The position numbers and the translations under genes are program-made. Positions 1 to 40,459 of a stretch of 40,459 nucleotides of DNA are shown piece after piece. Under the pieces are notes generated by a model. The model saw nothing but the letters and a program-made list of their open reading frames with translations, searched no databases and was not told the DNA's origin. The stretch's first letter is position 1; each line of letters starts with the position of its first letter. Source of the DNA: Bacteroidaceae bacterium (GTDB taxonomy: Bacteria; Bacteroidota; Bacteroidia; Bacteroidales; Bacteroidaceae); NCBI GenBank assembly GCA_017555875.1, contig JAFZFN010000031.1:1-40459 (forward strand), in the 5' to 3' direction.

Positions 1-369
1 GGTGTAGGATGTCATGGCCTCGTGGCGACGACCTGCGTTGACATGTACACGACCATGGTAATAGAAGGCTTGCAAGCGGCGGAGCGCTTGGCCCTTGCGC
101 TCGTAGTAACGCGTAGCCACGCTGATGAGCGAATCATCAGCCACATCGATATAGCTCTTGTCCTGTGCCTGCACGGTGAGCAGCGCATAGAGCGCACGCG
201 CCTCTCCCCAGCGTGGCATGTCGGTGGCGGTGAGCACGGTGAGCACCGAGTCGGGCACGTCGTTCACCCTCGACTCCAGCTGCTCCAGCTGGCGCATGCT
301 GAGCCTATCTCCACACCCCACGAGGAGGAGGGCAATGAGGAGGCTATAAGCCACGGTGCGCAGGCGCAT
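1..369 (-). CDS. Lipoprotein with probable TPR-type helices, 3' end outside window
   Basis: The gene reads in from the right and runs off the left edge, so only about 123 N-terminal codons are visible. The N-terminus is a lipoprotein signal: a basic start, a Leu-rich core and the lipobox LVGC near residue 19, so the protein should be lipid-anchored outside the inner membrane. The mature part has the pattern DDSLISVATRYYERKG followed by AFYYHGRVHVNAG, which resembles the TPR-like helical lipoproteins common in Bacteroidales, some of which carry a C-terminal regulatory domain that cannot be seen here. An in-frame ATG lies at 390, but it coincides with the predicted transcription start, so I chose the ATG at 369. 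The exact function is unknown. Confidence 0.7.
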   Translation of the reverse strand, partial: MRLRTVAYSLLIALLLVGCGDRLSMRQLEQLESRVNDVPDSVLTVLTATDMPRWGEARALYALLTVQAQDKSYIDVADDSLISVATRYYERKGQALRRLQAFYYHGRVHVNAGRRHEAMTSYT

Positions 370-394
370 GAGTCTCTTTTGTGCAATCATACTG

Positions 395-426
395 CAAAAG
401 TACACAAAAGTGGTGGATTAGCCAAA
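395..426 (-). promoter_or_regulatory. Promoter of the edge lipoprotein gene
   Basis: On the minus strand there is TTTG (423-426), a 20-base spacer and TACTTTTG (395-402), an exact match to the Bacteroidota -33/-7 form TTTG-N20-TAnnTTTG. Transcription should begin near 389-390, which rules against translation from the ATG at 390 and favours the one at 369. Confidence 0.75.
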
Positions 427-509
427 TGGGACACATGCAGCTGTTGTCAAATGTCATTCTTCAGTAGACAGGTGTGGCGACCTGTAGGGGGGAGGAGATA
501 TGTTTTTGG

Positions 510-610
510 AGGAGTTGAAGGGAGTTAAAGGGAGATAGAAGGAAATGGAGTTAAAGGGAGATAGTTCTTACGCGCGAAAATACATCTGGCATTTATCTCC
601 CTTTAACTCC
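510..610. repeat. GGAGTTAAAGGGAGATA inverted-repeat element, copy 1
   Basis: A perfect 17-base inverted repeat (547-563 against 594-610) encloses a 30-base loop. It is preceded by imperfect tandem GGAGTTAAAG units from about 510. The loop contains TTACGCGCG followed by ACATCTGGCATTTA, closely matched by a second copy at 37592-37706 ahead of argG. Here the element sits upstream of the PotD-like gene. The rest of the gap 370-691 holds the lipoprotein promoter and the PotD -7 box; I see no gene in it. Confidence 0.75.
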
Positions 611-652
611 CAATTCATTCGCCATAGTCTTCGCAGAATCGAAAAAATACAT

Positions 653-660
653 TATTTTTG
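653..660 (+). promoter_or_regulatory. -7 box of the PotD-like gene
   Basis: TATTTTTG fits the Bacteroidota -7 consensus TAnnTTTG and lies 31 bases before the start codon. I do not see a clear -33 TTTG at the usual distance. Confidence 0.5.
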
Positions 661-691
661 CAGCCTAATCATAAACAGAAACTAAAAGACG

Positions 692-2032
692 ATGAAAAGA
701 TTCTTTCCTATCTGTATGCTCATGGCTGCCGTGATGGGCATGGCGCCCACAGGAGCGACCTATGCCGCCGACCGTGAGCACACACTGAAAGTGTATAACT
801 GGGCCGACTACATCGACGAGAGCCTGCTCGACGAGTTTGAGGTGTGGTACGAGGAGCAGACGGGCGAGAAGGTGGAGATCATCTACCAGCTCTTCGACAT
901 CAACGAGGTCATGCTCGCCAAGCTCGAGAAGGGACACGAGGACTTCGACGTGGTGTGCCCATCGGAGTACATCATCGACCGCATGCTGGCGAACGACATG
1001 CTGCTGCCCATCTCGCGCGACTTCGGCACGACGCCCGACTACACCCAGTTGGTGTCGCCCTTCTTCGTGGAGCAGCTGGCCAAGTTTGACCAGGCAGGCA
1101 AGCGCGCTGGAGACTATGCCGTGGGCTACATGTGGGGCACCACGGGTATCCTCTACAACCCCAAGTACATCACCGACGAGGAGGCCGACTCATGGGGCAT
1201 CATCTGGGACGAGCGACTCGAGAGCAAGGTGCTCATGAAGGATGCCTACCGCGACATCTACGGATGCATGATCATGTATGCACGCTACCAGGAACTGCTC
1301 GACGGAACCACCACACGACAGCAGCTGATGAACGACACCTCCGACGAGGCCATCGCAGCCGTGGAGGCACTGCTCAAGTCGGCCAAGCGCAACATCGCAG
1401 GCTGGGAGGTGGACTTCGGCAAGGAGATGATGACCAAGGAGAAGGCCTACATCAACGTGAGCTGGAGCGGCGACGCCGTGTGGGCCATCGAGGAGGCCGA
1501 CGCCATAGGCATGGAGCTGCGCTACCACGTGCCGCGCGAGGGGTCGAACGTGTGGTTCGACGGATGGGTCATCCCCAAGTATGCCGTCAACACCAAGGCA
1601 GCGGCCTACTTCATCAACTTCATGTGTATGCCCGAGAACGCCATGCGCAACATGGACGAGATAGGCTACGTGAGCGTCATCGCTTCGGAAGAGATACTCG
1701 AGGCCAAGAAGGACTCGACGCTCGACTACTGCAGCGACCTCACCTACTTCTTCGGCGAGGGAGCCGACAGCGTGCCTGTGGACAACATACAGTACCCCGA
1801 CCGCGCAGTCATCGAACGTGCTGCACTGATGCGCGACTGCGGAGGGCGCACCAAGAGCATGATCGAGATGTGGAGCCGCGTCAAGGGCGACAACCTCGAC
1901 TTGTGGGTCTACTTCGTCATCGGCATCACCTTCGGTGGCGGTGGCGTATGGTACGTATACAATAAGGTGCAGGAGGCCAAGCGACGCGCCAAGTATAGAA
2001 AGAACAAGAAGAAGACTCAGCGCAAGAAGTAA
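692..2032 (+). CDS. potD: PotD-like polyamine-binding protein with C-terminal membrane anchor
   Basis: A periplasmic substrate-binding protein of the spermidine/putrescine ABC transporter family, 446 aa. A Sec signal peptide (residues 1-25, ending ATYA) is followed by the family start LKVYNWADYIDE and by FDVVCPSEYII, both typical of PotD-type proteins. Unlike Escherichia coli PotD (about 350 aa, soluble), it has a hydrophobic segment near residues 403-423 and then a Lys/Arg-rich tail, so it should be tethered to the inner membrane with the tail in the cytoplasm. No potA, potB or potC gene is present: the gene before it is an unrelated lipoprotein gene on the other strand. The following glycosyltransferase begins 17 bases after the stop and is probably co-transcribed. 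The ligand is inferred from the family only. Confidence 0.85.
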   Translation: MKRFFPICMLMAAVMGMAPTGATYAADREHTLKVYNWADYIDESLLDEFEVWYEEQTGEKVEIIYQLFDINEVMLAKLEKGHEDFDVVCPSEYIIDRMLANDMLLPISRDFGTTPDYTQLVSPFFVEQLAKFDQAGKRAGDYAVGYMWGTTGILYNPKYITDEEADSWGIIWDERLESKVLMKDAYRDIYGCMIMYARYQELLDGTTTRQQLMNDTSDEAIAAVEALLKSAKRNIAGWEVDFGKEMMTKEKAYINVSWSGDAVWAIEEADAIGMELRYHVPREGSNVWFDGWVIPKYAVNTKAAAYFINFMCMPENAMRNMDEIGYVSVIASEEILEAKKDSTLDYCSDLTYFFGEGADSVPVDNIQYPDRAVIERAALMRDCGGRTKSMIEMWSRVKGDNLDLWVYFVIGITFGGGGVWYVYNKVQEAKRRAKYRKNKKKTQRKK

Positions 2033-2049
2033 GTGATGAGTGATGCGTG

Positions 2050-2931
2050 ATGCTTTCGATACTGATACCGACATACAACTACGACTGCTCGCGCCTGGTG
2101 AGCGACCTGCAGCGGCAAGCCGAGCGCATGGGCATCGGCTACGAGATCATCGTGGCCGACGATGCATCGCCCTCGGAGGACTGCAAGGAGCGCAACCGCG
2201 TGATCAATGACCTGCCCCACTGCCGGTTGATAGAGCTGCCCGCGAACCTGGGCAGAGCACGCATACGCAACCGACTGGCCGATGAGGCTCGCCACGACTG
2301 GCTCCTCTTCATGGATGCCGATGCGGAGGTGGTGAGCGACACCTTCGTGGCCGACTACCTCAAGCATACCGATGCCGACGTGGTGTGTGGCGGGCTGTGC
2401 CATGCCGACACGCTGCCATCGCCCGAGGTGAGCCTGCGCTATGCCTATGAGAAGAGGGCCGACAGGAAGAGGGCGGCACGATACAGGAGACGGAAGCCCT
2501 ATGAGCAGTTCATCACCTTCTGCTTCATGGTGAGGGCAGCGCTCTTCCACACCATACGCTTCGATGAGGCCATCACCGAATATGGCCACGAGGACACGCT
2601 CTTCGGCATAGAGCTCGCTCGCAGGCAGGTGACCATCCTGCACATCGACAACCCCATGAGGCAGGGGGGCATAGAGACCAACGAGGAGTTTCTGGACAAG
2701 ACGCGCGCGGCCCTGCGCAACCTCGCCGCCATGGAGGCGACGATGGAGGGGCACTCGGCACTGCTGAGGCTCTACACGCTGCTCGATAGGGTGGGGCTCA
2801 GTGGCTGCGTGGCAAGGTGCTTTGTGCGCAGGGAGCAGGGCATCACAAGACGCCTCACGGGGGCGAAGCCCAGGCTGCTCCTGTTCTTCATCTATAAGCT
2901 GGGCTATTACTGCAGCTTGAAGCGACGCTAG
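2050..2931 (+). CDS. Family 2 glycosyltransferase
   Basis: A GT-A fold glycosyltransferase of 293 aa that should transfer a sugar from a nucleotide-sugar donor. The N-terminus has the family opening SILIPTYNYD, then IVADDASPS near residues 34-42 and the metal-binding DAD triad (FMDADAE, residues 88-93). A later EYGHEDTLFGIEL resembles the ED acceptor-side motif of GT2 enzymes. The C-terminus has a short hydrophobic stretch (LLLFFIYKLGYYC) that could associate with the membrane. A GTG three bases upstream (2047) could also serve as start. No other polysaccharide gene is nearby, so the acceptor cannot be named. It follows the PotD-like gene closely, which suggests one transcript, but no functional link is evident. 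Confidence 0.85.
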   Translation: MLSILIPTYNYDCSRLVSDLQRQAERMGIGYEIIVADDASPSEDCKERNRVINDLPHCRLIELPANLGRARIRNRLADEARHDWLLFMDADAEVVSDTFVADYLKHTDADVVCGGLCHADTLPSPEVSLRYAYEKRADRKRAARYRRRKPYEQFITFCFMVRAALFHTIRFDEAITEYGHEDTLFGIELARRQVTILHIDNPMRQGGIETNEEFLDKTRAALRNLAAMEATMEGHSALLRLYTLLDRVGLSGCVARCFVRREQGITRRLTGAKPRLLLFFIYKLGYYCSLKRR

Positions 2932-2934
2932 GAT

Positions 2935-3055
2935 TTTTTCAATCTCTTTCCTTTCCCGACGAAACGAGTACATACTAATAAGGGGCTCTTCACAGAGGCC
3001 CTTACTAGATTCAATAGGTATTAGTTTTAAGGTAAAAAGATTGTTTAAGGATAAC
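2935..3055 (-). ncRNA. Candidate small RNA, minus strand
   Basis: A promoter-like sequence at 3060-3090 points left into a gap without any ORF starting nearby. The predicted transcript would contain a strong hairpin (2979-3004) and would end antisense to the last codons of the glycosyltransferase. I see no clear U-rich terminator, so the 3' end is a guess and the RNA itself is only an inference. Confidence 0.25.
2979..3004. other. Strong hairpin after the glycosyltransferase gene
   Basis: TAAGGGGCTCT and AGAGGCCCTTA form an 11-bp stem with one mismatch around a TCAC loop. Neither strand has a T-run right after it, so it is not a classical terminator. The remainder of the gap 2932-3207 holds only A/T-rich sequence. 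Confidence 0.6.
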
Positions 3056-3059
3056 GCTG

Positions 3060-3090
3060 CAAAGGTCTAACTTTTTTTTCGACTTACCAA
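3060..3090 (-). promoter_or_regulatory. Promoter-like sequence pointing left
   Basis: On the minus strand TTG (3088-3090), a 20-base spacer and GACCTTTG (3060-3067) differ from the TTTG-N20-TAnnTTTG consensus by one base in each box. It is oriented away from tatD, into the gap. Confidence 0.35.
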
Positions 3091-3207
3091 GCTTTTTTAT
3101 ATGTCGTGCAACATGTATCCAGGCTTTTTACTCCGAAAACTTACATTTTGTTAGTGATTCTTATGGGACAACCCGCTCTGCCGTCCTCAACGATGAAAGA
3201 ATGTCGG

Positions 3208-4014
3208 TCACGACTCGTGGCCGAAGAAGAGGGCCGATGCCGTGCGGGAGGTCTGCTCGGCAACCTCCTCGGGGGAGAGCTGGTAGACCTCGGCAAGACG
3301 GGTCACGACACGCTCCACATAGGCGCTCTCGTTGCGCTTGCCACGGTAGGGAGTGGGGGCCAGGTAGGGAGAGTCGGTCTCGACCACGAGGCGTGTGAGC
3401 GGTACCTCGCGCAGCGCCTCGGGGAGGGTGGACTTCTTGAACGTGGCCACACCATTGATGCCTAACACGAAGCCCGGGAACTCGAGCAGGGCATGGGCCT
3501 CAGCGGCGGTGCCTGTGAAGCTATGGAACACGCCTCGCAACGGAGTCTCCCTGTAGTGGGCGAAGAGGTCGTAGAGCTCGGCAAACGCCTCGCGTGAGTG
3601 GATGATGATGGGGAGGTCGTGCTCCAAGGCCCAGCCAATCTGCTCCTCGAGGGCGAGCAGCTGCTCACGCTCGTAGGTGGTGTCCCAATAGAGGTCGAGG
3701 CCCACCTCGCCTATAGCAACGAAGGGGGCGTGAGATGCGTCGCCACGCACCGATCTGTCGAGCAGCTCCTTCATGGTGCCCAGCACCTGACGGTAGTCGT
3801 CCTTGACTTCGGTGGGGTGTAGCCCCATGGTGGGGTAGCAGAGGGAGGGATATGCCGCGCACGCCTGTAGCATGGGGGCTATGGACTCCAGGTCGATGTT
3901 GGGCATGACGATGCGGGTGATGCCTGCCTCGCGGGCACGCTGCATCACTTCAGCACGGTCGGCATCGAACTCTGGGGCGAAGAGGTGGCTATGGGTGTCG
4001 ATCAGGCTATACAT
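3208..4014 (-). CDS. tatD: TatD-family metal-dependent hydrolase (DNase)
   Basis: A TIM-barrel metallohydrolase of 268 aa, the usual TatD length. The metal-binding and active-site motifs are in order: DTHSH at residues 6-10, MGLHPTE, GEVGLDLYWD, IIHSREAF, HSFTG and the C-terminal VETDSPYL. Family members act as 3'-5' exonucleases or related phosphodiesterases, in some species in DNA repair or fragmentation; the physiological substrate is not settled. The start codon overlaps the end of the polyprenyl synthase gene by 8 bases, so the two are translationally linked, a pairing also seen in other Bacteroidales. No terminator is obvious downstream. Confidence 0.93.
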   Translation of the reverse strand: MYSLIDTHSHLFAPEFDADRAEVMQRAREAGITRIVMPNIDLESIAPMLQACAAYPSLCYPTMGLHPTEVKDDYRQVLGTMKELLDRSVRGDASHAPFVAIGEVGLDLYWDTTYEREQLLALEEQIGWALEHDLPIIIHSREAFAELYDLFAHYRETPLRGVFHSFTGTAAEAHALLEFPGFVLGINGVATFKKSTLPEALREVPLTRLVVETDSPYLAPTPYRGKRNESAYVERVVTRLAEVYQLSPEEVAEQTSRTASALFFGHES

Positions 4015-4984
4015 CTCGCTCCATCAGCATAGCCATGAACTGGCGCAATACCTCTTTCTGGTCGGCTGCCACGCTGAGAGCCTCGAGCTCAGCCTTGGCC
4101 AAGCCATAGTAGTGCTCCTCGATGGCGCGGCTCATCTCGGGGAGGCCCACCTGATTGTAGATCCCGGTGACGGCGGCTATCTTCTCCTCGGGCACGATGT
4201 CGGTCGCCGAGGCCCAATGGTCGAGCGATGCGCGTTGCTCCTCATTGGCCAGGCGGAGCGCATTGATGTACAGGTAGGTCTTCTTGTTGCACAGGATGTC
4301 GCCACCGATCTTCTTGCCAAAGACCTTCGGGTCGCCATACACGTCGAGGTAGTCGTCGCGCAGCTGGAAGGCCAGGCCGATACATTCGCCCAGGCGGTAG
4401 AGGTGCTCGGCATCCTCCTTGGAGGCACCGCCGAGGATGGCTCCTATCTTGAGCGCACAGGCCAGGAGCACGGAGGTCTTGAGGCGTATCATCTCGATGT
4501 ACTCGGCCTCGGTGACGTCGGTGCGCGACTCGAAGTCCATGTCGTACTGCTGACCCTCGGCAATCTCGATGGAGGTCTTGTGGAAGGTGCCCATCACCTC
4601 GCGGAAGTGGGCGTCGGCCACACGCGACATGTACACATCGGCCAAGGAGAGCATGACGTCGCCCGAGAGGATGGCCGTGTTGGCATCCCAGCGCTTGTGC
4701 ACAGTGGGCTTGCCTCGACGCACGTCGGCGTGGTCCATGAGGTCGTCGTGCAGGAGGGTGAAGTTGTGGTATATCTCGAGAGCCAACGCGGGATCGAGGA
4801 TCTGCTCCACCTCGTCGCGGTACATGTTGTAGGCCATGAGCATCATGGCGGGGCGTATGCGCTTGCCACCGAGCGAGAGGATGTACTTGACGGGCTCATA
4901 CAGGTTCATGGGCTCGTGGGCATAGTCGAGCTGCTCGATGTGAGCGTTCACTTTGTCGAGGAGTTGGGGGAATGTGTATTGCAT
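4007..4984 (-). CDS. Polyprenyl (isoprenyl) diphosphate synthase
   Basis: A trans-isoprenyl diphosphate synthase of 325 aa that condenses isopentenyl diphosphate onto an allylic diphosphate. GGKRIRP binds isopentenyl diphosphate (residues 39-45), the first Asp-rich motif is DDLMD (80-84) and the second is DDYLD (210-214). The first motif has only two residues between the Asp pair and the last Asp, without the two-residue insertion typical of bacterial farnesyl synthases. Phe75 lies five residues before it, an arrangement known in archaeal-type geranylgeranyl synthases; a C15-C20 product is therefore plausible but not proven. ispH elsewhere in the window supplies the C5 precursors. It is the first gene of a pair with tatD. 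Confidence 0.9.
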   Translation of the reverse strand: MQYTFPQLLDKVNAHIEQLDYAHEPMNLYEPVKYILSLGGKRIRPAMMLMAYNMYRDEVEQILDPALALEIYHNFTLLHDDLMDHADVRRGKPTVHKRWDANTAILSGDVMLSLADVYMSRVADAHFREVMGTFHKTSIEIAEGQQYDMDFESRTDVTEAEYIEMIRLKTSVLLACALKIGAILGGASKEDAEHLYRLGECIGLAFQLRDDYLDVYGDPKVFGKKIGGDILCNKKTYLYINALRLANEEQRASLDHWASATDIVPEEKIAAVTGIYNQVGLPEMSRAIEEHYYGLAKAELEALSVAADQKEVLRQFMAMLMERDV

Positions 4985-5046
4985 GTGGACTGACTTGTTT
5001 TAGGGGAATGAAGACTTTGCTTTGCACTTCGGCAAGGGAAAAGAAA

Positions 5047-5073
5047 AAAGAGGCCACGCGAGGCAGCCTCTTT
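5047..5073 (-). terminator. Terminator after tonB
   Basis: AAAGAGGC and GCCTCTTT make an 8-bp stem with an 11-base loop, and on the minus strand the stem runs into a T-run. It lies directly after the TonB-type gene. Confidence 0.8.
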
Positions 5074-5090
5074 ATGTATGGATGTTGAGA

Positions 5091-5780
5091 TTAGTTGCTC
5101 AAGCGGAAGGTTACGGGCAAGGTGAAGCGCACACGCACCTTCTTACCACGCTGTTCGCCGGGCTTCCACTTAGGCATCGCTGACACCACGCGGAGAGCCT
5201 CCTTGTCGAGGTAGGGGTTGACGGGCTTTACAACTTGGGGGTCTACGATCGAACCGTCGGAGTTTACCACAAACTGTACGATGACGCGGCCCTGGATGCC
5301 TTGCTCCTGACAGATAGAGGGGTACTTGATGTTCTTCTGGAGATACTTCATCAACTCAGCCATACCACCGGGGAACTCGGGCTGGTTCTCTACCACCTGG
5401 AAGATCTCTTCCTCCTTCTCGGGCTCCTCGACTACGATGGGCACATCCTCGGTGATCTCTACGAAGTCTGCTTGGTCCTCGGCAGAAACGATGGTGGTCT
5501 CCTCGATCTCAGCGTCGTCCTCGACGATGTTGAGCACCTCGGCTTGTGTCACTGCTTGGGGAGGGGGAGGTACGGTCTTCTTCTCGGGCATGGTGATGGG
5601 GATCACCTCTTCTTCGAGTACGATGTCACCAGCGTCGAGGACGATACCCTCCTCTTCCTTCTCGTATTGTGTCCATTCGAACGCAACGAAATGGCCTGCC
5701 AACACGAGGATGAGGCCTACCAACACCCATGTGAACTTTTTGTTCTCTAAGTTGGCACTTTCTGATTTTTTGATTTCCAT
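5091..5780 (-). CDS. tonB: TonB-type energy transducer
   Basis: A 229-aa TonB-family protein that would pass proton-motive-force energy from an ExbBD complex to outer-membrane TonB-dependent transporters. A short cytoplasmic N-terminus is followed by one membrane helix (residues about 18-36), a Glu-rich periplasmic spacer with VPPPPQ, and a C-terminal TonB domain (about 135-229) with FPGGMAELMKYLQKNIKYP and the GRVIVQFVVNSDGSI strand pair. The spacer is acidic rather than the Pro/Lys-rich type of E. coli, which is common in Bacteroidota. exbB and exbD are not adjacent. It stands alone between its own promoter and terminator. Bacteroidota carry many TonB paralogues, so the transporters it serves cannot be named. 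Confidence 0.9.
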   Translation of the reverse strand: MEIKKSESANLENKKFTWVLVGLILVLAGHFVAFEWTQYEKEEEGIVLDAGDIVLEEEVIPITMPEKKTVPPPPQAVTQAEVLNIVEDDAEIEETTIVSAEDQADFVEITEDVPIVVEEPEKEEEIFQVVENQPEFPGGMAELMKYLQKNIKYPSICQEQGIQGRVIVQFVVNSDGSIVDPQVVKPVNPYLDKEALRVVSAMPKWKPGEQRGKKVRVRFTLPVTFRLSN

Positions 5781-5819
5781 AAGTTATATTTTAATTTGTT
5801 ATACTTTCCGTAGTCTCTG

Positions 5820-5827
5820 CAAAAGTA
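5820..5827 (-). promoter_or_regulatory. -7 box of tonB
   Basis: TACTTTTG on the minus strand matches TAnnTTTG. A TTTG lies at 5850-5853, with a slightly long spacer of 22 bases. Confidence 0.55.
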
Positions 5828-5944
5828 ATACTTTTTTCTTTAGGCAGTGCAAAAAAAGGTTTTTTTTTTAACCCTCGCACCTTTTTTGTACCTATCGAGA
5901 ATGGTTTTTGTTGTACTCTCACGCTTTTGTTTACAAAAATGTAG

Positions 5945-5952
5945 TATATTTG
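5945..5952 (+). promoter_or_regulatory. -7 box of porQ
   Basis: TATATTTG matches the -7 consensus exactly and is followed by GCAG, 27 bases before the porQ start chosen here. It excludes the longer ORF that would begin at 5908, upstream of the promoter. Confidence 0.65.
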
Positions 5953-5979
5953 CAGAGTATAGTAATCGTAGTGTATAGT

Positions 5980-6954
5980 ATGAGGAGGATTTTTCTTGCT
6001 TGTCTGATATCAGCGTGTAGCTTGCCGTTTCTCTGTGCGCAGGATGCAGATGCCGTTTTCCAATTCCTGCAGCTGCCCGCCTCATCCCATGCGGCGGCTC
6101 TGGGAGGTGACAATGTCAGCATACTGGAAGATGACGTGGAGCTGGCTTATCATAACCCCGCACTGCTGACCAACGTCGGAGGGCGAATGCTCTCGCTGGG
6201 CTACATGAACTATCTGCAACGTACACATACGATGGGGGCCAGCTATGCTATGCCCGTGGGAGACAGGTCGATGCTGGGATTCAAGGCTCAATACCTCGAT
6301 TTCGGTGCGATGAAGCATACCGATACGGGAGGCAACGTGATGGGAGACTTCACGGCCAAGGACATGGTGATGATGACGATGTATAGCTTTGACTTCTCAG
6401 ACCGCCTGTCGGGTGGAGTGAGTGGTAAGTTCATATACTCCAACTACGGACAGTTGTCGTCGCTGGCGCTGGGCGTGGACCTCGGCCTGAACTATTATGA
6501 TGCCGACAAGATGCTCTCGCTCTCTGTCGTGGCACGTAATCTGGGTGGACAGGTCAAGGCCTACGATGATCTGCAGGAGCCTCTCCCCTTCAACCTGCTG
6601 GTGGGTGTCAGCAAGGGCTTGGCCCATGCTCCCGTGCGCCTCTCATTGACACTCACTGACCTCCACAGATGGAGGGCCGAGGATTTCTACCATTCCGGGG
6701 ATGCGTCGTGGAAATCTCTCCTGCTGAAACATTTCATTATAGGAGCAGACCTCTTCCCTACGGCTAGTACCTATGTATCGATAGGATATAACTTCTTGCG
6801 CCATGACCAACTGAAGAACGAGGCCCGACGTTCCATAGAGGGACTCTCTGTCGGTGGCGGCATACAGACGCAGCGCATGAGAATCGGGGTGTCGTATGGC
6901 AAGTATCATGTGGCTGCCTCGTCGCTGATGATGAACTTTGCCGTGGCACTGTGA
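5980..6954 (+). CDS. porQ: Type IX secretion system protein PorQ
   Basis: A 324-aa outer-membrane beta-barrel-like protein of the PorQ family, needed in Porphyromonas gingivalis for type IX secretion and attachment of cargo to the cell surface. A cleavable signal peptide spans residues 1-21 (MRRIFLACLISACSLPFLCAQ). The mature protein opens with FQFLQLPASSHAAALGGDNVS, and then shows alternating short strands with many Gly and aromatic residues, ending in the hydrophobic strand MMNFAVAL. The reading frame stays open upstream to 5908, but that part precedes the promoter and lacks a signal sequence. cmk follows after 64 bases and ispH after that, an order also found in other Bacteroidales. No other type IX secretion gene is in the window. 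Confidence 0.87.
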   Translation: MRRIFLACLISACSLPFLCAQDADAVFQFLQLPASSHAAALGGDNVSILEDDVELAYHNPALLTNVGGRMLSLGYMNYLQRTHTMGASYAMPVGDRSMLGFKAQYLDFGAMKHTDTGGNVMGDFTAKDMVMMTMYSFDFSDRLSGGVSGKFIYSNYGQLSSLALGVDLGLNYYDADKMLSLSVVARNLGGQVKAYDDLQEPLPFNLLVGVSKGLAHAPVRLSLTLTDLHRWRAEDFYHSGDASWKSLLLKHFIIGADLFPTASTYVSIGYNFLRHDQLKNEARRSIEGLSVGGGIQTQRMRIGVSYGKYHVAASSLMMNFAVAL

Positions 6955-7018
6955 GGGATATGCTACGGCTTAGGGCATAATATTATAAGGAATACACTAA
7001 CAATAAATATACCAAGAG

Positions 7019-7705
7019 ATGAAAAAGATAACGATTGCAATCGATGGCCACTCGTCATGTGGCAAGAGCACCATGGCCAAAGACCTGGCTCGAGAGATTG
7101 GATACATATATATAGATAGTGGTGCCATGTATCGTGCAGTGACCTACTATTGTCTGCAACATGATCTCTTCACCGAGGACAACGTGAAGTCGGATGAGCT
7201 CAAGGCTGCGATGCCCGATATAAAGGTGGGCTTCCGACTCAATGCCGAAGGGCGCCCAGAGACCTATCTCAATGATGTGTGCATAGAGAAGGAGATACGA
7301 GGCATGGCGGTGTCGTCGAGAGTGAGCCTCATAGCGACAATCGGCTTTGTGCGCGAGGCCATGGTGGCTTTGCAGCAGGAGATGGGGCGCGAGAAGGGCA
7401 TCGTGATGGATGGTAGAGATATCGGCACGACGGTGTTCCCTGATGCCGAGCTGAAGATCTTCGTCACTGCAAGTGCTGAGGTGAGAGCCCAGCGACGCTA
7501 TGATGAGCTCAAGGCAAAGGGCGAAGAGGCATCCTATGAGAGCATCCTGGAGAATGTGAAGGAGCGCGACCGCATCGATAGCGGACGTGCGATAAGTCCG
7601 CTACGCAAGGCGGATGATGCCATCGAACTGGATAATAGCTACATGACTATCCCCGAGCAGAAGGCATGGCTGATGGCGCAGTTTGACAGGGTAGTCAATA
7701 GTTGA
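7019..7705 (+). CDS. cmk: Cytidylate kinase
   Basis: A 228-aa CMP/dCMP kinase that uses ATP to make CDP and dCDP for RNA, DNA and phospholipid precursors. The P-loop is GHSSCGKST at residues 10-18, followed by [14 protein letters not shown], the NMP-binding region. [15 protein letters not shown] is the family signature in the middle of the protein, and the C-terminal [14 protein letters not shown] belongs to the lid region. The length fits the bacterial family. It lies between porQ and ispH on the same strand with short gaps (64 and 41 bases), so a shared transcript is likely. The start is the first ATG with this P-loop context. Confidence 0.96.
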
Positions 7706-7746
7706 ATTGTACATGAATAGTAAATTGTAAAATTGTAAATACAAAG

Positions 7747-8619
7747 ATGATTCGCGTTGAGATTGACGAGCGCTCGGGCTTCTGCTTTGGAGTGACAACG
7801 GCCATACGGAAAGCTGAGGAGGAACTTCAGAAGGGGGCTCCACTCTACTGCTTGGGCGACATCGTACACAACGGCATGGAGTGTGAACGATTGAGGGCCT
7901 TGGGGCTCATCGCCATCGACCACGAGCAGTTTCGTCAGCTGCGTGATGTGAGAGTGCTGCTGCGTGCTCATGGAGAGCCACCTGAGACGTATGAGATGGC
8001 CAAAGCGCAAGGAATAGAACTGATTGATGCTACTTGTCCTGTGGTGCTCAACATCCAAAAGCGGATAAAGCAGGAGTATGCGACACCTTCAGCACAGCCC
8101 AAGCAGATCATTATCTATGGACAGAAGGGACATGCCGAGGTCCTTGGCTTGGTAGGGCAGACAGAGGGCAATGCGATAGTCATAGAGAGTATAGGAGAGA
8201 TCAATCGTATTGATTTCACAAGAGATGTCTACCTCTACTCGCAGACGACAAAGTCACTCGATGAGTTTCGACTCATCGTGGAGACAATCAAGCAACGGAT
8301 TGCTCCTGGAGTGAACTTCCAGTATTATGACACTATCTGTCGTCAAGTGTCGAACCGACTCGACAACATCCGTCGCTTTGCTGAGGCGCATGACCTCATC
8401 TTCTTTGTCTGTGGCAAAAAGAGCAGCAATGGCAAAGTGCTGTATCAAGAGTGTCTCAAGGCTAACCCCAACTCTTATCATGTCGAGGGTAGTCATGAGA
8501 TTGATGTTGCTCTCATCAAGGATGGACAGTCAATCGGCATATGTGGAGCTACGTCGACTCCAAAGTGGCTCATGGAGGAGTGTAAGCAGGCCATATTCGA
8601 ACTGAAAATAGATGATTAG
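7747..8619 (+). CDS. ispH: 4-hydroxy-3-methylbut-2-enyl diphosphate reductase
   Basis: The last enzyme of the methylerythritol phosphate pathway, reducing HMBPP to isopentenyl and dimethylallyl diphosphate with a 4Fe-4S cluster. The three cluster cysteines are Cys13 (GFCFGV), Cys97 (DATCPVV) and Cys198 (DTICRQVSNR). The substrate-binding histidines His41, His75 and His129 and the catalytic Glu in GHAEVLG are present, as is KKSSNG. At 290 aa it is a normal short IspH without fused domains. It follows cmk by 41 bases and precedes pfkA by 90. Its product feeds the polyprenyl synthase at 4-5 kb. Confidence 0.96.
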   Translation: MIRVEIDERSGFCFGVTTAIRKAEEELQKGAPLYCLGDIVHNGMECERLRALGLIAIDHEQFRQLRDVRVLLRAHGEPPETYEMAKAQGIELIDATCPVVLNIQKRIKQEYATPSAQPKQIIIYGQKGHAEVLGLVGQTEGNAIVIESIGEINRIDFTRDVYLYSQTTKSLDEFRLIVETIKQRIAPGVNFQYYDTICRQVSNRLDNIRRFAEAHDLIFFVCGKKSSNGKVLYQECLKANPNSYHVEGSHEIDVALIKDGQSIGICGATSTPKWLMEECKQAIFELKIDD

Positions 8620-8670
8620 AACAATTATTCGTTGCGAGAGTACCCATAACTCTCGGAATGAAATAATATA

Positions 8671-8702
8671 AATCACAAATCATAAATCACAAATCATAAA
8701 TC
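8671..8702 (+). repeat. Tandem 14-bp repeat before pfkA
   Basis: AATCACAAATCATA occurs twice in tandem (8671-8684 and 8685-8698) followed by AATC. It ends eight bases before the pfkA start codon, so it occupies the ribosome-binding region. It may be a slippage-prone leader; no function is known to me. Confidence 0.7.
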
Positions 8703-8709
8703 TTTTCTT

Positions 8710-9693
8710 ATGGCAAGAAGAATTAATTGTATCGGCATACTCACCTCAGGAGGTGACGCGCCAGGCATGAATGCTGCTATCCGTGCGGTCACTCGTACGG
8801 CTATCTATAATGGATTGAAGGTCAAGGGTATCTATCGTGGATACAAGGGACTTATCACCAACGAAATCAAAGACTTCAAGACGGAGAACGTGAGTAACAT
8901 CGTTCAGCAAGGTGGTACCATCCTGAAGACGGCTCGCTGCCCAGAGTTCAAGACGGAAGAGGGACGTGCCGAGGCTTGGAAGCATATGTGCGAGCATGAG
9001 ATCGATGCGCTCATCGTCATTGGCGGTGATGGCTCGCTCAGTGGTGCTCGCGTGTTGGCACAGGAGTATGATATCCCCTGCATCGGCATACCTGCTACAA
9101 TTGACAACGACCTTTATGGTACAGATACTACCTTGGGGTACGATACAGCGCTCAACACAATCGTCGAGGCTGTGGACAAAATACGTGATACGGCTAACTC
9201 GCATGAGCGTATCTTCTTCGTCGAGGTGATGGGACGTGATGCCGGTTTCCTCGCACTCAATAGTGCTATCGCTTCGGGCGCCGAGGCTGCTATCATCCCC
9301 GAACATCTCACCAAGGAGGACCAGCTGGCTGCATTTATCCAGAACGGCATGCGTAAGTCGAAGAATAGCAGTATCGTGCTGGTGGCTGAAAACAAAGAAC
9401 TAGGTGGTGCGCTGCACTATGCAGAGCGTGTCCACAATGAGTTCCCTCAGTTTGATGTGCGCGTGTCAATCCTCGGACACTTGCAGCGTGGCGGACGTCC
9501 CACTGCGCATGACCGCATCATCGCAGGCCGCATGGGTGCAGCTAGTATCGAAGCACTGCTTGATGGTCAGCGAAACGTGATGATTGGTATACGCAACGAT
9601 GAGATCGTATATGTGCCTTTCAATACTGCCATCAAGAAGGATAAGCCCATCGATGACCAATTGATGAATGTGTTGCACATGTTGTCAATCTAA
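8710..9693 (+). CDS. pfkA: ATP-dependent 6-phosphofructokinase
   Basis: A 327-aa phosphofructokinase that phosphorylates fructose 6-phosphate at the committed step of glycolysis. SGGDAPGMN starts the fold (residues 13-21). GGDGS (105-109) has Gly where PPi-dependent enzymes have Asp, which indicates ATP as donor. TIDND (130-134) carries the catalytic Asp132, and [10 protein letters not shown] and LGHLQRGG are the fructose-phosphate motifs. The length is that of classical bacterial PfkA. Bacteroidota often carry several PFKs, including PPi-dependent ones, so this may not be the only one. A strong terminator follows, closing the porQ-cmk-ispH-pfkA group. Confidence 0.96.
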
Positions 9694-9716
9694 GTGTTGA
9701 CTGGCATGAGAAAAAG

Positions 9717-9748
9717 AAGAAGGAGCATCTTAAGGTGCTCCTTCTTTT
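9717..9748. terminator. Bidirectional terminator after pfkA
   Basis: AAGAAGGAGCA and TGCTCCTTCTT form a perfect 11-bp stem with an 8-base loop and a T-run on the plus strand. A-rich sequence on the other side lets it also serve the convergent gene that ends at 9776. Confidence 0.88.
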
Positions 9749-9775
9749 ATTATGTAGTTATTGATTCCCGTTGGC

Positions 9776-10222
9776 TCAGTCGTTGAGAAGATCTTCGATG
9801 AACTTGTTGAGCTCCTCGTCGAGCCCTGCCAAAAGTCCCTTTTTGACAAGGAGCGTATCCTCATCCACAAGGAGCAGGTCAGCAATGGTCTCGCGGTCTT
9901 TGTCGACAAGCACAAAGGAATAGGGCATCCATACAGCCAAGCGCTCTAGCTCGCCCTCGGTGTTCTCCGCTTCGATGGCTTCAGTGAGCTGCAAGGTCAC
10001 CTCGTCGTAGAAGGTCTCGGGAGTGTATGCCTTCCATTCGTCGATGGCGATGTTGGCAATCTCCTCATCGTTGTCGTTGATTACCAAAAGTCTGCCTTCT
10101 TTGCGCAAGGGCTGGAGGTAGAAGTCGGTCGATACTAGCTGGTCTTCTTCACTAGTGTAAAGTTCTGTAATCTTACGCAATGCTTCGCGTATCGAAGCGG
10201 CTGATGAGGTGGTCAGTTCCAT
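9776..10222 (-). CDS. Conserved Bacteroidales protein of unknown function
   Basis: A 148-aa acidic protein without a signal peptide or membrane segment, so probably cytoplasmic. The first part (SAASIREALRKITELY) looks helical, followed by mixed strand and helix with RLLVINDNDEEIANIAIDEW, and a very acidic C-terminus rich in Leu, Asp and Glu. I do not recognise a catalytic motif or named domain; I believe similar proteins occur in related Bacteroidales but cannot name a family. The frame stays open to 10255, but that longer start falls inside the promoter -7 box, so the ATG at 10222 was chosen. It has its own promoter and shares the pfkA terminator. Confidence 0.72.
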   Translation of the reverse strand: MELTTSSAASIREALRKITELYTSEEDQLVSTDFYLQPLRKEGRLLVINDNDEEIANIAIDEWKAYTPETFYDEVTLQLTEAIEAENTEGELERLAVWMPYSFVLVDKDRETIADLLLVDEDTLLVKKGLLAGLDEELNKFIEDLLND

Positions 10223-10252
10223 AGTGCCGTAGTCTTTTACTGTTTTGAAAAG

Positions 10253-10260
10253 CAAATGTA
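10253..10260 (-). promoter_or_regulatory. -7 box of the conserved unknown gene
   Basis: TACATTTG on the minus strand, followed by CTTTTC, matches TAnnTTTG. Transcription would begin near 10247, 25 bases before the chosen start codon. Confidence 0.6.
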
Positions 10261-10401
10261 GGTATATTTTTCGGAATATCCTTCGCTTTGTCGCTTTTTT
10301 TTGCCGATGGTAGCTGACAATAACCGATTGTCTGTAGCCGATTGAGGTGTTTTATGCTATAGAGCAACATTCCTTTGCCTATCGCTCAGGAGTCTTCTTG
10401 T

Positions 10402-11385
10402 TCAGAGCTCTTCTAATTTTTTCAGTTCCTCTTTGCGGTTTTGCAGCACCTCGCGATACTTCTTCAGCAGGGCGGTGTCGATAATGGCGATTGCATCCTG
10501 ACTATTCTTGCCATGTCTTGTGGCGAGTTCTTCGGCCAAGTCGAGCGAATGGAGGGCGAGGTCTATGCGGTCAGTCATCTCGTAGTAGAGGGCGAGGTTA
10601 TAGGCTGCCATACAGCGGTATGGACGATAGCGCCCATCGGTATACAACTGTTGCCATTCTCGTGCGGCTCCTTCCCAATCTCCCTCATAAACGTATACCT
10701 TAGCTTCGCGCATGGCATAGCAAAGCCTGTCATAGTAGATTACTCGTTCCCTCTCTTTCCATGATGGCAGGTAGGGAGCAATGGCAGCCTCGGCCAGTAG
10801 CATAGGTACATTGGGGAGGAGGGCTGCTATCTCTTCGGTATCGTCGACCCAATAGTCGAGCGTCTCTTTGTTCATCACGCTGGTACCCCGTATGCTGTCT
10901 CCGTCGGGTGTGTAGATACGAGAGCATAAGTAAGCATTCAGGGGGCGTGTGACGAAGCGTGAGGTGGGGTTATAGATTAGGCAGGCGTAGTCAATCGAAT
11001 AGAGCATCTCGACCTCCAGCTCGCGACATAGTGCGTTGACCTCTGCTTGGGTGAGGATGTGCGATTCGGTACTGTCGGGGTGGTAGAGGAGGGAGTCCAG
11101 CACTACTACGCGGTGCATGAAGCCAGCGTCGGCAAACGTTTGCGCCACGCACTCCTTCACTGCCTCGGCATCGCAGGGCTGGATGATGACATCCTCGTTT
11201 ACCACCATCACATTGTGTTGGCTGAAGTTGCTCACCACACCTACGCTGCTCGTCGTGTGCTTGGGCATCACCTCAGGCGGCACCATCTGTTCGATGTTGA
11301 CATAGAGCAATTCGCTGCAGGAGGTGAGGAGAAGCAGGATGGAGAGTTGGGAGAGAAGGAATGAAATTGATAGAGACTTTTTCAT
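10402..11385 (-). CDS. DUF6340-like lipoprotein
   Basis: A 327-aa predicted lipoprotein. The N-terminus is a signal with lipobox LLTSC near residue 23. The central part (IVLDSLLYHPD, EMLYSIDYACLIY and following) resembles what I know as the DUF6340 family of Bacteroidota. The C-terminal third is helical with TPR-like spacing (EGDWEGAAREWQQLY, AAYNLALYYEMTDRIDLAL) and ends in a Lys/Glu-rich coiled stretch. The biochemical role is unknown; TPR-like repeats suggest protein binding at the periplasmic or outer-membrane surface. It lies downstream of secA on the same strand, separated by a likely terminator. The family assignment is from memory. Confidence 0.75.
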   Translation of the reverse strand: MKKSLSISFLLSQLSILLLLTSCSELLYVNIEQMVPPEVMPKHTTSSVGVVSNFSQHNVMVVNEDVIIQPCDAEAVKECVAQTFADAGFMHRVVVLDSLLYHPDSTESHILTQAEVNALCRELEVEMLYSIDYACLIYNPTSRFVTRPLNAYLCSRIYTPDGDSIRGTSVMNKETLDYWVDDTEEIAALLPNVPMLLAEAAIAPYLPSWKERERVIYYDRLCYAMREAKVYVYEGDWEGAAREWQQLYTDGRYRPYRCMAAYNLALYYEMTDRIDLALHSLDLAEELATRHGKNSQDAIAIIDTALLKKYREVLQNRKEELKKLEEL

Positions 11386-11432
11386 TGTTGGGAACGTCGG
11401 CTTTTTAGTAGAGCCTACTTATACGACTGGAT

Positions 11433-11494
11433 AAAAAAAGAGTCAGGAGATGCTTCTCGGATGGGCATATCGCGAGACATAACTCCTAACTCTT
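11433..11494 (-). terminator. Probable terminator after secA
   Basis: On the minus strand AAGAGTTAGGAG pairs with CTCCTGACTCTT (11483-11494 and 11438-11449, one mismatch), enclosing a smaller TCTCG/CGAGA hairpin, and runs into seven T residues. It lies 20 bases after the secA stop codon. Confidence 0.6.
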
Positions 11495-11513
11495 CGTATC
11501 TAACTCCTAACTA

Positions 11514-14500
11514 TCAGAGTCCTTTGCCGTGACAGTTCTTGAATTTCTTGCCGCTACCGCAAGGGCAGGGATCGTTGCGGCCTACAGTGTGCTCGGCACG
11601 GATGGGCTCGCGGCGCTGTGTGCGAGTGTCGTTCTTCGCTGCAGCTTGTTGGTTGCGGTCTCCCAACTCCGTTCTGTTCTCTTGATACTGTTGTTGGCGA
11701 CGCTGTGCGCGGTTCTCAACAGGGGCTTCGCGCACTTGTTCGGGTTCGCGCATAGGAATCTGTCCACGCATGAGGATGGAGAGGGTCTTGTCGTTGATCT
11801 TGTTGACCATGTTGTCGAAGAGATTTACCGACTCCAACTTGTAGATCAAGAGCGGGTCTTTCTGCTCGTAGCTGGCGTTGCGCACAGAATGTTTCAGTTC
11901 ATCGAGCTCGCGGAGGTTCTCCTTCCAAGCCTCGTCGATGACATGGAGCATAATGGCCTTTTCGAAGGCTTTTACCACCTCCTTGCACTCGGTCTCGTAA
12001 GCGGCCTTGAGATTGACGGGAATCTGGTACATGCGCTTGCCATCGGTGATGGGGACGAGGATATTCTCAAAACGTGAGCCTTGAGCCTCATATACCTGGC
12101 GGATTACAGGATTGGCCACTTGTGCCAAGCGATCCATCTTGCCCTTGAAGTTGGCCATGGCGGCATTGAAGGTCAACTCTACCAGTTCGGGAGCTTTCTT
12201 AGATGTGTACTCCTGCTCGGTGAAGGGGCACTCGAGAGCCATGACGCGGAACAACTCCATGCGGATGCCTTCGTAGTCGCCCAGGTCGATGATGCGCTCA
12301 CAACGATCCCATATCATATTGGCAAGGTCCATGCCGATACGCTCGCCCATGAGAGCGTGACGACGCTTGGTGTAGATGACGGTGCGTTGCTTGTTCATCA
12401 CGTCGTCATATTCGAGCAGGTGCTTACGGGTACCGAAGTGGTTCTCCTCGACCTTCTTTTGTGCATTCTCGATGCTCTTGGATATCATCTTGTGCTCCAG
12501 CATCTCACCCTCTTGGAAACCGAGCTTGTCCATCACGCTGGCTATGCGGTCGGCAGCGAAGAGACGCATGAGATTGTCTTCCAATGACACGAAGAATACC
12601 GATGAACCTACATCGCCTTGACGACCGGCACGACCACGCAACTGGCGGTCCACACGGCGGCTCTCATGACGTTCGGTACCGATGATGGCAAGACCACCTG
12701 CGGCCTTCACCTCATCGCTGAGCTTGATGTCGGTACCACGACCTGCCATGTTGGTGGCAATGGTGACTGTACCCTTCAAACCTGCCTTGGCTACAATGTC
12801 TGCCTCCTTCTGGTGCAGCTTGGCGTTCAGTACATTGTGTTCTATCTTACGCATGGTGAGCATGCGGCTCAAGAGTTCACTGATTTCGACCGATGTGGTA
12901 CCCACGAGTACGGGACGTCCCTCGGCTACCATCTTTTCGACTTCGGCGATAACGGCGTTGTACTTCTCACGCTGAGTCTTGTAGATGCGGTCGTTCATGT
13001 CGTTACGTGCGATAGGGCGGTTGGTGGGGATGACCACCACGTCGAGCTTGTAGATATCCCAGAACTCGCCAGCCTCGGTCTCTGCTGTACCGGTCATACC
13101 TGACAGCTTGTGGTACATGCGGAAGTAGTTCTGCAAGGTGATGGTGGCGAAGGTCTGCGTGGCGGCCTCTACCTTCACGCGCTCCTTGGCTTCGATAGCC
13201 TGGTGTAAGCCATCGCTGTAGCGGCGACCTTCCATGATACGTCCGGTCTGCTCGTCCACAATCTTTACTTCACCCTCTTCGGTCACGATGTACTCGGTGT
13301 TCTTCTCGAACATGGTGTAGGCCTTGAGCAATTGGTTGATGGTGTGTACGCGTTCGCTCTTGACGGCATAGTTGGTGAAGAGCTCGTCTTTTTTAGCCAA
13401 TAGTTCTTCGCCTTCGAGACCACTGCCCTCGAGGGCTGCCATCTCAGAGGCGATGTCGGGGAGTACGAAGAGGGTGGGGTCAGCGGCATTGCCAGTGATG
13501 AGCTCGATACCTTTGTCGGTGAGGTCCACGCTATTCATCTTCTCGTCGATGACGAAGTAAAGAGGCTCGGTAGCCTCGGGCATGCGGCGGTTGTTCTGCT
13601 CCATGTAGATGGCCTCTGTCTTGAGCATACCAGTCTTGATGCCGGGTTCGCTGAGGAACTTGATGAGGGGCTTGTTCTTGGGCAGAGCCTTGTGGCTGCG
13701 GAAGAGGGCAAGGAAGCCAGTTTCCACATCGGCTTGGTTCTCTGAATATACGAGTCGTTTTGCCTCAGCGAGGAGTTGTGTGGCCAGGCGCTTCTGTGCC
13801 TCGACGAGACGTTCTACAAGGGGACGGAGCTCTTCGAAGAGTTGATCATCCTTCTTGGGCACGGGTCCTGCGATGATAAGCGGCGTACGGGCATCGTCAA
13901 TCAATACTGAGTCTACCTCGTCGACGATGGCGTAGTTGTGACGGCGCTGCACGAGGTCGGCAGGTGATGAGGCCATGTTGTCGCGCAAGTAGTCGAAGCC
14001 AAACTCATTGTTGGTACCGAAGGTGATGTCGGCGAGGTAAGCCTGACGGCGAGCCTCCGAGTTGGGCTGGTGCTTGTCGATGCAGTCTACGGTCAATCCG
14101 TGGAACATGTAGAGCGGTCCCATCCACTCTGAGTCACGCTTGGCAAGGTAGTCGTTCACTGTTACTACGTGTACACCATTGCCAGTGAGGGCATTGAGGA
14201 ATACGGGCAATGTGGCCACGAGGGTCTTACCCTCACCCGTTGCCATCTCGGCAATCTTTCCTTTGTGGAGTACCACACCGCCGAAGAGCTGTACGTCGTA
14301 GTGGATCATGTTCCAGATGGTGTCATTGCCTCCTGCTTCCCAGTGGTTCTTGTAGATGGCCTTGTCTCCCTCGATGCGTACGAAATCCTTTGTGGCTGCC
14401 AAGGTGCGGTCCATATCGGTGGCGGTCACAACGACCTCTTCATTCTCGGCAAAGCGCTTGGCTGTGGCTTTTACGATAGCAAAAGCTTCGGGAAGTATCT

Positions 14501-14813
14501 CGTCGAGCACAACTTCGTATTTGTCTAAAACTGCGGTCTCGAGCTTGTCTATTTCAGTGAAGAGGCGTTCGCGCTCTTCGATCTCTGTCTCTTCAACCTT
14601 GGCTTTAAGTTCGAGTATTTTTGCATTCTCCTCAGTGGCCGATTGCTTGATGCGCTCCTTCAACTCTTGCGTCTTGGCGCGGAGCTCGTCGTTGGTGAGC
14701 ATCTCGATGGTGATGTAGGCTTTCTTGGCCTTCTCTACCCAAGGCTGTATCTCGCGCATGTCGCGCGTGTTCTTGTTTCCGAATAATTTACCTATAAGTT
14801 CATTGAATCCCAT
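11514..14813 (-). CDS. secA: Preprotein translocase ATPase SecA
   Basis: The motor of the Sec pathway, driving unfolded preproteins through SecYEG with ATP. Motor motifs are clear: Walker A ATGEGKT at residues 191-197, the DEAD-like [22 protein letters not shown] and the [13 protein letters not shown] arginine-finger region. The C-terminus has the zinc-binding SecB/ribosome motif [13 protein letters not shown]. At 1099 aa it is about 200 residues longer than E. coli SecA; roughly 90 of these lie before Walker A (acidic, coiled, residues about 55-150), and another Lys/Glu-rich insertion lies around residues 330-480. Such enlarged SecA is usual in Bacteroidota. It has its own consensus promoter and a long leader of about 150 bases. 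Confidence 0.98.
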
Positions 14814-14967
14814 ATCTTTGTTTTTTTAGTTTTCGAGTTTCTTACAATGCTTAGTCGTTTTTTGTTTTTTTCTAATACCTTAATGGCAACAACAACTATG
14901 CCATTGGCCGAGATGCAATGTCGGATGCAAATTTGTCATGCCAACGCCAAAGTGGTGCTTTAAAGCA

Positions 14968-14999
14968 CAAAGGTACAGCAAACCAAGAGAAAAAGCAAA
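14968..14999 (-). promoter_or_regulatory. Promoter of secA
   Basis: On the minus strand TTTG (14996-14999), a 20-base spacer and TACCTTTG (14968-14975) match the consensus exactly. The leader to the secA start is about 150 bases; I see no clear riboswitch or SecM-like ORF in it. The gap 14814-15141 holds this promoter, the leader and the folE terminator, and no gene. Confidence 0.82.
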
Positions 15000-15072
15000 T
15001 CAACTTGTGAATTTCCATCGTAGGAGGGTGTTTCTAGGCTTATAAGAGCTGTCTTTCGTAAATATTTGGTAC

Positions 15073-15103
15073 AAAAAAAGAACCTTTCGGTGAAAAGGTT
15101 CTT
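15073..15103 (-). terminator. Terminator after folE
   Basis: AAGAACCTTT and AAAGGTTCTT form a perfect 10-bp stem with a six-base loop, followed on the minus strand by seven T residues. Confidence 0.9.
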
Positions 15104-15141
15104 AGTAGGTCTTTGTTCGGGTGGAATGTTTTTTTCTCGGT

Positions 15142-15729
15142 TTATCCTCGAATCAGATTCATAAACTCCTCCCTTGTCTTGGCTTGATTGAAAGCGCCAG
15201 TAAAGTCAGATGTGGTAGTGACGGAGTTTTGCTTCTCTACTCCACGCATTTGCATGCACATGTGTTGGGCTTCTACGACTACCATCACTCCTAATGGATT
15301 GAGTGTCTCTTGTATGCACTCTTTGATTTGCATGGTCATGCGTTCTTGTACCTGCAGGCGATGTGAAAAAATATCTACGACACGAGCTATCTTACTCAGT
15401 CCAGTGATGTATCCGTTGGGGATATAGGCTACGTGTACCTTGCCGAAGAAGGGGAGCATGTGATGTTCGCAGAGTGAATAGAAATCGATGTTTTTCACAA
15501 TGACCATCTGGCTGTAGTCTTCCTTGAACTTGGCAGAGTTGAGTACGGCTTTGGGGTCCATGCGGTAGCCGCGGGTAAGTGTCTGCATGGCTCGAGCTAC
15601 ACGTTGCGGTGTCTTGATAAGACCTTCGCGCTCAATGTCTTCGCCTAGTAGACCGAGTATCTCACGGTAGTGCCCCTCGAGTTCTAGGTTGCGTTCGTCT
15701 ACGGGGTAGTTGCTTGGGTTCTCCATCAT
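15142..15729 (-). CDS. folE: GTP cyclohydrolase I
   Basis: A 195-aa type I GTP cyclohydrolase that converts GTP to dihydroneopterin triphosphate, the first step to folate and other pterins. [19 protein letters not shown] contains the zinc Cys and the active-site His pair. [20 protein letters not shown] and [13 protein letters not shown] (second zinc Cys) complete the family pattern. The first two codons are both ATG (15729 and 15726); either can start. The gene overlaps the preceding SPOR-domain gene by four bases (ATGA), so translation is probably coupled, and a strong terminator follows. Confidence 0.97.
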
Positions 15730-16178
15730 AAGGTGATGTTGATGAGTTGATTAGGGAGTATGGCTATCTCCTTGAAGTGACGTGACTGCTTGAGGATGCG
15801 CATCGCTTGGTCGGCCTCCTCAATGGTCTTGTAATCACCTACACGGCACACCCATCGGGGTGCAACAAACTCTGTGTATACAGGTATTTCAGGGTATTTC
15901 TCCCTAATATATTGTGCTGCCTTTTGAGCTTCTTCCTTAGCATAGCGTGTGTTGCCTCCAGCATAGATTTGTATGCGGTATCCTATGGTCTGAATCTTCT
16001 TTCCTTTGCTTTTGGATGGGTCGTAGGTCACCCCCAGCAAGGCTTCGAGTCTGGAGTCTTGATGGATGGTAATGACACCTTGGTCAGGAACAACTTGCAG
16101 TAAACGGTCTACAATGTTTTCTTGTGCCATGATGGGCAAGCTGGCGAGCATCAACAATAATACACTGAGTCGTTTCAT
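15726..16178 (-). CDS. Secreted SPOR-domain protein
   Basis: A 150-aa protein with a cleavable signal peptide (residues 1-18, ending IMAQ) and a C-terminal SPOR domain (about 65-148). The domain shows the opening [18 protein letters not shown], a central [19 protein letters not shown] and a final helix. SPOR domains bind denuded glycan strands of septal peptidoglycan, so the protein probably sits in the periplasm at division sites; a direct role is not shown. It lies between tpiA and folE and shares four bases with folE. Confidence 0.9.
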
Positions 16179-16197
16179 AAGAGTTTGTTTTTAATAA

Positions 16198-16234
16198 AGA
16201 GAACTCCGAGAGCTCAGAGAGCCTGGAGTTCTCT
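16198..16234 (-). terminator. Hairpin after tpiA, possible attenuator
   Basis: AGAGAACTCC and GGAGTTCTCT form a perfect 10-bp stem. On the minus strand it is followed by TTTATTAAAA, a weak T-rich tail. It may end most tpiA transcripts while letting some continue into the SPOR-folE pair, which has no clear promoter of its own. Confidence 0.6.
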
Positions 16235-16255
16235 ACTTATCAATCTGTGTTCAAA

Positions 16256-17017
16256 TTATGCCTTGAAAGCATCGATGATGCCCTTGAAGTCAGCTACGCT
16301 GAGGGCAGCACCACCGATAAGACCACCGTCAACGTCGGGGTTAGCGAAGAGTTCCTTTGCATTAGAAGGCTTGCAGCTGCCACCATAGAGGATAGAGGTG
16401 TTGTCGGCTACTTCCTTGCCAAACTGCTTAGCAATCACTGAGCGGATGTATGCGTGGATCTCCTGAGCCTGCTCGGCTGTAGCTGTCTTGCCAGTACCGA
16501 TGGCCCATACGGGCTCGTAAGCGAGCACAATCTTAGAAAAATCTTCAGCAGAGAGGCCGAAGAGAGAGCCTTCGAGTTGGTTGTACACAACCTCGTTCTG
16601 CTTGCCAGCCTCACGCTCCTCGAGAACTTCACCGATGCAGAAGATGGGGGTCAAGCCGTTGGCCAGAGCCAAGAGAACCTTCTCCTTGAGGATTTCGGGT
16701 GTCTCGCCATAGTAAGCGCGACGCTCAGAGTGACCGAGGATTACGTACTGAGCACCTGTAGAGGCAACCATTGAGGCTGATACCTCACCAGTGTATGCAC
16801 CAGAAGCCTTGTCTGCACAGTTCTCTGCGCCTACAGCGATGATGCCTTTGTCAACGATAGGGGTAACAGATGCCAAATGGATGAAGGGGGTGCAGATGAT
16901 AACCTCGCAGTTGGGTTTGTCACTTGTCAGAGCCTCGTTGAGCTCAGTTGCCAAAGCGATACCTTCCTGAAGGGTCTTGTTCATTTTCCAGTTTCCAGCT
17001 ACAATGTTCTTTCTCAT
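16256..17017 (-). CDS. tpiA: Triosephosphate isomerase
   Basis: A 253-aa glycolytic enzyme interconverting dihydroxyacetone phosphate and glyceraldehyde 3-phosphate. All catalytic elements are visible: the Asn-Lys of GNWKMNK (residues 7-13), the His of LGHSERR, the Glu of [15 protein letters not shown] with the flexible loop, and the phosphate-binding ILYGGS and GGLIGGAAL. The length is normal. It has its own perfect promoter and a hairpin after the stop codon. With pfkA it gives two lower-glycolysis steps in this window, but they are not co-transcribed. Confidence 0.98.
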
Positions 17018-17078
17018 TTTCTTTCAGTTTTAATGATTATTTAATTGTATAAATGTCTTTTGTTCTCGTTTCAGCCTG

Positions 17079-17110
17079 CAAAATTAGTGCAAACCAAGCG
17101 GAATGCCAAA
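17079..17110 (-). promoter_or_regulatory. Promoter of tpiA
   Basis: On the minus strand TTTG (17107-17110), 20 bases and TAATTTTG (17079-17086) match the consensus exactly, about 60 bases before the start codon. Confidence 0.82.
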
Positions 17111-17212
17111 TTTATTTATGCATTTCCTATATGCTGTCTGTTTTAAAAGCGAAGAATGCGAGTTGTGAAAAGGTGTAATACAGCCGTAAGGAAGAGATGT
17201 GTACTCCACTAG

Positions 17213-17875
17213 TTACCAGTCTATTCCTTCAATTCCATGCATCGCTAAATACTCGTTTGTTCTGCTAAAGTGCCTGTTGCCAAAAAAACCATTATGCGCT
17301 GATAGAGGAGATGGGTGCGCAGAAGTGAGGACGAGATGCTTGCTGCGGTCGATGAATGCTCCTTTCTTCTGTGCATAGGCTCCCCATAGGATGAATACGA
17401 GATGTTCGCGTTCCTCAGCTAAGAGTTTGATGGCGGCATCCGTGAACTCTTCCCATCCTTTGCGCTGGTGAGATCCTGCTTGATGGGCTTGCACGGTGAG
17501 TGTGGCATTGAGCAACAGGACTCCCTGTCGTGCCCAGCGTGTGAGGTCTCCATGAGGAGGAATGGGCTTGCCTAAATCGTTTTGAATCTCTTTGAAAATA
17601 TTCTTCAGAGAGGGTGGGGCTGGTGTGCCTTCAGTTACGGAGAAGCATAACCCATGTGCTTGGCCAAAGCCGTGGTAGGGATCTTGTCCGATGATAACCA
17701 CCTTGGTGGAGTCAAAGGGGCATTGGTCAAATGCGTTGAAGATCAGTCTGGCGGGAGGGAAGACTGTTGTGCGAGTGTATTCGGCGCGAATGAATTCTGT
17801 GAGTCTGAAGAAATAGTCTTTCTCAAACTCGGAAGCTAGGCGCTGCTTCCAGCTCTCTTCTATACGTATGTTCAT
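17213..17875 (-). CDS. ung: Uracil-DNA glycosylase
   Basis: A 220-aa family 1 uracil-DNA glycosylase that removes uracil from DNA and starts base-excision repair. The water-activating motif GQDPYHG, the uracil-binding CFSV, LLLNATLTV and the DNA-intercalation loop HPSPLSAH with the catalytic His are all intact, so it should be active. It follows asnA by only four bases, suggesting one transcript from the asnA promoter. No functional relation between the two is obvious. Confidence 0.97.
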   Translation of the reverse strand: MNIRIEESWKQRLASEFEKDYFFRLTEFIRAEYTRTTVFPPARLIFNAFDQCPFDSTKVVIIGQDPYHGFGQAHGLCFSVTEGTPAPPSLKNIFKEIQNDLGKPIPPHGDLTRWARQGVLLLNATLTVQAHQAGSHQRKGWEEFTDAAIKLLAEEREHLVFILWGAYAQKKGAFIDRSKHLVLTSAHPSPLSAHNGFFGNRHFSRTNEYLAMHGIEGIDW

Positions 17876-17879
17876 GGTT

Positions 17880-18917
17880 CTAGATGAGTGGTATATTAGC
17901 TTCGCGACATTCGAGTCTCATTTCGTTGGGCCAAATGCTCGACTGGATCTCGCCAATATGTGCTTTCTTGAGGAAAAGCATGCAAAGGCGTGATTGGCCG
18001 ATACCGCCACCAATGCACAAGGGTAGTGTGTCGTTCAAGATGCGTTGGTGAAAATAGAGGTTCGTTCGGTCCTCCTTGCCTGTGAGCTCCAATTGTTGTA
18101 GCATGACCTCTTTGTTGACACGTATGCCCATGGATGATAGCTCGAACGAACGACCTAGGAGGTCATTCCATACGATGATGTCGCCATTTAGGCCGTTGTA
18201 GCCGTCGCTATTGGGGGTGGACCAATCGTCGTAGTCTGGAGCGCGGTGGTCGTGAGGCTCACCGTTGCTAAGTTTGCTTCCTATACCTATTATAAATACG
18301 GCGCCATATTTTTTTGCAATGGCATGTTCTCGTTCCTTGGGGGTGAGATGTGGATACATCTGCAATAATTCCTCTGCGTGGATGAAGTGTATCTCTTCTG
18401 CTAACGATGGCTTGAGGTCTGGATACATCTCATAGACCATGTATTCGGTTCGCAGCATGGCGGCATAGATGCGCTCTACGATTTTTTTGAGAAATTTCAC
18501 GTTGCGGTCCTCTTCTCCTATGACACGCTCCCAGTCCCATTGGTCTACGTAGAGGGAGTGCAGGTTACCTAGCTCTTCATCAGCACGGATGGCATTCATG
18601 TCTGTGTAGATGCCATAGCCTTGTGGTATGTTGTATTCGCTCAGGGTGAGACGTTTCCATTTTGCAAGCGAATGTACCACCTCGGCTCGTGCGTCGCAAA
18701 GGTCCTTGATGGGGAATGTGACAGCTCGCTCAATGCCACTGAGGTCATCGTTGATGCCCAGTCCTTGCAGCACAAATAGGGGCGCAGTGACGCGGCGCAA
18801 TCGTAGCTCGGTGGAGAGGTTCTGTTGGAAGAACTCCTTGATTTGCTTGATTGCTAGCTCGGTTTGTTTTAAGTCCAATATGGGGCTGTATTCTGCGGGC
18901 TTTATCAAATAGCTCAT
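17880..18917 (-). CDS. asnA: Aspartate-ammonia ligase (asparagine synthetase A)
   Basis: A 345-aa ammonia-dependent asparagine synthetase, related to class II aminoacyl-tRNA synthetases, making asparagine from aspartate, ammonia and ATP. Typical segments are YGIYTDMNAIRADE, LHSLYVDQWDWE, the DHRAPDYDDWST loop and the C-terminal GGGIGQSRLCM motif that binds ATP. The frame continues 15 codons upstream to 18962, but that region overlaps the promoter, so the ATG at 18917 (MSYLIKPAEY) is the start. It is followed immediately by ung. Confidence 0.96.
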   Translation of the reverse strand: MSYLIKPAEYSPILDLKQTELAIKQIKEFFQQNLSTELRLRRVTAPLFVLQGLGINDDLSGIERAVTFPIKDLCDARAEVVHSLAKWKRLTLSEYNIPQGYGIYTDMNAIRADEELGNLHSLYVDQWDWERVIGEEDRNVKFLKKIVERIYAAMLRTEYMVYEMYPDLKPSLAEEIHFIHAEELLQMYPHLTPKEREHAIAKKYGAVFIIGIGSKLSNGEPHDHRAPDYDDWSTPNSDGYNGLNGDIIVWNDLLGRSFELSSMGIRVNKEVMLQQLELTGKEDRTNLYFHQRILNDTLPLCIGGGIGQSRLCMLFLKKAHIGEIQSSIWPNEMRLECREANIPLI

Positions 18918-18959
18918 TGTGAATGGTCGTTTTTTATAATAAATGTTTGCGAATCGCCG

Positions 18960-18990
18960 CAAAGGTAGAGATTAATTGTCAATAATCAAT
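18960..18990 (-). promoter_or_regulatory. Promoter of asnA-ung
   Basis: On the minus strand TTG (18987-18989), about 19 bases, and TACCTTTG (18960-18967). The -7 box is exact and the -33 box lacks one T. Transcription should begin near 18954. Confidence 0.7.
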
Positions 18991-19070
18991 TACGAGTGGC
19001 TAATAATTTGCAAGTATAGTCTTTTATTGGGACTCGAATTGCCATGGTGATTCGGAAATCTGTAAATAAA

Positions 19071-19102
19071 TTTGCGTTTTCGGTTGCCTTGCAGTAATTT
19101 TG
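19071..19102 (+). promoter_or_regulatory. Promoter of tRNA-Arg
   Basis: TTTG (19071-19074), a 20-base spacer and TAATTTTG (19095-19102) match the consensus exactly. The tRNA begins 11 bases downstream. The gap 18918-19228 holds this promoter, the tRNA and the asnA promoter. Confidence 0.85.
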
Positions 19103-19112
19103 CACCCGAAAT

Positions 19113-19186
19113 GGTTCCGTAGCTTAGCTGAATAGAGCGTCAGATTCCGGTTCTGAAGGTCGTGGGTTTGAATCCCACCGGAATCA
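19113..19186 (+). tRNA. tRNA-Arg, anticodon CCG
   Basis: A 74-base cloverleaf. The acceptor stem GGTTCCG/CGGAATC has one G-T pair. The anticodon arm TCAGA-TTCCGGT-TCTGA gives anticodon CCG, and the T arm is GTGGG-TTTGAAT-CCCAC. The discriminator is A and the CCA end is not encoded. It reads the CGG codon. The rsmG start lies 42 bases after it, with only a short hairpin between, so read-through into rsmG is likely. Confidence 0.93.
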
Positions 19187-19200
19187 CCCTTTGAAAGGGT
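19186..19200 (+). other. Short hairpin at the tRNA-Arg 3' end
   Basis: ACCCTT-TGA-AAGGGT is a perfect 6-bp stem beginning at the tRNA discriminator base. There is no T-run, so it may be a processing or partial termination signal between the tRNA and rsmG rather than a true terminator. Confidence 0.5.
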
Positions 19201-19228
19201 GGATTTATTACAGTGATACGTAGTTATT

Positions 19229-19852
19229 ATGCAGACAATACTTAAACATTTTCCCAACCTTTCCGAACGTCAAATAGAGCAGTATAAGGCGCTCTATGAT
19301 TTGTACACGGATTGGAACTCGAAGATTAATGTCATTTCTCGAAAGGATATAGAGAACCTCTATGAGCATCACGTGTTGCACTCGCTAGGTATCGCTAAGG
19401 TGATTCGCTTTACTCCTGGTAGCCGTATCCTCGATATTGGTACAGGGGGTGGCTTTCCGGGTATTCCTTTGGCGATTATGTTCCCTGAGGTGCAGTTTCA
19501 TCTCGTCGATAGCATAGGTAAGAAGATACGTGTGGCTACGGAGGTGGCACAGAGTATTGGCTTGGAGAATGTGACCTTTCGCCACTGTCGTTGTGAGGAG
19601 GAGAAGGGCTTGTTTGACTTTGCAGTAAGTCGTGCAGTGATGCCTTTGGAGGACTTGCTTAAGATTTGCCGTAAGAATATTTCGAAGGAGCAACGCAATA
19701 GTTATCCTAATGGTCTCTTCTGCCTTAAAGGTGGTGAGTTGCAGCATGAAACACGTGCCTACAAGCATATCGTGGAGATGACCAATTTGAAGGATTATTT
19801 CCGTGAGCCCTATTTTGCGGAGAAGAAAGTCGTATACGTTACCATCAAGTAA
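19229..19852 (+). CDS. rsmG: 16S rRNA (guanine-527-N7) methyltransferase
   Basis: A 207-aa Rossmann-fold methyltransferase that modifies G527 of 16S rRNA with S-adenosylmethionine. The family pattern is complete: LYDLYTDWNSKINVISRKD at the N-terminus, then LDIGTGGGFPGIPLA (SAM loop), HLVDSIGKK, VTFRHCRCEE and AVSRAV. The length is normal. Loss of RsmG gives low-level streptomycin resistance in other bacteria. It lies directly after tRNA-Arg and probably shares its promoter; nusB has a separate one. Confidence 0.96.
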   Translation: MQTILKHFPNLSERQIEQYKALYDLYTDWNSKINVISRKDIENLYEHHVLHSLGIAKVIRFTPGSRILDIGTGGGFPGIPLAIMFPEVQFHLVDSIGKKIRVATEVAQSIGLENVTFRHCRCEEEKGLFDFAVSRAVMPLEDLLKICRKNISKEQRNSYPNGLFCLKGGELQHETRAYKHIVEMTNLKDYFREPYFAEKKVVYVTIK

Positions 19853-19894
19853 CTGAAAAAACTATAAGCTTTTCTATACTTTCGCTTGTTGAGA

Positions 19895-19926
19895 TTTGGC
19901 ATTTCGCTCGCTTTGCACTAATTTTG
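19895..19926 (+). promoter_or_regulatory. Promoter of the nusB-yajC group
   Basis: TTTG (19895-19898), 20 bases and TAATTTTG (19919-19926) match the consensus exactly, 21 bases before the nusB start. Confidence 0.83.
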
Positions 19927-19947
19927 CACAAAATTTCATAAAGAGTT

Positions 19948-20874
19948 ATGATTAATAGAGTTCTTATTAGACTGAAGGTGATTCAGGTAATCTATGCCTA
20001 CTATCAGAACGGAGGCAAGAATTTGGAGGCGGCAGAGAAGGAGTTGTTCTATAGCTTGTCTAAAGCGTATGATTTGTACAAATACTTATTGTTGTTGATG
20101 ATAGAGGTGACTCAGTTCGCAGACCGCAGAATTGATAATCGTCGTCATAAACTACGTCCTACAGCGGAAGATCTCAATCCGAATACTCGTTTTATTGACA
20201 ATGCCTTCATGGCGCAGTTGATGCAGAATGTGCAGCTTGAGGAGTTTCGCGCAAACCAGAAACGTACTTGGGATGATGAGGGCGACTTCGTAAAACATCT
20301 TTTTGAACGTATTGAGGAGACAAAGGCATACCAAGAATATATGGCCAAGGATACTCTCTCGTACGAAGACGATCGTGAGTTGTGGAGGAAGCTTTATCGC
20401 TCGACCATCGCGCAGAATCAGGAGATTGATGAGATACTTGAGGAGCAAAGCCTCTACTGGAACGATGATAAGGCTATTGTGGATACTTTTGTACTGAAAA
20501 CCATCAAGCGCTTCGAGCCAGAGAATGGCGCGGAACAGGAGTTGATGCCTGAGTATAAGGACGATGAAGATAAGGAGTATGCACGTAAGTTGCTCCGTAC
20601 GGCTATAGTGAATGCAGATGCTTATCGTAAGCTGATGGTCGATAATGCCAAGAATTGGGATATGGAACGTTTCGCTTTTATGGATATCCTTATCATGCAG
20701 GTAGCGTTGGCTGAGATAATGTCGTTCCCTTCTATCCCCGTGTCGGTGTCGCTTAATGAATATGTTGAGATAGCTAAGATGTATAGCACTCCAAAGAGCG
20801 GTGGCTTCATCAATGGTTTGCTCGACAAGATCGTTAGCCAACTCCGCGGCGAAAACAAGCTGAACAAAAAGTAA
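19948..20874 (+). CDS. nusB: Transcription antitermination factor NusB, long form
   Basis: NusB acts with NusE (ribosomal S10) and boxA RNA in antitermination of rRNA transcription. E. coli NusB has about 140 residues; this one has 308. MINRVLIRLKVIQVIYAYY matches the first NusB helix, and the C-terminal third has the typical FAFMDILIMQVALAEIM, SFPSIPVSVSLNEYVEIAKMY and SGGFINGLLDKI. The middle 150 residues are highly charged and helical. This length is usual for Bacteroidota. It starts a group with yajC, ybbR-like and coaE genes. Confidence 0.93.
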   Translation: MINRVLIRLKVIQVIYAYYQNGGKNLEAAEKELFYSLSKAYDLYKYLLLLMIEVTQFADRRIDNRRHKLRPTAEDLNPNTRFIDNAFMAQLMQNVQLEEFRANQKRTWDDEGDFVKHLFERIEETKAYQEYMAKDTLSYEDDRELWRKLYRSTIAQNQEIDEILEEQSLYWNDDKAIVDTFVLKTIKRFEPENGAEQELMPEYKDDEDKEYARKLLRTAIVNADAYRKLMVDNAKNWDMERFAFMDILIMQVALAEIMSFPSIPVSVSLNEYVEIAKMYSTPKSGGFINGLLDKIVSQLRGENKLNKK

Positions 20875-20922
20875 ATTTAAGGAGTTTATATACAGAAATT
20901 AATCTATTTAAAAAGAAAAAAT

Positions 20923-21240
20923 ATGTTATTACAAGCACAAGCAGCAGGAGGTTCATTCTTCGCTTCACCTATCTTTATGTTGGTATTGATGTTCGTCATC
21001 ATGTGGTTCTTCATGATTCGTCCGCAGCGCAAGCAGCAGAAGGCTATCGAGGCTTTCCGCAACAGCCTTGAGGCTGGCGCACACGTGGTGACCAGTGGCG
21101 GTATCTATGGTACTGTAAAGGAGGTTATCAACGAGAATGGTCGTAGCATCGTAGTCTTGGAGGTTGCCTCTGGCGTGAAGATCAAGGTTGACAAGTCGTC
21201 TGTGTTTGCTGATATGTCGGCAAATCCTGCTCAGCAGTAA
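20923..21240 (+). CDS. yajC: Preprotein translocase accessory subunit YajC
   Basis: A 105-aa single-pass inner-membrane protein that associates with SecDF. A membrane helix (residues about 14-32, SPIFMLVLMFVIMWFFMI) is followed by the hallmark RPQRKQQKA and a small cytoplasmic domain with GAHVVTSGGIYGTV. Length and order fit the family. It lies 48 bases after nusB and 11 before the YbbR-like gene. SecD and SecF are not in this window. Confidence 0.95.
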   Translation: MLLQAQAAGGSFFASPIFMLVLMFVIMWFFMIRPQRKQQKAIEAFRNSLEAGAHVVTSGGIYGTVKEVINENGRSIVVLEVASGVKIKVDKSSVFADMSANPAQQ

Positions 21241-21251
21241 ACTCTGACTCA

Positions 21252-22253
21252 ATGGCACAAAAACAGCCACGTCATTTAGAGCAGACCAAACAGTTTGTAA
21301 GAAACTTCTTGCGCATCAACGATGCCAAGGAGTTTCTTGTGTTTTTGTTCTTTCTCTTTGCGGCCTTCATCTTTTGGTATCTTACGACGATGAACCATGA
21401 GTATGAGATGACCTATAATGTTCGGCTGGAACTGAAGAATATTCCAGATAATGTGTTGGTTACCGAGCCTCTCCCCAAGGAGATGAAGGTGAAGCTCAAG
21501 GATAAGGGGGATAAGTTAGTCGAGTATAAAACTCGTGGAAAGATGAGAACCCTCGACATAGACTATCGTCACTATTCGCATGCGATGGGGCGTACTGCAA
21601 TCTATGGACCTGAACTAGAGAAGCTGATAGCGGCTGGTTTGGCCTCGTCGACAGAGATCGTATCGACCTCGCTGGACACGCTGCAGTATTACGTGGCAGA
21701 TGCACGAGGGGTGAAGCTGCCTGTTCGCCTGCATGGTGTAATTAGTGCAGATAATCAGCACGTGGTGGAGCGGGTGACGCTTGTCCCTGACAGTGTGGTC
21801 GTGTATGCAGCTCATCAGTTTACCGATACAATGACTGCAGTGTATACCCCCTTAGTGCGATGTGTAGGGCTTACCGATTCGGTGCGGCAAACCTTAGATT
21901 TGAAGAGTAGTCAGTGGGGAGTGAGATATTCTCCTTCCGAGGTACAGCTTAGCATAGCTGTCAGTCCCTATGTCACGAAGGAAGTAATGGTGCCTGTGGA
22001 GGGATATATGTTCCCTTATGGACAGATATTAAAGACTTTCCCATCGAAGGTGAATGTCAGATTTCGCGTGAGTCTCAACGATTTCAGAGGGGTGACAGAA
22101 GATGACTTTAAGATTCGTGTTCGTCATACTCAACTCAACGATAACACCTCGGGTAAAGTGGCACTCAGCTTGGATGAGATGCCGGAAAATGTCTCAGATG
22201 TTGTTATAGAGCCCTCTGAGGTGGATTATCTCATCGAAATGTATGCGCCATAA
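21252..22253 (+). CDS. YbbR-like domain protein
   Basis: A 333-aa membrane-anchored protein. One N-terminal helix (residues about 28-48, FLVFLFFLFAAFIFWYLTT) is followed by extracytoplasmic YbbR-type repeats, visible as ELKNIPDNVLVTEPLPKEMKVKLKDKG and later strand-rich segments. In Firmicutes a YbbR protein (CdaR) controls the diadenylate cyclase CdaA; in Bacteroidota the role is not established and no cdaA lies here. It starts 11 bases after yajC and overlaps coaE by 11 bases, so all three are one operon. Confidence 0.85.
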   Translation: MAQKQPRHLEQTKQFVRNFLRINDAKEFLVFLFFLFAAFIFWYLTTMNHEYEMTYNVRLELKNIPDNVLVTEPLPKEMKVKLKDKGDKLVEYKTRGKMRTLDIDYRHYSHAMGRTAIYGPELEKLIAAGLASSTEIVSTSLDTLQYYVADARGVKLPVRLHGVISADNQHVVERVTLVPDSVVVYAAHQFTDTMTAVYTPLVRCVGLTDSVRQTLDLKSSQWGVRYSPSEVQLSIAVSPYVTKEVMVPVEGYMFPYGQILKTFPSKVNVRFRVSLNDFRGVTEDDFKIRVRHTQLNDNTSGKVALSLDEMPENVSDVVIEPSEVDYLIEMYAP

Positions 22254-22842
22254 CTCTCCCTACATAATAGGTCTGACTGGGGGCATCGGGAGTGGCAAGT
22301 CTGTCGTGTCTCGATTGTTGCGATTGTTGGGAGTTCCTGTCTACGATTGTGATAGAGAGGCTAAGCGTCTGATGAATGAGGATGTCGAGATACGCACGGC
22401 TCTTGTGGCAATGGCTGGTGAGGATGTCTATCATGTAGGAGGTGCACTCAATAGAGCTTATCTTGCAGCTTATATGTTTGGCGATGAAGGTAGGGTGCAA
22501 CAGGTCAATCGCATCGTGCATCCTGTCGTGAGAGCAGACTTTAAGCGTTGGGCTCACAGCTCGGGCAAGAGCGTTGTCGCCGTTGAAAGTGCCATACTCT
22601 TCGAAGCTGGTCTGGATGAGGATGTTGATAGTGTATGGTTGGTGCATGCTCCTGCTGAGATGCGATTGCAGCGTGCTGCGAAGCGTGATGATGTGCATGA
22701 AGAATCTGTTCGTAAGCGCATGCAGCATCAATTAAGTGAAAATGAATATCTGCAGCGAGCCGACAATGTGATTCGTAACGATGGCACCGCTTCTCTGATC
22801 GAGCAAGTGGCCCAGCTATTAGCGTTGTGTCAAGAATCATAG
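22243..22842 (+). CDS. coaE: Dephospho-CoA kinase
   Basis: A 199-aa P-loop kinase that phosphorylates the 3'-OH of dephospho-CoA in the last step of coenzyme A synthesis. GLTGGIGSGKSVVSRLL is the Walker A region, VYDCDREAKRLM the acceptor site, and VVAVESAILFEAGLD the central family motif; RMQHQLSENEYLQRADNVIRN is the C-terminal helix and strand. The start lies inside the end of the YbbR-like gene (11-base overlap), which indicates coupled translation. Confidence 0.96.
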   Translation: MRHNSPYIIGLTGGIGSGKSVVSRLLRLLGVPVYDCDREAKRLMNEDVEIRTALVAMAGEDVYHVGGALNRAYLAAYMFGDEGRVQQVNRIVHPVVRADFKRWAHSSGKSVVAVESAILFEAGLDEDVDSVWLVHAPAEMRLQRAAKRDDVHEESVRKRMQHQLSENEYLQRADNVIRNDGTASLIEQVAQLLALCQES

Positions 22843-22905
22843 GCGAGAAACGCAGAAGATGCTAAATTTTCTGTCGATACATTTCGCTATTCCGCGCATT
22901 AGTTG

Positions 22906-22913
22906 TATTTTTG
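22906..22913 (+). promoter_or_regulatory. -7 box of the DUF5606 gene
   Basis: TATTTTTG followed by CATCAG matches TAnnTTTG, 45 bases before the start codon. A TTTC at 22882-22885 lies at the -33 spacing, one base off consensus. Confidence 0.6.
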
Positions 22914-22958
22914 CATCAGATATAAATAACGTTTAATCTATAATAAATCAAAATCATT

Positions 22959-23381
22959 ATGCTCAGAACTATTCTGTCAGTCGCCGGTAAAGCCGGTTTA
23001 TATAAACTCGTGTCTAACGGACGTAACATGCTCATTGTCGAGGCTCTTGATGCGTCGAAGAAGCGCATGCCGGTTCATGGTGTGGACAAAGTGGTGTCGC
23101 TTGGTGATATCGCTATGTATACCGATGATGAAGAGGTACCCTTGTGGCAAGTATTGGATAGTGTGAAAGCTAAGTGCGAAGGAGCAGTTTGTGCTGTTGA
23201 CTACAAGAAGGCTTCAAATGAGGAGCTTGCAGACTTCTTCGCAGAGGTGTTGCCCAACTATGATCGTGATCGTGTCTACATGACTCATGTTCGCAAGCTT
23301 ATCCAATGGTATAATATTCTTGTAGAGGCTGGTCTTACAGACTTCGTTCCTGAAGAGGAAAAAGAGGCAACTGCAGAGTAA
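22959..23381 (+). CDS. DUF5606 family protein
   Basis: A 140-aa cytoplasmic protein that I recognise as a DUF5606 member, a family of Bacteroidota. The N-terminal half has SVAGKAGLYKLVSNGRNMLIVEALD and a compact mix of short strands; the C-terminal half is helical (ADFFAEVLPNYDRDRVY, HVRKLIQWYNILVEAG) with an acidic tail. Function is unknown. It often follows coaE in this lineage, as here, but has its own -7 box. No catalytic residue stands out. Confidence 0.85.
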   Translation: MLRTILSVAGKAGLYKLVSNGRNMLIVEALDASKKRMPVHGVDKVVSLGDIAMYTDDEEVPLWQVLDSVKAKCEGAVCAVDYKKASNEELADFFAEVLPNYDRDRVYMTHVRKLIQWYNILVEAGLTDFVPEEEKEATAE

Positions 23382-23406
23382 ATAACAAAAAAACATAGCA
23401 GGGATT

Positions 23407-24174
23407 ATGAAAAAGATATTTGTTGCATGTGCATTGACAGGAATGCTCGCTTCGTGTGGAAGTGTGTTGACTTTGAATGAAGCCTATATGAATCCTGCAG
23501 CAGGAACAGGAGAGGCTACTCCAGTAGAGACTCCCACTCAGCCCGAAGCTCCAGCCGCCTCGGAAAGCAATACTGGTGGGGCGTTGTTGGGAAGCCTGTT
23601 GGGCTCATTGGCAGGTAATGCAGCTACACAAGCCAACGATGATGGTACTGCTCTGTCTGCAGGTGGCGTAGTGTCTGGCTTGCTCGGCTCTGTGCTTAAT
23701 GCTTTTGCCACGGTGGACAAGAACTCTATTGTGGGAACATGGAACTTCAAGGGCTCTGCGTTTGTCTTTGAAAGTGAAAATGTACTCGCAAATCTTGGTA
23801 GTGATGCTCTCGCTACACAGTTTGAGACAAAGGTAGACCAATATTTGGCAAAATATAATATCAAGGAGGGCGCATGCTCAATTACCTTTGAGAAGGATGG
23901 CACATATGTCTTTGTTGCAGGCGACCGCTACGTTAATGGTACATATGAGCTGAATACCGATACGAAGGAACTTAAGATGACTTTCGGTATGTTTGCAACA
24001 ACAGCCTACCTCGTGTATGATGCTGGCACAATCAATCTTGTGTACGAAAGCGATGCGCTCTTGAATACGCTTAAGGCCATTGGCTCAAAGAGCAACAATG
24101 CTACGTTTGCATTGCTCAATACCATGCTAAACCAATATGATGGTTTGCGCATTGGTATAGCTTTTGCCAAGTGA
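23407..24174 (+). CDS. DUF4923-like lipoprotein
   Basis: A 255-aa predicted lipoprotein: the signal ends at lipobox LASC (Cys17). A Pro/Ala/Glu/Thr-rich linker (about 30-55) and a Gly/Ala/Leu-rich stretch (GALLGSLLGSLAGNAA, then GVVSGLLGSVLNAF) follow. The C-terminal part (about 105-255) begins IVGTWNFKGSAFVFESEN and resembles the lipocalin-like DUF4923 family of Bacteroidales. Function is unknown; the fold suggests binding of a small hydrophobic ligand. It lies 25 bases after the DUF5606 gene and ends at a strong terminator. Confidence 0.82.
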   Translation: MKKIFVACALTGMLASCGSVLTLNEAYMNPAAGTGEATPVETPTQPEAPAASESNTGGALLGSLLGSLAGNAATQANDDGTALSAGGVVSGLLGSVLNAFATVDKNSIVGTWNFKGSAFVFESENVLANLGSDALATQFETKVDQYLAKYNIKEGACSITFEKDGTYVFVAGDRYVNGTYELNTDTKELKMTFGMFATTAYLVYDAGTINLVYESDALLNTLKAIGSKSNNATFALLNTMLNQYDGLRIGIAFAK

Positions 24175-24199
24175 TTCATTGTGGATAGAATTTCAGAAT

Positions 24200-24240
24200 A
24201 GAGGAGAAGGGGGCGATATGTTCTCTTCTCCTCTGTTTTT
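24200..24240 (+). terminator. Terminator after the DUF4923-like gene
   Basis: AGAGGAGAAG and CTTCTCCTCT form a perfect 10-bp stem followed by GTTTTT. Confidence 0.88.
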
Positions 24241-24271
24241 GTGGGTGTTTTGTTACAATTTTCCGCTATTA

Positions 24272-24303
24272 TTTGGCGTTTCGATAGTCTTATGTTAATT
24301 TTG
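24272..24303 (+). promoter_or_regulatory. Promoter of iorAB
   Basis: TTTG (24272-24275), a 20-base spacer and TAATTTTG (24296-24303) match the consensus exactly, 32 bases before the iorA start. Confidence 0.85.
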
Positions 24304-24335
24304 TCGTCCAAAATGTAAGTTTAACTAGTTGTTGT

Positions 24336-25919
24336 ATGAAACTATTGTTAGGAGACGAAGCCATAGCACTAGGTGCTGTGCATGCAGGTATTAGTGGAGT
24401 GTATGCCTATCCTGGTACGCCCTCAACAGAAATAACCGAATATATACAGAATCACGCACCCGAAGTGCGTAGTCGCTGGTGTGTGAATGAGAAGACAGCC
24501 ATGGAGACTGCCTTGGGTATGTCATATGCGGGTAAGCGTTCATTGGTGTGCATGAAGCATGTGGGAATGAATGTGGCTGCTGATGCTTTTGTCAATTCGG
24601 CCATTACAGGAGTCAATGGCGGATTGGTCGTGCTGGCGGCAGATGATCCCTCGATGCATTCATCACAGAATGAGCAGGACTCGCGTTTCTATGGCAAATT
24701 TGCGATGATTCCCATCTTTGAACCTTCATCACAACAAGAGGCATACGATATGATGGCTCATGCTTTTGAACTATCAGAGTCACTCAAGTTGCCTGTGCTG
24801 ATGCGAGTTGTGACGCGCTTGGCTCATTCGCGTGCGGAGATTGTTGTGCGCGAATCGCAGAGTCAAAAAGCTCTCTGTCCTGATAACGATCGCAACCATT
24901 GGGTGTTGCTTCCCGCTATTGCGCGTCGTCAGTATGCAGCATTGGTAGAGAAGCAGACCCTCTTGTTGGAGCATGCTGAGAAGTCGCTCTATAATAGCTC
25001 TGAGCTTTCGGGGAAAAAGTCTCAACTTGGTGTTCTAGCCTGCGGTATTGCCTATAATTATGTGATGGAGAATGACCCGCAAGCACTAGGGGTGTCTGTT
25101 TTAAAGGTTTCTCAATATCCTTTGCCTGAGCAGACCATCAAGAACTTTGCGGCACAGTGTGAGACGCTGCTCATTGCTGAGGACGGCCAGCCCATGGTAG
25201 AGGAGCAGGTGAAGGCTCTGCTGGGTGCTGATTATCCTGTCATTGGACGTCTTACAGGAGACTTGCCTCGAACAGGTGAGCTCACTCCTGATAGCGTAGG
25301 AGCTGCCTTGGGAGTTGTCGGTGAACCCTCTTATGACAATGCGCAGTATGTGGTGCCTCGCCCTCCTGCTTTATGTCAGGGATGTGGTCACCGTGATGTG
25401 TATGATGCACTTAATGCTGTTGCTGCAGAATATGCTGATGCACGTATCTTCGGTGATATAGGTTGTTATACTTTGGGTGCTCTTCCTCCTTTCCGAGCTA
25501 TTGATAGTTGTGTGGATATGGGAGCATCTATCACTATGGCCAAGGGAGCAGCTGATGCTGGTGTGCATCCTGCAATTGCTGTTATTGGAGACTCTACCTT
25601 TACCCATTCGGGAATGACAGGCCTGCTTGATGCTGTGAATGACAAGAGTCGTATCACTGTTATCTTGTCAGATAATCTTACCACTGCAATGACGGGCGGA
25701 CAAGACTCTGCAGGTACGAATAAGTTTGAGGCAATATGCCTTGGTTTGGGTGTTGAGCCCGAGCATGTCCGTGTAGTGGTGCCCTTGCCTAAGAATATGG
25801 AAGAGATTACTCGCATCATACGTGAGGAGATTGAGTACGAAGGAGTTTCGGTTATCATCCCTCGTCGCGAATGTATGCAGACCTTGAAACGCAAACTAAA
25901 ACAAAACAAGAATAAGTGA
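24336..25919 (+). CDS. iorA: Indolepyruvate ferredoxin oxidoreductase, alpha subunit, without ferredoxin domain
   Basis: A thiamine-diphosphate enzyme that, with IorB, oxidises aryl pyruvates (indolepyruvate, phenylpyruvate) to the aryl-acetyl-CoA and reduces ferredoxin. The N-terminal domain has AYPGTPSTEITEYI and KHVGMNVAADAF; the thiamine site is CQGCGHRDV, GDIGCYTLG, GDSTFTHSGMTGL and DNLTTAMTGGQDSAG. At 527 aa it ends soon after VIIPRREC and lacks the two-cluster ferredoxin domain that closes archaeal IorA of about 600 aa; only isolated cysteines remain at the end. I believe this short form is common in Bacteroidales. Electron transfer must use a separate ferredoxin. The start of iorB overlaps its stop. 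Confidence 0.92.
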   Translation: MKLLLGDEAIALGAVHAGISGVYAYPGTPSTEITEYIQNHAPEVRSRWCVNEKTAMETALGMSYAGKRSLVCMKHVGMNVAADAFVNSAITGVNGGLVVLAADDPSMHSSQNEQDSRFYGKFAMIPIFEPSSQQEAYDMMAHAFELSESLKLPVLMRVVTRLAHSRAEIVVRESQSQKALCPDNDRNHWVLLPAIARRQYAALVEKQTLLLEHAEKSLYNSSELSGKKSQLGVLACGIAYNYVMENDPQALGVSVLKVSQYPLPEQTIKNFAAQCETLLIAEDGQPMVEEQVKALLGADYPVIGRLTGDLPRTGELTPDSVGAALGVVGEPSYDNAQYVVPRPPALCQGCGHRDVYDALNAVAAEYADARIFGDIGCYTLGALPPFRAIDSCVDMGASITMAKGAADAGVHPAIAVIGDSTFTHSGMTGLLDAVNDKSRITVILSDNLTTAMTGGQDSAGTNKFEAICLGLGVEPEHVRVVVPLPKNMEEITRIIREEIEYEGVSVIIPRRECMQTLKRKLKQNKNK

Positions 25920-26491
25920 TGAAAAAAGATATCATATTGGCAGGTGTAGGTGGACAGGGAATCCTCACGATTGCTACTATTATAGGAGATGCTGCCACTG
26001 AGGCAGGTCTGCATCTTAAACAGGCTGAGGTACATGGTATGAGTCAGCGTGGAGGAGATGTGCAGTCCAATCTTCGTCTCTCGACTAGCCCTGTATATTC
26101 AGACTTGATTCGTCAAGGCGCAGCAGATCTCATTATCTCGATGGAGCCGATGGAAGCACTGCGCTACCTTCCCTATCTCAATGGTGAAGGGTGGATTGTA
26201 AGTTCGTCACATCCCTTCAAGAATATTCCTAACTATCCTGATGAGGCTGCTTTGTCTGGTGAAATGTCATCATTGCCTCACGTGGCCACGCTTCCAATCG
26301 AAGATGTAGCCAAGGAGCATAGCCTACCCAAGAGTGCCAATATGGTGTTGCTTGGCTTGGCTGCTCGATATCTGGATATTCTCACACCGAGTCAATTGCG
26401 TGAAAGCATTGCCCGTGTGTTTGCCTCTAAGGGAGAAAAGGTGGTGGCGGATAATCTAAAGGCTTTTGATTTGGGATTGAACGCAGTATAA
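25919..26491 (+). CDS. iorB: Indolepyruvate ferredoxin oxidoreductase, beta subunit
   Basis: The gamma-domain-like partner of IorA, 190-191 aa. It begins with DIILAGVGGQGILTIATIIGDAA, has the family motif VHGMSQRGGDVQSNLR and the segment ADLIISMEPMEALRYLPYL. It supplies the CoA-binding part of the active complex. The ATG overlaps the iorA stop as TGATG; a GTG directly before it at 25916 is an alternative start. A large hairpin (26502-26542) separates it from the aminotransferase gene. Confidence 0.94.
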   Translation: MKKDIILAGVGGQGILTIATIIGDAATEAGLHLKQAEVHGMSQRGGDVQSNLRLSTSPVYSDLIRQGAADLIISMEPMEALRYLPYLNGEGWIVSSSHPFKNIPNYPDEAALSGEMSSLPHVATLPIEDVAKEHSLPKSANMVLLGLAARYLDILTPSQLRESIARVFASKGEKVVADNLKAFDLGLNAV

Positions 26492-26501
26492 TAAAGATAA
26501 A

Positions 26502-26542
26502 GGAGCCGTTCTAGGAGAATTGCTTTTATTCTCTAGAACTCC
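26502..26542 (+). other. Hairpin between iorB and the aminotransferase gene
   Basis: GGAG-TTCTAG-AGAAT on the left pairs with ATTCTCTAGAACTCC on the right, about 15 bp with small bulges and a seven-base loop. No T-run follows, so it is more likely to affect RNA stability or the ratio of the two products than to stop transcription. Confidence 0.55.
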
Positions 26543-26562
26543 AAGAAAGCAGAAAAACTCTC

Positions 26563-27873
26563 ATGAAAATATTTAGTGAAGAATTAGTGGCACGTGCCAC
26601 GCGGGATTTGCACATTGCGGATCTCTCTTCTGCCACCATCGGTGAGGTGCTACTCATTGCTCAGTATCTGGAGCGGGAGACGGGTATCCCCTTCATCCGT
26701 ATGGACCAAGGCTCTCCTGGGCTTCCCATCAATCATTATGGAGTAGAAGCCGAGAAGGCTGCTCTCGATCGTGGGGTAGGCTCGCAATATCCTGCTGCTG
26801 ATGGTGTTCCAGAGCTTAAGGAGGCAGCCTCGCGCTTCGTTAAGGCCTTCCTTGATGTGGATATAACTCCTCGCTCTTGTGTGCCTACAGTGGGTAGTGT
26901 AGCAGGTTCGTATGGCTCTTTTATTGCGTGCACTCAGCGCATCCCAGGGAAGAATAAGGTGCTTTTCATCGACCCTGGTTTCCCTATCCAGAAGTCACAG
27001 CTGCGCATCATCGGAGTAGAGTGGAAGGAGTTTGATATCTATAACTATCGTGGTGCAGCGTTGAAAGAAAAGCTCGAGAGCATCCTCGTCGAGGGCGACA
27101 TTGCTGCAATCATTTATTCTAATCCCAACAATCCTGCATGGATATGTCTGGAGGAAGAGGAACTGGCTATCATTGGTGCACTGGCCACTCAGTATGATGT
27201 TGTCGTCATGGAGGACCTTGCTTATTTCTGCATGGATTTCCGTCACGATCTCGGGCATCCCTTTGTGGCGCCTTATGCACCCACTGTGGCTCGCTACACT
27301 GACAACTACATCCTTATGCTTTCGTCTTCGAAGATATTTAGTTATGCAGGTCAGCGCATGGCACTCCTTTGCATAAGCGACAAGCTTTTTGAAAGTCATT
27401 ATCCAGCGCTTGCAGAGCGTTATCATGATGCAGGTGTCTTCGGGCAGACGCTCGTGGCATCTATCCTCTATATGATAACGTCGGGATGCACGGCTTCTAC
27501 TCAGTATGCCTATGCCGAGATGTTGCGTCTTTCAACCGAAGGGGTTATCAATTTTGTGGAGGATACGAGAGAGTATGCCTATCGTGCCGAACAGATGAAA
27601 CGTATTTTTACAGATAATGGTTTCCACATTGTCTATGACTATGATGCTACCCAACCTGTAGGTGATGGATTCTTTTTTACAATAGGATATGGCGCTATGA
27701 CAGGAGGCGAACTACTCACCGAGCTGCTCTACTATGGAGTGAGCAGCATTTCGCTTTCTACTACGGGTAGTGACCAGCAAGGAGTGCGTGCATGCACCTC
27801 TCGTATGCGTCCAGAACTTTATGAAGTTATGGAAGAACGCATGAAGGCTTTCCACGCAGACCATCCATTATGA
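26563..27873 (+). CDS. PLP-dependent class I/II aminotransferase
   Basis: A fold-type I aminotransferase of 436 aa. The PLP-binding lysine lies in LSSSKIFSYAGQRMA, with the upstream IIYSNPNNPAW (Asn that contacts the cofactor) and VVMEDLAYFCMD (Asp on the pyridine nitrogen). The C-terminal CTSRMRPELY carries the Arg expected to hold the substrate carboxylate. It follows iorAB by 71 bases on the same strand with no new promoter visible, so it probably supplies aryl pyruvates by transaminating Phe, Tyr or Trp. That substrate is inferred from context only; other amino acids are possible. Confidence 0.88.
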   Translation: MKIFSEELVARATRDLHIADLSSATIGEVLLIAQYLERETGIPFIRMDQGSPGLPINHYGVEAEKAALDRGVGSQYPAADGVPELKEAASRFVKAFLDVDITPRSCVPTVGSVAGSYGSFIACTQRIPGKNKVLFIDPGFPIQKSQLRIIGVEWKEFDIYNYRGAALKEKLESILVEGDIAAIIYSNPNNPAWICLEEEELAIIGALATQYDVVVMEDLAYFCMDFRHDLGHPFVAPYAPTVARYTDNYILMLSSSKIFSYAGQRMALLCISDKLFESHYPALAERYHDAGVFGQTLVASILYMITSGCTASTQYAYAEMLRLSTEGVINFVEDTREYAYRAEQMKRIFTDNGFHIVYDYDATQPVGDGFFFTIGYGAMTGGELLTELLYYGVSSISLSTTGSDQQGVRACTSRMRPELYEVMEERMKAFHADHPL

Positions 27874-27908
27874 CTGGTTAGTTGCTAGAAGAGAATAGAA
27901 GAATAAAA

Positions 27909-27943
27909 CAATAGAGCCTGTCCCTCGTGGATAGGCTCTATTG
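27909..27943. terminator. Hairpin terminator between the aminotransferase gene and argB
   Basis: CAATAGAGCCT and AGGCTCTATTG form a perfect 11-bp stem. The T-rich tail is on the minus strand (TTTTATTC), so it best fits the end of argB, while also lying after the convergent aminotransferase gene. Confidence 0.8.
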
Positions 27944-27993
27944 CATATGATACATTGGTTAAAGACGAGATGACATTCATCCTGGGGGTGATG

Positions 27994-28770
27994 TCACTCT
28001 TGTTCTATGATTCGTGTCTCTAAATCATTGTCTAGATTTTCTGCATGCTTGATGACAACACAGTCGACACCTCCATCGATGGCGCGGAAGGCTCCCTCAA
28101 TCTTTGGAAGCATCCCTTTGTTGACAATGCCATCTGCACGGAGTTGTGCAAAGCTGTCTCTTGTGATGGTAGGAATAACGCTATTGTCATCGTTCACGTC
28201 CGTGAGCACTCCATTCTTCTCTAGGCAGAAGATGAGGCTAGTCGTTTGTATCTTCGATGCTGCTACAGCCACGGCAGAGGCCACGCTATCGGCATTGCTA
28301 TTGAGTAGTGAGCCCTGCTCGTCGTGTGTGATGGCGCAGAAGACTGGTACGATGCCCTGCTCTACGAGCGATGCGAGAAAGGATACGTTCATCCGCTCGG
28401 TCACGATGTCGCCCACATAGCCATAGTCGATAGGTTGGGGTGCCCGACGTACTGCAGGGATGACGTTGGCATCGGCACCAGAAAGTCCGATTGCTTTGCA
28501 GCCAAGGGCTCCGAGTCGTGCTACTATCTGCTTGTTGACAAGTCCTGCATATACCATCGTCACCACATCGAGTGTGTCGCGATCTGTTACGCGGCGCCCG
28601 TCAATCATCTGTGTCTCAATTCCTAGCTGTGCACTCAGTCGGGTGGCAAGCTTGCCGCCTCCATGGATGAGCATCTTGGGACCTTGCAGAGCTGCAAACT
28701 TTGCGAGGAAGCGCTCTAGAGCTTCGCTGTCATCGATGACGTTGCCTCCGATTTTGACTACCTGAATCAT
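27994..28770 (-). CDS. argB: N-acylglutamate kinase (ArgB)
   Basis: A 258-aa amino acid kinase of arginine synthesis that phosphorylates the side-chain carboxylate of N-acetyl- or N-succinylglutamate. VVKIGGNVIDD and IHGGGKLAT are the phosphate-binding loops, DGRRVTDRDTLDVV binds the acyl-amino acid, and GVLTDVND and VNKGMLPKIEGA close the nucleotide site. The gene overlaps argF' by four bases. Because argF' is of the succinyl type, succinylglutamate is the likelier substrate, but ArgB alone does not show it. A terminator hairpin follows. Confidence 0.94.
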   Translation of the reverse strand: MIQVVKIGGNVIDDSEALERFLAKFAALQGPKMLIHGGGKLATRLSAQLGIETQMIDGRRVTDRDTLDVVTMVYAGLVNKQIVARLGALGCKAIGLSGADANVIPAVRRAPQPIDYGYVGDIVTERMNVSFLASLVEQGIVPVFCAITHDEQGSLLNSNADSVASAVAVAASKIQTTSLIFCLEKNGVLTDVNDDNSVIPTITRDSFAQLRADGIVNKGMLPKIEGAFRAIDGGVDCVVIKHAENLDNDLETRIIEQE

Positions 28771-29720
28771 AGGCTCTCTAATAGTCGTTTGAGAACTACT
28801 GTTGCAGAAATCTCACGATTGGCAGCCTCGGGAATGACAAGGCTCGTGGGCGCTTCGATGACTTCGTCGGTGACAATCATGCCGCGGCGTACGGGAAGGC
28901 AATGCATGAAGAACGCATTGTTCGTGAGCGCCATTTTCTCTGTGGTGATGGTCCATGAGCGGTCACGAGAGAGCACTTGGCCATAGTTGGGGTCATCGTA
29001 GGCACTCCAGTTCTTCGCATACACGAAGTCGGCACCGCGCAGAGCCTCGTCTTGGTCGTGGATGACCTTAGCGTTGCCCACAAACTCGGGTGCGAGGTCA
29101 TATCCCTCGGGGTTGGCGATGACGAAATCATAGTCCGTAGCATTCATCCATTCTGCAAATGAGTTGGGCACAGCTTGCGGCAGTGCTTTGGGATGTGGAG
29201 CCCAGGTGAGCACCACCTTGGGACGCTCGGTCTTCTTATGCTCTTCGATGGTGATAAGGTCGGCAAAGCTCTGCAGGGGATGACGTGTCGCTGCCTCCAT
29301 GCTGAACACGGGGCGTCCTGAGTAGCGGATGAATTGTTCGATGACGCGCTCCTCATAGTCGTCTGCTTTGTCGGTGAGCCCAGCAAAGGAGCGCACACCG
29401 ATGATGTCGCAGTAGGAGCCCATCACGGGGATGGCCTCCAGGAGATGCTCTGCCTTGTCGCCATCCATGATGACTCCTCGCTCAGTCTCGAGCTTCCAGG
29501 CGCCCTGATTTACGTCGAGCACGATGACGTTCATGCCGAGGTTCATGGCTGCCTTCTGTGTGCTGAGTCGGGTGCGCAGTGATGAATTGAAGAATATCAT
29601 CATCAGCGTCTTGTTTCGTCCCAGCTCGACGTGGGCGAACCTATCTTTCTTGATGGAGAGTGCTTCAGCTACAGCTTCTTGCAGGTTTCCGATGTCTTGT
29701 ACGCAAGTAAATTTTTTCAT
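28767..29720 (-). CDS. argF': N-succinylornithine carbamoyltransferase (ArgF')
   Basis: A transcarbamylase of 317 aa that carbamoylates an N-acylated ornithine, the form of the pathway found in Bacteroidota. FNSSLRTRLSTQKAA is the carbamoyl-phosphate motif (equivalent to STRTR), MEAATRHPLQSFADL the second, and MHCLPVRRG the ornithine-side motif. As I recall, Bacteroides fragilis enzyme work places a Pro at residue 90, with a Glu at that site giving acetylornithine specificity; here residue 90 is Ala (DGDKAEH), which excludes the acetyl-type Glu and fits succinylornithine. The ATG at 29720 gives the standard start MKKFTCVQDIG; the longer ORF start at 29747 overlaps the acyltransferase gene. 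Confidence 0.93.
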   Translation of the reverse strand: MKKFTCVQDIGNLQEAVAEALSIKKDRFAHVELGRNKTLMMIFFNSSLRTRLSTQKAAMNLGMNVIVLDVNQGAWKLETERGVIMDGDKAEHLLEAIPVMGSYCDIIGVRSFAGLTDKADDYEERVIEQFIRYSGRPVFSMEAATRHPLQSFADLITIEEHKKTERPKVVLTWAPHPKALPQAVPNSFAEWMNATDYDFVIANPEGYDLAPEFVGNAKVIHDQDEALRGADFVYAKNWSAYDDPNYGQVLSRDRSWTITTEKMALTNNAFFMHCLPVRRGMIVTDEVIEAPTSLVIPEAANREISATVVLKRLLESL

Positions 29721-29737
29721 TATGGGATTTTCTTTAG

Positions 29738-31030
29738 TTATTTGCAACGCTTCAGGATCTTAGCCAATTGGTGTTGCATTTTTTTGTTTGTTGCCCATTT
29801 CCAATCCGATAAGGTGTGTCGGGCAAAAGCGTTATAGTCGTAGAAGAATGCTACCGCAGGGACGAGTAGGAGCGTGCCTAGGATAGCTGGTATGAGCGGC
29901 AGCGTGCAGAATGCTACGATGCCCCATATGAGGATGAGCAGTGGCACCAGGGCGAGGTTGACTCCGAGGCGGGCTGTGTTGTTGAAAGCCTTGTCCTTGA
30001 GCTTGCTCACAATGATGTGTGACACGAGCCACGAGGGGAGCATGGTGATAGCGCAAAACAGGTAGTAGGGCAATGCGCAGAGGAGTGCAATCGTGTTGCC
30101 TATTGAGGCTATGAGGGGATATTTGTGTCCTGTTGATGAGGGTTCTATTCCGTGTAGGCGACGCTCTTTCTTGAATTTCGTTGCTTCAGCATAGAGCTCT
30201 GCGGTGTCCTCAGCGGGTGCAGAGGCTTTCTTCTCTACAAGATGCTTTATGGCTGTTTGGTTCAGTGTGAGTCGCTCGGCAGGCGAGAGGGGCTTGCACT
30301 GTGCCGTACAGAGCTCTGTCAGCTCCCACTGCGCATCATAGTCTTCGGTGTCGGGCACGTAAGCGATGAGTTTGCTCATGCGTGTCGCCAGTTCCTCGCG
30401 CAGCATAGCGAGCAGTCTCGCAGGGGTGACCTCACCCTCATGTTGCTTTACGAACTCGGTGACATTGATGGCTTCTCCATACGTGGCCACTACGGTCGAG
30501 CGGTATCTGAAGTAACGCCCATATTCCAAGCCCATGGGTACGATGTAGACGGGGCGCTCATGCCCGATGCGTTTGTTGGCTTCGAGTGCTATGTGGAAGA
30601 TACCCTTGCTCAATGGCAGCAGCGAGTGCTTGGGGCGATGTGTGGCCTCGGGGAAGAGGGCTAGCGGATAGCCATGCTGGAGGACGTCTCCACACTTAGA
30701 GATGATCTCCTCATTTTGCTTCACAGCAGCGTATCCGTCACGGATGCGGAAGATGGGGAGCATCTTGAGGAAGGTAAATATCTTTTGCAGGAAGGGCTTG
30801 CGGAAGATGTCTGCTCGGGCCATGAAGACCGTAGCGCGGTTCATCGTACGGAGGATGACCAGTGGGTCGAGCAGTGCGCTTGTGTGGTTACATCCGATGA
30901 CGATAGCGCCGTCTTTGGGGAGATTCTCTTGGCCTCTCACTACCAGTCGGCGCAGAGACAGTTTGATGATGGGGTTTACCCAGAAGGTACGCAGCAGTGT
31001 GTACCCGAAGTTTTTGTCGTATACTTGCAC
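29738..31030 (-). CDS. Membrane glycerol-phosphate-type acyltransferase
   Basis: A 430-aa phospholipid-type acyltransferase. The catalytic motif is NHTSALLDP, with five residues between His and Asp as in yeast SCT1/GPT2 glycerol-3-phosphate acyltransferases, rather than the four of typical PlsC. The glycine-rich acceptor motif is FPEATHRP and a later VPMGLEYG fits block IV. The C-terminal 130 residues hold three or four hydrophobic helices (for example IGNTIALLCALPYYLF and LVPLLILIWGIVAF). It probably acylates glycerol phosphate or lysophosphatidate in the inner membrane. The start is a GTG. It lies between a symporter gene and argF', 17 bases before the latter. Confidence 0.87.
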   Translation of the reverse strand: MQVYDKNFGYTLLRTFWVNPIIKLSLRRLVVRGQENLPKDGAIVIGCNHTSALLDPLVILRTMNRATVFMARADIFRKPFLQKIFTFLKMLPIFRIRDGYAAVKQNEEIISKCGDVLQHGYPLALFPEATHRPKHSLLPLSKGIFHIALEANKRIGHERPVYIVPMGLEYGRYFRYRSTVVATYGEAINVTEFVKQHEGEVTPARLLAMLREELATRMSKLIAYVPDTEDYDAQWELTELCTAQCKPLSPAERLTLNQTAIKHLVEKKASAPAEDTAELYAEATKFKKERRLHGIEPSSTGHKYPLIASIGNTIALLCALPYYLFCAITMLPSWLVSHIIVSKLKDKAFNNTARLGVNLALVPLLILIWGIVAFCTLPLIPAILGTLLLVPAVAFFYDYNAFARHTLSDWKWATNKKMQHQLAKILKRCK

Positions 31031-31035
31031 GATAA

Positions 31036-31144
31036 GAATTGTGAATTATGAATTATGAATTTTGAATTCTGAATTTAGCTCCGTGTTGCTGTCCTTCACA
31101 TCGATGGCCATAATTCAGAATTCAAAATTCAGAATTAAGAATTA
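31036..31144. repeat. GAATTATGAATT inverted-repeat element, copy 1
   Basis: Repeats of AATTATG and AATTTTG run toward the centre and face a complementary arm (31111-31144); about 20 bases pair perfectly. The centre contains GCTCCGTG. The right arm extends into the symporter gene and supplies its last two codons and stop, so the element may have altered that protein's C-terminus. A related copy lies at 37498-37574. Confidence 0.7.
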
Positions 31145-32115
31145 AGCCTTTTTTGTCGCTTCGCCCACACGAATCTGTCGCGCAAGCGGAAGATACCTGC
31201 GGCACTGAGGCCCGCGATGATGTGCCATATGCCCCACCAAGCGGTGACGATGAGCATACCACCATTCTGCAGTTCGGGCGGGAAGATAGCGGGGTTGAAC
31301 AGGAGGATGAGTCCGAGACCCGAGTTCTGGATGCCCATCTCGATGGTGATGGCGCGACGGTCGGGTCGGGGGAGTCCTGACAGCTCACCGAGCCAGTAAC
31401 CGGTGAAGAGGATGAGCCCGTTGTGGATGGCTACGATAACGACAATCCACTTGAGGTACTTGACGAAGATGTCGAAGTTGTTCCAGAACGAGATCACCAC
31501 CATACCCAAGAACACCACGATAGAGAAGTATTGCAAGGGTTTGTTGAGCGCCTTGGCTACCTTGGGAGCGTAGTGTGTGGTGAGCACGCCGAGTGCCAAA
31601 GGCACACCGAGTAGCAAGAAGATGGTGATGAAGATGTCCCATATAGGAATCTGGAGCACTTGCAGGGCATCGGCCGCATGGCGATTGAGGTAGCGCACGT
31701 AGAGGCTGCCCCAGATGGCAAAGTTGGCCGGTGTGGTGAAGATGGCTGCTGTGGTGGTCACGGCAGACATGGATACAGATAACTCGCGGTTACCTCTTGA
31801 GATGGCGGTGATGAAGTTTGATACATTTCCTCCAGGGCAAGAGCCTACCAGTATCATACCCATAGCCACCATCGGGGTGATGTGCTTGTGGAAGATGATG
31901 ATGAGGAGGAAGGTGATGGCGGGGATGATAATCCACTGGCCGATGACACCCACAAGGATTGACTTCGGCTTGCGGAACACATCGGCAAAGGTGCCGGGCT
32001 TGATGCCAAGGGCTACACCATACATCACAATCGCCAAGGCGATATTCAGCAGGTCCATTCCCGACTTGCTGAAGTTGATCTTCACAGGATCAAGGTTTAG
32101 TAGTTGTTCGTACAT
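31135..32115 (-). CDS. Bile acid:sodium symporter family protein
   Basis: A BASS/SBF-family transporter of 326 aa with eight to ten membrane helices, such as LNIALAIVMYGVALGI, WIIIPAITFLLIII and IWDIFITIFLLLGVPLA. The Na+-coupling signature is visible as GSCPGGNVSNFITAISRGN and, later, IEMGIQNSGLGLILLF. Bacterial members carry bile acids, pantoate or other organic anions; the substrate here is not known. The gene follows ackA, separated only by an inverted-repeat element that ends eight bases before its ATG. Its last codons come from another repeat. Confidence 0.9.
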   Translation of the reverse strand: MYEQLLNLDPVKINFSKSGMDLLNIALAIVMYGVALGIKPGTFADVFRKPKSILVGVIGQWIIIPAITFLLIIIFHKHITPMVAMGMILVGSCPGGNVSNFITAISRGNRELSVSMSAVTTTAAIFTTPANFAIWGSLYVRYLNRHAADALQVLQIPIWDIFITIFLLLGVPLALGVLTTHYAPKVAKALNKPLQYFSIVVFLGMVVISFWNNFDIFVKYLKWIVVIVAIHNGLILFTGYWLGELSGLPRPDRRAITIEMGIQNSGLGLILLFNPAIFPPELQNGGMLIVTAWWGIWHIIAGLSAAGIFRLRDRFVWAKRQKRLNS

Positions 32116-32123
32116 GATAGGGA

Positions 32124-32269
32124 GACCCACCTAAATCCTCCCTGCAGGGAGGACTTACCGACAACGCGATAACGTGAGTTTTTTTTGTTAATAGATAGGT
32201 ATTATATTGTGAACTTTGCTTGTCGTGAGGACCAATCCCCCTCCCTCACAGGGAGGGAAGGGGTGGGTC
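32124..32269 (-). repeat. Intercistronic inverted-repeat element A (ackA-symporter gap)
   Basis: A 146-bp element with 8-bp ends GACCCACC/GGTGGGTC, each followed by a hairpin of CCTCCC/GGGAGG. It fills the gap: 10 bases from the ackA stop to the element and 8 from the element to the symporter ATG. It shares CCTAAATCCTCCCTG, GGGAGGACTTACCGACA and TTGTTAAT with element B. A small stem (32157-32170, ACCG/CGAT, one G-T pair) lies near the start-codon side. No ORF or promoter is visible in it. Confidence 0.88.
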
Positions 32270-32279
32270 TTCTCTTAAC

Positions 32280-33473
32280 TTAAAGCAGGTTCATCGTGTC
32301 GGTAGCGATCATCAGCTCCTCGTCGGTGGGGATGACTACGACCTTGACTTTTGACTCGGGGGTAGAGATGACAGCCTCTTGGCCGCGCAGACCCTTGTTC
32401 TTCTCTACGTCGAGTTCTACGCCCATGAATCCGAGGCCTTTACATACGGCTTCGCGAGTGTTGTCTTGGTTTTCGCCCACGCCTCCAGTGAAGAGGATGA
32501 TGTCTACACCGCCCATGGCAGCTGCGTATGAACCGATGTACTTGCGCATGCGGTACTCATACATGTTGAGTGCGAGTGTGGCGCGGGGATGGCCAGCCTC
32601 TACGGCAGCGCAGATCTCGCGCATGTCTGATGACACGCCAGAGATGCCCTGTACGCCAGACTTCTTGTTGAGGAGGTTTGAGATGCCTGTAGCGTCCAGT
32701 CCCTCCTTCTCCATGATGTATGTCACGGCTCCACCATCGATGTCGCCGCTGCGGGTACCCATCATGAGGCCCTCGAGCGGAGTGAGACCCATGCTGGTGT
32801 CAACGCACTTGCCGTCTACGACAGCAGAGATAGATGCGCCGTTGCCGATGTGGCAGGTGATGATCTTGGTGCCTTCGGGCTTGATGCCGAGGTATTCGCA
32901 TACGCGCTGTGACACGTAGCGGTGTGAGGTGCCGTGGAAGCCGTAGCGACGCACGCCGTACTTCTCATACAGCTCATAGGGCACGGCATACATGTAGGCA
33001 TAGTCGGGCATGGTCTGATGGAAAGCGGTGTCAAACACGCCCACCTGAGGAATGTTGGGGAGCAATGCCGAGATAGCGTTCACGCCCTTGAGGTTGGCGG
33101 GGTTGTGCAGGGGAGCGAGGTCGTTGCAGGCCTCGAATGCTGCCAATACCTCCTCATTGAGGAGTACCGACTGGCTGAACTTCTCACCACCATGTACCAT
33201 ACGGTGACCTACAGCGTCGAGCTCGTCGAGTGACTTGATGGCGCCATACTCCTCGCCTGTCAAGGTCTGAAGGATGAACTCTACGCCAGCAGTGTGCTCT
33301 TGGATGTCTTTTTCGAGCACTACCTTCTCGCCATTGGGGAGGGTGAACTTAAGGAATGAGCCAGGAAGGCCAATCTTCTCGATACCGCCCTGTGCGAGTA
33401 CCGATTGGGTGTCCATCTCAAAGAGTTTGTACTTGATGGATGAGCTACCGCAGTTTAATACAAGAATTTTCAT
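32280..33473 (-). CDS. ackA: Acetate kinase
   Basis: A 397-aa acetate kinase that makes ATP and acetate from acetyl phosphate. LVLNCGSSSIKYKL opens the ASKHA fold (residues 3-16); HRMVHGG, the catalytic Asp of GVFDTAFHQTMP, FHGTSHRYVS, CHIGNGASI and FTGGVGENQ are all present. The frame extends to 33491, but that would read into a repeat element; the ATG at 33473 gives the normal N-terminus. It follows pta with only an inverted-repeat element in the gap and should be co-transcribed with it. Confidence 0.97.
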   Translation of the reverse strand: MKILVLNCGSSSIKYKLFEMDTQSVLAQGGIEKIGLPGSFLKFTLPNGEKVVLEKDIQEHTAGVEFILQTLTGEEYGAIKSLDELDAVGHRMVHGGEKFSQSVLLNEEVLAAFEACNDLAPLHNPANLKGVNAISALLPNIPQVGVFDTAFHQTMPDYAYMYAVPYELYEKYGVRRYGFHGTSHRYVSQRVCEYLGIKPEGTKIITCHIGNGASISAVVDGKCVDTSMGLTPLEGLMMGTRSGDIDGGAVTYIMEKEGLDATGISNLLNKKSGVQGISGVSSDMREICAAVEAGHPRATLALNMYEYRMRKYIGSYAAAMGGVDIILFTGGVGENQDNTREAVCKGLGFMGVELDVEKNKGLRGQEAVISTPESKVKVVVIPTDEELMIATDTMNLL

Positions 33474-33484
33474 AACTAAATGAA

Positions 33485-33620
33485 GACCCACCTAAATCCT
33501 CCCTGTGAGGGAGGACTTACCGACATCTCGGTGATTGTGGGATATTTTTTATATGTTAATAATTACTTTGTTTTCAGCGAGCCCTGAATCCCCTCCCTAC
33601 AGGGAGGGTTAGGGTGGGTC
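33485..33620 (-). repeat. Intercistronic inverted-repeat element B (pta-ackA gap)
   Basis: A 136-bp element with the same ends and internal motifs as element A. It starts 6 bases after the pta stop and ends 11 bases before the ackA ATG. The small internal stem is ACCG/CGGT (33519-33532) with loop ACATCT on the plus strand. GC-rich hairpins flank an A/T-rich centre containing GTTAAT. It has no promoter or ORF. Confidence 0.88.
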
Positions 33621-33626
33621 CCCCTT

Positions 33627-34634
33627 TTACTTTGCTGCCTGTGCCTGACAAGCGGTGATGGCCACCATGTTGTACACGTCGTCGATAGAGCAGCCGCGTG
33701 AGAGGTCGTTCACGGGACGAGCGATACCCTGGAGGATGGGGCCGATAGCCTCGGCACCGCCCAAGCGCTGTACGAGCTTGTAGGCGATGTTACCTACCTC
33801 GAGGGTGGGGAACACGAGTACGTTGGCCTTGCCTGCGATCTCCGAGCCGGGAGCCTTGCTGCTGCCCACTGAGGGCACGAGGGCTGCGTCGGCCTGCAAC
33901 TCACCGTCGATCTTGAGCTCGGGAGCGAGCTCCTTGGCGAGGCGGAGCGCCTCAGTCACCTTGTCTACGCACTCATGCTTGGCCGAACCCTTGGTAGAGA
34001 AGCTCAGCATAGCCACGCGGGGATCCTCGATGCCAGCCACGGCGCGGGCTGTCTCGGCGCAGCACACGGCGATCTGTGAGAGCTGTGCAGCATCGGGCAC
34101 GGGAGTCACGGCGCAGTCGCCCATGATGAGCACGCCATTCTCGCCATACTGCGGAGTCTGTGTAATCATTACGAAAGCACCTGATACGCAGCTGATGCCA
34201 GGGGCTGTCTTGATGATCTGCAATGCGGGGCGCAGCACGTTGCCAGTGGTGTTCTCGGCACCGGCGAGCTGGCCATCAGCGTCGCCAGCCTTGATGATGA
34301 GGCATCCGAGGTAGAGGGGGTTCACTACGAGCTTCTGAGCCTCCTCGTAGGTCATGCCCTTCTTCTTGCGGAGCTCCACGAGCAGGTTGGTGTACTCCTC
34401 CTTCTTGGCATGGTTCTCGGGGTCGATGATGGTAGCCTTACCGATGTTGGTGAGGCCCCACTCAGCGGCGAGTCCGTTTACCTTGTCAGGGTTACCGATA
34501 AGAATGATGTCGGCTACCTCATCGGCAAGGAGGCGGTCGGCTGCTCTCAATGTACGCTCCTCAGTAGACTCGGGGAGTACGATGCGCTGCTTGTTGCTCT
34601 TGGCACGCGCAATAATCTGACTTAACAAATCCAT
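33627..34634 (-). CDS. pta: Phosphate acetyltransferase
   Basis: A 335-aa enzyme that interconverts acetyl-CoA and acetyl phosphate, working with AckA in acetate production. This is the short form: only the catalytic PTA_PTB domain, without the N-terminal DRTGG and P-loop regions of E. coli Pta (714 aa). Typical segments are RIVLPESTEERTLRAAD, GLIIKAGDADGQLAGAENTTGN-like, GDCAVTPVPDAAQLS, MLSFSTKGSAKH and the final PVNDLSRGCSIDDV. It is the first gene of the minus-strand pta-ackA group, with a -7 box and two copies of a 17-base repeat upstream. Confidence 0.96.
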   Translation of the reverse strand: MDLLSQIIARAKSNKQRIVLPESTEERTLRAADRLLADEVADIILIGNPDKVNGLAAEWGLTNIGKATIIDPENHAKKEEYTNLLVELRKKKGMTYEEAQKLVVNPLYLGCLIIKAGDADGQLAGAENTTGNVLRPALQIIKTAPGISCVSGAFVMITQTPQYGENGVLIMGDCAVTPVPDAAQLSQIAVCCAETARAVAGIEDPRVAMLSFSTKGSAKHECVDKVTEALRLAKELAPELKIDGELQADAALVPSVGSSKAPGSEIAGKANVLVFPTLEVGNIAYKLVQRLGGAEAIGPILQGIARPVNDLSRGCSIDDVYNMVAITACQAQAAK

Positions 34635-34646
34635 AATGCGTTATAT

Positions 34647-34713
34647 ATTTAAATATGTGTAGTCTTTACAATAATTACGCAAAGGTAAGGCTTTTTATTT
34701 AAATATGTGTGGT
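34647..34713 (-). promoter_or_regulatory. Paired direct repeats around the pta promoter
   Basis: ATTTAAATATGTGTAGT (34647-34663) and ATTTAAATATGTGTGGT (34697-34713) differ by one base and start exactly 50 bases apart. One lies beyond the -7 box toward the -33 region and the other in the leader. Each carries the palindrome ATTTAAAT. The spacing of about five helix turns suggests a regulator binding two sites; no regulator is known. Confidence 0.5.
34680..34687 (-). promoter_or_regulatory. -7 box of pta
   Basis: TACCTTTG on the minus strand matches TAnnTTTG. No clear -33 TTTG is seen at the usual distance; one of the 17-base repeats lies there instead, which may indicate activator dependence. 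Confidence 0.6.
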
Positions 34714-34821
34714 GATGAGGAGAAAAATCGCTTTTTTGCCCCCATTCGTCGTGCCTCATGTGTGACTTTTGAGAGGCTGCTCTTGCGGGGGGCTCCTTGC
34801 GCTCGGCTCTTCATCTCACCT

Positions 34822-35196
34822 CTATCCCAGTCGTGCCATGAACTTCTCGCGGTCTACGACGAATCGGGTGTGCTCTCCCTCGCCTATGATGCCGTCGTCG
34901 TCGGCTGCCGTCACCACGAACTGCAGCTTGCGCCCCTCGATGGCGATGAGCTTGGCTGTGGCGGTGATGTTGCGGCCGTGGGCTGTGGGCTTGAGGTGTG
35001 TCGCTGCGATGTGTCCTCCTACGGTGGTGCTCCCCTCGGGCAGATGTGTCATGACTGCATTCATGGCAGCCTCCTCCATGAGGGCGATCATCGATGGGGT
35101 CGAGAGCACGTGCAGGTCGCCGCTGCCCACGTTGATGGCGAGGTGGCGCTCCTCGATCTTGAGCGAGCTGGTGTGGGTAAGTCCTACTTCTAGCAT
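34822..35196 (-). CDS. Hotdog-fold thioesterase family protein
   Basis: A 124-aa small thioesterase-like protein related to the fluoroacetyl-CoA-thioesterase (FlK) type. LSTPSMIALMEEAAMNAV is the hotdog helix with Thr and Glu, GGHIAATHLKPTAHGRNI the following strand with His, and GEGEHTRFVVDREKFM the C-terminal signature. It should hydrolyse a small acyl-CoA, but the substrate is unknown. The frame is open to 35226, yet the promoter -7 box is at 35224-35231, so the ATG at 35196 is used. It is divergent from the AI-2E-family gene. Confidence 0.85.
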   Translation of the reverse strand: MLEVGLTHTSSLKIEERHLAINVGSGDLHVLSTPSMIALMEEAAMNAVMTHLPEGSTTVGGHIAATHLKPTAHGRNITATAKLIAIEGRKLQFVVTAADDDGIIGEGEHTRFVVDREKFMARLG

Positions 35197-35223
35197 AAGT
35201 CGTGTGTTTGGTGTTGCTGTAGG

Positions 35224-35231
35224 CAAAGGTA
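35224..35231 (-). promoter_or_regulatory. -7 box of the thioesterase gene
   Basis: TACCTTTG on the minus strand matches the -7 consensus, 28 bases before the chosen start. Confidence 0.6.
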
Positions 35232-35261
35232 CTTCGATTTCGGTGAAACTCGAAATTTTTC

Positions 35262-35292
35262 TTGCATTTTTCTCCGCTTTGCTCTACCTTTG
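35262..35292 (+). promoter_or_regulatory. Promoter of the AI-2E-family gene
   Basis: TTG (35262-35264), a 20-base spacer and TACCTTTG (35285-35292). The -7 box is exact, and transcription should start near 35297, so the frame's upstream codons from 35290 are not translated. Confidence 0.7.
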
Positions 35293-35322
35293 CTTCATCA
35301 TCAATGCGAATATCGTGTCATT

Positions 35323-36432
35323 ATGAAAAAGGAGATCACATTTGACCTGTTTGTCCGTGGCGTCATCACCATCGCGGCCTGCGTGGGTGTCTACCTGTTG
35401 GTGCAGCGGCTGAGCGGTGTGTTGCTGCCCTTCCTCATCGCCTGGTTGTTTTGCTACTTGATATACCCCACGGTGAAGTTCTTCCAGTATCGTCTCAGGC
35501 TCGGCCACCGGTTGCTCTCGGCCTTTGTGGTCCTGATTCTCATCGCGGCCCTTCTCGTGGGGGTGGGCTACCTGGTGGTCCCTCCCATCGTGCAGGAGAG
35601 TGCGGTGCTCAAGGAGCTGGTCGTCGGGTATCTCACCTCGGGTGACGACAATGCCTCCATCCCCGATGTGGTGAATGAGTTTGTGCACAGTCACATCGAC
35701 GTGGCCGCCCTCGAGGGCTACTTCTCCATTGAGCGCATCGGCGACCTGGCCAAGGCTGCCCTGCCCAAGATATGGAATGTCGTGACCCAGTCGTTCAGCC
35801 TGCTCTATGGGCTCGTCGCGGTGTTCATGTTCATGGTCTATGTCCTGTTCATCCTCAAGGACTATGAGCGCCTTGCCCGCGGGTGGGTGGGGCTCATCCC
35901 CGAGCGTTATCGCGACCGTGTGGTGCGCTTGGCCGACGATGTCGAGGACAGCATGAGCAACTACTTTCGTGGCCAGTCGCTCGTGGCCCTGTGTGTGGGC
36001 ATCCTCTTCAGCATCGGCTTTGTGATCATCGACTTCCCCTTGGCCATCGGCTTCGGGCTCTTCGTGGGGCTGCTCAATATCGTGCCCTACCTGCAGACCA
36101 TCGCCCTCGTGCCCACGGTGTTTCTTGCGCTGATCAAGGCGGCCAACACGGGCGACAACTTCTGGTGGATACTCGTGGCGGCAGGCATCGTGTTCCTCGT
36201 CGTCCAGGTCATCCAGGAGACCATCCTCATCCCCCGCATCATGAACAAGGTCACGGGCCTCAGCCCTGCCGTCATCCTGCTCTCGCTGTCCATTTGGGGT
36301 AGCCTGCTGGGGCTTGTGGGCATGATCATCGCCCTTCCTGCCACCTCGCTGCTGCTGTCCTACTACCGACATTTCCTGCGCCACCAGGAGAGTGGGGGAG
36401 AGGCCGAAGGTTCCCCGAAACAGGGGCTCTAA
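35323..36432 (+). CDS. AI-2E family (PerM-like) transporter
   Basis: A 369-aa inner-membrane protein of the AI-2E/UPF0118 family. About seven or eight hydrophobic helices are visible, beginning GVITIAACVGVYLLVQRL and LLPFLIAWLFCYLIYP, then a periplasmic stretch and the conserved FGLFVGLLNIVPYLQTIALVP and GLSPAVILLSLSIWGSLLGLVGMI. Members export autoinducer-2 or exchange ions such as Na+ for H+; the substrate here is open. The start is the ATG at 35323, after the promoter. The gene is very G+C-rich, which produces long false ORFs on the other strand. Confidence 0.9.
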   Translation: MKKEITFDLFVRGVITIAACVGVYLLVQRLSGVLLPFLIAWLFCYLIYPTVKFFQYRLRLGHRLLSAFVVLILIAALLVGVGYLVVPPIVQESAVLKELVVGYLTSGDDNASIPDVVNEFVHSHIDVAALEGYFSIERIGDLAKAALPKIWNVVTQSFSLLYGLVAVFMFMVYVLFILKDYERLARGWVGLIPERYRDRVVRLADDVEDSMSNYFRGQSLVALCVGILFSIGFVIIDFPLAIGFGLFVGLLNIVPYLQTIALVPTVFLALIKAANTGDNFWWILVAAGIVFLVVQVIQETILIPRIMNKVTGLSPAVILLSLSIWGSLLGLVGMIIALPATSLLLSYYRHFLRHQESGGEAEGSPKQGL

Positions 36433-36474
36433 ATGAAAAATACAAGGCGAATGGGCAAAAAGATGGCGAAAAAG

Positions 36475-36505
36475 TTTGTAAATTCATAAAATCTCCCTAC
36501 CTTTG
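36475..36505 (+). promoter_or_regulatory. Promoter of tRNA-Lys
   Basis: TTTG (36475-36478), 19 bases and TACCTTTG (36498-36505) match the consensus. The tRNA begins 47 bases after it. The gap 36433-36864 holds this promoter, the tRNA, a terminator and the next promoter. Confidence 0.82.
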
Positions 36506-36552
36506 CACCGCAATTGCAAAACGCATTGCACTGCCTAACGGCACATGAGGTC

Positions 36553-36625
36553 GATTCGCTAGCTCAGCAGGTAGAGCACATCCCTTTTAAGGATGGGGTC
36601 TTGGGTTCGAGCCCCAAGCGAATCA
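36553..36625 (+). tRNA. tRNA-Lys, anticodon TTT
   Basis: A 73-base cloverleaf. The acceptor stem GATTCGC/GCGAATC is perfect, the anticodon arm CATCC-CTTTTAA-GGATG gives TTT, and the T arm is TTGGG-TTCGAGC-CCCAA. The discriminator is A and CCA is not encoded. It has its own promoter and terminator. Confidence 0.95.
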
Positions 36626-36657
36626 CGAAACGTTCAAATTGAATCACATGAAAAAAG

Positions 36658-36694
36658 AGAAGGGGAGTTCGAGAGAACTTCCCCTTCTTTTTTT
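36658..36694 (+). terminator. Terminator after tRNA-Lys
   Basis: AGAAGGGGAGTTC and GAACTTCCCCTTCT form a 13-bp stem with one bulged T and a GAGA loop, followed by a run of seven T. Confidence 0.9.
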
Positions 36695-36770
36695 GTGCCT
36701 CTCGGGGCGTGTCTCTGGACTCATAGCGCTGCTGGTGGGGCGATATATGAAAAAAAATGTCAAAAAATAT

Positions 36771-36801
36771 TTTGTTCTCCGCGCGGCTTGTTGTAACTTT
36801 G
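36771..36801 (+). promoter_or_regulatory. Promoter of the GNAT-argG pair
   Basis: TTTG (36771-36774), a 19-base spacer and TAACTTTG (36794-36801) match the consensus exactly. The leader of about 60 bases contains a small CCTATT/AATAGG hairpin. Confidence 0.83.
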
Positions 36802-36864
36802 CCGCCCTATTATATAGAATAGGTATAGTAAAGATTGTTATTTTAAGCATTAGGACCATTGTAT

Positions 36865-37494
36865 ATGGACACAAACAATATCGTAGTAAAATATGCCAAC
36901 GCTTCGCATGCTCAGTACGCAGAGTATATTTGCCAGTTGATTTACGAATCGGCTCTACAGCGTGGAACAGGTATTGCAAAACGTTCTCCCGAGTACATTG
37001 CCGAAAAAATTAACGGCGGTAAAGCTGTAGTGGCACTTGATGGTGAGAAGCTCATCGGGTTCAGCTACATCGAGAGCTGGAGTCATGGCGACTTCGTGGC
37101 CACCTCGGGCCTCATCGTCGACCCCGAGTACCGCCGCCTCGGTCTCGCCAGCCGCATCAAGAAGAAGACCTTTGAGCTCGCCCGCGAGCGATTCCCCTAT
37201 GCCAAGCTGTTCAGTATCACCACGTCGCTGCCCGTGATGAAGCTCAACACCGCCTTGGGCTACGTGCCCGTGACGCTCACCGAGCTCACGCAGGACGACG
37301 AGTTCTGGAGAGGATGTGAGGGATGCAAGAACTACGACATCCTGCAGCGCAACAACCGCACCCGCTGCCTCTGCACAGGCATGCTCTTCGACCCCAAGGC
37401 CACGCCCGTCGACCCCGACGAGGAGGTCCCCACCATGTCGAAGTGGCAGAACCGCCTGCGCAAGATGCTGGGGCTGAAGAATAAGAAGAAATAA
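36865..37494 (+). CDS. GNAT acyltransferase, probable N-acylglutamate synthase
   Basis: A 209-aa GNAT protein. Motif A is GLIVDPEYRRLGLASRI (residues 82-98), with RRLGLA as the acyl-CoA pyrophosphate loop. The C-terminal part has a CxxC (151/154) and a CxC (168/170) that could bind zinc, which is unusual for a GNAT. It lies directly ahead of argG. I infer that it makes N-succinyl- or N-acetylglutamate, the first step of the acylated arginine pathway, since no classical argA or argJ is visible and the next acylated steps (argB, argF') are in the window. As I recall, the equivalent gene beside argG in Bacteroides thetaiotaomicron was linked to this step by mutant fitness; I am not certain. A TTG at 36859 is an unlikely alternative start. 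Confidence 0.75.
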   Translation: MDTNNIVVKYANASHAQYAEYICQLIYESALQRGTGIAKRSPEYIAEKINGGKAVVALDGEKLIGFSYIESWSHGDFVATSGLIVDPEYRRLGLASRIKKKTFELARERFPYAKLFSITTSLPVMKLNTALGYVPVTLTELTQDDEFWRGCEGCKNYDILQRNNRTRCLCTGMLFDPKATPVDPDEEVPTMSKWQNRLRKMLGLKNKKK

Positions 37495-37497
37495 GTT

Positions 37498-37574
37498 AAA
37501 TTATGAATTGTGAATTATGAATTATGAGTTAAGGCTCCGCGATGTTTGCGCAATTCAAAATTCAGAATTATAAT
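37498..37574. repeat. GAATTATGAATT inverted-repeat element, copy 2
   Basis: AATTGTGAATTATGAATTATGA faces CAATTCAAAATTCAGAATTA, with GGCTCCGCG in the centre, resembling the copy at 31036-31144. It lies directly after the GNAT gene, and the next repeat element follows within 20 bases. Confidence 0.65.
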
Positions 37575-37591
37575 AAGAAATAATATTGGGA

Positions 37592-37706
37592 AGATAAAGG
37601 AGATAAAAGGAGATAATCGCTCCGCTCTTTAGGGAGATAAAGGCCAATAGCTTTATCGCGCGTAAGGACATTTGGCATTTAACTCCATTTATCTCCCTTT
37701 AACTCC
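37592..37706. repeat. GGAGATAAAGG inverted-repeat element, copy 2
   Basis: AGGGAGATAAA (37631-37641) faces TTTATCTCCCT (37688-37698), with extra tandem GGAGATAAA units to the left and AACTCC units to the right. The core TTATCGCGCG followed by ACATTTGGCATTTA matches copy 1 at about 24 of 29 positions. It ends 21 bases before argG. Together with the preceding repeat it makes up nearly the whole GNAT-argG gap; I see no promoter there. Confidence 0.75.
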
Positions 37707-37727
37707 TTAACTACAAAAATAAGACCT

Positions 37728-38933
37728 ATGGAACAAAAGAAGAAAGTCGTTGTCGCCTTCAGTGGCGGACTCGACACCTCATACACCGTGATGTACCTGA
37801 CCCGCGAGATGGGCTACGAGGTGCATGCCGTGTGTGCCAACACGGGCGGATTCAGCGAAGAGCAGCTCCGCACCAACGAAGAGAATGCCTACAAGCTGGG
37901 CGCAGTGAAGTACATGACGCTCGACGTCACCCAGGAGTACTATGAGAAGAGCCTCAAGTATATGATATATGGCAACGTGCTCCGCAACAACTGCTACCCC
38001 ATCTCGGTGAGCTCAGAGCGCATCTTCCAGGCGCTGGCCATCGCGCGCTATGCCAAGGAGATCGGCGCCGACGCCATCGCCCACGGCTCCACAGGTGCCG
38101 GCAACGACCAGATCCGCTTCGACATGACCTTCCTCGTCATGGCTCCCGGCATCGAGATCATCACCCTCACCCGCGACAAGACCCTCACCCGCAAGGAGGA
38201 GGTCGACTACCTCAACGCTGGCGGGTTCAATGCCGACTTTGCAAAACTGAAATACTCATACAATGTAGGTATCTGGGGCACCAGCATCTGCGGAGGCGAG
38301 CTGCTCGACTCCAACCAGGGCCTCCCCGAGTCGGCCTACCTCAAGCACCCCACCAAGGAGGGCCCCGAGCTCCTCAAGCTCGGCTTCACCAAGGGTGAGC
38401 TCAGCTCCGTCAATGGCGTCGAGTACACCGACAAGATCAAGGCCATCCAGGCTGTCGAGGAGATAGGCGCAGCCTACGGCATCGGCCGCGACTGCCACGT
38501 GGGCGACACCATCATCGGCATCAAGGGCCGCGTAGGCTTCGAGGCCGCAGCCCCCATGCTCATCATCGCCGCCCACCGCTACCTGGAGAAGTACACCCTC
38601 TCCAAGTGGCAGCAGTACTGGAAGGACCAGGTGGCCAACTGGTACGGCATGTTCCTCCACGAGAGCCAGTACCTCGAGCCCGTGATGCCCGACATCGAGG
38701 CCATGCTCACCAGCTCGCAGCGCAATGTCAATGGTGTGGTCACCCTCGAGCTCCGTCCCCTCGGCTTCCAGACCGTAGGTGTCGACTCCAAGGACGACCT
38801 CGTGAAGAACAAGTTCGGCGAGTACGGCGAGACCCAGAAGGGGTGGACCGCCGAGGAGGCCAAGGGATTCATCAAGGTGAACTCCACCGCCCTGCGTGCC
38901 TACTACGCCTGCCATCCCGACGAGGAGAGATAA
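37728..38933 (+). CDS. argG: Argininosuccinate synthase
   Basis: A 401-aa ATP-dependent ligase joining citrulline and aspartate. VVVAFSGGLDTSYTV is the PP-loop (residues 7-21), CANTGG and AIAHGSTGAGNDQIRFD are the next conserved sites, and DCHVGDTIIGIKGRVGFEAAAPM is a family signature. The length is normal. The gene is strongly G+C-rich with C-ending codons. It shares a promoter with the GNAT gene unless the repeats between them provide one, and it ends at a very strong terminator, so argC, argD and argH are not part of this operon. Confidence 0.97.
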   Translation: MEQKKKVVVAFSGGLDTSYTVMYLTREMGYEVHAVCANTGGFSEEQLRTNEENAYKLGAVKYMTLDVTQEYYEKSLKYMIYGNVLRNNCYPISVSSERIFQALAIARYAKEIGADAIAHGSTGAGNDQIRFDMTFLVMAPGIEIITLTRDKTLTRKEEVDYLNAGGFNADFAKLKYSYNVGIWGTSICGGELLDSNQGLPESAYLKHPTKEGPELLKLGFTKGELSSVNGVEYTDKIKAIQAVEEIGAAYGIGRDCHVGDTIIGIKGRVGFEAAAPMLIIAAHRYLEKYTLSKWQQYWKDQVANWYGMFLHESQYLEPVMPDIEAMLTSSQRNVNGVVTLELRPLGFQTVGVDSKDDLVKNKFGEYGETQKGWTAEEAKGFIKVNSTALRAYYACHPDEER

Positions 38934-38954
38934 GGCCTTGAATACGAGAAATCC

Positions 38955-38988
38955 AAACACCCAAGCCCGACGGCTTGGGTGTTTTTTT
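38955..38988 (+). terminator. Terminator after argG
   Basis: AAACACCCAAGCC and GGCTTGGGTGTTT form a perfect 13-bp stem with a CGAC loop and a run of T residues. Confidence 0.95.
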
Positions 38989-39012
38989 CGTTTAAGAGTT
39001 AGGAATTGTTAA

Positions 39013-39123
39013 TTAATTTACGCAGCTTGCCACCCCGAGAGCGCCAGCCAAGGCGGTGAGCACTGCGATTAATACTTTGAGAAAGGAGCCCCAATCAAAG
39101 GAGACATTTGCTTTATTCTGCAT
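39013..39123 (-). CDS. Smalltalk-type small protein
   Basis: A 36-residue protein: a charged start (MQNKANVSFDWGSFLK), a hydrophobic stretch (VLIAVLTALAGALGVA) and the end SCVN. It fits the 'smalltalk protein' family of Bacteroidales, tiny proteins of 30-36 residues found next to HU-like genes. A single membrane helix or a lipoprotein-like SC end is possible; the function is unknown. It lies 100 bases after the HU-like gene on the same strand, with a short repeat element between. In many genomes an N-acetylmuramoyl-L-alanine amidase gene follows; here argG and its terminator lie beyond instead. Confidence 0.8.
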   Translation of the reverse strand: MQNKANVSFDWGSFLKVLIAVLTALAGALGVASCVN

Positions 39124-39165
39124 ACTTTAGTTGTGTGTTTAGTGATAAATACTTAGTTTAATCTA

Positions 39166-39221
39166 CCCACCCCGTCAGGCTCTCCCCATAGAGGGGGAGA
39201 AACCCGAAGGGAGAGGGGGTC
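39166..39221 (-). repeat. Short inverted-repeat element between HU and smalltalk
   Basis: A compact relative of elements A-C: on the minus strand GACCCCCTC at one end, a CTCCCC/GGGGAG-type hairpin with an ATAG loop, and GGGGTGGGT at the other. It starts two bases after the HU stop and lacks the A/T-rich interior. The distance to the smalltalk start is 42 bases. Confidence 0.65.
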
Positions 39222-39223
39222 TA

Positions 39224-39640
39224 TTACGGCATCAAGTCGGAGCTCACGCGCTTCAGCTTGACATTGGGGATGACGGACTTCTTGAGCTTCGCCTCGGGCT
39301 GGAAGCGGATGCGGTAGCCCTTGATCATGCTCGCGGGGACGAACTCCTTGTCGCTGAGCGCCTCGGTGGGGTAGCACTTGCCAGTCATGCTCATCACGAG
39401 GGCGCCGAGGTCCTGGAGCACTACGCGGCGGCCATTGAGGAGGGCGCGCTGGATGAAGGGTTTCATACTGGTGAGCACGGCCACTGCGTCGGCCTTGGTC
39501 ACGGTGGTGCTCTGGGCGATGTCCTCAGCGAGCTCGTCGAACTCATAGTTGCTGGTCTTCACAGCTACGGCGTGGCAGTAGGTCTTGCTCTCGTCGCCCT
39601 TGGGGTTCTTTACTTTGGTGATTTTGTAGGTGATTGCCAT
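39224..39640 (-). CDS. HU-family DNA-binding protein
   Basis: A 138-aa histone-like protein of the Bacteroidota type, longer than classical HU (about 90 aa). Motifs are ITYKITKVKNPKGDESKTYCH at the N-terminus, the helical pair ELAEDIAQSTTVTKADAVAVL and the dimer strand GRRVVLQDLGALVMS. The usual HU arm sequence is replaced by a different beta segment, and the C-terminus ends basic and polar (LKKSVIPNVKLKRV). It is followed by a smalltalk gene and preceded by a leader consisting almost entirely of element C. Its binding specificity is unknown. Confidence 0.9.
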   Translation of the reverse strand: MAITYKITKVKNPKGDESKTYCHAVAVKTSNYEFDELAEDIAQSTTVTKADAVAVLTSMKPFIQRALLNGRRVVLQDLGALVMSMTGKCYPTEALSDKEFVPASMIKGYRIRFQPEAKLKKSVIPNVKLKRVSSDLMP

Positions 39641-39652
39641 GATTTTGAAATG

Positions 39653-39826
39653 GACCCCCTCTAACTCCCCCTCTATGGGGAGGACTCCGACATCGCGGAG
39701 GTTTTCAAGGAGGATTTTGTTAATGGTTTAGGTTTTAATTCAATATTTTACGTTCTCTCTAGGGAATCTCTCTACCCAAGCCGCGGTTCTTGAGTTCTCC
39801 CCCTAGAGGGGGAGCTAGAGGGGGTC
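39653..39826 (-). repeat. Inverted-repeat element C (HU leader)
   Basis: A 174-bp member of the element family, with ends GACCCCCTCTA and TAGAGGGGGTC, CTCCCC/GGGGAG hairpins, GGGAGGACTCCGACATCG and TTGTTAATGG. It ends 12 bases before the HU start, and the other end is 18 bases from the -7 box, so it forms most of the 5' leader. The small stem is TCCG/CGGA (39686-39699), with one pair changed in both arms relative to element B. Confidence 0.8.
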
Positions 39827-39844
39827 TCCCTTACTTCTACAGTG

Positions 39845-39852
39845 CAAAGTTA
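39845..39852 (-). promoter_or_regulatory. -7 box of the HU gene
   Basis: TAACTTTG on the minus strand matches TAnnTTTG. Transcription would start near 39839, just outside element C. No clear -33 box is seen. Confidence 0.55.
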
Positions 39853-39880
39853 CTACATTTATTTTTGGCATCCCGACTTA

Positions 39881-39910
39881 CTGCAATCTTCTGCAAAGTT
39901 CTGCAATCTT
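39881..39910. repeat. Three tandem 10-bp repeats
   Basis: CTGCAATCTT, CTGCAAAGTT and CTGCAATCTT lie in direct tandem, 29 bases upstream of the HU -7 box. One turn of helix per unit puts them all on one DNA face, so they could bind a regulator; this is a guess. Confidence 0.6.
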
Positions 39911-40108
39911 CTCCGCGCAACCGCCACGCGCACAAAGAGATACACGATTTCGCACAAAGACGCGTCGCGCTGCGCAGACTAACATAATTATGTCTTTATT
40001 AACCACAGATTACTCGGATTACTCGGATTTAATCTAATATATTCATTCTAGATTACACAGATTTCATGCGTCGCGCCTTTTCCAATTCCTAATTCCTAAC
40101 TCCTAATT

Positions 40109-40240
40109 AACAACTTCGTTGTTGAGCTTCGGCTGCACTCGCTGAGAAATTGTAAACAAGTTTACATTTCGCTCGTTTGCACGAACCTTCCTAATTGCTC
40201 AGCGTAACTCGCTGAGCCGAAGATACGCGCATTATGCGCG
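40109..40240. other. Nested palindrome cluster
   Basis: Five inverted pairs are packed here: AACAAC/GTTGTT (40109-40123), CTTCGGCT/AGCCGAAG (40127-40134 with 40215-40222), CGCTGAG/CTCAGCG (40140-40146 with 40198-40204), TGTAAAC/GTTTACA (40151-40166) and CGCGCAT/ATGCGCG (40226-40240). They nest into a single branched fold. There is no ORF. The stretch 39853-40108 also has no gene, only A/T-rich sequence, GATTACTCG repeats and two GCGTCGCGC copies. Confidence 0.6.
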
Positions 40241-40260
40241 TGCGCCACGCGAGGCGAAAG

Positions 40261-40451
40261 TCCGAAGTCCGAAGTCCGAAGTTACCTGCGCTGTGGTCGT
40301 TTTTTTTCGCGAGTGAGCACTATAAAAAAAGAGGCTTATTTAAGTATTATATATACTACGTATATCTAATACAAAAATAAGGATTTTTTTACCTCATCCT
40401 TTTTGCGCCATCTCGGAGCGCGGAATATAACTTCGGACTTCGTACTTCGGA
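40261..40451. repeat. TCCGAAG inverted-repeat pair
   Basis: Three tandem TCCGAAG units (40261-40281) face CTTCGGA-CTTCGTA-CTTCGGA (40431-40451) as an almost perfect inverted pair, enclosing 149 bases of A/T-rich sequence with no ORF. The layout resembles a miniature inverted-repeat element. Confidence 0.65.
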
Positions 40452-40459
40452 CCTTGCAA

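What the first reader, a model, noticed from the sequence alone, without database searches (positions are those of the whole stretch)
32124..39826. A family of element-like inverted repeats that fill gene-to-gene gaps
Three elements (32124-32269, 33485-33620, 39653-39826) share end sequences, two GC-rich hairpins, the core GGGAGGACT-CCGACA and an internal GTTAAT. A short fourth form lies at 39166-39221. All read the same way relative to the genes around them. A and B leave only 6-11 bases on each side between stop codon, element and start codon. Elements that merely hop would not be expected to fit so exactly between cistrons. They could be a spreading 5'-leader module.
Basis: partly seen in the sequence, partly recalled or inferred. 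Interest (0 to 1): 0.8.

Follow-up and report, generated by a model that had tools for sequence, protein, structure and literature searches.

The report
Palindromic elements paired with DUF559 endonuclease
The repeats that fill these gene gaps look like mobile palindromic elements that also sit, in frame, inside conserved genes, and in many bacteria the same kind of repeat pair flanks genes for a small DNA-cutting enzyme (DUF559) that probably helps them spread.

Summary
A, B and C are copies of a two-armed palindromic element: a covariance model built from them finds 55 places in the genome and matches in 11 of 12 same-genus genomes. In gaps between co-directional genes copies mostly sit close to stop and start codons and mostly read one way (26 of 33). 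They also enter genes: a compact, spacer-free form lies inside ORFs in the frame it leaves open (valyl-tRNA synthetase twice, RNase HI, ABC-F, UvrA, glycogen synthase; ThiE-ThiD and HisD-HisC junctions). Gap copies have an AT-rich spacer, with stops in all frames in 21 of 24. No Y1 (RAYT-type) transposase match was found in the incomplete assembly. Instead one copy carries a DUF559 gene (Vsr-like nuclease) between its arms, and DUF559 genes are flanked by inverted arms in 41 of 50 Bacteroidota loci (2 of 95 shifted controls) and 25 of 27 loci from other phyla (4 of 98). Arms co-vary with DUF559 sequence. Best reading: a REP/Rickettsia-palindromic-like system with an unrelated nuclease as partner. 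The partnership is statistical; that DUF559 moves the elements is inferred.

The parts
32124..32269 (-). Element A, gap form: arm, AT-rich spacer, inverted arm; between ackA stop and SBF-family symporter start
   Evidence: RNA fold z -4.9
33485..33620 (-). Element B, gap form, between pta stop and ackA start
   Evidence: RNA fold z -7.1
39653..39826 (-). Element C, gap form, upstream of an HU-HIG DNA-binding protein gene
39166..39221 (-). Element D, solo/degenerate arm of a related type, 2 bases from the stop codon of the HU-HIG gene
   Evidence: sequence; resembles the right arm of L047:2495-2618, compared by eye
33627..34634 (-). pta, phosphate acetyltransferase (context)
   Evidence: Pfam PF01515
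32280..33473 (-). ackA, acetate kinase (context)
   Evidence: Pfam PF00871
31135..32115 (-). SBF-family sodium symporter (context)
   Evidence: Pfam PF01758
39224..39640 (-). HU-HIG domain protein (context)
   Evidence: Pfam PF18291

Best explanation
A, B and C are non-autonomous copies of a mobile palindromic element. Each arm is an outer end (GACCCACCC...), a GC-rich hairpin and an inner core close to GACATCGCGG; two arms face each other. Shown: the family is dispersed; it has a gap form (AT-rich spacer, usually stops in all frames, mostly oriented, close to stop and start codons) and a compact form inside ORFs in an open frame. Shown: a DUF559 gene (PF04480, related to Vsr-like nucleases) lies between such arms in this genome and between inverted palindromic arms in most DUF559 loci tested, sometimes with the whole cassette in frame inside a longer ORF. 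Inferred: DUF559 recognises its cognate arms and cuts or nicks DNA, so that arm pairs, with or without the gene, are copied to new sites; selection then keeps copies that fit a gap or stay in frame.
For: Dispersal. Context and forms: (22 of 26 short copies in ORFs vs 9 of 59 longer; stops in all frames in 21 of 24 gap copies). Differences between species: ValS and ackA orthologues with no element or another one. DUF559 flanked by inverted arms. Autonomous-looking copy with R1-type arms: L048:11074-11585 / L116. A second own-genome DUF559 (C38) lies between two pairs of a different arm family that has 16 exact genome hits vs 0 in the reversed control, 12 of the 16 in inverted pairs. DUF559 and arm similarity correlate over 19 loci: r 0.59, 0 of 5000 permutations. 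Enzyme kin: 3hrl (E 1e-27) and the 'Mobile intron protein' 3r3p (2.4e-6).
Against: No activity was tested. G009 has 85 model matches counted on both strands (30 places studied) but no DUF559 match; G003 and G012 likewise have matches without DUF559 (assemblies 76, 88 and 87% complete). 9 of 50 and 12 of 78 DUF559 loci miss the score of 12. Against the harsher control of flanks swapped between loci (95% point 17), only 12 of 30 phylum loci reach it. The arm of the third own-genome DUF559 (C9), as an exact pattern, was found in the held loci only at its own locus, not searched genome-wide. No target-site duplication was seen, by eye, at the ValS and ackA sites.
Confidence: 0.66

Rival explanations
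1. A spreading 5'-leader or intercistronic RNA module: the gap form is kept because its RNA fold sets stability or translation of the downstream gene.
For: Orientation 26 of 33 in tandem gaps; strong RNA folds of A and B; repeatable short distance to ATG.
Against: The same arms sit inside ORFs; orthologous gaps do without it; other arm families occupy the same gap in sister species; no Rfam match. ORF copies also lean to one orientation (22 of 31, p 0.03), so orientation is not special to leaders.
Confidence: 0.15
2. A REP/REPIN system moved by a RAYT (HUH, Y1_Tnp) transposase that is missing from the assembly.
For: Inverted palindrome pairs resemble REP dimers; a Y1_Tnp gene in G011 (L077) is flanked by inverted repeats (1 clear case of 6 Y1_Tnp loci tested, L080 scoring 15); own assembly is 78% complete.
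Against: No PF01797 match in the own genome at E <= 0.001; 5 of 12 same-genus genomes have one, four of them weak partial matches in long frames; the L077 repeats look like another family (by eye); DUF559 lies between R1-type arms.
Confidence: 0.12
3. MITE of an unseen insertion sequence; DUF559 is only a passenger that lands between repeats.
For: MITE-like size and terminal inverted repeats; most copies lack any gene. I searched for no transposase family other than Y1_Tnp.
Against: The DUF559-arm association recurs across phyla and is local to the gene; arms co-vary with DUF559.
Confidence: 0.12
4. The ORF inserts are not kept in the protein but removed (RNA splicing, protein splicing or ribosome bypass).
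For: Hosts include conserved enzymes; the arms form strong hairpins.
Against: Compact copies leave one frame open on the host strand (two in 3 of 19 examined) and the host frame is open; removal would not need that. An insert of about 30 residues is far too short for an intein (general knowledge).
Confidence: 0.04

Closest known systems
Rickettsia palindromic elements (RPE)
   Same: Short palindromic elements inside ORFs in frame, in many unrelated genes (review PMC10969869, passages seen).
   Different: No sequence comparison with RPE made; here a separate, mostly oriented gap form and an associated nuclease gene exist; the passages I saw name no enzyme for RPE.
REP / REPIN with RAYT (TnpA-REP)
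   Same: Palindromes as singlets and dimers, close to genes, some inside ORFs (PMC3733652, passages seen); enzyme gene flanked by its own repeats.
   Different: Candidate enzyme is DUF559, a Vsr-like PD-(D/E)XK nuclease domain, not a HUH tyrosine transposase.
Bacterial MITEs
   Same: Short, terminal inverted repeats, dispersed, strong hairpins.
   Different: No target duplication seen (by eye); no parent insertion sequence identified.
Vsr-like homing endonucleases (3r3p; recalled as I-Bth0305I)
   Same: The DUF559 profile matches it at 2.4e-6; a mobile-element nuclease by its record name.
   Different: Homing endonucleases copy into one allelic site (general knowledge); these arms are at many unrelated sites.

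Membership tests
REP/REPIN-RAYT | Dispersed palindromic units, alone or as inverted dimers | tested here: met
REP/REPIN-RAYT | Cognate HUH Y1 transposase flanked by the repeats | tested here: not met
   none in the own genome (78% complete, so a gap could hide one); G011 repeats differ
REP/REPIN-RAYT | GTAG or CGTC tag at one end of the palindrome | not tested
   no tagged end was looked for
Rickettsia palindromic elements | In-frame insertion in ORFs of unrelated genes | tested here: met
Rickettsia palindromic elements | Sequence identity with an RPE family | not tested
   no RPE sequence was compared
MITE | Target-site duplication and parent IS with same ends | tested here: inconclusive
   no duplication seen by eye at ValS or ackA sites; parent IS not searched beyond Y1_Tnp
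Known structured RNA / riboswitch | Match to an Rfam model | tested here: not met
   only two tRNAs in the window
DUF559 / Vsr-like nuclease (partner gene) | PF04480 match above cut-off and a solved nuclease relative | tested here: met
DUF559 / Vsr-like nuclease (partner gene) | Cleavage or binding of its flanking arms | not testable with these tools
   needs biochemistry

The most novel reading that the evidence does not exclude
DUF559 nucleases are a second, non-HUH class of REP-type mobilising enzyme, spread over many phyla, each with cognate palindromic arms. Their elements are built to be read through, so they colonise coding sequence in frame, fuse neighbouring genes, and drive turnover of arm sequence across whole genomes.
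Probability: 0.45. Interest if true: 0.9.

Novelty: new variant of a known kind. Interest (0 to 1): 0.74.

Why it matters
How palindromic repeats without a known transposase spread is, to my knowledge, open. A small nuclease gene that sits between cognate arms in several phyla gives a concrete, testable partner. It would also suggest a role for a widespread domain of unknown function, explain odd linker peptides in annotated proteins, and show a route by which adjacent genes become fused.

Tried and rejected
Spacer = native gap sequence bracketed by arms: tested on the pta-ackA gap and one G009/G000 gap. Some pairs look good (G007 vs G011 6 of 500 shuffles, G007 vs G002 12 of 500) but most do not, and unrelated spacers reach the same scores, so not supported. 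Orthologous spacers with different arms (B vs G001, score 41; B vs G007, 42) fall within the range of unrelated spacers (highest 42), so arm replacement in place cannot be told from independent insertion. RAYT as mobiliser. Solved homologues as proof of extra sequence: ValS insert 1 falls in a break of the alignment to 1gax, but insert 2 lies in a stretch that does not align at all; the glycogen synthase insert lies in a region where the solved protein is longer (66 residues against 38). So these two calls show variable regions and prove little. Promoter and terminator scans are at shuffle level; one weak promoter-like match lies inside C (39774-39745, minus strand). The core GACATCGCGGA alone: 10 exact genome hits vs 1 control, 7 in listed elements; too weak alone. 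The first pattern used the wrong gap length and missed the window copies; the only exact hit of the second pattern in a relative (G007) sits in sequence without visible arms. In one search the control by swapping flanks between loci was inflated by arms shared between loci, so I added shifted windows; both are reported.

Rows dropped or left out: opposite-strand duplicates; C41:735-809 (E 9.8); the first look scored 150 of 193 candidates; L145 and L199 and L219 for short flanks; L119 (unflanked, partial match) and L124 (near-duplicate of L123); one search took 24 gap copies (22 of the 26 same-oriented tandem-gap copies, plus C and L040:4525) and 19 of 22 short ORF copies. Loci L160, L162, L163 and L170 are the same contigs as L125, L127, L118 and L128, so must not be summed. 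The score 12 was chosen; at 14 the counts are 37 of 50 vs 1 of 95, 38 of 51 vs 0 of 186 and 20 of 27 vs 1 of 98.
Full report
What is there. Elements A, B, C and the short D are real and at the stated places. Each full copy has two arms in inverted orientation: an outer end GACCCACCC or GACCCCCTC, a GC-rich hairpin, and an inner core near GACATCGCGG, with an AT-rich spacer (mean GC 0.29 over 24 gap copies). pta, ackA, an SBF-family symporter and an HU-HIG protein surround them (Pfam). Rfam finds only two tRNAs in the window.

Family. A covariance model from A, B and C (R1) gives 98 matches on both strands in the own genome at E <= 10. Collapsed to places and searched again in fetched stretches plus the window, this is 55 places. 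The best copies not used in the model reach E 1e-24 to 1e-19. In relatives, 11 of 12 same-genus genomes and 1 of 8 other genomes of the order match at E <= 0.001. Contig length and position identify G007 contig C7 with JAFXEF010000030.1, a Bacteroidaceae MAG from sheep rectum, so the window comes from a gut Bacteroidales genus; its own name is not given.

Two forms. I classified 55 places in the own genome and 30 in G009. Inside long ORFs, in an open frame: 19 and 12. In gaps between co-directional genes: 20 and 13. Other: 16 and 5. Short copies (model match up to 112 nt) are in ORFs in 22 of 26 cases, longer ones in 9 of 59 (Fisher p 1.3e-9). The ORF class demands an open frame, so part of this is by definition, and a few ORFs (L053, for example) are unnamed and may not be genes. 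But of 19 short ORF copies examined, 16 leave only one frame open on the host strand and 3 leave two. Their peptide is like KTHPNPPCEGG...VLPHREDLGGS, and both orientations give a similar one. Gap copies have stops in all three frames in 21 of 24. Tandem-gap copies read with the genes in 26 of 33 (p 0.0013; 16 of 20 and 10 of 13, the latter p 0.09); ORF copies do so in 22 of 31 (p 0.03). Both distances are short (stop side 0-12, start side 3-15, as one search counts) in 22 of 33 tandem-gap copies.

Hosts. Pfam names RNase HI, ValS (two inserts), an ABC-F-like protein, a radical SAM protein (YgiQ-like), an LPG-synthase/GNAT protein, glycogen synthase and UvrA-type domains; in L052 and L066 the element sits between the ThiE and ThiD and the HisD and aminotransferase (HisC-like) domains. 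Comparison with solved structures proves little about the inserts (see Tried and rejected).

Differences between species. At ValS site 1 the own genome has an R1-type element. G012 and G004 have palindromes of other arm families and G001 a different inverted repeat. G010, G006, G007 and G002 have a short non-palindromic linker; G003, G008, G011 and G005 have another linker; G009 gave no hit. At site 2 G000 and G009 share the R1 type, G010 has another family, and G006, G012, G007 and G001 have none; the other genomes gave no full comparison. The pta-ackA gap is 25-64 nt and without arms in G002, G011, G012, G003 and G008, 156 nt of other sequence in G005, and holds other arm families in G001, G007 and G004. 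G001 and G012 have 97.6 and 99.2% identical flanks there, yet G001 has a 150-nt element and G012 46 unrelated bases. Whether arms are replaced in place or elements insert independently is open.

Partner gene. No Y1_Tnp match was found in the own genome. One own-genome copy, L048:11074-11585, has R1-type arms on either side of a DUF559 gene that is read in frame into an aconitase-family (leuC-like) gene. DUF559 was then tested for itself. The 300 nt on each side were aligned in inverted orientation. Score 12 or more: 41 of 50 loci from the order and phylum against 2 of 95 shifted windows; hairpins on both sides 34 of 50 against 0 of 95. Named GTDB genomes: 41 of 51 Bacteroidota loci against 7 of 186, and 25 of 27 loci from other phyla (Nitrospirae, Deltaproteobacteria, Patescibacteria and others) against 4 of 98. 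With flanks swapped between loci as control, 12 of 30 phylum loci reach its 95% point. Isolates such as B. acidifaciens DSM 15896 and B. cellulosilyticus DSM 14838 are among the flanked loci, so it is not a MAG artefact. 9 of 21 DUF559 matches in the order and 12 of 30 phylum loci lie in open frames of 300 codons or more; I recognised hosts such as LeuRS, HsdR, MetH and a SpoIID-like protein by eye, without a family search. Across 19 loci arm similarity follows DUF559 similarity (Mantel r 0.59, 0 of 5000; r 0.46 without same-host pairs, not permuted). A second own-genome DUF559 (C38) lies between two pairs of a different arm family with 16 exact genome hits against 0 in the control, 12 of them in inverted pairs, one pair inside an ORF. 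Solved relatives are 3hrl and the 'Mobile intron protein' 3r3p.

Mechanism. Shown: dispersal, two context-matched forms, differences between species, and a strong, local association of DUF559 with inverted palindromic arms in several phyla. Inferred: DUF559 acts on its arms and drives their copying; copies without the gene are moved in trans; selection leaves gap-fitting and in-frame copies. Against: G009, G003 and G012 have arm matches but no DUF559 match, all incomplete assemblies; no target duplication was seen by eye.

Known work. Searches of the open library: DUF559 with palindromic and repeat (2 papers), DUF559 alone (14), and (10 of 311 listed). I saw titles and abstract starts, plus passages of PMC12907096 (where DUF559 marks a Vsr-like protein in Caulobacter), PMC10969869 and PMC3733652. 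None of what I saw describes DUF559 with palindromic repeats; the library lacks most subscription papers and all preprints. RPE and intragenic REPs are known, so in-frame palindromes as such are not new; the nuclease partner and the gap/ORF pair of forms are what I did not find.

Noticed in passing
window 31044-31143, 520-611, 37596-37708, 40257-40455: Other stretches carry inverted pairs with quite different arms (GAATTAT-type, GGGAGTTAAAGGGAGATA-type, CGAAGTCCGAAGT-type). The ackA-symporter gap has GAATTCT-type arms in G001, G004 and G012 and TTAGGAATTAGGAGTT-type arms in G010.
   Followed up: partly
L052:1878-3395, L066:1287-3662: Elements at ThiE-ThiD and HisD-HisC-like junctions: read-through elements may fuse neighbouring genes.
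   Followed up: partly
L059:2923-3102: A compact element whose right arm is split by a further insertion, the frame still open (180 nt).
   Followed up: no
L123, L124 (G008, G011): An aminotransferase-like (DegT-type, by eye) gene with a DUF559 cassette plus extra arm-like peptides, repeated in tandem in L124, all in one open frame.
   Followed up: no
L077 (G011:C12): A Y1_Tnp gene flanked by inverted repeats that look like another palindrome family: possibly a RAYT-type system in the same genus.
   Followed up: no
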